Notes under the pieces: model-generated | Databases searched by the model: none | The model's input: only the letters and a program-made list of their open reading frames with translations | Told to the model about the DNA's origin: nothing | Shown: in pieces, positions 1 through 64,000 of the stretch | Numbering within the stretch: position 1 is the stretch's first letter | Layout: every line of letters starts with the position of its first letter | Assembly: GCF_001202025.1 (NCBI RefSeq) | Contig: NZ_LGHS01000046.1 | Span: forward strand, 186,001 to 250,000 | Length of the DNA: 64,000 nucleotides | Source: Pseudorhodobacter aquimaris | Lineage (GTDB): Bacteria; Pseudomonadota; Alphaproteobacteria; Rhodobacterales; Rhodobacteraceae | Reading direction: 5' to 3' | Translations under genes and position numbers: made by a program

Positions 1-483
1 GTCACGAATGAGAAGGTGTTTGAACAGTTCAAGGATGATCCAAGCGATCCGCTGTCTTATTTCCGCGACATCTCTACCTTTGGTGGCTGTACGGCGGGGC
101 CTGCGGCGGCGCTGGAAAACCTGCGGATTCTTGAGGATGAGGACCTGTTGGGCAATACCCTGAAGATGGAAGCGCGGCTGATGGGCAATCTGCACAACCT
201 GATGGACAAGCATCGGGTGATTGGGGATGTGCGCGGCAAGGGCCTGTTCTGTGGTGCCGAGCTGGTTTCGGACCGTGAGACCAAAGAACCGGCCGATGAA
301 AAGCGGGTTGCCGCCGTGGTTGCCGATTGTGCCGCCCAGGGCGTGTTGATCGGGATGACCAACCGCAGCCTGACGGGATTGAACAATACGCTGTGCCTTT
401 CGCCGGCCCTGATCGCCAATGCGGATGATATCGACCAGATCACCAATGCGATCGACAAGGCATTGACCAAGGTGTTTTCCTGA
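1..483 (+). CDS. tpa: Taurine--pyruvate aminotransferase, C-terminal part
   Basis: The reading frame is open from base 1, so this is the last 160 codons of a class III PLP-dependent aminotransferase whose start lies outside the window. The remaining part carries the family's small C-terminal domain, including a GDVRGKGLFCGAEL stretch and the conserved ISTFGGCTAGPAAALENLRI region that I associate with taurine-pyruvate aminotransferase. Tpa moves the amino group of taurine to pyruvate, giving sulfoacetaldehyde and alanine in the cytoplasm. The downstream same-strand MocR-type regulator fits a tpa-tauR arrangement. Another omega-amino-acid:pyruvate aminotransferase is possible because the catalytic lysine region is missing from the window. 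Confidence 0.8.
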   Translation, partial: VTNEKVFEQFKDDPSDPLSYFRDISTFGGCTAGPAAALENLRILEDEDLLGNTLKMEARLMGNLHNLMDKHRVIGDVRGKGLFCGAELVSDRETKEPADEKRVAAVVADCAAQGVLIGMTNRSLTGLNNTLCLSPALIANADDIDQITNAIDKALTKVFS

Positions 484-506
484 ACACCCCGATTAAGATC
501 ACAAGC

Positions 507-546
507 ACAGCCCGAGAGCCTCGCGTGGTTTCCCGGGCTGTTCTTA
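507..546 (+). terminator. Rho-independent-like terminator after tpa
   Basis: Perfect 8-bp arms ACAGCCCG (507-514) and CGGGCTGT (534-541) enclose a 19-nt loop and are followed by a short T-rich tail. It lies 24 bases after the tpa stop and would separate tpa from tauR. Confidence 0.55.
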
Positions 547-611
547 TGGGTTGACAAACCGGCACCGGTCGCGCGCAACTAGGTCCAGTTGCGTCGTGAC
601 ATGAGGCCAGA

Positions 612-2078
612 ATGGCGATCCCGCCCGAGACATTTTTCCTGCCCGCAAATCTGCAAGGCAGCTTGCAGCAAGGCATCCGGCAGCTGGTTGCCAACGGGAT
701 CGTCGAAGGACGGTTTCGGGCCGGTGAAAAGATGCCCTCCAGCCGCGGTTTGGCGGCGCATCTGGGGGTGAGCCGGATTACCGTGACGCTTGCCTATGCC
801 GATCTGGTTGCCTCGGATTATCTGACATCGCGGGGGCGGTCGGGGTATTTCGTGTCATCAAGCGCCCCCCGTCAGCCAGAGTTCGCGCCGTGCCCGCAGG
901 TCGCCGCCGATCAGGTGGATTATGCCATCCGTACCGGCGCGCGGTTTTCAGGGACAGAGATGCTTAAACGCCCGCCGGATTGGGCAAGCTTTCGTTTCCC
1001 CTTCATTTACGGTCAGGCGGATGCAAGCCTGTTTGATCATCAAAACTGGCGGCAATGCGCGTTGCGGGCCTTGGGCAAGCGTGATTTTGAGGCGCTGACG
1101 AGCGATTATTACGACCGTGATGATCCGTTGCTGATCGAATATATCCTGCGCAACATCCTGCCGCGGCGCGGGATAGAGGCGGGTTCGGGGCAGGTCTTGT
1201 TGACCATGGGCGCCCAGAATGCACTTTGGCTGGCGGGACAGGTCTTGACCGGGCCGGGGGTGCGGACGGTGCTGGAAAACCCCAGCTACCCCAGCCTGCG
1301 CGGGATATTGGCGCAGACGGGCGGCATGGTGGATTGGGTGGATGTCGACAGCGACGGCTTGCCGCCCGAGGCCCTGCCACGGGATGTCGATGTGGTCTTT
1401 ACCACCGCCAGCCACCATTGCCCGACCAATGCGACCATGCCGATGGCGCGCAGGCGGGCGCTGCTGGAGGCGGCAAGCGCGCAGGATTTCGTCATCGTAG
1501 AGGATGATTACGAGTTCGAGATGTCCTTTCTCAAGGCGGTCTCGCCCGCGCTCAAATCCCTCGACCGCGAAGGGCGGGTGATCTATGTGGGGTCCTTCTC
1601 TAAATCGATTTTTCCGGGGCTGCGCTTGGGCTATATTGTCGCCCCCGAAGGTTTCATCCGCGAGGCCCGCGCCCTGCGTGCCCTGACCCTGCGCCATCCG
1701 CCGGGGCATATCCAGCGTACGGCAGCCTATTTCCTGTCACTGGGGCATTATGATGCCTTGGTTAACAGGATGAAACAGGCCTTCAGGCGGCGGCGTCTGG
1801 CCATGGATGAGGCGATTGAGGCGGCGGGCCTTTGTGTGGCCGGGCAGGGGGGTGTGGGGGGCTCCAGTTTCTGGATGGCGGCGCCCGAAGGGGTGGATAC
1901 CGAAATACTGGCGCGGGATCTGCATCATGAGGGTGTCTTGATAGAGCCGGGCCGCGTGTTCTTTGACCCTGCGAATGCCCCGCGCAACTATTACCGGCTG
2001 GCCTATTCGACCATTCCCGCCGGACGGATCGCCGAAGGCATCGACCTGATCGGGGCCGCTATTGCAAAGGCTGTGTAA
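612..2078 (+). CDS. tauR: MocR/GntR-type PLP-dependent transcriptional regulator, probable TauR
   Basis: This 488-residue protein has a winged-helix GntR DNA-binding domain (about residues 10-80, with MPSSRGLAAHLGVSR) fused to a fold-type I aminotransferase domain (about 120-488). The PLP-binding lysine is K331 in SFSKSIFPGLRLGY and the pyridine-nitrogen aspartate lies in VEDDYEFE near residue 298. MocR proteins such as TauR use PLP as a cofactor and activate taurine genes in Rhodobacter. It lies 128 bases downstream of tpa on the same strand, which is the main reason for the TauR name. A GabR or PdxR role cannot be excluded from sequence alone. Confidence 0.8.
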   Translation: MAIPPETFFLPANLQGSLQQGIRQLVANGIVEGRFRAGEKMPSSRGLAAHLGVSRITVTLAYADLVASDYLTSRGRSGYFVSSSAPRQPEFAPCPQVAADQVDYAIRTGARFSGTEMLKRPPDWASFRFPFIYGQADASLFDHQNWRQCALRALGKRDFEALTSDYYDRDDPLLIEYILRNILPRRGIEAGSGQVLLTMGAQNALWLAGQVLTGPGVRTVLENPSYPSLRGILAQTGGMVDWVDVDSDGLPPEALPRDVDVVFTTASHHCPTNATMPMARRRALLEAASAQDFVIVEDDYEFEMSFLKAVSPALKSLDREGRVIYVGSFSKSIFPGLRLGYIVAPEGFIREARALRALTLRHPPGHIQRTAAYFLSLGHYDALVNRMKQAFRRRRLAMDEAIEAAGLCVAGQGGVGGSSFWMAAPEGVDTEILARDLHHEGVLIEPGRVFFDPANAPRNYYRLAYSTIPAGRIAEGIDLIGAAIAKAV

Positions 2079-2148
2079 CTTGTTCCAAATCAAAGTGGCA
2101 AAAATAAACATCTGCTAATTTATGCATGTAAATTTGCTGGAGGCCGAT

Positions 2149-2334
2149 GTGACCCGTCTTATGATGATTCTGTTTTCGATAATCTCGACCACGTTGATGG
2201 GGGTTGGCATGATTGCGGCCCTGACAATGGGCTATGATACGCTGAACCCGCTGTTGGTGGCGATTGCGATCGGCTTTGTCGCGGCCTTTCCGGCAAGCTG
2301 GTTTATCGCGAAACAGATCACCAGCAAGGGTTGA
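2149..2334 (+). CDS. Small two-helix membrane protein conserved in Rhodobacteraceae
   Basis: The 61-residue product has two hydrophobic segments (about residues 5-25 and 33-52), and a short basic tail. The GTG at 2149 is chosen as start because GGAGG at 2139-2143 sits five bases upstream, whereas the ATG at 2122 has no ribosome site. From memory, related short proteins in this family of bacteria are often labelled CTP synthetase; nothing here resembles that enzyme, which is about 540 residues long. Its TGA (2332-2334) directly abuts the stop of the convergent nadK. Function is unknown; an inner membrane location is inferred. Confidence 0.65.
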   Translation: MTRLMMILFSIISTTLMGVGMIAALTMGYDTLNPLLVAIAIGFVAAFPASWFIAKQITSKG

Positions 2335-3096
2335 TCAGGCAAATTGCTCGCGCAGCAGCCGTTCCTCCAATCCGTGTCCCTCATCAAACAAGATGCGGTG
2401 GCGGATGGCAGGTTGGCTGCGGATCTCTACGGCCAGCACATGGGGGACGGACATGCTGTCAGCATCGGCGCGTACCGGGCGCTTGTCGGGCTCCAACACG
2501 TCAAAGCGGACAACAGCGCCCTTGGGCAGCAAGGCCCCCCGCCAGCGACGGGGGCGAAAGGCGGCAATCGCGGTCAGGGCCAGAACCTCGGCGCCAATGG
2601 GCACAATCGGGCCATGCGCCGAAAGATTATAGGCGGTGGACCCAGCCGGCGTGGCGACCAGTGCGCCATCGCAAACCAGTTCGTCCATCCGAATCCGTCC
2701 GTCGACTGAAATACGCAGCTTGGCGGCTTGTGGGCCGGCCCGCAGCATGCTGACCTCATTGATCGCCAGACCGTGCGCCACCCCGCCGCCGATGGTTTCG
2801 GCACGCATGGCCAGCGGGTTCAGCACCTCTTCGCCCGCTTCGGTCAGACGGTCGGGCAGGCCGTCTTCGGTATAGGCGTTCATCAAAAAGCCGATAGTCC
2901 CGCAATTCATCCCGTAAACCGGAATATCCAGTTTTTGCGTCTGATGCAGGGTTTGCAGCATAAAGCCATCGCCGCCAAGGGCCACAATATGGCTGGCCTC
3001 TTCGGGGGGGTGATTGCCATAGCGGGCGGTGAGGGCGCGCAGCGCAGATTGCGCGGCATCGGCCCCGCTGGCCAGAAATGCGATACGTAGCGCCAC
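2335..3096 (-). CDS. nadK: NAD kinase
   Basis: The 253-residue protein phosphorylates NAD to NADP using ATP in the cytoplasm. The diagnostic GGDGFMLQTL motif lies at residues 41-50, followed by GMNCGTIGFLMN and the NEVSMLR segment typical of the NadK fold, then the CDGALVATPAGSTAYNLSA region that binds the nucleotide. The start is the GTG at 3096, preceded by a GGGAAGGGAAA purine run; the upstream ATG at 3285 would add a tail unlike the family. It is divergent from glyA, with about 227 bases between the two starts. Confidence 0.9.
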   Translation of the reverse strand: MALRIAFLASGADAAQSALRALTARYGNHPPEEASHIVALGGDGFMLQTLHQTQKLDIPVYGMNCGTIGFLMNAYTEDGLPDRLTEAGEEVLNPLAMRAETIGGGVAHGLAINEVSMLRAGPQAAKLRISVDGRIRMDELVCDGALVATPAGSTAYNLSAHGPIVPIGAEVLALTAIAAFRPRRWRGALLPKGAVVRFDVLEPDKRPVRADADSMSVPHVLAVEIRSQPAIRHRILFDEGHGLEERLLREQFA

Positions 3097-3154
3097 AGGT
3101 TTCCCTTCCCACGGCCTGCACAGATGCCGACCTTTTGGTGTAGCTTGGGCCAAC

Positions 3155-3178
3155 GCGGGGGAGAGTTTCAACCCCCGC
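3155..3178 (+). other. Hairpin in the glyA 5' leader
   Basis: GCGGGGG (3155-3161) and CCCCCGC (3172-3178) are perfect 7-bp arms around a 10-nt loop, about 145 bases before the glyA start. GGAGAG spans the 5' arm and loop, and CGCCGA and AGGCAAAA follow it. These words also occur in glycine aptamers, but the CTCTC partner is missing, so I do not call a riboswitch. Confidence 0.35.
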
Positions 3179-3323
3179 CGACCCGATTGCAGGCAAAACT
3201 TGTGATGCGGGGGTGGTTTCGGAGCGCAAAGCGGATATCGGGGCGGATTCTTGGCTTCCTCCTGCGGGCAAGCTGCACTAAACAATGGGCAGTCAATCTT
3301 TCCGCCCTGAACAGGAGATGCAT

Positions 3324-4631
3324 ATGAATGCCCCCGTTACCTCCGCCGATACCAGCAAAGGTTTCTTTACCGAGAGCCTTGCCAGCCGCGATCCGGCGCT
3401 CTTTGGGTCGATCACGGATGAGCTGGGCCGCCAGCGCAACGAGATCGAGCTGATCGCCTCGGAAAATATCGTGTCGCGCGCTGTGATGGAGGCGCAAGGC
3501 TCGGTGATGACCAATAAATATGCCGAAGGGTATCCCGGCCGTCGCTATTACGGCGGGTGCCAATTTGTTGACGTGGCCGAGAATCTGGCGATTGACCGGG
3601 CCAAGGAGCTTTTTGGCTGTGATTTCGCCAATGTTCAGCCCAATTCGGGGTCGCAGGCCAACCAGGGCGTATTTACCGCGCTGATCAAACCCGGTGATAC
3701 CATCTTGGGCATGTCGCTGGATGCGGGTGGGCACTTGACCCATGGTGCAGCACCAAACCAGTCGGGCAAATGGTTCAACGCGGTGCAATACGGCGTGCTG
3801 CAAGGCAGCCTGCTGCCCGATTACGACCAGATCGAGGCCTTGGCGCTGGAGCATAAGCCCGCGATGATCATCGCGGGTGGCTCGGCCATTCCGCGTATTC
3901 TGGACTTTGCCCGTTTTCGTGCGATTGCCGATAAGGTCGGGGCGTATTTTCTTGTCGATATGGCGCATTTTGCAGGCATGGTTGCATCGGGTCATTACCC
4001 AAGCCCCTTCCCCCATGCGCATGTGGCCACCACGACCACGCATAAAACCTTGCGCGGGCCGCGTGGCGGGATGATCCTGACCAATGACGAAGCGATCGCG
4101 AAAAAGGTCAACTCCGCGATCTTCCCGGGTATTCAGGGCGGCCCCTTGATGCATGTAATCGCCGCAAAGGCAGTCGCCTTTGGTGAGGCGCTGCGCCCTG
4201 ATTTCAAGGACTATCAGGCGCAGGTGATCAAAAACGCACAGGCATTGGCGGACCAGCTGATGAAAGGCGGGCTTGGCACCGTGACGGGCGGCACCGATAC
4301 GCATTTGATGTTGGTCGACCTGCGCCCCAAAGGTGTAAAGGGCAATGCGACCGAAAAGGCTTTGGGCCGCGCGCATATCACCTGCAACAAGAACGGCATT
4401 CCGTTTGATACCGAAAAGCCGACAATCACCTCGGGTATCCGCCTTGGTTCACCCGCAGGCACCACCCGCGGGTTCGGAGAGGCCGAATTCCGCCAGATCG
4501 GTGACTGGATTGTGGAAGTGGTCGACGGTTTGGCCGCGAATGGCGAAGAGGGCAACGCCGCGACCGAGGCCGCAGTCAAAGCCAAGGTAGAGGCGCTTTG
4601 CGCGCGTTTCCCGATTTACCCTGATCTGTGA
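3324..4631 (+). CDS. glyA: Serine hydroxymethyltransferase
   Basis: The 435-residue cytoplasmic PLP enzyme interconverts serine and glycine with tetrahydrofolate and is the main source of one-carbon units. The PLP lysine is K241 in [14 protein letters not shown], and the [12 protein letters not shown] and [14 protein letters not shown] segments of the family are intact. The start at 3324 lies six bases after AGGAG (3313-3317); the ATG at 3318 abuts that site with no spacing. Length is normal for the family. It is monocistronic, with a hairpin terminator directly after the stop. Confidence 0.96.
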
Positions 4632-4638
4632 TGCATAG

Positions 4639-4666
4639 GGCGCGGCAGCAATGTCGCGCCTTTTTT
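4639..4666 (+). terminator. Rho-independent terminator of glyA
   Basis: GGCGCG (4639-4644) pairs with CGCGCC (4655-4660) around a 10-nt loop and is followed by six T residues (4661-4666), eight bases after the glyA stop. Confidence 0.8.
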
Positions 4667-4672
4667 AACCCG

Positions 4673-5044
4673 TTACAAAAAACCCCGCCACATCAGTACC
4701 GCCAAAAGCACAGCCATCACGATAAGCAGGCTGAACAGAATGGATGTGGACACACCCATAAGCACACCTCGCAAACGATACCCCCGGTTCAGCGCATTTA
4801 GGTATCTCACGCATATATCGTAATTTGCAGCAACGCTTTCCTCATCTATCTGCAAAAGCAGCTTGGGGTTCTGGGCCTGATGCGCGGCTTCGGCGAGGGC
4901 GCGGGCGGCCATGCGTTCCCGTCTTGGCAGACGGCGACCCGCACGGTCCAGTTTGTCGGCCAGATCCTGACCTTTGATGTGCATGCGGTCGGTCAAAAGG
5001 ACCGAAATCCGCTCTGCCAATTGACGCGTTGTGGCTGCACTCAT
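4673..5044 (-). CDS. Conserved hypothetical protein with a C-terminal membrane anchor
   Basis: The 123-residue product has a basic, helical N-terminal half (residues about 1-75, many Arg, Lys and Ala) and one strongly hydrophobic segment near the C-terminus (about 95-119) followed by a short WRGFL tail. The soluble part should therefore face the cytoplasm in a tail-anchored arrangement. The ATG at 5044 is chosen because AAGGTGCGGAAC precedes it; the longer frame to 5098 has no clear ribosome site. I do not recognise the family. It is convergent with glyA and divergent from the hydrolase gene at 5129. Confidence 0.6.
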   Translation of the reverse strand: MSAATTRQLAERISVLLTDRMHIKGQDLADKLDRAGRRLPRRERMAARALAEAAHQAQNPKLLLQIDEESVAANYDICVRYLNALNRGYRLRGVLMGVSTSILFSLLIVMAVLLAVLMWRGFL

Positions 5045-5128
5045 GTTCCGCACCTTTTGAATTTCATCGTAGCTTGTGCTGTTCAACGGCACTGGCACAG
5101 CTTTGGGTGCTAGTCTATATATAGGCCT

Positions 5129-5899
5129 ATGCTAAACATAGTCTTACACCCCGCCCATTCGCCCTCTACGCTGCCGCCTTTGTTGATCGTGCATGGTCTG
5201 TTCGGCTCGGCGCGTAACTGGGGTGTGATCGCGCGGCGGATGGCGGCTGACCGTGAGGTGCTGGCCGTGGACATGCGCAACCATGGGGAAAGCCCGTGGA
5301 TGCCCGCGCAGAGCTATGCCGATATGGCCGCGGATCTGGCCGAGGTGATTGCTGCGCACGGCGGGCGGATGGATGTGATGGGGCATTCGATGGGGGGCAA
5401 GGCGGCGATGCAATTGGCCCTGACGCATGGCGATATGGTGGACCGGTTGATTGTGGCCGATATCGCGCCGGTCGCCTATTCCCATGATCAAAGCCAGCAT
5501 ATCCACGCGATGCGCGCATTGGACCTGACCGGCCTGAGCGCCCGATCAGAGGCGGACCGGAGGCTGGCGGCCCAAATGGATGATCCGGCGCTGCGGGCCT
5601 TTTTCCTGCAATCGCTGGACCTCAAGGCCGACCCTGTGCGTTGGCGGCTCAATCTAGATGTGCTGGAGGCAGAGATGGCATCGATCACCGGCTGGCCGGG
5701 CACCACGGGCCGGTTTGACGGGTCGGCTCTGTTCCTGGCGGGCGGCGACAGCACCTATATCCTGCCTGAGCATCGTCCAGCCATCCGCGATCTGTTCCCT
5801 GCGGCCCGCCTTGCAAAGATCCCGAACGCCGGCCATTGGCTCCACGCCGAAAAACCGCGCGAGTTTGAGGAAACCATGCGGATCTTTCTGGCGCGTTAA
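5129..5899 (+). CDS. Alpha/beta-fold hydrolase, YbfF/ABHD11-like esterase
   Basis: A 256-residue single-domain alpha/beta hydrolase. The oxyanion segment HGLFGS is at residues 22-27, the nucleophile elbow GHSMGG gives S87, and the catalytic histidine is H236 in NAGHWLH. The DMRNHGESP segment is typical of the YbfF/ABHD11 branch, which hydrolyses short acyl esters. No signal peptide is visible, so it should be cytoplasmic. The physiological substrate cannot be read from sequence. Its stop overlaps the stop of the convergent response regulator by four bases (5896-5899). Confidence 0.85.
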   Translation: MLNIVLHPAHSPSTLPPLLIVHGLFGSARNWGVIARRMAADREVLAVDMRNHGESPWMPAQSYADMAADLAEVIAAHGGRMDVMGHSMGGKAAMQLALTHGDMVDRLIVADIAPVAYSHDQSQHIHAMRALDLTGLSARSEADRRLAAQMDDPALRAFFLQSLDLKADPVRWRLNLDVLEAEMASITGWPGTTGRFDGSALFLAGGDSTYILPEHRPAIRDLFPAARLAKIPNAGHWLHAEKPREFEETMRIFLAR

Positions 5900-7335
5900 T
5901 TTGTCGGCTCGGCCTTGGCCCATTGTTCCAGTTTACGGTAAAGCGTGGAGGGCGATACATCCAGAACCCGTGCGGCGCGTGGCACGGAACCTGAATAAAG
6001 CTCCAGCGTGGCCTCGATGATCCGGCGTTCCACCTCAGCCAGCGGAAGGCCCATCAGCTCAGTCAACCCGACCCCGGTTTCGGCCTTGGGTTGGATGGGT
6101 AAGGCATTAGTTCTGGCGGCGATATCGTCGGGCAGCATATAGGGCTGCACCTCGGTGCCATCATAGAGCACGGCGACATTGCGCATGACGTTCAAAACCT
6201 GACGCACGTTTCCGGGCCATGTCATCTCACGAAACATGCTGCGCACCTGTGGCGACAGGCTGGTAAAGCTTCGCCCCTCCTCATTGGCAAAGCGTTGCAG
6301 GGCGGTTTCGGCAATCTCGATCACATCATCGCCGCGATCCCGCAGCGGGGGCATATGGATCGGGATCACATACAGCCGATAATAGAGATCCTCACGGAAC
6401 TCGCCGCGGCGCACCGCTTCGGCGGGGTCGCGGTTGGTGGCACAGATGATCCGCACATTCACCTTGCGCGGTCTTGTGGCCCCCACGGGCTGCACGGTGG
6501 ATGTCTGCAAAAAGCGCAATAGTTTGGTTTGCAGGGCGGGCAGCATTTCGCAAACCTCGTCCAGAAACAAGGTGCCGCCATCGGCCGCTGCTGCGGCCCC
6601 CAGCTTGTCCGATACAGCGCCTGTGAACGACCCCTTCAGGTGGCCAAAGACCTCGGATTCCAGAAGGTCTGCCGGTATCGCACCGCAGTTCAACGCGATA
6701 AAGGGCCCTTGTTTGCGCGGGGATTTCTGGTGTACGGCCAGCGCGCAAAGCTCTTTGCCGGTGCCGCTTTCGCCAGTGATGAAAACCGTGGCCATGCTCT
6801 GCGCGACCGAGCCAATCTTGGCATGAACTTGTGCCATCGCCGCCGAGGAGCCGATGAAGGCGCCGTCGGGCAGGTCGCTGGGTTGGCGCATGATGGTGCG
6901 CGGCTGGATCGGCGCAGCTTCTGTGTCGCGCAGAGCGTTGTCGATGCTGGACAGAAATCGCCCTTCCTCAATCGGTTTCACCAAAAACTCATGTGCGCCT
7001 GCACGCATCGCCTCTACGGCCTTGTTGATGGTGCCATTCGCGGTGATGACGATGACAATGACATTGGGCTGCCGCGCCAGCATATCCTGCATCAGGTCCA
7101 GCCCGTCACGATCGGGTAGTGTCAGGTCCAAAAGCACGATGCTGGGCTTTTCACTGTTAAACAAGGCCAGCCCTTCGGCGGCAGTGGCGGCGCAAACCAC
7201 GCGGTGCCCGGCATTGATCAATATGGTGCGATAGACCATTTGCAACGAGATCGTATCCTCGATCAGCAAAATAGGGGCGCTGCTGCCGACTTTCGCCCTG
7301 CCGTGTACGGAGGGCGCTGTGGGGGGGGTGATCAT
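5896..7335 (-). CDS. Sigma-54-dependent response regulator (NtrC/LuxO type)
   Basis: The 479-residue protein has a receiver domain (about 21-140) with phospho-acceptor D70 in VLLDLTLPD, an AAA+ domain (about 160-390) with Walker A GESGTGKE (188-195), Walker B GGTLFLDEV (253-261), and a C-terminal Fis-type helix-turn-helix (about 440-475). The sigma-54 contact loop reads GSFTGA at 235-240 rather than the commoner GAFTGA. It should activate sigma-54 promoters when phosphorylated. Its ATG overlaps the stop of the upstream hybrid kinase by four bases, so the kinase is the obvious partner. Target genes are unknown. Confidence 0.9.
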   Translation of the reverse strand: MITPPTAPSVHGRAKVGSSAPILLIEDTISLQMVYRTILINAGHRVVCAATAAEGLALFNSEKPSIVLLDLTLPDRDGLDLMQDMLARQPNVIVIVITANGTINKAVEAMRAGAHEFLVKPIEEGRFLSSIDNALRDTEAAPIQPRTIMRQPSDLPDGAFIGSSAAMAQVHAKIGSVAQSMATVFITGESGTGKELCALAVHQKSPRKQGPFIALNCGAIPADLLESEVFGHLKGSFTGAVSDKLGAAAAADGGTLFLDEVCEMLPALQTKLLRFLQTSTVQPVGATRPRKVNVRIICATNRDPAEAVRRGEFREDLYYRLYVIPIHMPPLRDRGDDVIEIAETALQRFANEEGRSFTSLSPQVRSMFREMTWPGNVRQVLNVMRNVAVLYDGTEVQPYMLPDDIAARTNALPIQPKAETGVGLTELMGLPLAEVERRIIEATLELYSGSVPRAARVLDVSPSTLYRKLEQWAKAEPTN

Positions 7336-8786
7336 GAAGGGGCCAGATGTTGCAGTTTAACAAAGTGGATGAAGGCGAGCAGATCGGCGACGCCTTGCAT
7401 GACATCCGCTGTCAGGGCCGCTATCTGATCTTGGTCAGAGGCATTGGCAGCATGGTTGAAGCTGCGGGCCGTGGCCTCAAGATCGGTGGCGCCCGCCGTT
7501 CCTGCCAGCGCGATCAATGTATGGGATGCCGCGCGCAGGCTGTGCCAATCATGGGTCGGCAGTGCCGCGGCCAGTTGGGCCTGTACCTCCTCAAGGTCGG
7601 CCTGAAACTGGGCGACCAGCTCTGCCGCGGCCACGGGGCCTGCGATGTCAAGCAAATGCAGGAAGGCATCCGACTGGACGGGGGTTGTTTCCCCCATGCG
7701 GATTTCCGTGATGAGGTGGTCGGCCGAGGTGATCGGCTTGCTCAGAACCAGGTCTGCCCCCGCCGCCTTCGCGCGCGTGTTGAACTCAGCAGAGCGGTAG
7801 GCCGTCAGGATCGCGATGCGAGGTCGCTGGGGGCGTTTGACCAGATCGGCGCAAATCTGTAGCCCGGATTTTCCCGGCAGCTCTTGGTCCAGCAGGACAA
7901 GGTCGAAGTTCTCAACCTCTAATATGGCAGCGGCGGCCAGCCCATCTTGGGCAATCGTGGCATGCGCACCGCATTGTGTAACCATCTGTTCCAGAAACAA
8001 TGCCTGCGAGGTACTGTCTTCGGCGATCAACACGCGCTTGCCTTCAAGCAGGGTCGGCTGCTCGGCCGGGGCGGTGGGCTGGTTGGTCAAGACGGTCACC
8101 GGCAAATGGAATTCGGCAAGCCCGCCCCCGCTGTCAGGATTGCGAAGAACGATCCGCGCGCGAATACGCTGTGCGAGGGTCTGCACGATCCGCAGCCCAA
8201 GGCCATGCCCCGCGGCAGTTTGCCAAAGCGGAAGCGCGCTTTCGCTGGAGGTTGGGCGTGGATGTGTCAGCGATTCAGGAAAGCCCGGGCCATGGTCCCG
8301 GACTGTGAAAAGCAATTGGGTCGGGCTGGGGTGGCTGATCTCTACGGTGACGGGCTGCCCGCCGGAATGTGTTACGGCATTGCTGATCAGGTTGGACAAG
8401 ATCCGCTCTACGGCGGCACGGTCGCAGATCACGCTGTCCGGAAGGTCGGGGTGAAGCGTGATTTCAACAGCAACCCGTGAATCGTCATCATAGGTCCAGC
8501 GGCGGGAAACGCTTTCGAGTAGCTTGGCGAGCAGCACGGGCTTGGGCCGCGGCAGGGCCGGCGCCTGGGTCAGCAAAGTCGTCATCCCGTCCTCGAACAG
8601 GCGCGCCAGTCCCTTGCTGGCGGCACGTGTGCGATAGAGTTGCTGGCGATCTTTTGGAGCAAGTCCCTGATCCTCGATCAGCGAGAGCCCGGCCAGGATA
8701 TCGGCAAGCGCTGACTGAATGTCATGCCCCAAAAGCGCCATCTCTTCTGTCATCGGATCGCCATCGGGGCTTGGTTGGTTAATCAT
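7332..8786 (-). CDS. Soluble hybrid histidine kinase with receiver and HPt domains
   Basis: The 484-residue protein begins almost directly with a dimerisation/phosphoacceptor helix (H21 in LLGHDIQSALADI), then a HATPase domain (about 85-232, with DHGPGFP and GHGLGL boxes), a receiver domain (about 250-365, D300 in VLLDQELPG), and a C-terminal HPt domain (H422 in RAASHTLIALAG). No membrane segment or recognisable sensor domain precedes H21. All four elements of a His-Asp-His relay are present, and the final Asp is presumably D70 of the response regulator encoded next. ATG 8786 is preferred to TTG 8795, which is too close to the AAGGG site. Confidence 0.88.
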   Translation of the reverse strand: MINQPSPDGDPMTEEMALLGHDIQSALADILAGLSLIEDQGLAPKDRQQLYRTRAASKGLARLFEDGMTTLLTQAPALPRPKPVLLAKLLESVSRRWTYDDDSRVAVEITLHPDLPDSVICDRAAVERILSNLISNAVTHSGGQPVTVEISHPSPTQLLFTVRDHGPGFPESLTHPRPTSSESALPLWQTAAGHGLGLRIVQTLAQRIRARIVLRNPDSGGGLAEFHLPVTVLTNQPTAPAEQPTLLEGKRVLIAEDSTSQALFLEQMVTQCGAHATIAQDGLAAAAILEVENFDLVLLDQELPGKSGLQICADLVKRPQRPRIAILTAYRSAEFNTRAKAAGADLVLSKPITSADHLITEIRMGETTPVQSDAFLHLLDIAGPVAAAELVAQFQADLEEVQAQLAAALPTHDWHSLRAASHTLIALAGTAGATDLEATARSFNHAANASDQDQIAALTADVMQGVADLLAFIHFVKLQHLAPS

Positions 8787-8957
8787 TGTTTGCAAACCCT
8801 TACGCGCCCCAATCTATGGTTGAATTTGGGGCAAAAACCTTTGGTCACTACTCTGACCAAGGGTTACTTAGCGCGGGATTAATGTCTAGACACTATTCGT
8901 AGTTAATATTCCCTCTTGACGTGTATCGGAATGTGTGAGTGCGCGCAAAAGCCTATC

Positions 8958-10850
8958 TTACGTAGGGTAAATTCCAGATTCGGTGAGGACTTTGCGAATC
9001 TCTTCCAGCACATCGGGGTCTTCAATCGTAGCGGGCATTTTGAAGGGCTCGTTGTCTGCAATTTTCACGATTGTGGCGCGCAAAATCTTGCCGGAACGCG
9101 TCTTCGGTAGGCGGTTTACCACCACCGCACGTTTGAAATCAGCGACAGGTCCGATGCTTTCGCGCATCAGTTTCACACATTCGGCGATGACATCTGCCTC
9201 AACCCGGCCAGAATCGGAGTTAAGACACAGCAGCCCCAGAGGCGACTGACCTTTGAGCGCATCGGCAATGCCGATCACCGCACATTCAGCGACATCGGGG
9301 TGCCCTGCAAGCACTTCCTCCATCGCACCCGTAGACAGGCGGTGTCCTGCCACATTGATCACATCATCGGTGCGCGCCATGATGTAGAGATAGCCGTCCT
9401 CGTCGATATAGCCCGCATCCCCGGTCTCGTAGTAGCCGGGATAGGTGGTTAGATAGGCTTTGCGGAAACGGTCTTCGGCATTCCACAGGGTGGGCAGGGT
9501 GCCGGGGGGCAGCGGCAGCTTGACCGTGATCGCCCCGAGCGTGCCTGCGGGCGCGGGGTGGCCGCCTTCGTCCAGCACCTGCACATCATAACCCGGCATC
9601 GGCACCGAAGGGGAGCCGATTTTGACCGGAAGCTTTTCGATCCCAAGCGGGTTGGCCGCAATGGCCCAGCCGGTTTCGGTTTGCCACCAATGGTCGATGA
9701 CGGGGATACCCAGCGCGGCTTGTGCCCATTTGATCGTGTCCGGGTCCGCACGCTCACCCGCAAGGAACAGGGCCTTGAGGCTGGAAAGGTTGTAATCCGC
9801 GACCAGCTTGGCTTGGGGGTCGTCGCGTTTGATGGCGCGCAGGGCTGTGGGCGCGGTAAAGAAGCTCTTGACCTTATGTTCCTGAATTACCCGCCAGAAG
9901 GTGCCGGCGTCGGGCGTGCCCACGGGCTTGCCTTCAAACACCACGGTTGTGCAGCCCGCGATCAGCGGGCCATAGCAGATATAACTGTGCCCGACGACCC
10001 AACCCACATCCGACGCCGCCCAGAACACATCCCCCGCGCCAACGTCGTAGATGTTCTTCATGGTCCAGTTAAGGGCGACCAGTTGCCCGCCGGTGTGGCG
10101 TACCACGCCTTTGGGTGCCCCTGTTGTGCCAGAGGTATAGAGGATATAGGCAGGGTGATTGCCCGGTACCGGCACACATTCCGCAGGGTCTACACCGTAT
10201 TGAAAGCCGTGCCAGCTGACATCGCGGCCCTCAATCAGCTTGGCAACCTCTTGCTCACGCTGGAAAATTACACAAAAATCGGGTTTGTGAGCGGCCATTT
10301 CAAGAGCGCCGTCCAACAGCGGTTTGTAGTGGATCACACGCGACGGTTCTACCCCGCAGGAGGCGGCGATGATGGCCTTGGGTTTGCAATCGTCGATCCG
10401 CACCGCCAGCTCATTCGCGGCAAAACCACCGAAGACCACACTATGCACTGCCCCAAGGCGGGCGCAGGCAAGCATCGCTTCCAGCGCTTCTGGCACCATC
10501 GGCATATAAATCAACACGCGGTCGCCTTTTTCCACACCCTTGGCCCGCAACGCGCCGGCAAGGCTGGCAACACGGTTGCGCAGCTCTTCATAGGTGATGG
10601 CATGTTTGGTGCGGGTGACGGGGCTGTCGTGGATGATGGCAAGCTGTGCCCCGCGACCGGCCTCGACATGGCGGTCAACGGCGTTCCAGCAAGTGTTGGT
10701 CATGCCATCGGAAAACCATTCGTAAATCGGGGCATTGGTGGCATCGAGGGCGCGGGTCGGTGGGGTCATCCAGTCGACCTGCTGCGCGGCGTTCATCCAG
10801 AAGGCTTCGGGGTCGGCTTTCCAGTCTGCATATAGCTTGTCGTATGCCAT
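8958..10850 (-). CDS. prpE: Propionyl-CoA synthetase (AMP-forming)
   Basis: A 630-residue acyl-CoA synthetase of the acetyl-CoA synthetase superfamily. The ATP/AMP signature YILYTSGTTGAPKGVV is present, as are DHWWQTETGWAI, YETGDAGYIDEDGY and the C-terminal PKTRSGKILRATI containing the lysine that is acetylated in this family. The N-terminal region, from MAYDKLYADWKADPEAFW onward, matches PrpE rather than Acs. It activates propionate to propionyl-CoA in the cytoplasm. There are about 170 bases of non-coding DNA between it and the kinase gene downstream, and about 180 bases towards maeB. Confidence 0.88.
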   Translation of the reverse strand: MAYDKLYADWKADPEAFWMNAAQQVDWMTPPTRALDATNAPIYEWFSDGMTNTCWNAVDRHVEAGRGAQLAIIHDSPVTRTKHAITYEELRNRVASLAGALRAKGVEKGDRVLIYMPMVPEALEAMLACARLGAVHSVVFGGFAANELAVRIDDCKPKAIIAASCGVEPSRVIHYKPLLDGALEMAAHKPDFCVIFQREQEVAKLIEGRDVSWHGFQYGVDPAECVPVPGNHPAYILYTSGTTGAPKGVVRHTGGQLVALNWTMKNIYDVGAGDVFWAASDVGWVVGHSYICYGPLIAGCTTVVFEGKPVGTPDAGTFWRVIQEHKVKSFFTAPTALRAIKRDDPQAKLVADYNLSSLKALFLAGERADPDTIKWAQAALGIPVIDHWWQTETGWAIAANPLGIEKLPVKIGSPSVPMPGYDVQVLDEGGHPAPAGTLGAITVKLPLPPGTLPTLWNAEDRFRKAYLTTYPGYYETGDAGYIDEDGYLYIMARTDDVINVAGHRLSTGAMEEVLAGHPDVAECAVIGIADALKGQSPLGLLCLNSDSGRVEADVIAECVKLMRESIGPVADFKRAVVVNRLPKTRSGKILRATIVKIADNEPFKMPATIEDPDVLEEIRKVLTESGIYPT

Positions 10851-10966
10851 TGTATACCCTTTCAGTTTTCATCTTATTACGCCGCGCGCATAGTTATTGC
10901 AAGAATGTTGCGTCAATGTTTCAGGGCATTGCCAGCGATAATCCGACGCAGGACGGCATAACAAGA

Positions 10967-10992
10967 AACGGCACCGCGCAGGCGATGCCGTT
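10967..10992 (-). terminator. Terminator-like hairpin downstream of maeB
   Basis: AACGGCA (10967-10973) and TGCCGTT (10986-10992) form perfect 7-bp arms. Read on the minus strand the hairpin ends in TTTCTTGTT, about 40 bases past the maeB stop. Confidence 0.5.
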
Positions 10993-11033
10993 GTCGGGCG
11001 CAAGGCCCTGCAATACTTGTTGAAAACGGGGTG

Positions 11034-13313
11034 CTAGCTGTAGGTCGCGACCGGCGTGCCTGCGATGGCCGACATATTCAACAACCCGCGTGCGGTGATC
11101 GAGGGGGTCACAATCTGGACCTTGTTGCCCATGCCCATCAGAATCGGCCCGACTTCGAGCCCGCCGCCACGCATCTTCAGGATGTTGCGCACCCCGCCTG
11201 CCGCATCGGTATTGGCATAGACCAGCACGTTTGCCGCCCCGTCATAGCGCCCGCCGGGAAACAGCCGTTCGCGCAGAACCTCGTCCAGCGCGGCATCTGT
11301 GTGCATTTCACCTTCATAAAGGAAATCGCGGGGGGCGGAATCCAGAATGGCCAAGGCCTCACGCATCCGCCGACCGGTATCGTTATCAAGATTGCCGAAT
11401 TGAGAACCGGCGCAGAGTGCGATCTTGGGCGGAATGCCGAACCGTTTGACGTGACGGGCCGCACCGATCACCGATTCCGCGATCTGCGCAGGCGTTGGCT
11501 CGCTGTGGACATGAGTGTCGGTAATAAACAGCGGTCCATCCTCAAGGATCATCAGCGACAGCGCACCTACAGGGTGGCGCCCCTCGGTTGCCAGAATTTG
11601 CGTGACATAGTTCAGGTGCCACAGATATTGGCCAAAGGTGCCGCAGATCATGCTGTCGGCCTCATCCCGCTGGACCATGACGGCGGCAATGGCGGTGGTG
11701 TTGGTGCGCATGATGGCACGGGCAATATCGGGCGACACGCCCTTGCGCGCCATGATCGTATGGTAGGTTTCCCAATAATCCCGGTAACGCGGATCGTTTT
11801 CGGGGTTCACCAGATCGAAATCACGGCCGGGACGGATGCCAAGGCCGGCCCGCTCACAGCGGTTTTCGACGACTTCGGGGCGACCGATCAGGATCGGCTT
11901 GTCGGTGGTCTCCTCGATCATCGCATTGGCCGCACGCAGCACGCGCTCATCCTCACCCTCGGCAAAGACGATGCGGCGGACGACGGTGGCGGCGGCCTGA
12001 AACACCGGCCGCATGATCAGCGCCGAGCGGAAGACGGATCCGTCAAGCTTGGCCTTGTAAAGGCCGATATCGCCAACGTCCTTGGTGGCGACGCCGGTTT
12101 CGGCGGCAGCCTTGGCCACGGCAGAGGCGACAACCCCCATTAGCCGCGGATCAAAGGGCTTGGGGATCAGGTAATCCTGACCAAAGGTAAGCTGTTCGCC
12201 CTTATAAGCGGCTGCGGCCTCGGCGCTGGTGGTGGCGCGAGCAAGGGCGGCGATCCCTTCGATACAGGCGATCTCCATGGCGTCATTGATCGTGGTGGCC
12301 CCCGCATCCAGCGCACCGCGGAAGATGAAGGGGAAACACAGCACGTTATTGACCTGATTGGGGAAATCGGACCGCCCCGTGGCCATGATCACATCGGGGG
12401 CCACGGCGCGGGCCTCATCCGGGGTGATTTCAGGCGTCGGATTGGCCAATGCGAAAATGATCGGACGCTTGGCCATACGTGCGACCATTTCGGGTTTCAG
12501 CACGCCGGGGCCGGACAGGCCAAGAAACAAATCCGCCCCTTCGATCACATCGCCTAGGTTGCGCAAGTCCGAAGCTTGGGCAAATTCGGCTTTTTGCGGG
12601 GTCATTTCCTCGGTGCGGCCTTCGTAAACAAGGCCTTTAATGTCGCACAGCCAGACGTTTTCGCGCTTTACACCCAGCTTCAAAAGCATGTTGAGGCAGG
12701 CAATCCCCGCCGCCCCGCCGCCGGTCGACACGATCTTGATATCCTCGAATTTCTTGCCCGCAACATGCAGCGCATTGGTGGCCGCAGCCCCGACGACAAT
12801 CGCGGTGCCATGCTGGTCATCGTGGAATACGGGGATATTCATCCGCTCGCGACAGATTTGTTCGACGATAAAGCATTCGGGGGCCTTGATATCTTCAAGG
12901 TTGATCGCGCCGAAGGTCGGCTCCAGCGCGCAGACGATCTCGGCCAGCTTATAGGGGTCGGATTCGTTCAGCTCGATGTCAAAACAATCGATATTGGCGA
13001 ATTTCTTGAACAAGACGGCTTTGCCTTCCATCACCGGCTTGGACGCCAGCGCACCGATATTGCCCAGCCCCAGCACAGCAGTGCCATTGGTCACAACCCC
13101 GACAAGATTGCCCTTGGCAGTGTAGCGCGACGCGGAAGATGGATCTTTCTCGATTTCGACACAAGCCTCGGCAACACCCGGGGAATAGGCTAGGGTAAGG
13201 TCGCGGCCATTGGCCAAAGGCTTGGTTGCGCGGATTTCAAGTTTTCCCGGTTTTGGAAACTCGTGATAGTTCAGCGCTGCCTGACGTGTGTTATCGTGCC
13301 GTGTCTCTTCCAT
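11034..13313 (-). CDS. maeB: NADP-dependent malic enzyme with phosphotransacetylase-like domain
   Basis: The 759-residue product oxidatively decarboxylates malate to pyruvate, supplying NADPH. Residues about 1-430 hold the malic enzyme domain ([13 protein letters not shown], the [10 protein letters not shown] metal/substrate segment, and the [13 protein letters not shown] dinucleotide fold). Residues about 440-759 resemble phosphate acetyltransferase, which in MaeB proteins is a regulatory acetyl-CoA sensing domain rather than an enzyme. The ATG at 13313 has GGAGG seven bases upstream (13321-13325); the ATG at 13319 is too close and the longer frame to 13439 adds a non-family tail. Length matches family members near 760 residues. 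Confidence 0.93.
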
Positions 13314-13443
13314 GAACATCCCTCCAGATAGGTCGTTTAGTGTTAAACTATTCTGCGCCTGCCGCAAGCCCGCGCCAAGCAAAGGCATATTCATGCGAAA
13401 GTTGATAATCGCCCGGACAAAGACGCGCCGACTGTCCAACCGA

Positions 13444-13457
13444 CAGTGACGTCACTG
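13444..13457. promoter_or_regulatory. Perfect 14-bp palindrome between maeB and cdd
   Basis: CAGTGACGTCACTG is a perfect dyad in the divergent intergenic region, 57 bases before the cdd ATG and 130 bases before the maeB start. Such dyads are typical of dimeric repressors; its position favours control of the cdd operon. The cognate regulator is not in the window. Confidence 0.4.
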
Positions 13458-13514
13458 CTTGAAATTCACGCGCCCCGGTTCCACAGTGGGTAGGATCATC
13501 AAGGGAGAGGTCCG

Positions 13515-13916
13515 ATGTCTTTGCTCGTTGCTGCGACTAAGGTGCGTGAAAACGCCTATGCGCCATATTCCCGTTTCAAGGTAGGGGCGGCGTTGCGCAG
13601 TGCCTCGGGAGCGGTTTATGCCGGCTGTAACGTAGAAAACGTTGCCTACCCGGAAGGTACTTGTGCCGAGGCGGGCGCAATTGCCGCCATGATCGCGGCA
13701 GGTGAGACCCGTATCGCAGAGATACTGGTGATCGCTGACAGCCCCAGCCCGGTTCCCCCCTGCGGGGGGTGTCGTCAGAAGATCGCAGAGTTTGCTGACG
13801 GTGATGTCGCTGTTACGCTTTGCACCACTGACGGCAAATCCAATGTCGTGACAGTGGCCGAGCTGTTGCCCGGCAGTTTCTCGGCAGGCCATATGGCGCG
13901 GTCCAATGGCCGCTGA
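13515..13916 (+). CDS. cdd: Cytidine deaminase
   Basis: A 133-residue zinc-dependent cytidine/deoxycytidine deaminase. The catalytic CAE triad is at residues 50-52 (C50 zinc ligand, E52 proton shuttle) and PCGGC supplies C83 and C86, giving the three-cysteine zinc site of the homotetrameric class. A GGGAGAGG ribosome site precedes the ATG. It opens a five-gene nucleoside salvage operon and overlaps deoA by 11 bases. The enzyme makes uridine or deoxyuridine, which DeoA and Upp then process. Confidence 0.93.
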   Translation: MSLLVAATKVRENAYAPYSRFKVGAALRSASGAVYAGCNVENVAYPEGTCAEAGAIAAMIAAGETRIAEILVIADSPSPVPPCGGCRQKIAEFADGDVAVTLCTTDGKSNVVTVAELLPGSFSAGHMARSNGR

Positions 13917-15225
13917 ATTTGAGGCCCGCCAGATCATCGCGGATCTGCGTGCAGGTTTGCCTCTCGCGCCCGGTGCCTTGACGTGGTTCGCCAAAGCGAT
14001 CGCCTCGGGGGTGGTTTCGGACGCGCAGGCAGGGGCCTTTGCTATGGCGGTCTGTATTAATGGGCTGTCGGAGGGCGGGTGCGTCGAGCTGACCCGCGGG
14101 ATGCAGAAAAGCGGTATGCAGCTGGATTGGGACTTGCCGGGTCCGGTGCTGGACAAACACTCTACGGGCGGGGTCGGGGATTGCGTCTCGCTGCTGCTTG
14201 CGCCTGCGCTGGCGGCCTGCGGGGCCTATGTGCCGATGATCTCGGGGCGCGGGTTGGGGCATACGGGCGGGACGCTGGACAAACTGGAATCCATTCCGGG
14301 TTTGCGCTGTGATCTGTCGCCCGATGCTTTGCGCGCGCAATTGGACCAGCTGCGTTGTGCCATTGTGTCCGCCTCTCCTGAAATAGCGCCCGCTGATCGC
14401 CGCCTCTATGCCATTCGCGATGTGACGGCGACGGTGGATAGCCTTGAACTGATCACAGCCTCTATCCTCTCCAAGAAACTGGCGGCCGGATTGGAAGGTT
14501 TGGTGTTGGATGTCAAATGCGGCTCTGGCGCCTTTATGAAAACCGAAGGCGAGGCGCGTGCCTTGGCGCAGGCACTGGTTTCCACAGCACAGGGGGCGGG
14601 GTTGATGACCACCGCATTGATCACCGACATGTCCCAACCGCTTGCCGCCGCCGCGGGCAATGCGCTGGAGGTGATCGAGGTGATGGAGACCCTGACAGGC
14701 CAATCGGTCAATGCGGCGCTTTGGGATGCGGTCACGGCTTTGGGCGGGGAGGCGCTGGCCTTGGGCGGGCTTGCGGCCGATGCGCAAGATGGTGCTGCGC
14801 GCATTGAAGGCGCGTTGCAACGCGGGGCTGCCGCAGAGTATTTTGGCAGGATGGTCGAGGCTCAGGGCGGACCGGCCGATTTCATAGACCGCTGGCCTGA
14901 CCGCTTGCCCGCGGCGCCGGTAATGGTGGAACTTGCAAGCCCCACGAGTGGTTTTGTCACCGACATTCTTACCGGCGTGTTGGGAAATACCGTCGTGCAA
15001 CTTGGCGGCGGGCGTTTGCGCGATGGTGATAAGATCAACCCCTCTGTCGGACTGTCGCACATCGCGGGCCTGGGCGATGCGGTAGAGGCGGGTCAGCCGT
15101 TGGCCATGATCCACGCCGCATCACTGGAAGATGCCGAAGCTGCGATTGCGCGGCTGTCGCAGGCCTTTGCGATTGGTGATGCTGCGGTGCCGGTACCTGC
15201 GCTTGTTTTGGGGAAAATTACATGA
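13906..15225 (+). CDS. deoA: Thymidine phosphorylase
   Basis: A 439-residue pyrimidine nucleoside phosphorylase. The phosphate-binding DKHSTGGVGD motif is near residue 82 and the family signature SGRGLGHTGGTLDKLES follows at about 117-133, with the conserved KCGSGAFM segment near 203. It cleaves thymidine or deoxyuridine with phosphate to give the base and 2-deoxyribose 1-phosphate, which DeoB next isomerises. The ATG lies inside the end of cdd and the gene ends in an ATGA overlap with deoB, so translation is coupled along the operon. Confidence 0.94.
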   Translation: MAAEFEARQIIADLRAGLPLAPGALTWFAKAIASGVVSDAQAGAFAMAVCINGLSEGGCVELTRGMQKSGMQLDWDLPGPVLDKHSTGGVGDCVSLLLAPALAACGAYVPMISGRGLGHTGGTLDKLESIPGLRCDLSPDALRAQLDQLRCAIVSASPEIAPADRRLYAIRDVTATVDSLELITASILSKKLAAGLEGLVLDVKCGSGAFMKTEGEARALAQALVSTAQGAGLMTTALITDMSQPLAAAAGNALEVIEVMETLTGQSVNAALWDAVTALGGEALALGGLAADAQDGAARIEGALQRGAAAEYFGRMVEAQGGPADFIDRWPDRLPAAPVMVELASPTSGFVTDILTGVLGNTVVQLGGGRLRDGDKINPSVGLSHIAGLGDAVEAGQPLAMIHAASLEDAEAAIARLSQAFAIGDAAVPVPALVLGKIT

Positions 15226-16424
15226 CGGATAGACGCGCCTTTTTGATCGTGATGGATTCGGTTGGCTGTGGTGGCGCGCCTGATGCCGCCGATTTTGGCG
15301 ATGAAGGTGCCAATACCTTGGGCCATATCGCCGCCGAATGTGCTGCGGGCCGCGCCGATACCGGCCGCAAAGGCCCGCTGCATCTGCCCAACCTGATGCA
15401 GCTTGGGCTGGGGCGGGCGATGGCACTGTCGGTGCCCGATGTCTGCCTGCCCGAAGGGCCTGCGGCTTCGGGGCGCTGGGGGGCCGCGACCGAGGTCTCA
15501 CGCGGCAAGGATACGCCATCGGGGCATTGGGAGCTGGCCGGCGTTCCGGTGCCGTGGGATTGGCATTATTTTCCCGAAACGGTGCCTGCCTTTCCGGATG
15601 ACGTGGTGGCGGAGGTATGCCGTCTTGCGGGAACCGGGGGAATTTTGGGCAATTGCCACGCCTCAGGTGTTCCGATCATCGCCGCCCATTGCGCGGAACA
15701 TCTGCGCAGCGGTTGGCCGATCTGCTATACCTCTGCCGATAGTGTGTTCCAGATCGCAGCACATGAAGAAGCCTTCGGGCTGGATCGTTTGTTGAAGCTC
15801 TGCGCCGATCTTGCGCCCTATCTGCACGCGCGCAAAGTCGGGCGGGTGATTGCGCGGCCCTTTACCGGCACTTGCGATGATTTCAGGCGCACCGCGAACC
15901 GGCGCGACTATGCGATCGACCCGCCCAGCCCGACTTTGCTGGACTGGGTGCAAGATGCGGGGCGGGCGACCCATGCAGTCGGGAAAATCGGGGATATCTT
16001 CTCGCATCGCGGGGTTGGTACGCTGCACAAAGGCAAATCGGATTCTGACCTTTTCGAACATCTTTTGACGTTGCAGGGCAGTGCAGAGCCCGGTTCCTTG
16101 ACCTTTGCGAACTTTGTGGAATTTGACAGCCTTTATGGCCATCCGCGCGATGTGGCGGGATATGCCCGCGCGCTGGAATGGTTTGACGCGCAGGCGGGGG
16201 CATTTCTGGCGGCGATGCGGCCCGGAGATCTGGCGATCTTCACTGCCGACCATGGCAATGATCCGACATGGCGCGGCACCGAACACACCCGAGAGCGCGT
16301 GCCGGTCCTTTGTGCGGGGGCGGGCACCGGCAGCCTCGGGCTGGTGAATTTTGTGGATGTGGCGGCATCGGTTGCGGCGCATCTAGGCGTGGAAAACCAA
16401 GGGCCGGGGGTATCGTTCTTATGA
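15222..16424 (+). CDS. deoB: Phosphopentomutase
   Basis: A 400-residue alkaline-phosphatase-superfamily mutase that interconverts (deoxy)ribose 1-phosphate and 5-phosphate. Metal-binding motifs are intact: MDSVGCGGAPDAADFGDEGA at the N-terminus and ADHGNDPTWRGTEHTRE near the C-terminus. The GKDTPSGHWELAG segment carries the threonine that is phosphorylated in the family. It starts in an ATGA overlap with deoA and ends in an ATGA overlap with add. Confidence 0.95.
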   Translation: MTDRRAFLIVMDSVGCGGAPDAADFGDEGANTLGHIAAECAAGRADTGRKGPLHLPNLMQLGLGRAMALSVPDVCLPEGPAASGRWGAATEVSRGKDTPSGHWELAGVPVPWDWHYFPETVPAFPDDVVAEVCRLAGTGGILGNCHASGVPIIAAHCAEHLRSGWPICYTSADSVFQIAAHEEAFGLDRLLKLCADLAPYLHARKVGRVIARPFTGTCDDFRRTANRRDYAIDPPSPTLLDWVQDAGRATHAVGKIGDIFSHRGVGTLHKGKSDSDLFEHLLTLQGSAEPGSLTFANFVEFDSLYGHPRDVAGYARALEWFDAQAGAFLAAMRPGDLAIFTADHGNDPTWRGTEHTRERVPVLCAGAGTGSLGLVNFVDVAASVAAHLGVENQGPGVSFL

Positions 16425-17407
16425 ACCATCAGCCAAAGCTGGAGCTGCATCACCATCTGGAAGGGGCCGCACCCCCCGCCTTTATCCGCGGCTTGGCCAA
16501 GGAAAAGCATCTTGATATCAGCGGTATTTTCGATGCGGCGGGCAATTACAAATACAAGGATTTTGCCGACTTCCTGCGCGTTTATGAGGCCGCGACCCAA
16601 GCCTTGAAAACCCCCGAGGATTACCACCGCCTGACCCTTGCCGTGCTGGAGGAAAGCGCCAAATCCGGTGTGATCTATTGCGAGACATTCCTGTCGCCCG
16701 ATTTTTGCGGCGGGCGGGACGTCGGCGCGTGGCGGGATTATGTGGCCGCAATCCGTGATGCGGCGCAACTGGCCGAGGCGCAGATGGGCATCACCCTGCG
16801 CGGGATCGTCACCGCCATTCGCCATTTCGGGCCGGATAAGGCGCGGCAAACCGCGATTTGTGCTGCGGAAACGGCGGGGGAGTTTATCGTAGGCTTCGGC
16901 TTGGCGGGGGATGAACGCGCGGGCCAGCCAGCCGATTTCGCCTGGGGCTTTGATTGCGCGCATGAGGCGGGCCTGCACCTGACGGCCCATGCCGGCGAAT
17001 GGGGCGGGCCCGACAGCGTGCGCGCCGTTTTGCGTGATTTGCGGGTGGAACGGATCGGCCACGGCGTCCGCGCGATTGAGGATCTGGCGCTGGTCGACGA
17101 ACTGGCCGAAAGCGGCATCGTGCTGGAGGTCTGCCCCGGCTCCAATCTCGCACTTGGCCTTTATCCCGACCTGCGCGCCCATCCCATTGCTCAGCTTTAT
17201 GCGCGCGGTGTAAAGCTGACGGTGTCGACCGATGACCCGCCATTTTTCCACACGACGATGACGCGGGAATATGAAAACCTGCATGAGGCTTTTGATTGGG
17301 ACGAGGGGGTTTTTGACGGCTTTGCCCAAACCGCGCTTGACGCCGCCTTTTGTGACGTCGATACCAAGGCCGAATTGCGCAAGAAACTGGAGACAGCCCA
17401 TGCTTGA
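16421..17407 (+). CDS. add: Adenosine deaminase
   Basis: A 328-residue amidohydrolase that deaminates adenosine or deoxyadenosine. Zinc and catalytic residues are visible in [10 protein letters not shown] near the N-terminus, HAGEWGGP in the middle, RIGHGVRA, and STDDPPFF near the C-terminus. The start at 16421 overlaps the deoB stop as ATGA. The related adenine deaminases share these motifs, so the exact substrate is not proven, but the nucleoside operon favours adenosine. It overlaps upp by eight bases. Confidence 0.9.
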
Positions 17408-18032
17408 CCATCTGACCGTCGTTACCCACCCGTTGGTGCAGCATAAACTGTCGCTGATGCGCAAAAAGGAAACCTCAACCTCCAGTTTTCGCCGGCTCTT
17501 GCGTGAAATCAGCCTGTTGTTGGCCTATGAGGTGACGTGCAACCTGCCGATGACAACGATGCAGATCGAGACCCCGATGGAGCCGATGGAGGCCCCTGTG
17601 CTGGAGGGCAAGAAGCTGGCGCTAATCTCCATCCTGCGCGCGGGCAACGGCCTGATGGACGGTATACTGGAACTGATCCCCGCGGCGCGTGTGGGGTTTG
17701 TGGGGCTGTACCGCGATCCTGAAACCCTTCAACCGGTGCAATATTATTGCAAGGTGCCGGATGCGCTGGACAGCCGTATGACGATTGCGGTCGATCCGAT
17801 GCTGGCCACCGGCAATTCCTCGGTCGCGGCGATCGACCTGCTGAAGGCGCAAGGGGCAAAGAATATCCGGTTTCTGTGCCTTTTGGCCGCGCCCGAAGGG
17901 GTTGCCCGCATGAAAGAGGCGCACCCCGATGTACCTATCATCACAGCAGCTCTGGACAGCCACCTTGATACGCATGGCTATATCGTTCCGGGGCTAGGGG
18001 ATGCGGGTGACCGTATGTTTGGCACTAAATAG
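17400..18032 (+). CDS. upp: Uracil phosphoribosyltransferase
   Basis: A 210-residue type I phosphoribosyltransferase that makes UMP from uracil and PRPP. The PRPP-binding motif appears as [15 protein letters not shown], and the C-terminal [18 protein letters not shown] segment is the uracil-binding signature. It closes the cdd-deoA-deoB-add-upp operon; the start codon lies within the last eight bases of add. Together the operon recovers bases and pentose phosphates from nucleosides. Confidence 0.95.
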
Positions 18033-18097
18033 GGGATTTTTCTCTTTACTCTGATCTGTTACTGACGGATTATCGTGCCATGCTACAGGGGGTAGTC

Positions 18098-19057
18098 ATG
18101 ATCTTGAAAGCGCTTGCAGTTGTCGGCTGGTCCGCCGTGATTGGTGTATCATCCGTATCGGCACAATCTTTGGCCGGGCCTGCAGAGATGCCACCTGCCA
18201 GCTTTAAGGGGTCGCAATATGTCGACAGCAAGGGCTGTGTGTTCTTGCGTGCCGGCATCGGTGACCGGATAACCTGGGTGCCAAGAATCTCGCGTGATCG
18301 CAAGCCCCTGTGCGGGCCGTCGCCGGCCTCTGCGGCGCGTGAAATTGCCGTGACAGAACCGGAGCCGGTCAAGCTCGCGCCTGCAAAAAAACCACCAGTT
18401 GCCGCCCCGCGCAGCAAACCGATGGAAACCATCGCAAGCCTGCCCAAGCGCCGCGCAGAGCAACGCCCCGCGCGCGAGCGCAAAACAACCCCGATGGTGC
18501 GTCTGCACAATGGCTGCCCAGTCTCGTCCCCTTACGGAGTGCGTGTCGTGCTGACGGATGGCCGCCGGTCCCTCATTTGTTCACCTGAGCAGGATTTGGA
18601 TGTTCTGGCCGCAGCCCGCCGTGTTTCGGGGCCCTCGGCAACGGTCGATGTCATTGTGCCGGATGGTTACCGCAAGGCATGGAAAGACGGTCGCCTGAAC
18701 CCAGAGCGCGCCAAAGGGACCGCAATAGGTCAGGCCCAGCAAGACCTGATCTGGACAAGAGATACCCCCGCAACGCTGGTTGTGGACCAAGATGACAAGG
18801 GTGCAAGCCGTACCGTCCTGATGCGCAATGGGGTGACAGAGCCGCGGATTTTTGTGCAAGTTGGCACATTTGGCCTTACCTCGAATGCGCAGCGCACAGC
18901 GGCCCATTTACACAATCTGGGCTTGCCGGTTGCCAAATCGCGCGCAGCGGGGGATTTGCAAGTTGTGATGGCCGGACCATTCGGCAGTCATGCCGCCGCG
19001 CGCAAGGCGTTGGAGGTCGCGCGGCACGCCGGTTTTGGGGATGCTTTCATCCGCTAA
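18098..19057 (+). CDS. Exported SPOR-domain protein
   Basis: The 319-residue product has an N-terminal signal peptide (about residues 1-22, hydrophobic core followed by SVSAQ), a proline/lysine/arginine-rich linker (about 95-145), and a C-terminal SPOR domain (about 240-319, beginning near RIFVQVGTF). SPOR domains bind denuded septal peptidoglycan, so a role at the division site or in envelope maintenance is inferred. The ATG at 18098 sits five bases after AGGGGG; the ATG at 18080 has no such site. Several cysteines (KGCVF, PLCGP, NGCPV, LICSP) lie in the exported part and could form disulfides. Confidence 0.8.
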   Translation: MILKALAVVGWSAVIGVSSVSAQSLAGPAEMPPASFKGSQYVDSKGCVFLRAGIGDRITWVPRISRDRKPLCGPSPASAAREIAVTEPEPVKLAPAKKPPVAAPRSKPMETIASLPKRRAEQRPARERKTTPMVRLHNGCPVSSPYGVRVVLTDGRRSLICSPEQDLDVLAAARRVSGPSATVDVIVPDGYRKAWKDGRLNPERAKGTAIGQAQQDLIWTRDTPATLVVDQDDKGASRTVLMRNGVTEPRIFVQVGTFGLTSNAQRTAAHLHNLGLPVAKSRAAGDLQVVMAGPFGSHAAARKALEVARHAGFGDAFIR

Positions 19058-19120
19058 AGAAACGGGTATCCTGACGCCCCCGACCTTGGGCGTCTGGCAA
19101 GAAGTCGGGCAGATAAAACT

Positions 19121-19157
19121 CACACCCTTCGGTTCTGCGCCGGGGGGTGTTTTTTTA
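19121..19157 (+). terminator. Rho-independent terminator after the SPOR gene
   Basis: ACACCC (19122-19127) pairs with GGGTGT (19145-19150), and T residues run on from the end of the 3' arm (19150-19156). It is about 65 bases after the SPOR gene stop. Confidence 0.65.
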
Positions 19158-19260
19158 TGCCAGCTTTGATCTGGCGCATGGCAGCAGGTGCGCCCTTGCG
19201 ATCAAATACATGGTGTCCGGCATTGAAACAGGCGGGCGGTTAGCGAAAAAGGAATGCGTA

Positions 19261-19380
19261 ATGGTCAAAAAATCAGATATCAAAGCCCTGAAAAAGGAAG
19301 TCAAAGCCCGCAAGGCAAAGCTTGCGAAACAGGAAAAGAAGCTGAAAAAGGCAAAGAAAGCCCTGAAAAAAGCCGCTTGA
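19261..19380 (+). CDS. Lysine-rich 39-residue peptide
   Basis: A well-placed ribosome site (AAGGA, seven bases upstream) precedes an ATG opening a 39-codon frame. Seventeen of the 39 residues are lysine, in a repeating KK-x-x pattern, and the rest is nearly all Ala, Leu and Glu. It should form a single, strongly basic amphipathic helix. This resembles the lysine/alanine-rich tails of nucleic-acid-binding proteins, so binding of nucleic acid or ribosomes is possible, but I do not recognise a family. A perfect hairpin follows 19 bases after the stop, so the unit looks like a small independent transcript between two terminator-like structures. Confidence 0.55.
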   Translation: MVKKSDIKALKKEVKARKAKLAKQEKKLKKAKKALKKAA

Positions 19381-19399
19381 TGCTTGTGTTGTTGAAAAT

Positions 19400-19422
19400 G
19401 GGCCGACGGCATATGTCGGCCC
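19400..19422 (+). terminator. Hairpin after the lysine-rich peptide gene
   Basis: GGGCCGAC (19400-19407) and GTCGGCCC (19415-19422) are perfect 8-bp arms around a 7-nt loop. Only two T residues follow, so it may be a transcript-end or stability hairpin rather than a classical terminator. Confidence 0.5.
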
Positions 19423-19526
19423 TTGGGGATTGGTCGGCCGTGCTGTAGTCACGGATTTCGGCGTGGGCGACAAGATCGTGCCGGAAAGCAAAAACACCTC
19501 TTCCCGCCTTCATTCAGACAGGCTAT

Positions 19527-21335
19527 ATGCGACGCATGACAGACCTTGATCTCATCCGCAATTTCTCCATCGTGGCGCATATCGACCACGGTAAATCCAC
19601 ACTTGCCGACCGGCTGATCCAGCTGACCGGAACAGTGGCGCAGCGCGATATGAAAGCGCAGATGCTTGATAACATGGATATCGAGCGGGAGCGCGGGATC
19701 ACGATCAAGGCGAACTCCGTGCGGATCGAATATCCGGCGAAGGATGGCAAGCGCTATATCCTGAACCTGATCGACACCCCCGGCCACGTCGACTTTGCCT
19801 ATGAGGTCAGCCGCTCGATGCGCGCGGTCGAAGGGTCGCTGTTGGTGGTGGATGCCAGTCAGGGCGTTGAGGCGCAGACCTTGGCCAACGTCTATCACGC
19901 GTTGGATGCCGGTCATGAGATTGTGCCAGTTCTGAATAAGGTCGATCTGCCCGCTGCGGATGTTGAGCGGGTGAAAACCCAGATCGAGGATGTCATCGGG
20001 CTTGATGCGTCTGATGCGATCCAGATTTCGGCCAAATCCGGGCTTGGTATTCCCGATGTGCTGGAGGCAATCGTCACGCGCCTGCCCGCGCCCAAAGGCG
20101 ACCGCGATGCGCCGCTGAAGGCGATGCTGGTCGATTCGTGGTATGACAGCTATCTTGGCGTTGTCGTTATGATCCGCGTGATTGATGGGGTTGTCCGCAA
20201 AGGGGACCGCATCAAGATGATGCAAACCGGCGCTGTATATGGCGTCGATAAATTGGCCGTGCTCAAGCCGCAGATGGTTGATATCTCTGAGCTTGGACCG
20301 GGCGAGATCGGCATCTGGACGGGTTCGATCAAGCAGGTGCGCGATACGCGCGTGGGCGATACGATCACCTCGGAAAAGAAGGGCTGTGCAGCGCCTTTGC
20401 CGGGCTTTAAGCCTGCGCAGCCGGTGGTATTCTGTGGGCTGTTCCCTGTAGATGCGAATGATTTCGATGCCCTGCGCGATGCGATTGAAAAACTGCAGCT
20501 GAATGATTCGAGCTTTTCGTCGGAAATGGAAACCTCGGCCGCGCTTGGTTTCGGGTTCCGCTGTGGCTTCCTTGGTTTGCTGCACCTTGAGGTGATCCGC
20601 GACCGGCTGGAACGTGAATATGATCTGGAGCTGATTACCACAGCGCCGTCGGTGGTTTTCCATCTGCATATGCGCGACGGTGAGGTTCTGGACCTGCACA
20701 ACCCCGCCGATATGCCGGACCTGACATTGGTGGACCATATTGATGAGCCACGAATCAAGGCGACAATTCTGGTTCCGGATGAGTATCTGGGCGATGTGTT
20801 GAAGTTGTGCCAAGATCGTCGGGGCATCCAGTTGGACCTGTCCTATGCCGGTAGCCGTGCGATGGTGGTCTATGACCTGCCGCTGGCCGAGGTGGTTTTT
20901 GACTTTTATGACCGGCTGAAGTCGGTGACCAAGGGCTATGCCTCTTTTGACTATGTGATCTCCGAATATCGTGAGGATCATCTGGTCAAGATGTCGATCC
21001 TTGTGAATGACGAACCTGTGGACGCCTTGTCGATGATGGTTCACCGTGACCGCGCCGAGATGCGGGGCCGCGCAATGGTTGAAAAGCTTAAGGACCTTAT
21101 CCCGCGCCATATGTTCAAAATCCCGATCCAGGCGGCGATCGGTGGCCGTGTGATCGCGCGTGAGACGCTCTCGGCGATGCGCAAGGATGTGACCGCGAAA
21201 TGTTATGGCGGTGATGCCAGCCGCAAGAAGAAGCTGTTGGAAAAGCAGAAGGCCGGTAAGAAACGGATGCGCCAGTTCGGCAAGGTCGAGATCCCGCAAG
21301 AGGCGTTTATCTCGGCTTTGAAGATGGATAATTAG
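19527..21335 (+). CDS. lepA: Elongation factor 4 (LepA), back-translocating GTPase
   Basis: A 602-residue translational GTPase. G-motifs AHIDHGKST (G1), the RGITIKA switch region, DTPGHVDF (G3) and NKVDLP (G4) are all present, followed by the EF-G-like domains and the LepA-specific C-terminal domain ([18 protein letters not shown]). LepA acts on ribosomes in the cytoplasm or at the membrane and helps under ionic stress and during ribosome assembly. AGG lies four bases before the ATG at 19527; an alternative ATG at 19536 would remove three residues. A strong bidirectional terminator follows. Confidence 0.96.
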
Positions 21336-21388
21336 GGCGGTTCAGATACGGACAAAGGCCCCTTCTTTGATGCGGGGGATGTCTTTTA

Positions 21389-21432
21389 AAAAAAATAACG
21401 CATAGGCGATGGGCCTTATGCGTTATTTTTTT
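21389..21432. terminator. Bidirectional terminator between lepA and the DEAD-box gene
   Basis: A perfect 16-bp inverted repeat (21389-21404 and 21417-21432) with a 12-nt loop has A-runs on its left edge and T-runs on its right edge, so it can end both convergent transcripts. Confidence 0.85.
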
Positions 21433-21479
21433 GTCGATGGTGTGGGTCAGCAAGACCGGCTTGCTGACCCTTGTGCTGT

Positions 21480-22814
21480 TCAGGCTGCGCTGGTGCGGGC
21501 CTTGCCGCCGTTGCGTCTTGCTTTTTTGGGGGCGCCGTGCCCGCCTTCAACGCTGCGCATCGGTTTTCCGGCGGGTTTACCGCCCGGCTTGCCTTGTCCG
21601 GAACGTGGCTTGCCCTGTCCGCCGCCGCGTGGTGGGCGTGCGCCGCGCTGTGCAGGTTTCGGGGCGGCTTTGATGTCGGCCAGACCCCAAGGTGCGCCGC
21701 CAATCACGGCAATCTGCTTTTTCAGCAGCTTTTCGATGTCTTTCAACTCGCCCATTTCGGCCGGTGCGCAAAAGGCAATAGCGCGGCCTTCGGCACCCGC
21801 CCGTGCCGTCCGGCCAATACGGTGAACATAGTTTTCCGGCACATTCGGCAGGTCGTAGTTATAGACATGGCGCACGCCCGGAATATCGATCCCGCGTGCG
21901 GCAACATCAGTTGCGACCAGCACGTCCAATTCCCCGTTGCGGAATTCAGTCAGCGTGCGATCCCGTTGGTTTTGCGATTTATTACCGTGGATCGAACCTG
22001 CCTTGAACCCCCAGCTTACCAGCAGTTTCATCAGCTTTTCCGAGCCGTGCTTGGTGCGGCCAAAGACCAGCGCCTGCTCACCCTTATGTTCCGTCAGATA
22101 GCTTTCCAACAGCTTGGCCTTATCGCCCTGCGGTGTGTAATGGACCGATTGTTCAATCCGTTCAACGGGTTTGCCGGGTGGTGCAACCTGTACCTTGACC
22201 GGATCGCGCAGATAAGTGCCTGCCAGATCTTCGATCAGTTTTGGCATTGTTGCGGAAAACAGCATGGTCTGGCGCTTGAGCGGAATATACTGCGCGATTT
22301 TGCGCAGCGCATGGATGAACCCCATGTCGAGCATCTGGTCGGCCTCATCCAGCACCAGATAGCCGCAAGCCTCAAGCGAAAGCGCCTTGCGATCAAGCAG
22401 GTCGATAAGGCGGCCAGGGGTTGCAACCAGAACATCGGCCCCGCGTGCAAGCTTTTCCGACTGGCGAAAGATCGATGCGCCACCGGTGATCATCACGACC
22501 TTGACCGGGGTGCCCTTGGTGTAATTCGTCAGATTGTCCGAGATCTGGGAGACCAGCTCACGGGTCGGGGCCAAAATCAGGCTGCGCACGGTGCGCGGCG
22601 CGGGCGGGTGGCCGATATCAAGCAAACGGTGCAGCAAAGGCAGGCCGAAGGCCGCGGTTTTGCCGGTGCCGGTTTGCGCCAGCCCCATGATGTCACGGCC
22701 CTGCATGATATGCGGAATGGCCTGTACTTGAATAGGTGTCGGGGCGGTGTAGCCAGCTTTGTCTAGGCCAGCCATAAGCTTTGGGGAAAGCCCCAAGTCT
22801 GAAAACGTCGTCAT
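21480..22814 (-). CDS. DEAD-box ATP-dependent RNA helicase, RhlE-like
   Basis: A 444-residue helicase with all core motifs: AQTGTGKT, PTRELVSQ, TPGR, DEAD, SAT, ARGIDIP and HRIGRTARAG. The C-terminal 70 residues form a low-complexity Gly/Lys/Arg/Pro tail typical of RhlE-type proteins, which bind RNA non-specifically and act in RNA decay, ribosome assembly or cold adaptation. The ATG at 22814 is preceded by a GGAAAG ribosome site; the longer frame to 22988 encodes a non-family, Arg-rich tail. It is convergent with lepA. Confidence 0.92.
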   Translation of the reverse strand: MTTFSDLGLSPKLMAGLDKAGYTAPTPIQVQAIPHIMQGRDIMGLAQTGTGKTAAFGLPLLHRLLDIGHPPAPRTVRSLILAPTRELVSQISDNLTNYTKGTPVKVVMITGGASIFRQSEKLARGADVLVATPGRLIDLLDRKALSLEACGYLVLDEADQMLDMGFIHALRKIAQYIPLKRQTMLFSATMPKLIEDLAGTYLRDPVKVQVAPPGKPVERIEQSVHYTPQGDKAKLLESYLTEHKGEQALVFGRTKHGSEKLMKLLVSWGFKAGSIHGNKSQNQRDRTLTEFRNGELDVLVATDVAARGIDIPGVRHVYNYDLPNVPENYVHRIGRTARAGAEGRAIAFCAPAEMGELKDIEKLLKKQIAVIGGAPWGLADIKAAPKPAQRGARPPRGGGQGKPRSGQGKPGGKPAGKPMRSVEGGHGAPKKARRNGGKARTSAA

Positions 22815-23072
22815 ATAAAATCTTTCCGGCGCGTTATTCCACGCACCTTGCGCCGCACCAGCGGCAAAAGGGAGCGGCGCACGCCTCGACCATCTGCACT
22901 TGCAAACACCCCGTCGGCACCGCGGAACCCCTGCGTGACGGTGGGAACCTTTATTCGGGCCGTTCACATGCTCACGCGGCACGGGCACTCGAATATAGGT
23001 CAGATGATGTAGATCGGATCATTTGTCAAGGGTCAGTTGATCCGGCCCCGTTCCTGCAAAGCGCGCGGAACG

Positions 23073-23945
23073 TTAGGGCGCGAGAAAGGTAATCCCGTCC
23101 ATGGCAATGATCCGTGACACATCCAGGTCATAGGCCTCGGTCATCCGCGCGACCAGATCGTCGGACCAGCCCTCCATCTCGATCTCGACGTTGATCTCTT
23201 GGGGCAGGGCGAATTTTGCCAGAAAGGCCGAAACCACGCGGCGCCTCTGTTCGGGGTTTGGCGGCGGGTGCATTTCCAGATAGGCGTTCATCCGCTTCAT
23301 CCCGTCCGCCGACATGATCGTCGTCAAAAGATCATCCGTGTCACTAAGCTTGGCCGCGGCGCTATGTCCCGAAACAGCTTGCAGCACTTCTGGCCAAAGC
23401 AGGGGCGTGTCCTCGTCGCACCAGACGGTGATCGGCACAGTGGGGTTGGCGTCGCGCAGGTTTTGGATCAGCGTTGACCAGCGCAGGGTTTCCACATTCA
23501 CACCGTCCATAAATTCGGCATATGACCGACCGTTCTGTTTTTGGAAGACGGCTGGCACGAAGGTGGCAGGGTTGCGGATGCCTATATGAAATTCGGCCTC
23601 AGCTTCGGGAAAGATCTGGCGAAAGGCGTGCATCCGCTCTCCGCCGGAGCTGTATATCCCACGCCGCAGCGCCCCTTGCGCATAACCAAGGAAATTTGCC
23701 CATGACAGGATCATTCGGTCGGCCTGCGCGTCCGAGGTGATCTGGCCCAGAATGTCTGCCTGGGTTTCCGGCGGGGCGGCTTGCCCCTTCAGGGTCAAGG
23801 CTGTGTCGCGCAACAGGGTGCGGTACTTGGCGGGGCCGGGGACAATGATGCCCTCGGCCGCCAGCACATCGCGGTTTTTCAACAGGCAGCGTAAAAGCCG
23901 CTCTTCATCGGTGCAATGGGCGCCGAGATGATAGACGATGCGCAT
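23073..23945 (-). CDS. Sulfotransferase-like conserved hypothetical protein
   Basis: The 290-residue product starts MRIVYHLGAHCTDEERLL, which resembles the beta-strand and phosphosulfate-binding loop of sulfotransferases, and has a later HIGIRNPATFVPAVFQK segment like the family's second PAPS-binding strand. The usual K-T-G-T loop residues are absent, so catalytic activity is doubtful. No signal peptide or membrane segment is seen. The ATG at 23945 follows an AAAGG site at proper distance. It is divergent from the ABC permease at 24048. Assignment rests on pattern similarity only. Confidence 0.5.
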   Translation of the reverse strand: MRIVYHLGAHCTDEERLLRCLLKNRDVLAAEGIIVPGPAKYRTLLRDTALTLKGQAAPPETQADILGQITSDAQADRMILSWANFLGYAQGALRRGIYSSGGERMHAFRQIFPEAEAEFHIGIRNPATFVPAVFQKQNGRSYAEFMDGVNVETLRWSTLIQNLRDANPTVPITVWCDEDTPLLWPEVLQAVSGHSAAAKLSDTDDLLTTIMSADGMKRMNAYLEMHPPPNPEQRRRVVSAFLAKFALPQEINVEIEMEGWSDDLVARMTEAYDLDVSRIIAMDGITFLAP

Positions 23946-24047
23946 GTGGACCTTTCGGTTGCTCAGAGCGTGGTAGGCCAAGTTAATTTATCGGGATTAT
24001 ACGTGCTTTTCTGGACAGTTAAACCGCTTTCCTGTATCGCTGCGTTT

Positions 24048-25721
24048 ATGGCCAAGCAAAACGCTCAAGAACCCAATGCCCTTCGGCAATATTTGCCGAG
24101 GTTTCACCTGCCGGACTTTTGGTCGGTAGGGGCCGGGTTGATTGCGCTTTTGGTGCTGGTGCCAGTGGTCTCGGTCATCTGGCTGGCCTTTCATCCGGCG
24201 GAAAACATCTGGCCGCATTTGATGTCGACGGTGTTGCCACGCTATTTGGGCAATACGTTTTTCATGATGGGTGGCGTGGGGGCGTTGACGGCGTTTGTCG
24301 GCACCGGCGCGGCGTGGCTGGTGGCGATGTACCGTTTTCCGGGCAGTCGCTGGCTGGATTACGCATTGCTGTTTCCCTTGGCGATACCGGGTTATGTCGG
24401 GGCCTATGCGCTGGTGGATTTCTTTGATTATTCCGGCGTGGTGCAAACCGCGATGCGGGCCAGCTTTGGCTGGGAGAACGCGCGCGATTACTGGTTTCCG
24501 GCGATCCGCACACGGCAAATGGCCGTGATTGTGCTTTCGGCGGCGCTTTACCCTTATGTTTACCTGCTGGCCCGCGCCGCGTTCCGCGAGCAGTCCAACT
24601 GCACCTATGAGGTGGCGCGCGCGCTTGGGGCCGGTCCTTTGGCAGTGTTCTGGCGGGTGGGCCTGCCCTTGGCGCGGCCTGCGATTGCCATGGGGGTGGC
24701 CTTGGCCCTGATGGAGACTGTGGCCGATTTCGGCACGGTGGATCATTTCGGGGTGCAAACCCTGACCACGGGGATTTTCTCGGTCTGGCTGAATGGCGGC
24801 AATGCGGGCGGGGCTGCGCAGATTTCACTGGTTATTCTGGCGCTTGTCGTCGGGCTTTTGATGGTAGAGCGGATCAGCCGTCGCAATGCGCGTTTCCACC
24901 GGATGCCACGCGCCACGCGCCCGCTTGCCCCGCAACATCTGACAGGGGTTCGCGCTTGGGTGGCTACAGCGGCCTGTCTTGTGCCGTTCGGTGTGGGGTT
25001 TATCTTGCCCGTGGCGGTGATGCTTGGCCATGCGGTCAAACATCCTGAGGCATGGGTTTCCAAAGGGTTGACGCAAGCTTTGGTGAACACGATCTTTGTG
25101 GGCGGAGCAGCAGCGGGCCTAACGGTCGGGGCTGCGATCTTTTTGGTTTATGGTGTGCGTTTGGCGGGTCGGGGCTTGCCGCGCATGGTCTTGCCGCTGA
25201 CCTCGGTCGGTTATGCCGCGCCGGGGACGGTGCTTGCCGTGGGGTTGTTGATCCCGCTGGCGGCTTTGGATCATCGGGTGGCGGATACGATTTTGGCGCT
25301 GACGGGCACCGATCCGGGGCTGTTGCTGACGGGAACTGCGGCGGCTTTGGTCATCGCATATATGGTGCGGTTTTTCGGAATTGCGCAGGGGGCCGTGGAT
25401 TCGGCGTTCGGGCGTGTGTCGCCCTCGCTGCCGCTGGCGGCGCGGTCTTTGGGGCGCGGGCCGTCGGGGACATTGGTGGCGGTCTATATCCCTTTGATGC
25501 GCGGGTCTGTGGCAACAGCGCTTTTGGTGGTGTTTGTCGATTGCGTCAAAGAGCTGCCGGCGACTTTGCTTCTGCGCCCTTTCAACTACAACACCCTTGC
25601 AACCCGCGTTTATGAACAAGCCAGCCTTGAACGTCTGGGCGATGCCGCCCCTGCGGCCCTATTGGTGATGTTGGTGGGATTGGCGGCGGTATGGGTGATG
25701 GCCCATACCAACCGCGCTTAA
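24048..25721 (+). CDS. Two-domain ABC transporter permease, Fe(III) (FbpB) type
   Basis: The 557-residue integral membrane protein has two tandem permease domains (about 60-270 and 345-550), about twelve membrane segments in all. Each half has the EAA-like loop that contacts the ATPase: ARALGAGPLAVFWRVGLPLARPA in pieces near residue 200, and ARSLGRGPSGTL near 470. This architecture is that of FbpB/SfuB iron(III) importers. No substrate-binding protein or ATPase gene adjoins it, so substrate is inferred. The ATG at 24048 has no clear ribosome site; translation could be leaderless. Its stop overlaps the convergent dehydrogenase stop. Confidence 0.8.
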   Translation: MAKQNAQEPNALRQYLPRFHLPDFWSVGAGLIALLVLVPVVSVIWLAFHPAENIWPHLMSTVLPRYLGNTFFMMGGVGALTAFVGTGAAWLVAMYRFPGSRWLDYALLFPLAIPGYVGAYALVDFFDYSGVVQTAMRASFGWENARDYWFPAIRTRQMAVIVLSAALYPYVYLLARAAFREQSNCTYEVARALGAGPLAVFWRVGLPLARPAIAMGVALALMETVADFGTVDHFGVQTLTTGIFSVWLNGGNAGGAAQISLVILALVVGLLMVERISRRNARFHRMPRATRPLAPQHLTGVRAWVATAACLVPFGVGFILPVAVMLGHAVKHPEAWVSKGLTQALVNTIFVGGAAAGLTVGAAIFLVYGVRLAGRGLPRMVLPLTSVGYAAPGTVLAVGLLIPLAALDHRVADTILALTGTDPGLLLTGTAAALVIAYMVRFFGIAQGAVDSAFGRVSPSLPLAARSLGRGPSGTLVAVYIPLMRGSVATALLVVFVDCVKELPATLLLRPFNYNTLATRVYEQASLERLGDAAPAALLVMLVGLAAVWVMAHTNRA

Positions 25722-26689
25722 CGCCAGACCTCGGGGTTGATCATATGGATCGGTGCGCCCTCGGCATAGGCGTTGATCTGGTCAAAGATGTCCGCAAACT
25801 GGCTGTCCAACTCATCCTCGGTGACAAAACCGATATGCGGCGTGGCGATGACATTCGGGTGATGGACCAGGGGGTCATGCGCATCGGTCAGGGGTTCGGT
25901 CTCAAACACATCGATGCCCGCACGCCCTGGCCGTCCCGCGCGCATCGCGGCCAGCATGGCCCCCGGTTCCACCAACCCCGCGCGTGAGGTGTTGATAAAA
26001 CTCGCGCTCGGCTTCATTAGGGCCAGATCGGCGGCGCTGATGATGCCTTTGGTTTCGGGCTTCATGCGGACATGGAGGCTGATGAAATCGCTCTGGGCAA
26101 AGAAGGCCTCGCGGCTTTCGGCCACTGTCTCTCCGGCGGCCAAGGCCCATGCGCGCCCCTGTTCGGAGGCCCACCAGACCACCTCCATCCCGAAGGCGCG
26201 GGCATAGCCTGCCACGGCCCGCGCAATGCGCCCGTAACCGTAAAGCCCCAAGCGGCGCCCCGCCAGCGATTGGCCAACGCCCATCTGCCATTGCCCTGCC
26301 TTGATCGATGCATTTTGCGCCGTCAACTGCCGCGCGCAGGCCAGCATCAGCGCCCATGTCAGCTCTGCCGCGGCGACGGAATGGCCATCGGCCTTCATGT
26401 TGGAACACAGCAACACCCCCTGCGCCGTGCAGGCAGGGACATCGACATGCGGGTAAACGCTGCGCTGGCTGATAAGCTTCAGGTTTGGCAGGCGCTGCAA
26501 CAAATCGGCCGTTATGGCGGTGCGCTCACGAAACAGCACCAAAGCCTCGGCCCCTGCCAGCTTTTCGGCCAGCAGGTCTGTGGACCGGAAATGCGCGTTC
26601 CAGACCGTGACATCGTGGCCCTTCAGCTTGGCAAAGCAGGGCAGGCCGCGCAAAGTGTCAAACCAATCGTCGAGAATATGGACTTTCAT
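25718..26689 (-). CDS. D-isomer-specific 2-hydroxyacid dehydrogenase family protein
   Basis: A 323-residue NAD(P)-dependent oxidoreductase. The Rossmann motif appears as GLYGYGRIARAVAGYA, and the catalytic triad is visible as Arg in NTSRAGLVEPG, Glu in DVFETEPL and His in TPHIGFVT. Members oxidise or reduce D-2-hydroxyacids such as phosphoglycerate, glycerate, glyoxylate or hydroxypyruvate; the exact substrate is not evident. It lies 18 bases downstream of the AbrB-family membrane gene on the same strand and could be co-transcribed with it. Confidence 0.85.
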   Translation of the reverse strand: MKVHILDDWFDTLRGLPCFAKLKGHDVTVWNAHFRSTDLLAEKLAGAEALVLFRERTAITADLLQRLPNLKLISQRSVYPHVDVPACTAQGVLLCSNMKADGHSVAAAELTWALMLACARQLTAQNASIKAGQWQMGVGQSLAGRRLGLYGYGRIARAVAGYARAFGMEVVWWASEQGRAWALAAGETVAESREAFFAQSDFISLHVRMKPETKGIISAADLALMKPSASFINTSRAGLVEPGAMLAAMRAGRPGRAGIDVFETEPLTDAHDPLVHHPNVIATPHIGFVTEDELDSQFADIFDQINAYAEGAPIHMINPEVWR

Positions 26690-26707
26690 AAAGCCTCTCT
26701 GGTTGCA

Positions 26708-27742
26708 TCAGAATTTCATATAGCGCGCCATGATGGGGGCGGCGGTGATAACCAATACGATGCGCGTCAGGTGATGGACAATCACAAAGCCCAGATCCGC
26801 CCCCGCAACGATTGCCAGAACCGTCATTTCGGCCTGCCCGCCCGGCGCAAAGGCAAGGAAGCCCTCTACCTGCCCTGCAAGTCCGCTCAGCACAACAAAT
26901 TCAGTAAAGGCAATCGCCAGCAAGGCCAGCAAAATGACATAGGCGATGCCCGCCAGCACAACCTTACGCAACTCGGTCAGGGTCACACCGACGTAGCCCA
27001 CTCCGATGCCGATGCCGATGAAATATTGCGCGGCAAGGATGGCCTCGGCAGGGGGGCGCACTGTGATCAGACCCGCAAGCGACAGGGCGGCGGTCACGAT
27101 CATCGGCCCAAGGATGGAGGCCCCGAAGAGGCCAAGCCGCTCTCCACCCTTCCAGCCGACGAGTGCGGCAAAGATCATCAACCCGATCTGGGTCAGGTCC
27201 ATCCCGACAATGGGCGCCCCGATCGGTTGGGTCAGCGGGGTGTCAAAGGCCTGCGTCAACAGGATCGGTGCGACGCTGACGATAATCAGAACCCGCGTTG
27301 CATGGATCAATGACAGCGCACGACCATCGCCCCCTGCCTCCGTGCCAAAAATCACCATATCCTGCAGCCCGCCGGGCATCGCCGCGTAATAGGCCGTTAC
27401 CGGATCAAACCCGCAGATGCGGCGAAAAAACGGCACCCCCACCAGCCCGATGCACAGCACATAAAGCGGGATCAGCGCCACCGATAGCGCCATTTGCGGC
27501 AGCAGGGTGATCAGGTCCGGCGTAATTGATGCCCCGACGGCCACACCCAGAATGGTGCGCGCAGCAACGGCGATCTGTCCCGTGCCGCGCAGGGGAGCGC
27601 CCCAAAGGGCCGCGATCAGGCAGGCAAGCATCGGCCCGAACAAAAACGGCAGGGGCAGGCCAAGAACGCTGAAAATCGCAGTGCCAAGGGCGGCCAGTAT
27701 CAAGGTGGCGACCGTGCGGGCGAAGGGTGACAAACTGGCCAT
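26708..27742 (-). CDS. AbrB-family integral membrane protein
   Basis: The 344-residue protein is almost wholly hydrophobic, about ten membrane segments, with an internal repeat: each half carries a GxxLPFLFGPML- or GASILGPMIV-like segment and a PGG motif (AAMPGGLQDM and FAPGGQAEM). This is the AbrB duplication family once called ammonia monooxygenase-like. These are probably transporters, of unknown substrate. The ATG at 27742 follows an AAAGG site. It is divergent from the GntR regulator, which suggests that regulator controls it and that it may move a carboxylate linked to the neighbouring tcu genes. Confidence 0.75.
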   Translation of the reverse strand: MASLSPFARTVATLILAALGTAIFSVLGLPLPFLFGPMLACLIAALWGAPLRGTGQIAVAARTILGVAVGASITPDLITLLPQMALSVALIPLYVLCIGLVGVPFFRRICGFDPVTAYYAAMPGGLQDMVIFGTEAGGDGRALSLIHATRVLIIVSVAPILLTQAFDTPLTQPIGAPIVGMDLTQIGLMIFAALVGWKGGERLGLFGASILGPMIVTAALSLAGLITVRPPAEAILAAQYFIGIGIGVGYVGVTLTELRKVVLAGIAYVILLALLAIAFTEFVVLSGLAGQVEGFLAFAPGGQAEMTVLAIVAGADLGFVIVHHLTRIVLVITAAPIMARYMKF

Positions 27743-27787
27743 CGTTGGAACCTTTGTTGACAGGCTGTGAATCCTACTGTATCCAAG

Positions 27788-27802
27788 TGTATGCAAAATA
27801 CA
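27788..27802. promoter_or_regulatory. Candidate GntR operator between abrB-like gene and gntR
   Basis: TGTAT and ATACA form a perfect inverted repeat with a 5-nt spacer, 16 bases before the GTG start of the GntR gene and 46 bases from the divergent membrane gene. Short GTAT/ATAC dyads are typical of FadR-subfamily operators. Autoregulation is inferred. Confidence 0.4.
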
Positions 27803-27817
27803 AGTGCGGAGTTTATC

Positions 27818-28498
27818 GTGGCCAGCAATGCCCAGCCAATTCGGGACCTCAGTCAAGGTCAGGACGCTTATCAGCGGCTGATTTCCGAAATCCGCTCCGG
27901 TGCGCTTGGCCCCGGTGACCGGCTGACGGAAACAGATTTGGCAGAGCGTCTGGGCATCAGCCGCACCCCTGTGCGTGAGGCGATCCGCGCGCTGGAGGCG
28001 GACGGCCTCGTGGTGCATGTGCCGCGCGTGGGCGCCAGTATCCGCCGCCTGACCTATTCCGAGGTGACCGAGCTTTATGAGATGCGCGCCGTTCTGGAAG
28101 GGACCGCAGCCCGCTTGGCGGCCCGCACGGCATCGGATGTGGAGCTGGCTGAATTGCAGATGATCTCGGATGAGATGGCGCTGACCCCTGCCGAAGCGCC
28201 GCGCCTTTATGCGCTGAACCGTCAGTTTCACGCCACGCTTCTGGATGCCGCCCGCAACCGTTTCTTGCTGGAGGCGGTGGCGGGGCTGGAAAAGACGCTG
28301 CTTATTCTTGGCCCCACCACGATGGAGGATGCAGGCCGTGTGCGCCAGGCACAGGCCGAGCACGAGGCGATCCTTAACGCCCTTAATGCGCGCGATGGTG
28401 ACCGGGCGGAAACCCTGATGCGTGCCCATATCAACGCAGCTCATGCCATGCGCCTTCGCCAGTTTCGATCTGAAGAACAAGGAAACCAGCCACTATGA
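27818..28498 (+). CDS. GntR-family (FadR/FCD subfamily) transcriptional regulator
   Basis: The 226-residue protein has a winged helix (about 15-75, ETDLAERLGISRTPVREAIRALE) and an all-helical FCD ligand domain (about 85-215) with the metal-ligand histidines in FHATLLD, QAEHEAIL and MRAHI. Such regulators respond to organic acids. The GTG at 27818 is chosen because GGAG at 27808-27811 lies six bases upstream; longer starts have no ribosome site. The gene ends in an ATGA overlap with tcuA, so regulator and dehydrogenase are translationally coupled. A tricarboxylate effector is inferred from context. Confidence 0.82.
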   Translation: MASNAQPIRDLSQGQDAYQRLISEIRSGALGPGDRLTETDLAERLGISRTPVREAIRALEADGLVVHVPRVGASIRRLTYSEVTELYEMRAVLEGTAARLAARTASDVELAELQMISDEMALTPAEAPRLYALNRQFHATLLDAARNRFLLEAVAGLEKTLLILGPTTMEDAGRVRQAQAEHEAILNALNARDGDRAETLMRAHINAAHAMRLRQFRSEEQGNQPL

Positions 28499-29885
28499 AA
28501 CATATAGACAAACTTTGGGATGTGGTCGTGGTCGGCGGTGGCAATGCCGCGCTTTGTGCCGCGATAGAGGCGGCCGAGGCGGGTGCAAGTGTTATCATTC
28601 TGGAAGGGGCGCCCAAGGATTACCGTGGCGGCAACTCCCGCCATACCCGTAACTTCCGTTGTATGCACCAAGGCCCGCTGTCGGTGCTGACCGATGCCTA
28701 TGAAGAGGCGAATATTACGACGACCTGTTGCTTGTGACCAAAGGCAAGACAGATGAGCATCTGGCGCGGCTTGCCATTCGCACCTCGGAAACCTGCCTGC
28801 CATGGATGGAAAAGCAGGGCGTTCGGTTTCAGCCCTCGCTTTCGGGCACGTTGTCGCTGTCGCGCACCAATGCGTTTTTCCTTGGCGGCGGCAAGGCGCT
28901 GGTGAATGCCTATTACAACCGTGTTGAGGATCTGGGCGTGACCGTCGTCTATGAGGCGCAGGTTCAGCATGTGGATATCGAGGATGGCACCTTTCGCGGC
29001 GTTGACTGCGCAATCGCCGGGGCGCCGGCACGGGTGAACGGCCGTGCGGTGGTGCTTGCCTCGGGCGGATTTCAGGCCGATCTGGACTGGCTGGCGCGGG
29101 CCTGGGGGCCTGCGGCGCGCAATTTCCTGATCCGGGGTACGCCCTATAACCGGGGTGTCGTGCTGAAGGATATGCTGGATCAGGGCGCGGAATCGGTGGG
29201 CGATCCGACGCAATGCCATGCGGTTGCCATCGACGGGCGTGCGCCAAAGTTTGACGGCGGTATCGTGACGCGGCTCGATTGTGTGCCGTTCTCCGTGGTC
29301 GTCAACCGCGACAGCCAACGCTTTTATAACGAGGGTGAGGATGTCTGGCCCAAACGCTATGCGATCTGGGGCCGCTTGGTGGCCGCACAACCCGATCAGG
29401 TCGCCTATTCCATCATCGACAGCCAGAGCATTAATGCCTTCATGCCTTCGGTTTTTCCGCCCGTAGTGGCCGATACGATCGAGAAATTGGGGGAAAAGCT
29501 GGGCCTGTCCGGCACGGCCCTGAAGGAAACGATTGATACATTCAACGCCGCCTGCCGTCCCGGCACCTTCCACGGCAATGAATTGGACGGGCTGGCCACC
29601 GAAGGGTTGGAGCCGCCCAAGACCAACTGGGCCCGCCCCATCACCAAGCCGCCCTTCTATGGCTATGCGCTGCGCCCCGGTGTGACCTTTACCTATTTGG
29701 GGCTGAAGGTGGATGACACCGCACGGGTCACAGGGACCAATGGACTTATGACCAACGTCTGGGCCGCAGGCGAAATCATGGCAGGCTCGATCCTCGGGCA
29801 GGGCTATCTGGCTGGGTTCGGGATGACCATCGGCACCGTATTTGGACGTATCGCAGGCAAGGAGGCCGCAAAACATGTCGCTTGA
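28495..29885 (+). pseudogene. tcuA: Tricarballylate dehydrogenase TcuA, frameshifted
   Basis: Two frames together encode a complete FAD-dependent tricarballylate dehydrogenase of about 463 residues. The first frame (28495-28737) has the dinucleotide motif VVVGGGNAALCAAIEAAEAG and RGGNSRHTRNFRCMH, and the second (to 29885) has GVRFQPSLSGTLSLS, FFLGGGKALVNAYY and WAAGEIM. Reading GAA TAT TAC GAC GAC after 28709 restores the expected E-Y-Y-D-D-L sequence, so exactly one base is missing near 28709-28710. TcuA oxidises tricarballylate to cis-aconitate. With one base restored the gene would be intact, so this may be a sequencing error. It overlaps the ends of gntR (ATGA) and tcuB (11 bases). Confidence 0.82.
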
Positions 29886-30960
29886 AACGATAAATCTTGC
29901 CGGGCTGGACCTGACACAAGAAGCGCGCCGTCAGGTCGAGATTTGCAACGCCTGCCGTTACTGTGAAGGGTTCTGTTCCGTATTTCCCGCAATCGCCGAA
30001 AAGCGGATGTTTGCGGATGGCGATATCACCCAGCTTGCCAGCCTGTGCCACAATTGTCAGGGCTGCTATCATGCCTGCCAATATACCGCCCCGCATGAAT
30101 TTAACCTGAACCTGCCCGCCATTCTGGCCGAAGTGCGCCATGACAGCTGGGATCGTTTTGCATGGCCCCGCGCCTTTGCCGGCGCGTTCCAGCGCAGTGG
30201 TGTTGCAATCGGTCTGGCGCTGGTTGCCGGGTTTGCGTTGCTGTTTGCGGCACTTGTGGCCCTGCGCCCCGAATCGGGTGAGGGTTTTTATGCCTTTCTG
30301 GCGCATACCGCCATGGTCGCGATTTTTGCGCCCGCTTTCCTTGGTCCCTTGGCGGTGATTGCGATTGGTCTGCGCCGCTATTGGGTTGAGGTCGGCGGTG
30401 CGCCGATCCGGCTGTCGCATCTGCGTGCGGCCTTTGCCAGTGCGGCAACCATGCGCAACCTCGGTGGCGGACAAGGGCAGGGCTGTAACTTTGAGAACGG
30501 CAACCGTTTTTCCAACAAGCGGCGCATGGCGCATCAGATGGTCATGTACGGGTTTTTGCTTTGCTTTGCGGCGACCTCGAGCGGCACATTGATGCATTAC
30601 CTGTTAGGGATGGAAGCACCTTACGGACTGTTTTCATTGCCTAAATTGCTGGGCGTTCCGGGTGGGGTGTTGTTGACGCTTGGCGCGGTCTGGCTGGTGT
30701 CGCTCAAGATGCGCTCGGAAAAAGCGTTGGGCGCTGCGAGTGCCTGGGGCGGAGAGATGGCCTTTGTGATCTTGCTGGGGCTGACGGGGTTCACGGGGCT
30801 TGCGCTTTATGCGGCGACGGGTACGGCGCTTGTGGGGCCACTGCTTGCGGTGCATCTGGGGGCGGTGCTGGCGTTCTTCCTGACCACGCCCTATTCCAAG
30901 ATGGTGCACGGATTTTACCGTCTGGCGGCCCTGATCCGCGATGCGCAAACCAAGGGCTAG
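29875..30960 (+). CDS. tcuB: Tricarballylate utilisation protein TcuB (Fe-S/membrane electron carrier)
   Basis: The 361-residue protein starts with two ferredoxin-like cysteine clusters (CNACRYCEGFC and CHNCQGCYHAC, residues about 22-65), followed by a membrane domain of about six helices with histidines suited to haem binding. TcuB reoxidises the FADH2 of TcuA and passes electrons to the quinone pool. The ATG at 29875 has GGAGG nine bases upstream. Its stop overlaps that of the convergent tctE by three bases. In Salmonella a TcuC permease follows; here the permease role seems to be taken by the TctCAB system. Confidence 0.88.
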   Translation: MSLETINLAGLDLTQEARRQVEICNACRYCEGFCSVFPAIAEKRMFADGDITQLASLCHNCQGCYHACQYTAPHEFNLNLPAILAEVRHDSWDRFAWPRAFAGAFQRSGVAIGLALVAGFALLFAALVALRPESGEGFYAFLAHTAMVAIFAPAFLGPLAVIAIGLRRYWVEVGGAPIRLSHLRAAFASAATMRNLGGGQGQGCNFENGNRFSNKRRMAHQMVMYGFLLCFAATSSGTLMHYLLGMEAPYGLFSLPKLLGVPGGVLLTLGAVWLVSLKMRSEKALGAASAWGGEMAFVILLGLTGFTGLALYAATGTALVGPLLAVHLGAVLAFFLTTPYSKMVHGFYRLAALIRDAQTKG

Positions 30961-32342
30961 GGCTGTTCCCTTTGACCCGCCAGCGGGATGCGCAATTCAA
31001 ACAGCGCGCCCCGCTGGCTCTCCAGAACCCGGGCGGTTCCGCCATGGGTCTCGGCGATCTTGCGCACGATGGCCAGCCCAAGCCCGCATCCGCCTGAACT
31101 GTCGTCATTCAGGCGGATGAAGCGGTCAAAGATACGATCATGCATATCTGGCGGGATGCCGGGGCCGTTGTCTTGCACGGTGATCGCCACATCCTCCGGC
31201 CCGAAAGTTACCGTCAGCGCAACCTTGCCGCCATTGGGACAGCCGTAGTGGCTGGCGTTGTCCAACAGGTTCTCGATTGCCTCTGACAGCATAATCTGAT
31301 CCCCAAAGACAGGACATGGCTCGCCCGACGTGTTGAATGACACCTCAATCCCGCTGCGCATCCCCTGTTCAGCAAAACGTATGGTAAGCTCTTGCGCGAG
31401 GGCGTTGATATTCAGGGTTTGCCAGTTCTCGGCGTCGCTGCGCCCCCGCGCTTTATCCATCGACAGCAATTGCTGTGTGAGGCGGCCTGTTCTGCGGGCG
31501 GTCTCGGCAAGCTCGGCCACGCGCTGGCGCAGAACGGCCTCATCGGGGGCGGTGGTGGCGGCCTCGGCCTGGGCCTGAATGGCGGCGATGGGGTTGCGCA
31601 GTTGATGGGCGGCGTCAGAGATAAAGGCATCGCGCAGGGCGAAGGCCTCGGTCAGGCGCGCGAACAGCGAATTGACCGCGCCGACCAGATTGCGCACCTC
31701 TTTGGGAACCACGCGTTTGATTGGCCGAAGATCGCCGGCAGAACGTTCCGCAACGGCCTCTCGCAGTTGCAAAAGGGGTCTGAGGCCAAGGTTGATCCCG
31801 AACCAGACCAAAAGCCCTGCTGCGGCGACGACAACCGTCATCAACACCACCGATTGCCCGAAAAGCTGAAGGCTGAGCGCCTCTCGCTGACCCTTGGTTT
31901 GCCAGACATCCACGGTGACCCAGCCGCCAAAATCCTGTTCGGCGATGAATTCGCGCAGGGTGACAACGCGCACGGGCTGGCCAAAGCTGGTGGCATCGTA
32001 AAAATACGGGATGCCGGTGTCGATTCCTGCCGAATCCGGCCGTGGCGGCGCGTCGGAATAGCCGGTCACAAATCGCCCATCGGGGCCTTCAATGCGGTAA
32101 TAGACCGGATCTCCCAGTGCATCGGTCAGCGCGTCCAGAAGCTGCTCGGTCAGCATATCGCCATCGCTCAGCACCACATCGCGCGAGATGGTCAGCGCGA
32201 CAGCCAAAAGCGTGTCGTCGTAAAGCTGCTGCGACATACGCTCGGCCATGACAAAGCGCGCCGCTGCCGCCAGACAGGCGACCAAGACAAGCGGCATGAT
32301 GATCAGCACGAACAGGCGGCTGCGCAAGGACCAATGGTTCAT
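30957..32342 (-). CDS. tctE: TctE-type sensor histidine kinase
   Basis: A 461-residue membrane kinase with two membrane helices (about 10-32 and 162-186) bracketing a periplasmic sensing domain, a HAMP-like linker, the phosphoacceptor H246 in ISDAAHQLRNPIAA, and a HATPase domain with DNASHYG, DNGPGIPP and GCGLGLAI boxes. TctE partners sense tricarboxylates outside the cytoplasmic membrane. Its ATG overlaps the stop of tctD by four bases (32339-32342). The location beside tcuAB and tctCAB supports a tricarboxylate signal. Confidence 0.87.
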   Translation of the reverse strand: MNHWSLRSRLFVLIIMPLVLVACLAAAARFVMAERMSQQLYDDTLLAVALTISRDVVLSDGDMLTEQLLDALTDALGDPVYYRIEGPDGRFVTGYSDAPPRPDSAGIDTGIPYFYDATSFGQPVRVVTLREFIAEQDFGGWVTVDVWQTKGQREALSLQLFGQSVVLMTVVVAAAGLLVWFGINLGLRPLLQLREAVAERSAGDLRPIKRVVPKEVRNLVGAVNSLFARLTEAFALRDAFISDAAHQLRNPIAAIQAQAEAATTAPDEAVLRQRVAELAETARRTGRLTQQLLSMDKARGRSDAENWQTLNINALAQELTIRFAEQGMRSGIEVSFNTSGEPCPVFGDQIMLSEAIENLLDNASHYGCPNGGKVALTVTFGPEDVAITVQDNGPGIPPDMHDRIFDRFIRLNDDSSGGCGLGLAIVRKIAETHGGTARVLESQRGALFELRIPLAGQREQP

Positions 32343-33010
32343 GCGGGCGTGTCATCCAACAGATATCCCAAGCCGCGCGCGGTGCGGATGGTCACGCCGG
32401 TATTGGCCAGTTTGCGCCGCAGGCGAGAGATCAAAAGCTCCACCGCATTGGCCTCTACCTCGGAGCCGATGCCGTAAAGCGTATCCGCGATCCGCTCTTT
32501 GGAGACAATCCTTCCGCTATGGTCCATCAGACATTCCAAGAGGGCCAATTCACGGCGGGGCAGGTCAATCGGCCCTGCGGGGCCAATGACGGTGCGGGCG
32601 GTCTGGTTGAACTGGATCAGGCCGATTTCACGGATGCCGGTCTGGATATCTGCGCGCCGCCGTGACAGGGCGCGGATCCGGGCGGTCAGCTCTGCCATGT
32701 CAAAGGGTTTGACCAGATAGTCATCCGCCCCCGCATCCAGCCCTGTGACGCGGTCGCTTAAATCACTGCGCGCGGTCAGCATGATTATGGGTATGCCAGA
32801 GCCTTGTTTGCGCAGGGCGCGCACGATCTCGACCCCGTTGAGCCCGGGCAGGTTGATGTCGATGACCGCGATATCGCCCCCCTCGGAGGCAAGGAAGCGG
32901 TAAGCCTCATCACCGTCGTTCAGCCAGTCGACAGCATAGCCCTGATCGCGCAGGGCATTCGCAACCCCCTGTGCGAGGCTTTCATTGTCTTCGACCAGTA
33001 CAATCCGCAT
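32339..33010 (-). CDS. tctD: TctD-type OmpR-family response regulator
   Basis: A 223-residue regulator with a receiver domain (about 1-115; phospho-acceptor D51 in VIDINLPGLNG, K in DYLVKPFDM) and an OmpR-type winged helix (about 130-218, ELLISRLRRKL and TARGLGYLL). The ATG at 33010 gives the canonical MRIVLVEDN start. It is first in the tctDE pair and divergent from tctC; the tandem repeat upstream (33030-33049) is a likely binding site for itself. Confidence 0.9.
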   Translation of the reverse strand: MRIVLVEDNESLAQGVANALRDQGYAVDWLNDGDEAYRFLASEGGDIAVIDINLPGLNGVEIVRALRKQGSGIPIIMLTARSDLSDRVTGLDAGADDYLVKPFDMAELTARIRALSRRRADIQTGIREIGLIQFNQTARTVIGPAGPIDLPRRELALLECLMDHSGRIVSKERIADTLYGIGSEVEANAVELLISRLRRKLANTGVTIRTARGLGYLLDDTPA

Positions 33011-33029
33011 TTGTTTGCCCGCATTAGGG

Positions 33030-33049
33030 TTTCGACAGGTTTTCGACAG
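33030..33049. promoter_or_regulatory. Tandem 11-bp-phased direct repeat, candidate TctD site
   Basis: TTTCGACAG occurs twice (33030-33038 and 33041-33049) with an 11-base period, one helical turn, as expected for head-to-tail OmpR-family dimers. It lies 20 bases upstream of tctD and 140 bases upstream of tctC. A 6-bp inverted repeat ATGCAC/GTGCAT follows at 33051-33069. Confidence 0.5.
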
Positions 33050-33188
33050 CATGCACAAATACGGTGCATTTTATCAAGTCGCTTTGGGGGACGTTGTTTG
33101 CGGCGACTTATTAGGGGCACGACATTTTTGGTGCAATAGCACAAGATATCGGGCAACCTTGTTAGTAATACATGGGAGAGGAAGTAAC

Positions 33189-34295
33189 ATGACCAATTTA
33201 TTCTCAACAACGCGCCGCGGCGCGCTTGGGCTTGCACTCGGTGCGGCTGCCACTTTCGGGCTTGCGATGCCTGCGGCGGCAGAGGTTTCCTTTGAGGGCA
33301 AAACGATCGAGTTCATCATTCCGTTTTCTGCGGGTGGCGGCTCTGACACTTGGGCGCGTTTCAATGCGCCGCTTTTGGGGAAATACCTGCCTGGAAACCC
33401 GACGATTGTTGTGGTGAACGAGCCCGGCGGCGGGTCGACCAAAGGGTCCAACCTCTTTGCGGCGCGGGCCAAGCCTGACGGGTTGACGGTGCTGGGCACC
33501 TCTGGCTCTACGCAGTTCCCCTATCTTTTGGGCGATCCGCGCGTGCGCTATGAATATGCCGACTGGGAGATCGTGATGGCCGCGCCGACGGGTGGTGTGG
33601 CCTATGTCTCGCCGTCGACCGGCGTTTCCTCCTTTGAGGAGATTGGCAAGCTCAAGGGGCAAAAGCTGATCTATGCAAGCCAGGGGGCGACCTCGCTTGA
33701 TCTGGTGCCGCTTTTGGGATTCAAACAGTTGGGCCTTGATGTGCAGCACGTCTTTGGTTTCAAAGGTCGCGGCGATGGCCGTCTGGCGTTTGAGCGGGGC
33801 GAGACCAACATCGATTATCAAACCTCCTCGGCCTATATCAAGAACGTGGAGCCATTGGTGGAGGCTGGCACAGCCGTGCCTTTGTTCAGCTGGGGCGCTT
33901 TGGATGAAGACGGCAACCCTGTGCGGGACCCGACCTTCCCCGATCTGCCCGATTTCTCAGAAGCCTATGAGCTGATGACCGGCAACGCCCCCGAAGGCCC
34001 GGGGTTTGATGCCTATTTCGCCTTCTTTACCGCAGGTTTCCCGGCGCAAAAGATGATGTTCCTGCCCAAAGGCACCCCGCAAGAGATTGTGGACGTCTAT
34101 CAAGCGGCTGTGACAGAGATGAAGAAAGACCCGGATTATATCGCCAACAAGGAAGCCATTCTTGGCACCTATGAGCAGGTCACCGGCAAGGCGGCAGATA
34201 CGCTTTATAAGCGCGGCACCGTGATTTCGCCAGAGTTGCGCAAGCAGGTGGTCGATATGCTGGCTGCTGAATACAACGTCAAACTCGGCGATTGA
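33189..34295 (+). CDS. tctC: Tripartite tricarboxylate transporter substrate-binding protein TctC
   Basis: A 368-residue periplasmic binding protein. A cleavable signal peptide with an RR pair covers about residues 1-31 (ending AMPAAAEV). The mature N-terminus carries the family signature IEFIIPFSAGGGSDTWAR and a later FVNEP-like VVVNEPGGGSTKGSN segment that forms the carboxylate-binding loops. It captures tricarboxylates and delivers them to TctA/TctB. The ribosome site is GGAGAGGAAG. A strong hairpin separates it from the permease gene. Confidence 0.9.
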   Translation: MTNLFSTTRRGALGLALGAAATFGLAMPAAAEVSFEGKTIEFIIPFSAGGGSDTWARFNAPLLGKYLPGNPTIVVVNEPGGGSTKGSNLFAARAKPDGLTVLGTSGSTQFPYLLGDPRVRYEYADWEIVMAAPTGGVAYVSPSTGVSSFEEIGKLKGQKLIYASQGATSLDLVPLLGFKQLGLDVQHVFGFKGRGDGRLAFERGETNIDYQTSSAYIKNVEPLVEAGTAVPLFSWGALDEDGNPVRDPTFPDLPDFSEAYELMTGNAPEGPGFDAYFAFFTAGFPAQKMMFLPKGTPQEIVDVYQAAVTEMKKDPDYIANKEAILGTYEQVTGKAADTLYKRGTVISPELRKQVVDMLAAEYNVKLGD

Positions 34296-34303
34296 TACCT
34301 TTG

Positions 34304-34332
34304 CGGCGGCCCCCCGTTCGGGTGGGCCGCCG
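34304..34332 (+). other. Intercistronic hairpin between tctC and the tctA-tctB gene
   Basis: CGGCGGCCC (34304-34312) and GGGCCGCCG (34324-34332) form perfect 9-bp arms. No T-run follows. Such hairpins commonly protect the upstream mRNA or partly terminate, giving more binding protein than permease. Confidence 0.55.
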
Positions 34333-34401
34333 ATCCCGATACTCGCATCGAAACCGTCGTAAGTCCGGTGCGCCCCCGTGTGCCGGTCGGGAGAATTTCA
34401 T

Positions 34402-36381
34402 ATGATTGACACACTGCTTACAGCCTTCGCTACCCTGATGACATTCCAGCACATGGCTTACATGCTGCTTGGCGTGGTTGTGGGGTTGACGATTGGTGTT
34501 ATTCCGGGCCTTGGCGGGATCGCCGGGCTTTCCTTGCTGGTGCCGTTTCTATACGGCATGGACCCGATTTCGGCGCTGGGAATGTTGATCGGCCTTGTGG
34601 CCGTTATCCCCACCTCGGACACTTTTGCATCCGTCTTGATGGGCATCCCTGGGTCGAGCGCCAGTCAGGCCACCGTGCTTGACGGCTTTCCTTTGGCCAA
34701 ACAGGGCCAGGCGGCGCGCGCCTTGTCGGCGGCCTTCATCTCATCGCTGTTCGGTGGCATCGTCGGCGCGGTTATTTTGACGTTCTTCGTTCTGGTTGCG
34801 CGGCCGTTGATCTTGCTTTTCGGATCGGCGGAATTGTTCATGCTGGCACTGTTCGGCCTCTCGATGGTCGCGGTTCTGGCGGGGCGAAGCCTGCCCAAGG
34901 GCTTGGCCGCTGCGGTGATCGGGCTTTTGATCGGCTCTATCGGAGCGGCACCTGCGACCGGTGAATTCCGGATGATCTTTGGCACTGAATACCTTTATGA
35001 CGGTATCCCCTTGGTCATCATCGGCCTTGGCCTGTTCGCCATTCCCGAGATTTCCGATCTTCTGCGCAAGAACGCCTCTATCGCTGAGCGTAACGCCCTT
35101 GGCAGCGGTTGGTTTCAAGGCTTGCGCGATTGGTGGGCGAACCTGTTCTTGTCCATCCGTTGTTCCGGTTTCGGCTGTCTGATCGGTGCGATTCCCGGGC
35201 TCGGCGGTTCGGTTGTGGACTGGATCGCCTATGGCCATGCGGTGCAGACGAGCAAGAAGAACCCAAACTTCGGCAATGGTGATATTCGCGGCGTGATCGC
35301 GCCCGAAAGCGCCAATAACGCGATGCAGGGCGGTGCCCTTTTGCCGACGATGCTGTTTGGGATTCCGGGCTCGGGCTCTATGGCGGTGTTCCTTGGCGGT
35401 ATGGTTCTGATCGGGATTGAGCCGGGGCCATCCATGGTCGGGCCGGACCTGAATATCACCTATTCGATCATATGGTCGCTGGCGCTGGCCAATATCATGG
35501 GGGCGGGCATCTGTATGATGCTGGCGCAGCCGATCTCCAAGCTGACATCGGTGCCGTTCCATTATCTTGCGCCGTTCATGATCGCACTGATCTGTTTTGC
35601 GGCGTTTCAGGCAACGCGTGACCTGTCGGATCTGGTGGCCTTGTTGGTTATCGGCGTTGTCGGGATATTGATGAAACGGTTTGGCTGGCCACGTCCGGCC
35701 TTGCTGATCGGTTTCGTGTTGGCGCCGCAGGCCGAGACTTTCTTTTACCAGGCATTGCAGTTCAACGGTTGGGGGTTCCTGATCCGTCCAGGCGTGTTGA
35801 TTATCGCCGCAATGACCATAGCCTCGGTATATTTCGGGCTAAAGAACCGCGTCGATGATACCGGCACTTCGGGCGAAAGCGTGGTAACCTCTCATGCCAG
35901 CCGCACCATCCAGATCGGTTTTGCCCTTGCGATGATGGCTTTCTTTGCCGTCGCGCTTTGGGATGCGGTGGCACATTCCTTCCTTGGTGCGGTGTTTCCG
36001 CTTGGGGTTGGGGTGGTTGGTCTGGTTTTTGGGCTAATCTTGTTGGTTCATTTGTGGCGCGGACAGGCGGATCACCCGGCGTTCTTTGATTATGAGATTG
36101 TCGGGGATCACGTTGGCAACAGTGGCAACAGCTGGTTCTGGACGGGTCCTGCGTGGATCGCGGGTCTTGTTGCTGCCACGGCTCTGGTCGGTTTCTATAT
36201 CTCGATGATCCTGTTCTTTGTCGCCTTCTTGCGGCTGCGGGCAAAGGCGTCGTGGTTGATGACGGTCGTGCTGACGCTTGCGGCTGCTGCGCTTATTCTG
36301 GCGATGGCCTATATGCTTAGCCTGAACTTCCCGTCGGGCTGGTTGCAAGGTGCCTATGATCTGCCTTGGCCGATTCGTTAA
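34402..36381 (+). CDS. tctA: Fused tripartite tricarboxylate transporter permease TctA-TctB
   Basis: The 659-residue membrane protein starts with a full TctA domain (about residues 1-500, some twelve helices, with the duplicated signature GVIPGLGGIAG near 33 and GAIPGLGGSVVD near 267). After a short hydrophilic linker (about 492-505) a further 150 residues hold four more helices of TctB type. TctA is normally about 500 residues and TctB a separate protein of about 150, so this looks like a single-chain large plus small permease. GGAG precedes the ATG at 34402. No separate tctB gene occurs nearby. Confidence 0.85.
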   Translation: MIDTLLTAFATLMTFQHMAYMLLGVVVGLTIGVIPGLGGIAGLSLLVPFLYGMDPISALGMLIGLVAVIPTSDTFASVLMGIPGSSASQATVLDGFPLAKQGQAARALSAAFISSLFGGIVGAVILTFFVLVARPLILLFGSAELFMLALFGLSMVAVLAGRSLPKGLAAAVIGLLIGSIGAAPATGEFRMIFGTEYLYDGIPLVIIGLGLFAIPEISDLLRKNASIAERNALGSGWFQGLRDWWANLFLSIRCSGFGCLIGAIPGLGGSVVDWIAYGHAVQTSKKNPNFGNGDIRGVIAPESANNAMQGGALLPTMLFGIPGSGSMAVFLGGMVLIGIEPGPSMVGPDLNITYSIIWSLALANIMGAGICMMLAQPISKLTSVPFHYLAPFMIALICFAAFQATRDLSDLVALLVIGVVGILMKRFGWPRPALLIGFVLAPQAETFFYQALQFNGWGFLIRPGVLIIAAMTIASVYFGLKNRVDDTGTSGESVVTSHASRTIQIGFALAMMAFFAVALWDAVAHSFLGAVFPLGVGVVGLVFGLILLVHLWRGQADHPAFFDYEIVGDHVGNSGNSWFWTGPAWIAGLVAATALVGFYISMILFFVAFLRLRAKASWLMTVVLTLAAAALILAMAYMLSLNFPSGWLQGAYDLPWPIR

Positions 36382-36393
36382 AAGGGGGTAGAT

Positions 36394-37485
36394 ATGACAC
36401 AAACAGCAATCCCGTTTTGGTTCCTGCGCGGCGGTACGTCGCGCGGGCCCTATTTCAAACGCAGCGATCTGCCCGAGGACCGCGAGACCCTGGCCGAGGT
36501 GCTGCTCGCGGTTCTCGGCTCTGGCCATCCGCTCAATATTGACGGTATCGGGGGCGGGGCGGCGGTGACCACCAAGGTTGCCATGCTGTCGCGTTCTGAT
36601 GATCCCGAGGCGGATGTGGATTACTTCTTCGCGCAGGTCTCGGTTGAGGATCGTACCGTCGATTTCAAGCCGACCTGTGGCAATATCCTGTCAGGGGTCG
36701 GGCCTGCAGCGCTGGAAATGGGGTTGGTGAAACCTTCGGGCGATGAGACCCGCATCCGCGTTCTGGCCGTCAATACCGGCGCGCGGGTAGAGGCGGTTGT
36801 TCAGACCCCTGATGGTTCGGTGAGCTATGAGGGCACTGCTGCGATTGATGGCGTGCCGGGGACGGGTGCGCCGATCTACCTCAACTTCATGGGGGTTGTC
36901 GGGTCCAGCACGGGGGCTTTGCTTCCGACAGGGGCTGCGCGCGATGTGATCGACGGGATAGAGGTGACTTGCATGGATGTTGCCATGCCGATGGTCATTG
37001 CCCGTGCTGCCGATTTTGGCCTGACCGGACATGAAAGCGCTGCCGATCTGGATGCCAACCGTGATTTCTATGCGCGGATGGAACCCATTCGGGTGGAAGC
37101 GGGCAAGCGTATGGGCATGGGCGATGTGTCCGGCTCTGTCACGCCGAAATTCGGCCTGTTGTCGAAGCCAAAAGCGGGCGGCACCATCACCGCGCGTTAT
37201 TTCATGCCTAAAAATTGCCATCCGACCATGGCGGTGACCGGCTCTCAATGTCTGGCGTCTTGCATGTTGACACCCGGCACCGTGGCCGAAGGTTTGTTTG
37301 ATGCCCCAGAAGGCAACCCTGCGCTGGTGGTGATTGAACATGCGTCGGGCACGATCGAGGTTACAGTCGATTACAGCAATGACGCCGACGGCTTTCACCT
37401 GCGCTCTGCCGGGCTTATGCGCACGGCCAGATTGCTGGCCCGCGGTGAGGTTTTTGTGCCCGCAAGCATCTGGGGCGGACATTAA
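36394..37485 (+). CDS. PrpF-family isomerase, probable aconitate or oxalomesaconate isomerase
   Basis: A 363-residue PrpF-fold protein. It shows LRGGTSRGPYF at the N-terminus, the lysine in VTTKVAM and the conserved cysteine in KPTCGNILSGVG, which form the catalytic pair in PrpF. PrpF enzymes shift the double bond in aconitates; relatives include 4-oxalomesaconate tautomerase. In this locus a trans/cis-aconitate isomerase, feeding TcuA product or imported trans-aconitate to aconitase, is the simplest inference. It begins 12 bases after the permease stop and is in the same operon. Confidence 0.75.
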   Translation: MTQTAIPFWFLRGGTSRGPYFKRSDLPEDRETLAEVLLAVLGSGHPLNIDGIGGGAAVTTKVAMLSRSDDPEADVDYFFAQVSVEDRTVDFKPTCGNILSGVGPAALEMGLVKPSGDETRIRVLAVNTGARVEAVVQTPDGSVSYEGTAAIDGVPGTGAPIYLNFMGVVGSSTGALLPTGAARDVIDGIEVTCMDVAMPMVIARAADFGLTGHESAADLDANRDFYARMEPIRVEAGKRMGMGDVSGSVTPKFGLLSKPKAGGTITARYFMPKNCHPTMAVTGSQCLASCMLTPGTVAEGLFDAPEGNPALVVIEHASGTIEVTVDYSNDADGFHLRSAGLMRTARLLARGEVFVPASIWGGH

Positions 37486-37522
37486 ACCCAACCCCCGGCC
37501 CCCATTCAGGAGATTGAAACCC

Positions 37523-38611
37523 ATGCGTTTGAAACTTGCACTGTTGCCCGGTGACGGCATCGGCCCAGAAATTACGACTGCAACCAGAACCGTGCTGGAT
37601 GCAGCGGATAAGGCTTTCGACCTTGGGCTAAGCTGGGTCGAGGTTGCAATCGGCTTTGAGGCGCTTGAAAAATCGGGCAGCACCTTTCCCGATAGCGCGC
37701 TTGAGGCGGTGCGGGGCTGTGACGGGCTGATCTTGGGGCCGGTCTCGCACAACAGCTATCCACAGCGTGCCGAGGGGGGGCTGAACCCGTCAGGAGAGCT
37801 GCGCAAACGTCTGGACCTTTTCGCCAACATTCGCCCCGCCCGCAGCCGTGCCGGTATTGCGCCGCGCACAGGGGTGCCGATTGATCTGGTGGTGGTGCGC
37901 GAAAACACCGAAGGGTTCTATGCCGACCGCAATATGTTTGCAGGCGCCGGTGAGGTGATGCCGACCGAGGATGTCGCGCTCGCGTTTCGCAAGATCACCC
38001 GCAGCGCCAGTCTGAACATCGCTCGCGCCGCCTTTGCCGAGGCCGAGGCGCGGCGCAAGGCGGGCACGGGCGCCGGCAAGGTGACGGCGGTCCATAAGGC
38101 CAATGTCATGCGGGTCTCGGACGGGTTGTTCCTGGAGTGTGTGCGTAGTGTTGCCAAAGAGCACCCGCAGATCGTTTATGATGAGCGGCTTGTGGATGCG
38201 ATGTGCGCCCATTTGGTGCGCAATCCGGCAGAGTTTGACGTGATCTGCACCACCAATATGTTTGGCGATATCCTGTCCGATCTGGCCTCGGAAATTGCGG
38301 GCAGCCTTGGGCTGGCGGCCTCGCTGAACGCAGGCACCGACAATGCGATGGCACAGGCACAGCACGGATCGGCCCCCGATATCGCAGGTCAGGATAAGGC
38401 GAATCCGTCCTCTTTGATCGGATCGGCGGCGATGTTGCTGGATTGGCTGGGCACCAAGCTTAAGGATGCCGATTTATGTGCGGCGGCAAAGGCCGTTGAT
38501 GCGGCGCTGGAGGCGGTGCTGTCGCAGCCCGAAAAACGTACCGGCGATCTGGGCGGTCGGTCGGGTACACGCGCCTTTGCCAAGGCGGTTGCGGGCGCGC
38601 TAACGGCCTAA
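37523..38611 (+). CDS. Isocitrate/isopropylmalate dehydrogenase family protein
   Basis: A 362-residue beta-decarboxylating dehydrogenase. The N-terminal LLPGDGIGPEI, VRENTEGFY, the HKANVMR lysine segment and TNMFGDILSDLASEIAG metal/cofactor segment are intact. The family includes 3-isopropylmalate, isocitrate, homoisocitrate and tartrate dehydrogenases; the substrate loop here (LNPSGELRKRLDLFANIRPAR in parts) does not let me choose. AGGAG lies ten bases before the ATG. Position at the end of the tct operon suggests oxidation of a hydroxy-tricarboxylate such as isocitrate or of tartrate. A terminator-like hairpin follows. Confidence 0.78.
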   Translation: MRLKLALLPGDGIGPEITTATRTVLDAADKAFDLGLSWVEVAIGFEALEKSGSTFPDSALEAVRGCDGLILGPVSHNSYPQRAEGGLNPSGELRKRLDLFANIRPARSRAGIAPRTGVPIDLVVVRENTEGFYADRNMFAGAGEVMPTEDVALAFRKITRSASLNIARAAFAEAEARRKAGTGAGKVTAVHKANVMRVSDGLFLECVRSVAKEHPQIVYDERLVDAMCAHLVRNPAEFDVICTTNMFGDILSDLASEIAGSLGLAASLNAGTDNAMAQAQHGSAPDIAGQDKANPSSLIGSAAMLLDWLGTKLKDADLCAAAKAVDAALEAVLSQPEKRTGDLGGRSGTRAFAKAVAGALTA

Positions 38612-38683
38612 CTTCCCATAGTATTTCCGTGTCTGGGCCCGGCCGCCGCGCCATGGTTGATTGCACGCTATGCCTATCCATAA

Positions 38684-38712
38684 CTGTGCCGCAAGACGCG
38701 GCGGCAGTTTTT
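38684..38712 (+). terminator. Terminator-like hairpin ending the tct operon
   Basis: GCCGC (38688-38692) pairs with GCGGC (38698-38702), and outer CTG (38684-38686) with CAG (38705-38707) across a small bulge, followed by five T residues (38708-38712). Confidence 0.5.
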
Positions 38713-38800
38713 GCAGATGCGCGATACATTGGCTCATGACGGTTTGTGTTGGGGTGACGAGATGCTAGACAGGAGGGAACTAAAGGGATAAAGGATGGCA

Positions 38801-38812
38801 GTTAGCGCTAAC
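38801..38812. promoter_or_regulatory. LacI-type operator-like palindrome before zwf
   Basis: GTTAGCGCTAAC is a perfect 12-bp dyad with the central CG and TTAGCGCTAA core typical of LacI/GalR-family operators. It lies 31 bases upstream of the ATG at 38843 and would fall inside the coding region if the ATG at 38795 were used. Confidence 0.5.
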
Positions 38813-38842
38813 AATTACGCAACCCCGCAGAAAGGTAGCCCA

Positions 38843-40297
38843 ATGGTCTCACGCGTTATACCGGTCGATGTCTTTGATCTGGTGGTGTTTGGCGGCACCG
38901 GTGATTTGGCACAACGCAAAATCATTCCGGGGTTGTATCGGAGGTACTGGGGCGGACATATTCCACCCGAAAGCTGCATTATTGGTGCGGCACGCTCTGA
39001 TCTGGACGATGCGGGTTACCGCGCGCTGGCGCGTGAGGCGATCATCGAATATGTTGCCGAGGATAAGCGCGACCCTGAGATCATCGAGGCCTTTCTGGCC
39101 CGCCTAAGCTATGTCGCGATTGATGCCAAGGGCACGGGTGGCTGGGACAAGCTCAAGGCGCGGGTGCGCAAGGGCACGGTGCGGGCGTTCTACTTCTCGG
39201 TCGCGCCCTCGCTGTTCGGGGATTTGGCAGAGCGTTTGCACCTGCATGGAATTGCAAATCCCGAAAGCCGGATCGTGGTGGAAAAGCCTTTTGGCCGGGA
39301 TCTGGAAAGTGCCAAAGCGCTGAACGCCGTTCTGGCACAGCATTTCACCGAGGCACAAATTTACCGGATCGACCATTATCTTGGCAAGGAAACCGTGCAA
39401 AACCTGATGGCGGTGCGCTTTGCCAATATCCTGTTCGAGCCGCTGTGGAAATCCGAGTATGTTGATCATGTTCAGATAACGGTGGCCGAAACCGTGTCGG
39501 TTGACGGGCGCGGCTCTTATTATGATCGGGCGGGGGCGATGCGGGATATGGTGCAAAACCATATGATGCAGCTTTTGTGCCTGATTGCGATGGAACCGCC
39601 TTACCACTTTGACCCGGATGCTGTGCGCGATGAAAAGCTGAAGGTGATCCGCGCGCTGGACCCGGTTTCGCCGGATGATATTGTGCGCGGGCAATATCTG
39701 GCGGGCAACGGGCAAGGCAGCTATTTGGAGCATTGCGAGGATCCGGCCAGTAAAACCGAAAGCTATATCGCGCTGAAGGTGAATATTTCGAACTGGCGCT
39801 GGAAGGGGACCCCGTTCTATTTGCGTACCGGTAAGCGACTGCGGGCCCGGACATCCGAGATTGCGATCACTTTTCGTGAGCCGCCACATTCCATCTTTGA
39901 CGATGCCGAGGGTTGGCGCGAAAATGTGCTGGTGATCCGCCTGCAACCCAATGAGGGTATGAACCTCAAGGTGATGATCAAAGAGCCGGGGCCGGGCGGG
40001 ATGCGTTTGACCCAAGTGCCGCTTGATATGTCCTTTGCCGAGGCCTTGGGGGAAAGCGGGGCGGATATTCCGGACGCTTATGAACGGCTGATCATGGATG
40101 TGATCCGTGGCAACCAGACCCTGTTCATGCGCGGTGATGAAGTTGAGGCCGCATGGAGCTGGACCGACCCGATCATTGAGGGATGGGAAGAACGGGGCGA
40201 CAAGCCGATGCCCTATGATGCAGGATCATCGGGACCAGAGGATGCCTTGATGCTGATGCACCGCGACGGGCGGCGCTGGCGGGAGATACGGGAATGA
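38843..40297 (+). CDS. zwf: Glucose-6-phosphate 1-dehydrogenase
   Basis: The 484-residue enzyme oxidises glucose 6-phosphate to 6-phosphogluconolactone, feeding the Entner-Doudoroff and pentose phosphate routes and making NADPH. The GGTGDLAQRK cofactor segment and the active-site RIDHYLGKE motif are intact. The start at 38843 (MVSRVIPVDVFDL) gives the usual family N-terminus and has AAAGG upstream; the ATG at 38795 would add 16 unrelated residues and include the palindrome at 38801-38812. It overlaps pgl by four bases in an ATGA. Confidence 0.94.
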   Translation: MVSRVIPVDVFDLVVFGGTGDLAQRKIIPGLYRRYWGGHIPPESCIIGAARSDLDDAGYRALAREAIIEYVAEDKRDPEIIEAFLARLSYVAIDAKGTGGWDKLKARVRKGTVRAFYFSVAPSLFGDLAERLHLHGIANPESRIVVEKPFGRDLESAKALNAVLAQHFTEAQIYRIDHYLGKETVQNLMAVRFANILFEPLWKSEYVDHVQITVAETVSVDGRGSYYDRAGAMRDMVQNHMMQLLCLIAMEPPYHFDPDAVRDEKLKVIRALDPVSPDDIVRGQYLAGNGQGSYLEHCEDPASKTESYIALKVNISNWRWKGTPFYLRTGKRLRARTSEIAITFREPPHSIFDDAEGWRENVLVIRLQPNEGMNLKVMIKEPGPGGMRLTQVPLDMSFAEALGESGADIPDAYERLIMDVIRGNQTLFMRGDEVEAAWSWTDPIIEGWEERGDKPMPYDAGSSGPEDALMLMHRDGRRWREIRE

Positions 40298-40965
40298 ATC
40301 TGATTGAATATGCTGACCGGGAAATGATGATGATGTCGCTGGCGAATAAGATCGCCGGCGAGTTGGGCGCGGTGTTGCGTCAAAAGGGACGTGCCAGCCT
40401 TTCTGTGCCGGGTGGGACCACGCCGGGGCCGGTGTTCGACATGCTTTCTGCGGTGGATCTGGACTGGGCGAATGTCGCGGTATTCCTGAACGATGAACGT
40501 TGGGTGTCCGAGGACAATCCACGTTCCAACACCGGTCAGTTACGACAGCGGCTGCTGCAAGACCGCGCCGCCAAGGCGCAACTGGTGCCACTTTATGCGC
40601 CCGTGGATCGGCCCGAGGACGCGATGGAATCCTTGGCCGAGGGTATCGTGCCGCATCTGCCGATTTCGGTGCTTTTGCTGGGGATGGGTGCGGATATGCA
40701 CACGGCCTCGCTTTTCCCCGGTGCGGACCGCCTGCAAGAGGCCCTGGCCGATGATGCGCCTGTTTTGCTGCCGATGCGTGCGCCAGGCGCGGATGAGCCG
40801 CGGATCACGCTAACCGCACCGGTGTTGCGTGATGCGTTGAACATCCATATCCTGATCATCGGCGCGGACAAGCGCGCCGCGATAGAGCGCGCCGCAAACC
40901 TGCCGGTTGAGGAGGCGCCTGTGCGCGCAATTCTGGCCGATGCAACAATCCACTGGGCGGAGTAA
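40294..40965 (+). CDS. pgl: 6-phosphogluconolactonase
   Basis: A 223-residue DevB/SOL-type lactonase that hydrolyses 6-phosphogluconolactone. The SVPGGTTPGPVFD sugar-phosphate loop, the NDERWVSEDNPRSN motif and LLGMGADMHTASLFPG are present; the last usually reads GMGEDGHTASLFPG, and the key histidine is kept. It starts in an ATGA overlap with zwf and ends five bases before pgi. Confidence 0.93.
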   Translation: MNLIEYADREMMMMSLANKIAGELGAVLRQKGRASLSVPGGTTPGPVFDMLSAVDLDWANVAVFLNDERWVSEDNPRSNTGQLRQRLLQDRAAKAQLVPLYAPVDRPEDAMESLAEGIVPHLPISVLLLGMGADMHTASLFPGADRLQEALADDAPVLLPMRAPGADEPRITLTAPVLRDALNIHILIIGADKRAAIERAANLPVEEAPVRAILADATIHWAE

Positions 40966-40969
40966 ACCT

Positions 40970-42582
40970 ATGACAAACCACTGGCAACGCCTTCGCGACC
41001 ATCACGCACAGATCAAAGATCTTCGTATTGCCGAGCTGCTGGATAACCCGTCACGCGCGCCGGAGTTTTCGGCGCGCCACGGTGAAATGCTGTTTGATTT
41101 TTCCAAGACAGGGATCGATGTCAAAGGGCTTGCAATGTTGCTGGAACTGGCGCAATCAGCCGATGTTGGTGCCAAGCGTGATGCGATGTTCGCGGGCGCG
41201 CAGATCAATGAGACCGAGGGCCGGGCCGTGTTGCACACCGCCTTGCGCAACCTGCAGGCCGATGTGGTTGTGGACGGTGAAAACGTCATGCCCGAGGTGC
41301 GCGCGACCCATGCGCGGATGGCCGATTTCGCGCGCGCTTTGCGCGACGGCAAGATCACAGGGCAGGGCGGGGCCTATACCGATGTGGTTAATATCGGAAT
41401 TGGCGGCTCGGACCTTGGGCCTGCAATGGCCTATATCGCGCTTGCGCCCTATGCCGATGGTCCGCGCTGTCATTTCGTCAGCAATTGGACGGGGCCCATA
41501 TCCATGATACCCTGCGTGGATTGAACCCTGAAACCACGCTGGTCATCGTCGCCTCCAAGACCTTTACGACGATTGAAACCATGACCAATGCGCAAACCGC
41601 AAAGGCGTGGATGGCCGAAAAGGTTGCCGATCCTGCGGCACAGTTCGCCGCCGTTTCCACGGCCGCCGATAAAACCGCCGCCTTTGGCATTGATGCCGCG
41701 CGTGTCTTTGGCTTTGAGGATTGGGTCGGCGGGCGTTACTCGATGTGGGGGCCGATTGGCCTGTCGCTGATGCTGGCCATCGGTCCCGAAGGATTTGATG
41801 ATTTTCTGGCCGGTGGTGCCGATATGGACAGGCATTTCCGCCAAGCTGCCCCTGCACATAACCTGCCGGTTTTGCTGGCACTTGTTGGCATCTGGCACAA
41901 CCAGATCTGCGGCTATGCCACGCGGGCGGTGCTGCCTTATGCACAGCGCCTGTCGCGCCTACCGGCCTATTTGCAACAGCTGGAGATGGAGAGCAACGGC
42001 AAGCGTGTCTCGATGGATGGGGCTGATCTGGTGGAACATTCCGGCCCCGTGGTCTGGGGGGAGCCGGGAACCAATGGCCAGCACGCCTTTTATCAGCTGA
42101 TCCACCAAGGCACGCGTATCATTCCTTGCGAATTTATCGTGACCCGCCAAGGGCATGAGCCTGATCTGGTACATCAGCATTTGTTGCTGGTGGCCAATTG
42201 TCTGGCGCAATCCGAAGCCTTGATGCGTGGGCGTTCGCTGTATGAAGCGACCGAGATCATGGCCGCCAAAGGCCTGACGGGGGGCGAGCTTGACCGACAG
42301 GCCCGCCACCGTGTCTTCCCCGGAAACCGGCCTTCAACCACGCTGGCCCTGCCCAAGTTGACACCCTTTACCTTGGGCCAGATTGTTGCGCTCTATGAGC
42401 ATCGCGTCTTTGTCGAAGGCGTTATTCTGGGACTGAATTCATTCGATCAATGGGGTGTGGAGCTGGGCAAGGAGCTTGCCGTGGCACTGCAACCGATCTT
42501 GGAACGTCGCGCCTCGGCGGATGACAAGGACGGCTCGACCCGGATGCTGGTCGACTACTTGATGGCGCCGCCAAACGGCTAA
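40970..42582 (+). pseudogene. pgi: Glucose-6-phosphate isomerase, frameshifted
   Basis: Two frames together give a complete isomerase of about 537 residues. The first frame (40970-41524) runs through [12 protein letters not shown]; it then misreads, while the second frame resumes at [19 protein letters not shown] and continues through [21 protein letters not shown] and [13 protein letters not shown] to 42582. Restoring one G between 41485 and 41486 turns AAT TGG ACG into AAT GTG GAC and joins the frames. The enzyme links glucose and fructose 6-phosphates. Either a sequencing deletion or a genuine recent mutation; all catalytic segments survive on both sides. GGAG precedes the ATG. Confidence 0.85.
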
Positions 42583-42604
42583 AGGGGGATTTCCCCCCCT
42601 TTAG
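42579..42604. terminator. Hairpin after pgi
   Basis: CTAAAGGGGG (42579-42588) and CCCCCTTTAG (42595-42604) form perfect 10-bp arms with a 6-nt loop and include the pgi stop. No T-run follows, but the stem lies between the convergent pgi and ridA-like genes and can act on both. Confidence 0.6.
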
Positions 42605-42613
42605 CCTATCGCT

Positions 42614-42964
42614 TTACGCAAGGGCTGCAATCACCAGCACTTCAACCCGGTAGCCGGGGGTGGCCAGTTTAGATTCGCCTGCGGCCCGTGCCGGTGTGTG
42701 ACCCTGTGGGACCCAAGCATCCCAGACCGCGTTCATTTCGGCAAAATCGGCCATATCGGCCATCCAGATTTGCGTGGTCAGGATGCGGGTTTTGTCTGTG
42801 CCCGCCTCTGCCAGAAGCTTATCGACCTTGGCCAGACAATCCTTGGTCTGTTCGGTGACAGATGCGTTTTCGGTGCCGACCTGGCCTGCAAGATAGACGG
42901 TGCCGTTGTGAATGACGGATTGGCTCATTCTTGGGCCGGTATGGGTGCGGGTGATCTCAGCCAT
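42614..42964 (-). CDS. RidA/YjgF-family protein
   Basis: A 116-residue small protein with the RidA fold. VYLAGQVGT near the N-terminus and TPARAAGESKLATPGYRVEVLVIA at the C-terminus (given here in part: TPARAAGES, GYRVEVLV) hold the arginine that binds the carboxylate of 2-aminoacrylate-type enamines or imines. RidA proteins hydrolyse reactive imines released by PLP enzymes, working as a cytoplasmic trimer. It is alone between pgi and oxyR. Confidence 0.85.
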   Translation of the reverse strand: MAEITRTHTGPRMSQSVIHNGTVYLAGQVGTENASVTEQTKDCLAKVDKLLAEAGTDKTRILTTQIWMADMADFAEMNAVWDAWVPQGHTPARAAGESKLATPGYRVEVLVIAALA

Positions 42965-43014
42965 GACAAAACTCCTTGTATTTCATGCGATGTCTTTGCC
43001 TAGCGCGCCGTGCG

Positions 43015-43950
43015 TCAGCTGGGAAGAGGTGATTTGTTGACGGGCGGCGTTACTTCGCTGGTTGCAAAGCCAGCCTTGCGAATAATGCCCGCGATATGGC
43101 CAAGCTGCCCCGCCAAGGGGTTGGTCTTGCGCCAGAGCATTCCGATCCGGCGGGTCGGGCGCGGATTTGCCAGCCTCGCAATAGAAACAGAGGCCGATCT
43201 GGTTTCAATCGGCACGGCCATTTCGGGGATCAAGGTCACGCCAATACCTGCACCCACCATTTGCACAAGCGTGGACAGGGCGCTGCCCTCCATTACATCG
43301 CGCGGCAAGCTGGCAGAGATTTTGCAAAAAGACAGTGCCTGATCGCGAAAACAGTGGCCCTCTTCCAATAAAAGCAGCCGCATTTCGCGCAGGCTTGCCG
43401 CATTCGGCACCGGCTTGTCGGCCTCGGCGAGGGGCCGGACCAGCACGAATTCCTCTTCGAACAGCGGTTCTTCGTGCAGGCTGGCGTCTGCGATGGGCAG
43501 GGCCACGATGGCCGTGTCTAGCTTGCCCTCCTTCAGATCTGCCAGCAGCTTTTGGGTCACTGCCTCTCGGGGGCGCAGGTCCAATGCCGGGTATTGTGCG
43601 GTCAACGCCTTGATCATTCCGGGTAAAAAATAGGGGGCAACGGTTGGAATAATGCCAATGCGCAAATGGCCAAGTAGGGGGCTGTATGCTGCACGGGCCA
43701 GATCGTCCAGCTCATCCACCGCGCGTAAAATGTCGTGGGCGCGTTGGGCAAAGACGGTGCCCAGGCTGGTTAACCGGATCTTGCGCGCCCCGCGTTCAAC
43801 CAGCGGTGTGCCAAGGATGGTTTCCAGCTCTTTGATTTGCAGCGAAAGCGCGGGCTGCGAAATCGCGCAGGCGTCGGCCGCGCGGCCGAAATGGCCGTGT
43901 TGGGACAGTGCCTCAAAGTAACGTAGGTGTTTCAAACTGATATAACTCAT
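43015..43950 (-). CDS. oxyR: LysR-type hydrogen peroxide regulator OxyR
   Basis: A 311-residue LysR regulator: helix-turn-helix at about 5-62 (FGRAADACAISQPALSLQIKEL in parts), effector domain about 92-300. The redox pair is visible as C200 and C209 in EEGHCFRDQALSFC, the same spacing as the C199/C208 pair of Escherichia coli OxyR. On oxidation the disulfide switches the protein to activate peroxide defence genes. It is divergent from katG with 108 bases between the starts, which supports the name. The ATG at 43950 is preferred; GTG at 43956 is an alternative. Confidence 0.92.
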   Translation of the reverse strand: MSYISLKHLRYFEALSQHGHFGRAADACAISQPALSLQIKELETILGTPLVERGARKIRLTSLGTVFAQRAHDILRAVDELDDLARAAYSPLLGHLRIGIIPTVAPYFLPGMIKALTAQYPALDLRPREAVTQKLLADLKEGKLDTAIVALPIADASLHEEPLFEEEFVLVRPLAEADKPVPNAASLREMRLLLLEEGHCFRDQALSFCKISASLPRDVMEGSALSTLVQMVGAGIGVTLIPEMAVPIETRSASVSIARLANPRPTRRIGMLWRKTNPLAGQLGHIAGIIRKAGFATSEVTPPVNKSPLPS

Positions 43951-44046
43951 AAGCACAGCATATCGCAGAGATTAGAAAATGCAAATTTTATTAATGAGTG
44001 ACGCGTGCTAATGATACGTCAACGGGGTTTTGGCCCAGTATCTTGA

Positions 44047-46221
<2,175 letters not shown>

Positions 46222-46237
46222 CCTGCCCTTACTAAAG

Positions 46238-46267
46238 AAAATGCCGGGCGCTTTGCCCGGCATTTTT
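46238..46267 (+). terminator. Rho-independent terminator of katG
   Basis: Perfect 12-bp arms (46238-46249 and 46255-46266; GC core GCCGGGC) with a 5-nt loop, ending in five T residues. Confidence 0.88.
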
Positions 46268-46301
46268 ATGTTTGCCGACATTTTTATGTTTGAATGTCGG
46301 C
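46261..46301. repeat. Direct 14-bp repeat and hairpin next to the katG terminator
   Basis: CATTTTTATGTTTG occurs twice (46261-46274 and 46279-46292), an 18-base period. The interval also holds an 8-bp inverted repeat GCCGACAT/ATGTCGGC (46274-46281 and 46294-46301) that ends one base before the stop of the convergent gene. Confidence 0.6.
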
Positions 46302-46730
46302 TCAGGCGGTTTTCGCCATGGCGTCCAATTGATCGCGTAGTCCTTCGAGTTGATAGCCATAGCGCGCCGGAATCCCGATCAGATCATCGGTTGGCATCTG
46401 CCCCGCATGGGCAAGCGCCCAAACGATCGAGGAACGGTTGCCGGATGCGCAATAGGCTAGTACCGGCCCGTTGGCGGCCTTGATGGCGGCGGCCTGCTCG
46501 GTCACGTTTTCCATTGTCATCATGCCACCAATGATCGGATTGGCAAAGAACGCAAGGCCTGCGGCCTCGGCCGCCTCTTGCATGGTCTTGGTGTGCAAGA
46601 AAGGCATAATCTCGCTGTCAGGCCGGTTGTCGATTACGGCAACGAATCCCGCAGCCTTGATATCCGCCAGATCCGCGGTCTCGATTTGTGGCGAAACGGC
46701 ATAGGTCGGGGTGAGAGAGCGAATTTCCAT
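46302..46730 (-). CDS. TIGR01244/DUF442-type sulfur-related phosphatase-like protein
   Basis: A 142-residue protein with a Cys-x5-Arg loop, YCASGNRSS, like that of dual-specificity phosphatases and rhodanese-type sulfur transferases. It resembles the domain fused to beta-lactamase-like hydrolases in the Blh group. It is last in the four-gene blh operon, which points to persulfide or sulfane sulfur handling rather than phosphate hydrolysis. ATG 46730 follows AAGGA by six bases; the TTG at 46736 is less likely. Confidence 0.78.
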   Translation of the reverse strand: MEIRSLTPTYAVSPQIETADLADIKAAGFVAVIDNRPDSEIMPFLHTKTMQEAAEAAGLAFFANPIIGGMMTMENVTEQAAAIKAANGPVLAYCASGNRSSIVWALAHAGQMPTDDLIGIPARYGYQLEGLRDQLDAMAKTA

Positions 46731-46739
46731 CAGCAATCC

Positions 46740-47177
46740 TTAAGCTTGTGCGTCCTGTGGGGTGATCCATGCACGGACCTTTGGTGCAGCCAACATACCC
46801 GCAGCCATCGCGGATAGAAAGAGCAACCCGCCCCATCCGCCAAAGGTGATCGAAGCCATCGCAGGTCCGGGGCACAGCCCGGCCAGCCCCCAGCCCATGC
46901 CAAACAGAACCGAGCCGGTGATCAGGTTATTGTCCAACTTGGTGCTGCTTGGGCCGGGCAGGGAGGTGCCAAGAACAGAAGCCGATCGCCGCGCCGCAAA
47001 GCGCCACGCGATAACCATCGGCAAAATTGCACCCCCCATCACGAAGGCAAGCGTCGGGTCCCATGCGCCGAAAACATCCAGCCAGCCTTGTACTTTGGTG
47101 GTGTCGGTCATCCCCGAGACCAGGGCGCCTGCGCCAAAAATCCCGCCCGCGAGGAAAGAGAAGATATTGCGTTTCAT
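46740..47177 (-). CDS. YeeE/YedE-family membrane protein (second of pair)
   Basis: A 145-residue membrane protein with about four helices and the conserved GLCPGP motif near residue 105 together with GMGWGLAG. YeeE/YedE proteins take up thiosulfate or other sulfane sulfur; the conserved cysteine of the CPGP motif relays the sulfur. This half-size protein pairs with the gene just upstream, and the two starts/stops share one base (TGATG at 47177). Together they probably make one transporter. Confidence 0.82.
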   Translation of the reverse strand: MKRNIFSFLAGGIFGAGALVSGMTDTTKVQGWLDVFGAWDPTLAFVMGGAILPMVIAWRFAARRSASVLGTSLPGPSSTKLDNNLITGSVLFGMGWGLAGLCPGPAMASITFGGWGGLLFLSAMAAGMLAAPKVRAWITPQDAQA

Positions 47178-47605
47178 CAGATCACTCCCAAGACATGACG
47201 GAAGGCCACCATCACCAAACCGCCGGCAAGCAGGTAAAACACCGTGGCCACCATGCCGCGCAGCGAAAACCGCGAGATCCCGCAAACCCCGTGCCCCGAG
47301 GTGCAGCCATTGGCAAACCGCGTGCCTACGCCCACCAACAGACCCGCCGCGATGATCACAATCGGGTTGCTGGTGACATGGGTGCTTGCCCCGCCCCAAA
47401 GCAATGCAAGCACGCCGGGCACCAGCATGAGCCCCGCGACAAAGGCAACCCGTTCAGCGGCATTGCTTCGGCCAGAGCCGTCGATCAGCCCGCCCAGAAT
47501 GCCCGACGCCCCCATGATGCGCCCGTTGATCAGCAAGAACATTGCCGCAGCACCGCCAATCATGAGGCCCCCGATGAGGCCCCAAATCCAATCCATCTCA
47601 ATCAT
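47177..47605 (-). CDS. YeeE/YedE-family membrane protein (first of pair)
   Basis: A 142-residue membrane protein with about four helices and the signature GTRFANGCTSGHGVCGISR near residues 93-111, which carries the conserved cysteines for sulfur transfer. The ATG at 47605 has GAGG five bases upstream; the longer frame to 47659 begins inside the blh stop. It is the partner of the next gene and the second gene of the blh operon. Confidence 0.82.
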   Translation of the reverse strand: MIEMDWIWGLIGGLMIGGAAAMFLLINGRIMGASGILGGLIDGSGRSNAAERVAFVAGLMLVPGVLALLWGGASTHVTSNPIVIIAAGLLVGVGTRFANGCTSGHGVCGISRFSLRGMVATVFYLLAGGLVMVAFRHVLGVI

Positions 47606-47658
47606 ATTATCCTCGGAATTCATGCCGCAGCGGGGTGCTGCGGCGTTGTTTTTCGCCA

Positions 47659-48522
47659 TTATAGCCGGTTCAGCGGCACCTTGAGGTAGCTTACGCCATC
47701 GTCTTCGGGTTCCGGCATCTGGCCTGCGCGCATGTTGACCTGCAACGACGGGATGATCAGTCGAGGCATCGCCAGCGTCGCATCGCGGGCATCACGCATG
47801 GCCATGAAGTCCTCTTTGGATTTGCCCGCGCCGATATGGACGTTTAACGCTTTTTGTGCACCGACTGTGGTTTCCCACGCGTATTCCTCACGGCCCGGTG
47901 CCTTGTAATCATGGCCGACGAAAATCCGGGTCTCATCGGGCAGGGCAAGGATCTTTTGCACGGAATCAAACAGCGTGGCAGATGAGCCGCCGGGGAAATC
48001 ACAACGCGCCGTGCCGAAATCGGGCATGAACAGCGTATCGCCGACAAAGGCCGCGTCGCCGATCACATAGGTCAGGCAGGCGGGCGTATGGCCCGGCGTA
48101 TGCAGCACGTCAGCGCGCAACTGCCCGATCATGAGGCTGTCGCCCTCTTCAAAAAGCTGGTCGAATTGCGATCCGTCCCGCTGAAATTTCGTGCCTTCAT
48201 TGAACACCTTGCCAAAGGTGTCTTGTACCATGGTGATCCGCTGGCCGATCCCGATCTTGCCCCCCAGCCGTTCCTGGATATAGGGGGCGGCGGAAAGGTG
48301 GTCGGCATGGACATGGGTTTCCAGAATCCATTGCAGATCAAGATCTTGGCTGCGCACGAATTCAATCACCGCATCAGCGGATCTGGTGTCGGTGTGTCCC
48401 GACGCATAGTCGAAATCCAGCACGGAATCGATAATGGCGCAGGCGCGGCCTTCCGGTTCCTGAACGACATAGGTCAGGGTATTGGTTGCTTCGTCAAAGA
48501 ATGCGTGAACTTGGGGTTTCAT
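47659..48522 (-). CDS. blh: Beta-lactamase-like hydrolase Blh, probable persulfide dioxygenase
   Basis: A 287-residue metallo-beta-lactamase-fold protein. The metal-binding motif THVHADHLSA, HTPGHTPACL, and GDTLFMPDFG are intact, and the FDEATNTLTYVV start is typical of Blh/ETHE1-like enzymes. These are single-iron dioxygenases that oxidise glutathione persulfide to sulfite and glutathione. GGAGG lies five bases before the ATG at 48522. It leads a four-gene operon with two sulfur transporters and a sulfur-transferase-like gene, and a palindrome of BigR/SqrR type lies upstream. Confidence 0.88.
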   Translation of the reverse strand: MKPQVHAFFDEATNTLTYVVQEPEGRACAIIDSVLDFDYASGHTDTRSADAVIEFVRSQDLDLQWILETHVHADHLSAAPYIQERLGGKIGIGQRITMVQDTFGKVFNEGTKFQRDGSQFDQLFEEGDSLMIGQLRADVLHTPGHTPACLTYVIGDAAFVGDTLFMPDFGTARCDFPGGSSATLFDSVQKILALPDETRIFVGHDYKAPGREEYAWETTVGAQKALNVHIGAGKSKEDFMAMRDARDATLAMPRLIIPSLQVNMRAGQMPEPEDDGVSYLKVPLNRL

Positions 48523-48570
48523 TGGGACCTCCATTAATACGGGCTTGGATCTGATATAGCAGGATTTATA

Positions 48571-48592
48571 CATATTTCAAGAATTGAATATG
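48571..48592. promoter_or_regulatory. BigR/SqrR-like operator upstream of blh
   Basis: CATATTTCAAGAATTGAATATG is a near-perfect dyad (CATATT...AATATG, TCAA...TTGA with one extra T). AT-rich ATATT/AATAT dyads are the sites of the persulfide-sensing ArsR regulators BigR and SqrR. It lies 49 bases upstream of the blh ATG. No bigR gene is seen in the window. Confidence 0.5.
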
Positions 48593-48673
48593 TAAGATTT
48601 CGCCTTGTTGACTTGGGTCAATACCAGGGCAGGGGCCATGTGCTATAAGACTCCCGTATCAGTGGAGGTGGCG

Positions 48674-48991
48674 ATGAAAGGCCAAGATATTCGTCGACAA
48701 GAGCTTGAAACGCGGCGCGATCTGTTGACTGCGCGTCTGGCCGCGATTGAGGATGAGCTGGACAGCCACCAGTCTAGGGACTGGGACGATCTGGCGTCGG
48801 AACGTGAGCCGGATGAGGTTCTGGAAGGGCTGGGCCTGTCGGGTCAGCAAGAGCTTCGGATGATCGACGCGGCTTTGGCGCGTATGGATGCGGGGGAATA
48901 CGGTGCTTGCACCAAATGCGGCGCTGACATCAGCGAGGAACGTTTGGATGTTGTACCATTCACGCCGTTCTGTCGCGACTGCGCGGCCTAA
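48674..48991 (+). CDS. DksA/TraR-type zinc-finger protein
   Basis: A 105-residue protein with an N-terminal helical coil (about 1-55) and a C-terminal four-cysteine zinc finger, CTKCG...FCRDC, as in DksA/TraR. Short forms act on RNA polymerase through its secondary channel, often under stress. Typical DksA carries aspartates at the coil tip; here the coil has DWDDLASEREPDE. GGAGG is five bases before the ATG at 48674. It is followed 27 bases later by a 65-codon gene on the same strand and is divergent from blh. Confidence 0.82.
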   Translation: MKGQDIRRQELETRRDLLTARLAAIEDELDSHQSRDWDDLASEREPDEVLEGLGLSGQQELRMIDAALARMDAGEYGACTKCGADISEERLDVVPFTPFCRDCAA

Positions 48992-49018
48992 ATTGAACAA
49001 GAACAGGAGAAGACGACC

Positions 49019-49216
49019 ATGACAGACAAGATCAAAGACCAAGGTGCCCAGCCACAAGCAGTGCCCTATGCCGTTGACGGGACTGACGGGCTGTCGGTCC
49101 TCTTTAATGAAATGCGGGCGCTGATGTCGGTGTTTCCGGGCGCGGGTTTCAACCCCGGTGCGCCGGTTTCAACCGATGAAGAAACCGAGGCGATGTTCGA
49201 TAACATGCCGGTTTAA
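49019..49216 (+). CDS. Conserved small hypothetical protein
   Basis: A 65-residue acidic protein with a GGAGAAG ribosome site. It has no membrane segment, cysteine or motif that I recognise; the C-terminal part is acidic (TDEETEAMFDNMPV). It follows the DksA-type gene at 27 bases and is probably co-transcribed with it. No function can be assigned. Confidence 0.6.
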   Translation: MTDKIKDQGAQPQAVPYAVDGTDGLSVLFNEMRALMSVFPGAGFNPGAPVSTDEETEAMFDNMPV

Positions 49217-49353
49217 CGGCAAAACGACGCTAAATTGCTGTTTTTTGCTGTAATGTGACGCTATGGGCTGCGGATGGGATTGCATAATCTGTCCGCAGCC
49301 TTGTTAAATGGGGCAAATGCGGGCACGGGGCCTGCTGGACTTCGGACGGCCTT

Positions 49354-51195
49354 ATGCAAAGCGATACCCCCTCTCTTGTCACCTTGGAACAGCGTGGCGC
49401 GGTTCTGGTCCTCTGGATCGACAATCCGCCTGTGAATGCGCTGGGGGCCGGGGTACGTGCGGGGCTCGCAGATGGTCTTGCGAATGCCGCTGACAATCCC
49501 GAAATCCACGCTGTCGCGCTTTTGGCGCGGGGGCGCATGTTTTCTGCCGGGGCGGAGATTTCAGAGTTTGGCAGGCCCTCTGATGCCCCGCTCTTGACCG
49601 ATTTGTGCAACCGGATAGAGAGCAGCCCCAAGCCGGTTGTGGCCGGAATTCATGGCCGCGCCCTTGGTGGCGGGTTGGAGCTGGCGCTTGCGGCCCATGC
49701 CCGCGTGGCACTTGCCGATGCGCAGATTGGCCTGCCCGAGGTCAAGCTTGGCATCCTGCCCGGCGCTGGCGGCACCCAGCGATTGCCGCGCCTGATTGAG
49801 CCGGATCAGGCATTGTCGATGATGATCTCGGGGAGTCCGGTTGCCGCGCCAGAGGCGCTGGCGATGGGGCTGCTGGACAAGGTGGTTGAAAAGGATCTGG
49901 AGGCGGCGACCATCACCTATGCATTGCATATGGCGGGGAATGGCCCTGTGGTTCCGACCCGCGACCGCCGTGACGGATTCCGCGATGGTAAACGCTTCTT
50001 TGCTGCGATTGCTGCGGCGCGCAGGACGCAAGAAACCGCTCCGCTGCCGGGCCCGGGGCGGATCATTGATTGTGTCGAGGCGGCGAACCTGTTGCCCTTT
50101 GAGCAAGGGCTTGCGTTTGAGCGCGCTGCTTTCAGCGAACTTGTCGCGACCCCAGAATCCCAAGCGCTGCGTCATACGTTTTTTGCGGAACGCCGTGCCG
50201 CGCATATGGAGGGGGCGCGGGCCAAGCCGCAGACTCTGGGGCATATTGCGGTCTTGGGCAGCAGGAATGATGCGGTTGCCTTGATAATGGAGCTGCTCTT
50301 TGCGGGGTATGATGTGACCATGGTTGATCACGATACGCAAAGCCTGTCCGAGGGGCTGGAGGCGGTGGCCCTGATCCTGGCCGCCGAAGTCAAGGCAGGC
50401 CAGATGGCGCAGGCCGAGCATGACGCGCAATGGGCGCGGCTCTATCCTGCCTTGTCGGGCAGCGATGACGGCGAGGCCGCGGATATGCTGTTTCTGACCG
50501 GCCCCTATCGGGCGCGGGGGGCAGAGGTGCCTGCCGTCCCGATCAAGGGTGGCGCGCCGATTGTGACCTTGGGGCATTTGGGGGCGGGCGGCGCGCAGGC
50601 CCTTGGATTGATCTTGATGCCTGCAAGCCGTAACGGGCATCTGGCCGAAATGCTGATCGCGCCCAACACCCAGCCAGAGGCGATTGCCACGCTGCTGCAT
50701 CTGCTCCGCAAATTGGGGCGGCCTGTGGTGCAAGGGCAAAACAGCGGCGTGAACGCAGGGCTGGTATTGGCGCTTCAGTCCAGCCTCAAGACGCTGGAGG
50801 CCCAGCACGGCCCCGAACCCGTGCGGGATTTGCTGGGCCGTTGGGGTATGATGCGCGACAACAAGGGCCATTTGCCGCCGCCTCTGGGGCCCATCAACCT
50901 GTGGTCGGGTCTGGCTGCGCCGGTGATGGGGGCGCTTGCCAATGCGGGGCTTCGTATGATCGGAGAGGGCACGGCGTTGCGCCCGTCGGATATCGATCTG
51001 GCGTTTATTCTTGGACATGGATTTCCGCGCTGGGGCGGTGGCCCGATGCTCTGGGCGGGGCGTCGCGGACTTATGGTGCTGCGCGATGATCTAAATCATT
51101 GGGCCGGTGATGCCCCAGATATCTGGTCGCCCGCGCCCCTGCTCGATGATCTGATCCGGCAAGGCATTTCGCTTGGAGATCTGAATGATGCGTGA
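49354..51195 (+). CDS. Enoyl-CoA hydratase fused to a degenerate 3-hydroxyacyl-CoA dehydrogenase half
   Basis: The 613-residue protein has the layout of a bifunctional beta-oxidation alpha subunit. The crotonase domain (about 8-190) is intact: the AGAEISEF oxyanion loop, E109 in GGGLELAL and E129 before [14 protein letters not shown]. The second half (about 295-600) looks like 3-hydroxyacyl-CoA dehydrogenase but has lost key residues. The Rossmann GxGxxG is replaced by [11 protein letters not shown] (300-310) and the HFFxPA catalytic histidine motif by LILMPA (419-424). It therefore probably keeps hydratase but not dehydrogenase activity. The C-terminal [15 protein letters not shown] segment is kept, so the fold is likely intact. 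Confidence 0.82.
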
Positions 51196-51204
51196 CACGC
51201 ATCC

Positions 51205-51420
51205 TTAGCCGAGGAAAATTCCCATAACGACCAGCATTAACCCAAGGGCAGAAATCCCCAAGGCGACCATATTATAAATGACTACCTTTTGTAGCGATTT
51301 GCGCACCACATCCTCTGGTTCGTCAGAGTTGCGCGCCCGCAGGGCAAGAACAACGCACCAGCCAAGCCCTGCCACCCCGACCAAAGAGACCAGCGCCCCG
51401 ATCCAAACCAAAACTTCCAT
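51205..51420 (-). CDS. Small two-helix membrane protein
   Basis: A 71-residue protein with two hydrophobic helices (about 3-26 and 48-70) separated by a charged loop (RARNSDEPEDVVRKSLQK). The ATG at 51420 is used; a purine-rich AAGGATAAGGG lies upstream. An inner membrane hairpin location is inferred. I do not recognise the family. It is convergent with the hydratase gene. Confidence 0.55.
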   Translation of the reverse strand: MEVLVWIGALVSLVGVAGLGWCVVLALRARNSDEPEDVVRKSLQKVVIYNMVALGISALGLMLVVMGIFLG

Positions 51421-51613
51421 GACTGTGCCCTTATCCTTAATCCCGCATTTTCGCCTAACCGAGGATGCTACATCTGACAAGGGCGCAAGCATTTATTGGC
51501 GCATGAAACTTTGGCGGCGTTGCAGGGCAATTTATGCCTGACAGCAAAGCTTTGCTTGAACAGCCCCCCTGTGGCAGGCTAGGGAAGGGTCTATCACATT
51601 CCATGAGGCAAAG

Positions 51614-51868
51614 ATGAGCGATCCAACCGACCAGTATTCCGTCACAGCAGATGAATTGCGCGCCTTCATTGAACGTTTTGAACAGTTGGACGCGGAAAAG
51701 GCTGACTTGGCTGAGCAACAAAAAGAGCTGATGGCCGAAGCAAAGGGCCGTGGCTACGACACCAAGGTTTTACGCAAGATTGTAGCCTTGCGCAAACGCA
51801 AGCCCGATGATGTTGCAGAAGAAGAAGCCGTCCTGGAGATGTATAAAACCGCTCTAAATATGATCTAG
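51614..51868 (+). CDS. gapR: GapR-family (DUF2312) nucleoid-associated protein
   Basis: An 84-residue protein that matches the alphaproteobacterial DUF2312/GapR family: an N-terminal coiled-coil helix (ELRAFIERFEQLDAEKADL) and the conserved KGRGYDTKVLRKIVALRKR region. GapR of Caulobacter binds overtwisted AT-rich DNA as a clamp and helps gyrase ahead of replication forks. Length matches the family. GAGG is five bases before the ATG. It stands alone, just before an IS-scarred region. Confidence 0.88.
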   Translation: MSDPTDQYSVTADELRAFIERFEQLDAEKADLAEQQKELMAEAKGRGYDTKVLRKIVALRKRKPDDVAEEEAVLEMYKTALNMI

Positions 51869-51948
51869 GGTTCTTGGCCGGGCCATGTTTTATTGGCTTG
51901 GCCGCTTCCACGCGGATGTTACGGCCTCACATTACCAACTGGATGTGA

Positions 51949-51986
51949 ATCTGCTAAAATAGTTTATTTTCATCTTGTTAGCAGAT
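51949..51986. repeat. Long inverted repeat in the gene-free stretch after gapR
   Basis: ATCTGCTAA (51949-51957) and TTAGCAGAT (51978-51986) are perfect 9-bp arms around a 20-nt AT-rich loop, 80 bases after gapR. The remainder of 51869-52321 shows no gene; a second small hairpin CCCCGG/CCGGGG lies at 52276-52292. Confidence 0.5.
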
Positions 51987-52321
51987 AACTGGGGTCCAGT
52001 TCTGTCGGTATGTAAACAGGATGAAAATCAGTCTTCGGGCAATTCCTACGGATGCGTCCGGTCTGCCTGCTCTGCCTCGTAGGGGGCGATTGATAGTATC
52101 CGCTTAATATTGCTGACACTATGGGGCAGCGAATGGTGTCACGGACATTGCGGTTGTTCTGCTTTCAGGCGATCGCAGCGGGTGTTTCGGGAGACACAGT
52201 TTGCACGCCGTTATAAAATGAACGCGAACCTGAACTTCAAGTGACTGCTTGATGCTCGGAGGGCTGCCCGAACCGCCCCGGCTTTACCGGGGGGGGCAAA
52301 ACTCTCGGAGAACTGCCCGTT

Positions 52322-53300
52322 ATGGAACAGACATAAAAGCAGAAGACCCCAAAGCCGTATTCACCTGAGATTTGTCAGTGCGCGGTGCGGTTGGCGATGA
52401 AACACCGTGATGATTGGCAGTCTGAGGCCGCAGCGCTGACAGCTGTTGCATGTAGATTTGGTTGTGCGCCGGACAGTCTTCGCACTTGGGTCCGCCAGAT
52501 CCAGTTTGATGGCGGCGTCCGCCCCGGACCCGCGAGTCAGAAGAAGGCGCGCATCAAGGAGTTGGAGCGTGAGAACCGCGAACTGCGTCAAGCCAATGAG
52601 GTTTTGCGCAAGGCCTTGGCGTATTCTGAACGGCGTGCCATTGTGCGCGACCCGAAGCGGGAATCGTCCCGGGCCAGGTCGGACTCCGCCTTGAGCGTCA
52701 AGATCGATGCAGCTTGGGAAGCCAACCGCAAGCTCTATCGCGCGCGGAAGATTTGGCACGTTCTGCGGTGGGAGGGTCAAGATGTCGCCCCCTGTCACGG
52801 TTTGCATGGCAAACCATTGCCGGGCAACGGCTGCACCGTTGAGCGTTTGATGCGCAACTTAGGTATCAGGGGGGGTAGCGGCAAAGAGGTCAAAACGACC
52901 AACCCGGACAGGTCTGTGCCATGCCCTGACGATAAGGTGAATCGCCTGTTCAGGGCGGATCGGCCAGATTAGCTTTGGGTTCCCGACTTTACCTATGTGC
53001 AGACATGGTCAGGGACGGTCTACGTCGCGTTCATGATTGGTGTTTTTGCAAGACGGATCGTAGGTTGGCGCATCTCGATATCCACGAAGACCCAATTTGT
53101 TCTTGATGCGCTTGAGTATGCAATATGGCAAAGAAAAACGCCTGATAACAGGGATTTGGCTCACCACTTGGGCCGCCCCTCTCACTGTTTCCAAGAAAAC
53201 CGTTGCCCGCTGCTTTCTTGGCCCCATCGGGTACATCACCCCCGCAGAAGCACGGGAAGCATTTTATGTCAATCTGAACACACTCGATATTGGCGTCTAA
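52322..53300 (+). pseudogene. Decayed IS3-family transposase
   Basis: Fragments of both IS3 reading frames remain. OrfA starts at ATG 52322 but has TAA as codon 5 (52334-52336), then continues KPYSPEICQCAV, a helix-turn-helix region and a leucine-zipper-like ARIKELERENRELRQANEV. OrfB parts follow: KLYRARKIWHVLRWEG, CTVERLMRNLGIRGG, a TAG at 52970-52972 in the usual Q-L-W-V-D-F-T position, WVPDFTYVQTWSGTVYVAF, and, after an internal deletion, YITPAEAREAFYVNL ending at 53300. Catalytic D-D-E residues are not all present, so the element cannot move by itself. Confidence 0.85.
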
Positions 53301-53687
53301 TCGTTGAACAAATCATCCCTCCGGTAAACAAGGCGCGGTTCACGAGGATCCGGGGCATCTGTTTGTTGGACGACCGGTCGGCGGCAAGGCTGCCTGCTGT
53401 GGCGCCATCTGAATTACACAGCGCCGCAGAAGCCGCACTGTGGAATGCCACTCGGTCAGTGTCGTTCGGTGCAAGGCAGTGGTCGTCAGGTCACGGAGAT
53501 CTGACTTCGCGCCTCAATTCTGAACGGCTTTATCGCTCTGGCCATACCCTAAATTCGTTCGCGTTAAGGGGCAACGCAACCTTGGCCCTCTTTGTGGACA
53601 AACAGCACCCGAGTGGGCCAGAACACAATCAGTGTCAGAATGTCATGATATTGAACTAAGTGGTTTGGTTGGAATATTTTCTGACAC
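53301..53687. other. Gene-free stretch between IS remnant and nos promoter
   Basis: No frame here has a ribosome site or recognisable protein similarity. The 3' half becomes AT-richer towards the FNR-type box. It may hold further IS debris, but I cannot identify it. Confidence 0.4.
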
Positions 53688-53701
53688 TTGAGATAGATCA
53701 A
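53688..53701. promoter_or_regulatory. FNR/NNR-type box upstream of the nos operon
   Basis: TTGAGATAGATCAA matches the FNR/Crp-family consensus TTGAT-N4-ATCAA at nine of ten conserved positions. It lies 34 bases before the nosC ATG. Low-oxygen and nitric-oxide regulators (FnrP/FnrL, NNR) use such sites to switch on denitrification genes. Confidence 0.75.
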
Positions 53702-53735
53702 GGACGCTTGGCGTGCGGATATTAAAAGTTTAGCA

Positions 53736-54200
53736 ATGAAACGTGCTGTCGCTATAATTTTCAGCTGGGTTATTGCTGTGAGCCTTACTTTGTATGGCCC
53801 CTTAGGCATGGCTACTGCCAGCGAAACAGGCACATCGTTTTATATGGAAATCTGCGCTGACGGTATTTCCAAAACCGTTCTCGTTGAAGGCGACGAAATC
53901 CCTGCAAACCCGTCTCATGATTGCCATGACTGCGTTGCGTGCAGTCACCTACTGGCTGGCGCGCTGTTTGATGCAAGCGGCACGTATGGCCCGTATAGCC
54001 CAATGACTTCGGCGATTACGCTTGTCTATTCCGACAGTCTGTACATCCCCACCGATACCATCCGTCCTATGCCGCGTGGGCCCCCGCCGGGGCACATTGC
54101 AATGCAGGCCAAGTCTAAGCTGATCCATGGTGGTCTGACAGATGTTGGCTTCAAAACACACGGCGACGGGCGACCACCTTTGAAGGACGCCAGCGCATGA
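53736..54200 (+). CDS. nosC: NosC-like exported protein with CxxCxxC motif
   Basis: The 154-residue product begins with a signal peptide (about 1-29, ending MATAS) and carries HDCHDCVACSH near residues 61-71, a CxxCxxC motif with flanking histidines. In Paracoccus the nos cluster starts with nosC, a gene of unknown function with this motif, in the order nosCRZDFYLX; the same order is seen here. Metal or redox chemistry in the periplasm is inferred. No strong ribosome site is visible. It overlaps nosR by four bases (ATGA). Confidence 0.75.
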   Translation: MKRAVAIIFSWVIAVSLTLYGPLGMATASETGTSFYMEICADGISKTVLVEGDEIPANPSHDCHDCVACSHLLAGALFDASGTYGPYSPMTSAITLVYSDSLYIPTDTIRPMPRGPPPGHIAMQAKSKLIHGGLTDVGFKTHGDGRPPLKDASA

Positions 54201-56407
54201 CACTATCTCGTTTTTTCCAAAAAATCATCGTCCTTGCCGCCACGTTGCTCCTTATCGGGCTTCCCGCATCGGCGGAAACGGTTCTATCCAAGCTCTTGCC
54301 CGATGTTGTCGCCGCCGAGCTTGTTGACGGAGCAGACGCTTTTGGCGCACTCGACGAAAATATCCCAGCAGTTCAGATCCTCAAAGGCGGAGAGCGCATC
54401 GGCTGGGCCTTTGTAACCTCTGATTTCGTGTCTACGACCGGGTACTCGGGCAAACCCATTCACACGATGGTTGCGGTTGATGATGCGGCCAAGGTGATCG
54501 GTGTGCAGTTGGTAAAGCACTATGAGCCGATTGTTTTGATCGGTATTCCTGATTCCAAAATCAAAGCACTTGTGGCGGGCTATACGGGGCTTGATCTGGT
54601 TGCCGAGGCCGAAAGCGGCGGAACCGCGCATGAGCTTGATATTATTTCCGGTGCGACCGTGACGATCATGGTGATTGACGATTCAATCATCCGCTCGGGG
54701 CTGAAGGTTGCGCGCCAGCTGGGACTGGGCGGGCTTGCCGTTGAAGAGCCGGGCGCAGGCCCGCAATTTGAAATCAACCCTGACGCCGAGGCCGCCAGTG
54801 ACTGGATGACGCTTGAGGGTGACGGCACGTTGCGCCGCCTGTCGCTGGATGTCGGTCAGGTGAACGAAGCTTTTGCGGCGATGGAGGATGAGCGTGCGGG
54901 CCAGCGTGCGCTTACAGAGCCGCCGGAAACCACATACATTGAGATGCAGGCGGCCTTGGTGTCGCACCCAGCAATCGCCAAAGCGCTGCTTGGCGACGCG
55001 GTTGCACAAAATTTGGATGACTGGCTGGAGGAGGGCGACCACGCTGTCGCCATCTTCGGGCGGGGGCTCTATTCCTTCAAGGGCTCGGGCTATGTGCGCG
55101 GCGGTATTTTTGACCGGATCGTGCTGATCCAACATGATGTCTCCGTTCGTTTCCGTGACCGGATGCACAAACGTATCAACACCATCGCGGCTGAGGGCGC
55201 ACCGGTATTTAATGAGGCGGATCTTTTCAAGATACCGGCTGACAGTGGGTTCGACCCGACACAGCCCTTCCGTATCCAGCTTTTGGCGCAGCGTGAGGTT
55301 GGCGCGATTGAAAAGGTCTTTACGACCTTTGATCTGGGGTACCAACTGCCGCCGCAATACATCCGGGCCATAGCGCCACCGGCCGAGGCCCCTGTGCCTG
55401 ACGCTGTTGATCAAGTCACCACGCAATCCGAGATCGACGCACAACAAGCCCTGTGGAAGCGTATCTGGAAAAGCAAAACCACCGAAATTATCGTGCTTGG
55501 CGTGATGCTGACCATTTTGACGGCGGTGTTTTTCTTTCAGTCATTAACAACCCGCAACGAGCGCTGGTTTTTCTGGTTCCGGATGTCGTTCCTCACGGTC
55601 ACGCTGGTTTATCTAGGCTGGTATGCCAATGCGCAGCTTTCGGTTGTGAACCTGATGGCGTTGTTCGGCTCGCTCGTGTCCGGGTTCAGCTGGCAGGCAT
55701 TCTTGCTTGATCCGCTGACGTTTATCCTGTGGTTCTCTGTTGCGGCGGCGCTGTTGTTCTGGGGCAGGGGCGCATATTGTGGTTGGCTTTGCCCCTTTGG
55801 CGCGCTTCAGGAACTGCTTAACCGTATCGCACGCGCGCTGCACATTCCGCAGTGGACACTTCCATGGGGTCTGCATGAGCGTCTGTGGCCGTTGAAATAT
55901 ATGATATTTCTTGGCCTGTTCGGCGTATCCCTGACCAGCATTGAACAAGCAGAGCGTCTGGCCGAGGTTGAACCTTTTAAAACAGCGATTATCCTGAACT
56001 TTGTGCGGGCCTGGCCGTTTGTTGCCTATGTTGCAGCACTGCTGATTGCGGGTCTGTTTGTAGAGCGGTTCTTTTGTCGCTACCTTTGCCCGCTGGGCGC
56101 TGCGCTGGCCATTCCGGCACGTATGCGGATGTTTGACTGGCTCAAGCGCTATCATGAGTGCGGCAATCCGTGTCAGACGTGCGCGCATCAATGCCCAGTT
56201 CAGGCCATCCACCCAACCGGTGAGATCAACCCGAACGAATGCATCAACTGCTTGCATTGTCAGGTGCTTTACCAATCCAAAACAACTTGCCCTGTCGTGA
56301 TCAAAAAGATGAAGCGCCGCGCCAAAGATGCGGTCGGCCCTGATCTTGCACGCTTTGTCGGGCATCCAAACCAACAACAAACACCACCAAACCTTAGGAA
56401 GGGATGA
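54197..56407 (+). CDS. nosR: NosR, membrane flavo-iron-sulfur protein for N2O reduction
   Basis: The 736-residue protein has a signal peptide (about 1-25), a periplasmic FMN-binding domain (about 80-180) with the covalent-flavin motif SGATVT, a cluster of membrane helices (about 425-660) containing two CxxxCP sites ([12 protein letters not shown] and CRYLCPLGA), and a C-terminal cytoplasmic domain with two [4Fe-4S] motifs ([16 protein letters not shown] and CINCLHCQ). NosR passes electrons from the quinol pool towards NosZ and is needed for nosZ expression and activity. Start and end overlap nosC and nosZ in ATGA fashion. Confidence 0.95.
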
Positions 56408-56409
56408 AA

Positions 56410-58347
56410 ATGTCTGAAGGTAACAAACTGCCAATTTCGCGCAGAAGCCTGCTGGGCGCAACGGCCGGAGGGGCCGCACTGGCCGGGGCATTCGGTTCAC
56501 GTGCGATGCTGACCGGAACTGTCGCGGTGGGTGCTGCCACAGCTGTCAGTGCAACCAAGGTAAATGCTGCCGGTGCCGAGGTTGCGCCAGGCCAGCTTGA
56601 TGAATATTATGGTTTCTGGTCGTCGGGCCAGTGCGGCGAGATGCGTATTCTTGGCATTCCGTCAATGCGTGAATTGATGCGCATCCCCGTGTTCAATATC
56701 TGCTCGGCCACAGGCTGGGGCTTGACCAATGAATCCAAAAAGATCCTGACCGAAGGGCTGACAGAAAAAACCAAGGCCCAGCTTGCGGCCAATGGTTATG
56801 AGTTCCCGCCCAATGGTGACTTGCACCACCCCCATATGTCCTTTACCGAAGGCAAATATGACGGGCGCTTCTTGTTCATGAATGACAAGGCCAATACACG
56901 TGTTGCCCGTGTCCGTTGTGACGTGATGAAATGCGACAAGATCCTTGAGATCCCGAACGCCAAGGCGATCCATGGTCTGCGCCCACAACGCTGGCCGCGT
57001 ACCAACTACATCTTCTGTAACGGTGAAGATGAAGTGCCAATGGTAAACGACGGCAAGATCTTGGATGAGCCTGAGAAGTATGTAAACTTCTACACCGCTG
57101 TAAATGCCGACGAAATGACAGTGGCGTGGCAGGTTATGGTGACGGGCAACCTCGACAACACCGATTGTGACTATGACGGGAAATATGCTTTCTCGACGTC
57201 GTATAACTCGGAAATGGGCATGACGCTTGCGGATATGACCGAAGCCGATATGGACCACGTTGTTGTTTTCAACATCAAAGAGATTGAGGCCGGCATCGAA
57301 GCGGGCGATTTCATCGAGCTTAATGGCGTGAAGGTCCTGGACGGGCGTAAAGGGCAAAACAAGAAATACACCCGCTACATCCCGATCCCGAACAACCCGC
57401 ACGGCTGTAACATGGCACCGGACAAGATCCACCTTTGCGTCGCGGGCAAGCTGTCGCCCACAGTCTCGGTAATCGATGTTCGCAAACTGGACGCCGTGTT
57501 TAATGAAGATGCTGATCCGCGCAGCGTCGTCGTGGCAGAACCGGAGCTGGGCCTTGGTCCATTGCACACCTGCTTTGACGGTGCGGGCCGCGCCTATACC
57601 ACGCTGTTCCTGGACAGCCAGGTTGTTGTTTGGGACATTGCCAAAGCGATCGAGCTTTATAATGGCGCGGATGTTGACCCCATCATCACCAAAGAGGATG
57701 TGCACTATCAACCCGGTCACAACTCCACCGTTATGGGTGAAACCTTGGAAGCATCGGCCAAGTACTACTTGACGATGAACAAGTTCTCCAAGGACCGTTA
57801 CCTCAATGTTGGTCCGTTGAAGCCTGAAAACGAGCAGTTGTTCGCAATCGACGGTGACAAGCTGACATTGATCCATGATGGCCCGACATTTGCCGAACCG
57901 CATGATGCGATTATCGTTGACCCAAGCAAGGTGAACCCGAAATCCGTTTGGGATCGGCAGGATCCGATGTGGGCAGACGCGCGCAAACAGGCCGAGGCGG
58001 ACGGTGTTGATCTGGATGACTATCAAGATACGGTCATTCGGGATGGCAACAAAGTGCGGGTTTACATGTCCAGCCAGGCACCAAACTTTGCGCTTGAAAG
58101 CTTTACCGTGAAGCAAGGCGATGAAGTCACCGTCTATGTGACCAACCTTGATGACATCGACGATCTGACGCACGGCTTTACCATGGGCAACCACGGGGTG
58201 GCGATGGAGATTTCTCCACAACAGACGTCGTCGATTACCTTTGTTGCTGCCACCCCTGGTGTGTTCTGGTATTATTGCCAGTGGTTCTGCCACGCACTCC
58301 ACATGGAAATGCGCGGGCGTATGTTTGTTGAACCAAAGGACGCCTGA
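56410..58347 (+). CDS. nosZ: Nitrous oxide reductase, clade I
   Basis: A 645-residue periplasmic multicopper enzyme that reduces N2O to N2. The N-terminus has a twin-arginine signal ([12 protein letters not shown]), the mark of clade I NosZ. The beta-propeller supplies CuZ histidines in [23 protein letters not shown] and AEPHDAI. The C-terminal cupredoxin domain has the CuA site [12 protein letters not shown] plus the upstream histidine in [16 protein letters not shown] lies six bases before ATG 56410; ATG 56404 abuts it and would overlap nosR. All expected metal ligands are present, so the enzyme should be active. Confidence 0.97.
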
Positions 58348-58349
58348 AT

Positions 58350-59681
58350 ATGCTGCGCTTTCTGACATTCTTGCTGGCTGCCGTGGTTGCTCTGCCCCTT
58401 TGGGCGGCAGAGCTGCGCGTGCCGCCAGTGTCAGAAGGCCTTGCCCAAGCCATCGCCGGGGCTTCCCCCGGCGATGTGCTCATTCTGGAGGCGGGCCGCC
58501 ATCAAGGCCCCATTGTTATTGACCGCCCCCTGACATTGACCGGCCCGCCCGAGGCTGTGATCGATGGTCTGGGAAAAGGAACCGTCGTCACCATCGATGC
58601 CGTGGACGTAACGGTCAAAGGCCTCACCATCACTGGCTCGGGTCTGAGCAACGAAGATCTGGATGCTGGTATCAAAATCCTGAGAAAGGCCGACCGCGCG
58701 CTTGTTGAAAACAATCGCCTGTTGGGCAACCTGCATGGGATTGACGTGCACGGCGGGCTTGATGCCATGGTTCGCGGGAACACAATCGAGGGCACACGCC
58801 ACCCGCGCATGAACGACCGCGGCAACGGAATTTATGTTTGGAATTCGCCCGGCGCAATTGTCGAAGGCAACTCGGTTCGCTGGGGGCGCGATGGCATATT
58901 TTCGAACGCCTCGCGTCACGGAACCTACCGCAACAACCTGTTCCGCGATCTGCGCTTTGCGGTGCATTATATGTATACCAACAACTCCGAAGTGTCGGGA
59001 AATGTCTCGATCGGAAACCACCTCGGCTATGCGATCATGTTCTCAAATCGTGTGGTTTTGAAAGATAACCTCAGCCTGTCGGATGGCAGCCATGGTGTCA
59101 TGCTTAACTTTGCCAACAACGCCGATGTTTCGGGCAATCTTGTACGCGGCGGGCCTGACAGATGCACCTTCATCTATAACGCCCATAAGAACATCATCGC
59201 AAACAACCGTTTTGAGGGCTGCAATATCGGCATTCACTTCACCGCAGGTTCAGAGCGTAATGTGCTTACAGGTAACGCCTTTATCGGCAATCGCACCCAG
59301 GTAAAATACGTCGGAACGCGTGACATTGAGTGGAGCTTTGAGGGCCGCGGCAATTATTGGTCCGACCACCCGGGATTTGATCTTGGCGGCGACGGTATTG
59401 CCGACAGTGCCTTTCGCCCGAATGATCTGATGGATCACATCCTTTGGTCACAACCCGCGGCTTCCTTGCTGACGGGTGCGCCTGCCGTGCAGCTTATCCG
59501 TTGGGCGCAATCCAGCTTTCCGGCCACGCTTCCGGGTGGTGTTGTTGACAGCGCACCGCTTATGTCGGCACCGGTCATAGATGTCCCGTCCGAATACAGC
59601 GCGTTCGAAGACACGGCCGCCGCCACCCGCAATGAAAGACAAACTGATGACTTCGACATTGACGATCTCTCAACTCACTAA
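58350..59681 (+). CDS. nosD: NosD, periplasmic CuZ maturation factor
   Basis: A 443-residue exported protein with a signal peptide (about 1-19, ending LWAAE) and a right-handed beta-helix made of repeating carbohydrate-binding/pectate-lyase-like units (recurring VxGNxxxGN motifs, about 75-330). NosD works with the NosFY ABC transporter to supply sulfur or copper for CuZ assembly. It starts two bases after nosZ. The C-terminal tail is acidic and overlaps the start of nosF by 35 bases. Confidence 0.94.
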   Translation: MLRFLTFLLAAVVALPLWAAELRVPPVSEGLAQAIAGASPGDVLILEAGRHQGPIVIDRPLTLTGPPEAVIDGLGKGTVVTIDAVDVTVKGLTITGSGLSNEDLDAGIKILRKADRALVENNRLLGNLHGIDVHGGLDAMVRGNTIEGTRHPRMNDRGNGIYVWNSPGAIVEGNSVRWGRDGIFSNASRHGTYRNNLFRDLRFAVHYMYTNNSEVSGNVSIGNHLGYAIMFSNRVVLKDNLSLSDGSHGVMLNFANNADVSGNLVRGGPDRCTFIYNAHKNIIANNRFEGCNIGIHFTAGSERNVLTGNAFIGNRTQVKYVGTRDIEWSFEGRGNYWSDHPGFDLGGDGIADSAFRPNDLMDHILWSQPAASLLTGAPAVQLIRWAQSSFPATLPGGVVDSAPLMSAPVIDVPSEYSAFEDTAAATRNERQTDDFDIDDLSTH

Positions 59682-60543
59682 AACATTCGGTGGGGTAAAG
59701 GCCCTGACAGATGTTTCGCTGAGTGTCGCGCCGGGTGAGCGTGTGGCCTTGTTGGGACACAATGGCGCGGGCAAGTCGACATTGATGAAAATTATCCTTG
59801 GCCTGATCCCGGCGGATGATGGCAAGGTGTCTGTCTGCGGCGCAGAACCCGGCAATGCAGAGGCGCGCGCGCATGTGGCCTATCTGCCTGAAAACGCGGC
59901 TTTTCACTCAGCCCTTACTGGGCTGGAACAGATCACCTACTATATGCGCTTGCGCAATCAGAATACATCAGGCGCGATGGGGTTGCTTGACCGTGTCGGC
60001 CTTGGCCATGCCGCCAAGCGCCGTATTGGCACATATTCCAAAGGTATGCGCCAACGCGTCGGCCTTGCCCAAGCTTTGATCGGCCAGCCGCGCCTACTGG
60101 TGCTGGATGAGCCGACCAGCGGGCTTGACCCTGTATCGCGCCGCGATTTTTATGAGTTGCTTGATGGGCTTGCAGCTGATGGTGCCGCAATTTTATTGTC
60201 GAGCCATGCGCTGACAGAGGTTGAAGCACGCACAGATCAGCTGCTGATCCTGTCAGGTGGCCGACTGGTTGCAGAGGGCACGTTGTCCGAGTTGCGCCGC
60301 GAAGCTGCGCTGCCTGTTTCAATGCAGTTGCATCCCGTTAACGGATATGACGCGGACATCATGGCGACCTTTCCCGATGCAATCCGCGTCAACAGCGCCT
60401 TGCACCTTACGTGTCTGCAAGACGAAAAGCTGGCCGTTCTTGCGCGCATTTCAGCCCTTGAGGGCAAGCTTTCGGATGTCGAGGTCATTCCGCCAAGTCT
60501 GGAAGACATTTACAGCCATTTCAGCCGGAGGGACGGCCAATGA
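59647..60543 (+). CDS. nosF: NosF, ABC transporter ATPase for CuZ assembly
   Basis: A 298-residue ATPase with Walker A GHNGAGKST, signature YSKGMRQRVGLAQAL, Walker B LLVLDEPTSGLDP and the switch histidine in LLSSHALTE. It energises NosY. ATG 59647 gives a compact N-terminus; the ATG at 59632 is an alternative adding five residues. Either start overlaps the nosD end. It ends in an ATGA overlap with nosY. Confidence 0.93.
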   Translation: MTSTLTISQLTKTFGGVKALTDVSLSVAPGERVALLGHNGAGKSTLMKIILGLIPADDGKVSVCGAEPGNAEARAHVAYLPENAAFHSALTGLEQITYYMRLRNQNTSGAMGLLDRVGLGHAAKRRIGTYSKGMRQRVGLAQALIGQPRLLVLDEPTSGLDPVSRRDFYELLDGLAADGAAILLSSHALTEVEARTDQLLILSGGRLVAEGTLSELRREAALPVSMQLHPVNGYDADIMATFPDAIRVNSALHLTCLQDEKLAVLARISALEGKLSDVEVIPPSLEDIYSHFSRRDGQ

Positions 60544-61364
60544 TCGCCCGCATCCTCGCTACCGCAGCAAATGAGTTTCATATCGCGCGCCGCAACCGTT
60601 GGGTGCTCATCGCGGTATTGCTGATGGTGGTCTTTTCCCTCGTGTTGTCGGCGGCGGGATCCGCGCCGACTGGCGCACTGGGTGCTGATCGCCTGTCTGT
60701 TGTCGTGGCTTCGCTCACATCTCTCTCTGTCTATCTTGTGCCTTTGGTTGCGCTGCTTATGTCTTTTGATGCCGTCGCAGGCGAGGTGGAACGTGGCACA
60801 TTGCCCTTACTGCTGACATATCCTGTGGCGCGCTGGGAGGTGCTTGCAGGTAAACTTGTTGCCCATACCGCCATTCTGATTGTGGCAATCTTGGCCGGCT
60901 ATGGTGCGGCGGCAGTTGTCACCATTGTCGCGGATCCGACGGCGACGTCAGGATTGGTGGCGCTTTGGCGGCTGACGTGGACATCCGCCCTTCTTGGCGC
61001 GACGTTTTTGGGGATCGGCTATGCGTTGTCGTCACTTGCGCGCCGTGTGTCGGGCGCGGCCGGGCTTGCGATCGGGCTGTGGCTTGGTCTGGTGGTACTT
61101 TACGATCTGGGTCTGCTTGCGGCAGTTGTCGCGGACGATGGTGGCGCGTTTACGACCAGAGTTTTCCCGCTGGCCTTATTGGCGAACCCGGCCGATGCTT
61201 TTCGTCTGTTCAACCTGACCGCGTCACAGGCCACCGCGGTTGCCGCAGGCGTTGGTGGGGCGGCAAACGCCATTCCGCAATGGCAATCGCTGCTTTCGGT
61301 TGCGATATGGCCGTTGATCTCATTGGTCCTCGCCGCGCTGGCCTTTCGCAAGGTGGAGCCATGA
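60540..61364 (+). CDS. nosY: NosY, ABC transporter permease for CuZ assembly
   Basis: A 274-residue membrane protein with six helices and the ABC-2-type segment AGEVERGTLPLLLTYPVAR (about residues 81-99), where the ATPase docks. With NosF and NosD it provides the export or conformational step that delivers sulfur or copper to NosZ. ATGA overlaps join it to nosF before and nosL after. Confidence 0.93.
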   Translation: MIARILATAANEFHIARRNRWVLIAVLLMVVFSLVLSAAGSAPTGALGADRLSVVVASLTSLSVYLVPLVALLMSFDAVAGEVERGTLPLLLTYPVARWEVLAGKLVAHTAILIVAILAGYGAAAVVTIVADPTATSGLVALWRLTWTSALLGATFLGIGYALSSLARRVSGAAGLAIGLWLGLVVLYDLGLLAAVVADDGGAFTTRVFPLALLANPADAFRLFNLTASQATAVAAGVGGAANAIPQWQSLLSVAIWPLISLVLAALAFRKVEP

Positions 61365-61927
61365 GGAAACTATTGTTGATATATGCGGTTTTGGCGCTGA
61401 CCGCCTGCCAAGAGGAGGTCGCGCAAGACACCTCCGCAGTGGCGCTTAACGCCGATGCTGTCGGTCACTATTGCCAGATGAATTTGCTGGAGCATGCCGG
61501 CCCCAAAGCACAGGCCCATCTGGCTGGCTTGCCAGCCGCGCCGCTGTTTTTCAGTCAGGTGCGCGATGTGATCGCCTATATGCGGATGCCAGAGCAGAGC
61601 CACGCAATCCTGACGATCTGGGTCAACGATATGGGGGCCGAGGGCGCAACCTGGGACAGGCCCGGCACGGATAACTGGATCAGCGCCGAAGAGGCGATCT
61701 ACGTTGTCGGTGCGCGGGTGGTCGGCGGCATGGGTGCGCCAGAGGTTGTTCCTTTTGGCGACGCAGCCACAGCGCGTGAGTTTGCCGCCGAAAATGGCGG
61801 CAACGTTATGAGCCTCAGCGAAATCCCCGATAGTGCCGTTCTGGCCCCTGTGGCCTTGGACGGCGAAGAAACCGATGGCGATTTTGAGGATCGCCTGCGC
61901 GCTCTTTCGCGCGAAAATGGAGGGTAA
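61361..61927 (+). CDS. nosL: NosL, copper-chaperone lipoprotein
   Basis: A 188-residue lipoprotein. The lipobox LTAC places the acylated cysteine at residue 16, and the copper site is in HYCQMNLLEHAGPKAQ, like the conserved YCGM motif of NosL. NosL delivers Cu(I) for the CuZ centre and is anchored in the outer membrane. Usual family size. It begins in an ATGA overlap with nosY. Confidence 0.93.
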   Translation: MRKLLLIYAVLALTACQEEVAQDTSAVALNADAVGHYCQMNLLEHAGPKAQAHLAGLPAAPLFFSQVRDVIAYMRMPEQSHAILTIWVNDMGAEGATWDRPGTDNWISAEEAIYVVGARVVGGMGAPEVVPFGDAATAREFAAENGGNVMSLSEIPDSAVLAPVALDGEETDGDFEDRLRALSRENGG

Positions 61928-61931
61928 AACC

Positions 61932-62840
61932 ATGACCACAAGACGCCGCTTCCTGTGCATCAGTGCCGCTGCCTTCGCCCTCCCAAGGGCTTTGCAGGCG
62001 GCTCCGCTTTACACCTGGCAGGGCACAGCCCTTGGCGCGCGGGCCACGCTGCGGCTGGCGCATCCTGATGCCAAAGCGATCAGCGCAGGTGTTGCCGCCG
62101 AAATATCCCGGCTTGAGGATATCTTCAGCCTCTTTCGTCCGAATAGCGCCTTGTCACGCCTTAATCATACAGGCGCCTTGCAGATGGCGCCGTTTGAGTT
62201 GCTGGAATGTCTTTCCTTGGCCAGTGCCGTGCATGCCTCCAGTGAGGGGCGTTTTGATCCGACTATTCAACCGCTTTGGGCTGCATATGCCGCGGCCTCT
62301 GCGCGGGGTGAGTTGCCGCATGAGAGCGAGATCACTGAAGCTCGCCTGCTGACAGGTTGGGAAAATGTCACCTTTGACAGTTCAAGCATAATGATGCAGC
62401 CGGGCATGGCGCTGACGTTGAACGGGATTGCGCAGGGATATATCGCCGATCGCGTGGCAGAAATGTTGAAAGGCAAAGGCCTCACGAATATTCTGATCGA
62501 CACTGGTGAGTTTCGCGCGCTTGGAGCGCAGCCGAACGGAAAGGCGTGGCCTGTCAAACTCGCTGCCGGGGGCGAAGTACCGCTTGTCACACGCGCGCTC
62601 GCTACCTCAGCGCCGCTTGGGACGACCTTCGATGGCGCGTCACAGGTTGGCCATATTCTTGACCCGCGTTCCGGCCTGCCCACACATATGAACTGGCGGG
62701 AGATCACGGTTTCTGCAAACTCAGCTGCCCTCGCCGATGCCCTTTCCACATCAGCGTGCTTGTTTGAAACCCGCGACGAGATCGTAGCCTGCCTGTCGCG
62801 TTTCCAAAACGCTCGCCTTGAAGCAAGCCATAGTTTGTAA
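61932..62840 (+). CDS. nosX: NosX, ApbE-type flavin transferase
   Basis: A 302-residue periplasmic FAD:protein FMN transferase. A twin-arginine signal (TTRRRFLCISAAAFAL) leads; the ApbE motifs LNGIAQGYIADR and ITVSANSAALADALST are present. It attaches FMN covalently to the threonine of the NosR flavin site, so it completes the electron-transfer branch of this operon. It starts four bases after nosL and is the last gene of the cluster. Confidence 0.94.
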   Translation: MTTRRRFLCISAAAFALPRALQAAPLYTWQGTALGARATLRLAHPDAKAISAGVAAEISRLEDIFSLFRPNSALSRLNHTGALQMAPFELLECLSLASAVHASSEGRFDPTIQPLWAAYAAASARGELPHESEITEARLLTGWENVTFDSSSIMMQPGMALTLNGIAQGYIADRVAEMLKGKGLTNILIDTGEFRALGAQPNGKAWPVKLAAGGEVPLVTRALATSAPLGTTFDGASQVGHILDPRSGLPTHMNWREITVSANSAALADALSTSACLFETRDEIVACLSRFQNARLEASHSL

Positions 62841-62859
62841 AGAGGATTCGCAAACACAG

Positions 62860-62894
62860 CCCGGCCGCCATGCAAATTCCGGGCGGGATTTTCT
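62860..62894 (+). terminator. Terminator-like hairpin after nosX
   Basis: GCCCGG (62860-62865) pairs with CCGGGC (62880-62885) and is followed by GGGATTTTC, about 20 bases after the nosX stop. Confidence 0.45.
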
Positions 62895-63031
62895 CGTTGG
62901 GGGCGCGACTTGTTGTAGCTGTGGGACCGCTCCGTGGATGGGGTTTTTTGACGGGCACCGTTGACCCCTCGTTGTTTGGATCGGTCCTTCCTTACAGTTA
63001 AGGAGGCGGAGGGTCCGAGGTGGGTATTGAG

Positions 63032-63275
63032 AGAGCAAAACCTGAAGAGATCGTCTTGCAGGTGAGGTACAAATGGGGCAAGGCATGGACTGGACTGACG
63101 CGACAGATCATCGTGATTGAAAAATCTATTGTCGCTGGAGGGAAAATGCGGCGACTTGGGTATAGAACAGTCCAAGGGTTTTGAGCGACTACAGCGAAAG
63201 AACCAGCGGTTGCGTCGTTGGTGTCGGATCTGACACTGGACGAGCTGACCCAACAGCGATCAACGCAGGGGTGGC
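63032..63275 (+). pseudogene. Remnant of a second IS3-family OrfA
   Basis: Scattered over different frames are pieces of an IS3-group OrfA: KPEEIV near 63038, a YxRWR-like CRWREN near 63130, KGFERLQRKNQRLRR near 63172-63215 and SDLTLDELTQQ near 63225-63257. Stops and frameshifts lie between the pieces. The sequence differs from the IS3 copy at 52322, so it is from another subgroup. It is wholly inactive. Confidence 0.7.
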
Positions 63276-63895
63276 TATTATGTGGGCGTTCTGATGATCG
63301 CGCTGCTGTCTTGCTGAAAAACGAAGAGGGCAGATCACCGACAAATCTGCCAAAAAGCTTTCCGACGCGAGGGGCCTGACGTTGCGTTAGACAACCAAAG
63401 AGGGGGGCGGTTGAATTTCTGTGCTGGGTTATGCAGAACGCATCATATGCGTATCGTGTGTTGTGCACCCTCCAGTGGATTGGCGGCAGCGCTGATGTGG
63501 CGTATCGCGCGGTGTTCCTGAATGTCAACGGGTTTTAAAATCCAAGATGTCGACACGCGCCGTTAGGTGGGAAAAGCCCCTTGGGCTTTGAACGAAAGGC
63601 CGCCTAAACGAGTTGAGACAGCAGAACGCAAGTGTGACAAGGCCAATTCGCTTGCCTGTTAGGTCCGTACCCATGTTGGCGAAATGTGTTTGTGCGCTTC
63701 AGTCACATAGCTCGTCGACTTTGTCGCAGTAAATCCGAACAGGGGGCGCATCAACCCGTGACGGTGCCCATTCCAATAAAGCACGTCAACTGGCAAGTTG
63801 TTGCTGATCACCTTGAAGCCGTGATCGGTTGACCGTAACTAGGCAGGGGGGAGCTTGCTCCCGATAAGATAAAACTACCTTAAAGGAACAGTGCA
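63276..63895. other. Gene-free stretch, probable IS debris
   Basis: About 620 bases with no supportable gene. It holds an inverted repeat AAAGCCC/GGGCTTT (63573-63589) and a palindrome GGGAGC-TT-GCTCCC (63849-63862) shortly before the peroxiredoxin start. Decayed OrfB sequence may be included but cannot be recognised securely. Confidence 0.4.
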
Positions 63896-64000
63896 ATGAA
63901 AATTGGTACGCCAATCCCGAATGTAATTTTTAAAACCCGTTTGCGGGATGAGACAATTGGGGGCGAAAACCCGTATCGCTGGTGCGACCAAACCTCCAAG
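63896..64000 (+). CDS. Peroxiredoxin, N-terminal part
   Basis: AAGGA lies eight bases before ATG 63896. The 35 codons present encode MKIGTPIPNVIFKTRLRD followed by ETIGGENPYRW, the typical start of the glutaredoxin-dependent (type 5) peroxiredoxins that reduce hydroperoxides. The catalytic cysteine region lies beyond the window edge. The gene would reduce peroxides in the cytoplasm; it is unrelated to the nos operon by strand spacing and is separated from it by IS debris. Confidence 0.7.
   Translation, partial: MKIGTPIPNVIFKTRLRDETIGGENPYRWCDQTSK

What the first reader, a model, noticed from the sequence alone, without database searches (positions are those of the whole stretch)
49354..51195. 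Beta-oxidation fusion with a dehydrogenase half that has lost its catalytic motifs
The hydratase half keeps both catalytic glutamates (E109, E129). The dehydrogenase half keeps the fold-level landmarks at its C-terminus but has no GxGxxG ([11 protein letters not shown] instead) and no HFFxPA histidine (LILMPA instead). The frame is open for 613 codons without decay, so the half is under selection for something other than NAD-dependent oxidation: acyl-CoA binding, channeling, oligomerisation or regulation.
Basis: partly seen in the sequence, partly recalled or inferred. Interest (0 to 1): 0.65.

Follow-up and report, generated by a model that had tools for sequence, protein, structure and literature searches.

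The report
Hydratase keeping a dead dehydrogenase half
A bacterium carries a two-part fat-breaking enzyme whose second part has lost its chemistry, and relatives show the same loss at the same gene, sometimes with the dead domain cut out, leaving the pieces that probably hold the first enzyme in shape.

Summary
The 613-aa frame at 49354-51195 is an MFE1/FadB-type protein. Its hydratase half keeps both Glu. Its dehydrogenase half lacks GxGxxG and the catalytic Ser, His and Asn, keeps the Glu, and also lacks about 80 residues, mostly the second half of domain D.

Orthologues occur in 9 of 9 genomes of the genus (own included). In Rhodobacteraceae one conserved chromosomal address holds intact enzymes, full-length dead ones, shortened ones like this, and four 447-453-aa proteins without the NAD domain. 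A single dead clade is rejected (AU p = 0.0022).

Best kept are the crotonase domain, linker helix 10 and domain E, including the E-helix-10 salt-bridge pair. In rat MFE1, deleting domain C reportedly leaves full hydratase activity, whereas constructs without D/E lose it. Best explanation: a monofunctional hydratase (or hydratase/isomerase) whose old dehydrogenase half is kept mainly as an intramolecular brace for helix 10, while the NAD domain is eroded. A separate intact FadJ-like gene presumably supplies the dehydrogenase.

New variant of a known kind; function inferred, not assayed.

The parts
49354..51195 (+). whole gene, 613 aa, eroded MFE1/FadB-type protein
   Evidence: Pfam; AF2 model mean pLDDT 86.9, pTM 0.86; VIA-align Z 37.4, rmsd 3.5, 574 aligned to rat MFE1 6z5o
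49354..50118 (+). domain A (crotonase), residues 1-255; boundary approximate
   Evidence: ECH_1 13-198, E 1.8e-35; keeps 36 of 37 columns invariant in intact relatives
49678..49680 (+). E109, first catalytic Glu (Glu103 of rat MFE1)
   Evidence: invariant column
49738..49740 (+). E129, second catalytic Glu (Glu123 of rat MFE1)
   Evidence: invariant column
50119..50229 (+). domain B, linker helix 10 region, residues 256-292, with F276, E279, R280 (rat F271, E274, K275)
   Evidence: dN/dS 0.04 for 251-292 in the closest pair; 4 of 4 intact-invariant columns kept; helix 267-282; rat numbering mapped by me
50230..50727 (+). degenerate domain C (former NAD-binding domain), residues 293-458; boundary approximate
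   Evidence: keeps 8 of 30 intact-invariant columns; residues 291-370 predicted at block pLDDT 86-95, 371-430 only at 43-75
50251..50283 (+). remnant of the dinucleotide loop, [11 protein letters not shown], residues 300-310
50608..50625 (+). LILMPA at the place of HFFxPA, residues 419-424 (I420 at the His column)
50728..50853 (+). stub of domain D (first half), residues 459-500; boundary approximate
   Evidence: 2 of 13 intact-invariant columns kept; helices 466-485 and 487-496 predicted
50854..50910 (+). linker replacing the second half of domain D, residues 501-519
   Evidence: 82 residues in L060 against 19 here; 0 of 4 intact-invariant columns of the second half kept; block pLDDT 55 at 501-510
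50911..51192 (+). domain E, residues 520-613, with R559 (rat R657)
   Evidence: 9 of 11 intact-invariant columns kept; dN/dS 0.03 over 76 codons in the closest pair; block pLDDT 88-97 from residue 521

Best explanation
The gene encodes a former bifunctional MFE1-type enzyme that now works only as a 2-enoyl-CoA hydratase (possibly also isomerase) through domain A with E109 and E129. Helix 10, which covers the hydratase active site and in this architecture belongs to the dehydrogenase part, is held in place by domain E and a stub of domain D; that is why the C-terminal part is kept. The NAD domain (C) and the second half of D are not needed for this and have been degraded, here by loss of catalytic residues plus a deletion, in four relatives by absence of C altogether. 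Shown: sequence state, conservation pattern, purifying selection, conserved address, rejection of a single dead clade, predicted fold. Inferred: hydratase activity, absence of dehydrogenase activity, the bracing role, and the direction intact to dead.
For: Columns invariant (95% or more) in 125 intact relatives are kept in 40 dead C-bearing proteins at 0.83 (A), 0.90 (B), 0.34 (C), 0.41 (D first half), 0.38 (D second half), 0.76 (E); the window keeps 36/37, 4/4, 8/30, 2/13, 0/4, 9/11. In family pairs with domain A identity 0.42-0.60, mean identity of dead pairs (551) is A 0.47, B 0.43, C 0.27, D 0.23, E 0.39; of intact pairs (1547) A 0.48, B 0.49, C 0.55, D 0.54, E 0.51; of 55 intact same-address pairs A 0.53, C 0.52, D 0.65, E 0.54. 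The helix-10/domain-E salt-bridge pair (E279, R559) is kept in 36 of 40 dead and 4 of 4 C-less proteins. Four proteins of 447-453 aa lack domain C; the one compared with 6ium (L143) aligns to 4-291 and 605-694. All 42 dead family copies read with flanks have at least one of seven marker genes within 5 kb, 41 at least two. dN/dS is lowest in B and E in the closest pair. PMC5715344 states that a domain-C deletion mutant of rat MFE1 keeps full hydratase activity while constructs without D/E lose it. The own genome has an intact 733-aa FadJ-like protein beside a thiolase and an acyl-CoA dehydrogenase.
Against: No activity was measured. 10 of 44 dead proteins have changed the second hydratase Glu (7 Asp, 3 Ala) and 3 of 44 the first, so not all of the set can be ordinary hydratases. 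Residues 293-500 are as constrained as domain A in the closest pair, more than a merely dispensable domain needs. One dehydrogenase residue, the Glu at 432, is kept in 38 of 40 dead proteins, which bracing does not obviously explain. Domain E also drops in dead pairs (0.39 against 0.51), and in the most distant pair (L001-L017) its dN/dS (0.22) is not below domain A (0.19). Intact enzymes keep the E/R pair in only 72 of 125, so it is not universal. The D-stub piece of L143 against 6ium (485-523) is not significant by itself, so what is left of D is uncertain. Kiema 2002 itself could not be read.
Confidence: 0.62

Rival explanations
1. The former NAD domain has become a ligand-sensing allosteric domain: it still binds the adenosine part of NAD(H) or another nucleotide and, by moving relative to D/E, opens or closes the hydratase.
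For: 7 of 8 congeners keep GxGxx[GA] plus the acidic residue at the end of strand 2, with Asp in 8 of 8 where intact enzymes have the nicotinamide-contacting Met; dN/dS 0.14 for 293-400 in the closest pair; the first part of domain C (291-370) is predicted with confidence. PMC5715344 proposes allosteric coupling between the HAD part and domain A in rat MFE1 (passage).
Against: The window protein itself is the one of 8 without the motif (R304). Only 17 of 40 dead proteins keep the half-motif, the second part of domain C is predicted poorly (43-75), and four relatives lack domain C.
Confidence: 0.12
2. The protein is a relic under weak constraint on its way to loss; nothing in the second half matters.
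For: Domain C and D identity is low in dead pairs (0.27 and 0.23); lengths and deletions differ between lineages; dN/dS of 401-500 reaches 0.80 (0.50-1.27) in the most distant pair, L001-L017.
Against: Match in 9 of 9 genus genomes; dN/dS 0.03-0.14 for A, B, 293-500 and E in the closest pair, 0.26 for the short linker; domain E and helix 10 well kept.
Confidence: 0.12
3. The whole protein is now a pseudoenzyme: an acyl-CoA-binding or partner-binding scaffold without hydratase turnover.
For: Second hydratase Glu changed in 10 of 44 dead relatives and first in 3 of 44; the flanking frames scanned are not beta-oxidation genes.
Against: The window protein and the seven classified congeners keep both Glu; the window keeps 36 of 37 invariant domain A columns.
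Confidence: 0.1
4. A rearranged but working NAD-dependent dehydrogenase.
For: Part of the domain C fold is still predicted; the catalytic Glu is kept.
Against: Ser, His and Asn replaced and second half of D missing (the Ser column lies in a gappy stretch); an intact FadJ-like gene exists.
Confidence: 0.03

Closest known systems
[quoted passage not shown] 6z5o, 5omo, 2x58)
   Same: Same overall fold (VIA-align Z 37.4, rmsd 3.5, 574 aligned); both hydratase Glu; equivalents of F271, E274 and R657, and Arg for K275 (mapped by me)
   Different: No GxGxxG; Ser, His and Asn of the dehydrogenase replaced; second half of domain D missing
Ralstonia eutropha H16 protein 6ium/6iun
   Same: Best sequence match in the PDB (phmmer E 7.4e-80) and first Foldseek row; Z 37.0, tied with rat MFE1
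   Different: About 700 aa against 613; 28% or 32% identity
Domain-C deletion construct of rat MFE1 (Kiema 2002, known here only through passages of PMC5715344)
   Same: Hydratase part plus D/E without a working NAD domain; four relatives at this locus lack domain C naturally
   Different: An engineered construct with measured activity; in the window protein domain C is degraded, not deleted, and D is about half
FadB/FadJ alpha subunit of bacterial fatty acid oxidation complexes
   Same: Same domain order; the NCBIfam FadJ model PRK11154.1 is the top hit
   Different: 211.7 bits against a cut-off of 869; no thiolase among the six flanking frames scanned

Membership tests
MFE1 / FadB-FadJ bifunctional hydratase-dehydrogenase | N-terminal crotonase domain with two catalytic Glu | tested here: met
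   E109, E129; ECH_1
MFE1 / FadB-FadJ bifunctional hydratase-dehydrogenase | linker helix 10 joining crotonase to the HAD part | tested here: met
   4 of 4 invariant columns; helix 267-282 in the model
MFE1 / FadB-FadJ bifunctional hydratase-dehydrogenase | GxGxxG NAD-binding motif | tested here: not met
   G-S-R-N-D-A at 302-307
MFE1 / FadB-FadJ bifunctional hydratase-dehydrogenase | dehydrogenase residues Ser, His, Glu, Asn | tested here: not met
   P, I, E, A in the aligned columns; only the Glu is kept
MFE1 / FadB-FadJ bifunctional hydratase-dehydrogenase | complete D and E (3HCDH) domains | tested here: not met
   no PF00725 at E <= 1; second half of D reduced to 19 residues; E kept, 9 of 11 columns
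MFE1 / FadB-FadJ bifunctional hydratase-dehydrogenase | NAD-dependent 3-hydroxyacyl-CoA dehydrogenase activity | not testable with these tools
   needs enzyme assay
Fatty acid oxidation complex alpha subunit (FadB) | encoded beside a FadA-type thiolase | tested here: not met
   six flanking frames scanned with Pfam: DksA-like, BLH_phosphatase, metallo-beta-lactamase, GapR and two without a match; a thiolase lies beside the separate FadJ-like gene
Monofunctional crotonase-type enoyl-CoA hydratase | stand-alone crotonase chain without a HAD part | tested here: not met
   domain E and remnants of C and D follow
Monofunctional crotonase-type enoyl-CoA hydratase | hydratase activity | not testable with these tools
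   needs enzyme assay

The most novel reading that the evidence does not exclude
At one chromosomal address in Rhodobacteraceae the dehydrogenase half of a bifunctional enzyme has been lost repeatedly, and in some lineages, this genus among them, the dead NAD domain has been re-used as a nucleotide-responsive switch on the hydratase, while a sister lineage removed it. A six-protein dead lineage (L149, L157, L164, L169, L174, L176) with a shared new signature and a better conserved domain C would be another case of re-use.
Probability: 0.12. Interest if true: 0.75.

Novelty: new variant of a known kind. Interest (0 to 1): 0.52.

Why it matters
It is a natural domain-dissection series of a textbook bifunctional enzyme. 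One locus holds intact, full-length dead, shortened and domain-C-less versions, which parallels the engineered deletions reported for rat MFE1 and makes the question of why the two halves depend on each other directly testable. It also warns against annotating such genes as 3-hydroxyacyl-CoA dehydrogenases. Five searches of the held open-access library (listings only) showed no paper describing this; most subscription papers are not held, so it may be described elsewhere.

Tried and rejected
Sequencing error or recent decay: rejected, 9 of 9 genus genomes have a match and dN/dS is low in the closest pair. One old loss: holding all 43 dead family proteins together is rejected (AU p = 0.0022), with the caveat that I had seen the tree and that long branches are present. 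Minimum changes between intact and dead are 7 on the 105-row tree, 6 forced by well-supported branches, one of the dead rows (L063) being from outside the family, and 5 on the 63-row tree, 2 forced; if a dead half is never regained the count is 11, 9-12 in 200 bootstrap trees. The clearest single case is intact L038 beside dead L042 (100/95), both at the shared address. Many inner forks are weak, so the number of losses is open. Gene conversion restoring an intact half: for 12 intact same-address copies I compared nearest neighbours of both halves. It is inconclusive: the nearest C-E half is always an intact protein, as expected when dead ones are degraded; the nearest A-B half is a dead protein for L038 and L182, and the C-E half of L037 is nearest to L033, which has no marker within 5 kb. 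So conversion is not excluded. C-less forms outside the family: 2 of 240 class genomes match at E <= 1e-60, the own genome and one 787-aa frame; the strict threshold does not exclude divergent ones. Literature: searches listed 0 papers, one search listed 3 and one, none on this subject by title and abstract start. Rows dropped: 17 second copies or wide stretches, 21 names of fragments, single-domain hydratases or doubtful relatives (two of them had given no protein; L018 and L024 look dead by eye but are partial), and anything under 430 aa. The list was cut, and I fetched the higher-scoring listed matches, so counts describe those, not the whole family. Intact proteins read with flanks were chosen by score, 23 in all. 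Domain boundaries and start codons of relatives were chosen by rule and are approximate; gene labels YedE, KatG and NosR are recalled.

Full report
What is there. The frame 49354-51195 encodes 613 aa. Pfam gives ECH_1 (13-198), a weak fragment of 3HCDH_N (309-366) and no 3HCDH at E <= 1. The best PDB matches by sequence and fold are 6ium from Ralstonia eutropha and MFE1-type enzymes. The AlphaFold2 model, built on 48 sequences, has mean pLDDT 86.9 and pTM 0.86; residues 291-370 are confident (block means 86-95), 371-430 are not (43-75), and 501-510 is weak (55). In addition the protein is about 80 residues shorter than intact L060, mainly because the second half of domain D is reduced to a 19-residue linker.

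Where it comes from. The window lies in a genome whose congeners correspond to named Pseudorhodobacter records (the genus is inferred from matching loci). 9 of 9 genus genomes have a match. In the family search 189 of 248 genomes have some match at E <= 1e-40; many of those I classified are intact paralogues. I classified 169 proteins of at least 430 aa by six dehydrogenase positions (three Gly, His, Glu, Asn; the Ser column is shown but was not used): 125 have all six and are called intact, 44 do not, of which 4 have no domain C. Of the 40 others that still have domain C, 4 have His and 38 have the Glu.

One address, many states. With seven neighbouring genes as markers, 42 of 42 dead family proteins read with flanks have a marker within 5 kb, 41 of them at least two (16 full-length dead, 22 shortened, 4 without domain C); one dead family protein, L011, was not read with flanks. 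Of 23 intact proteins read with flanks 12 have a marker, 9 have none on stretches over 13 kb, and 2 lie on short contigs. The intact ones were chosen by score, not at random. So all four states occur at the same locus. The dead state is not one clade (AU p = 0.0022), though gene conversion back to an intact half is not excluded.

What is kept. In dead proteins the columns that hardly vary in intact ones are kept at 0.83 in A, 0.90 in B, 0.34 in C, 0.41 and 0.38 in the two halves of D and 0.76 in E. The salt bridge described for rat MFE1 between helix 10 and the support loop of domain E (Glu274, Arg657; passage) maps to E279 and R559; the pair is kept in 36 of 40 dead and 4 of 4 C-less proteins, and in 72 of 125 intact ones. 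Among the eight genus proteins mean identity is 0.69 (A), 0.75 (B), 0.55 (C), 0.49 (D), 0.77 (E). Nei-Gojobori dN/dS for the closest pair is 0.14, 0.04, 0.14, 0.14, 0.26 and 0.03 for A, B, 293-400, 401-500, the linker and E. In the eight more distant pairs dS is mostly above 1; in 6 of the 7 that include domain A the middle region is above A, in L013-L015 it is not; E lies at or below A except in L001-L017.

How it most likely works. PMC5715344 (passages read) reports from Kiema 2002 that rat MFE1 without domain C has full hydratase activity and that constructs without D/E lose it, helix 10 being part of the crotonase site but held by D/E. PMC10988713 (passages read) describes the same domain roles and says the helix interacts tightly with domain E. 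The natural proteins keep best the parts that these experiments call necessary, although of D only a poorly conserved stub remains. I conclude that the window protein is most likely a hydratase braced by the remains of its dehydrogenase half. Substrate and pathway are unknown; the flanking frames scanned (DksA-like, BLH_phosphatase, metallo-beta-lactamase, GapR, two without a match) give no hint. Beta-oxidation is presumably served by the intact FadJ-like protein next to a thiolase and an acyl-CoA dehydrogenase. Frames of 731-826 aa with PF00725, presumably its counterparts, are in all 9 genus genomes; only the own one was read in full.

What does not fit. The Glu at 432 is kept in 38 of 40 dead proteins though its His partner is mostly gone. 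The NAD half-motif is kept in 7 of 8 congeners but not in the window protein. In 10 of 44 dead proteins the second hydratase Glu has changed, in 3 to Ala, and in 3 of 44 the first. A six-protein dead lineage has domain C identity 0.46-0.68 at domain A identity 0.56-0.74, less eroded than elsewhere, with a shared KNR signature. These leave room for a re-used domain C, kept as the novel case.

Noticed in passing
L149, L157, L164, L169, L174, L176: Six full-length dead proteins on a long branch (100/100) share replacements at the Ser-His-Glu-Asn columns (ERET in 5 of 6) and a KNR signature in 6 of 6; their domain C is less eroded than in other dead proteins, which suggests a new role.
   Followed up: partly
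window 50647-50649 (residue E432): The Glu of the His-Glu dyad is kept in 38 of 40 dead proteins while His is present in only 4; reason unknown.
   Followed up: partly
L139, L140, L141: Shortened relatives in which the second hydratase Glu is Ala, so they are probably not ordinary hydratases.
   Followed up: no
window 49019-49213 (+): 65-aa frame between the DksA-like gene and the hydratase gene; found beside the orthologue in 5 other genus loci (43-73% identity) and 3 other family loci, with no Pfam match.
   Followed up: partly
window 51205-51492 (-): 95-aa frame found as neighbour of the hydratase gene in many family loci, no Pfam match.
   Followed up: partly
window 52385-53659 (+): Frames that by eye resemble broken IS3-type transposase pieces, downstream of the GapR gene and before a NosR-like gene (names recalled, not tested).
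   Followed up: no
L050 / L015: In this draft genome the frame starts near query residue 57 although the match covers 1-613, which suggests a frameshift in the assembly.
   Followed up: no
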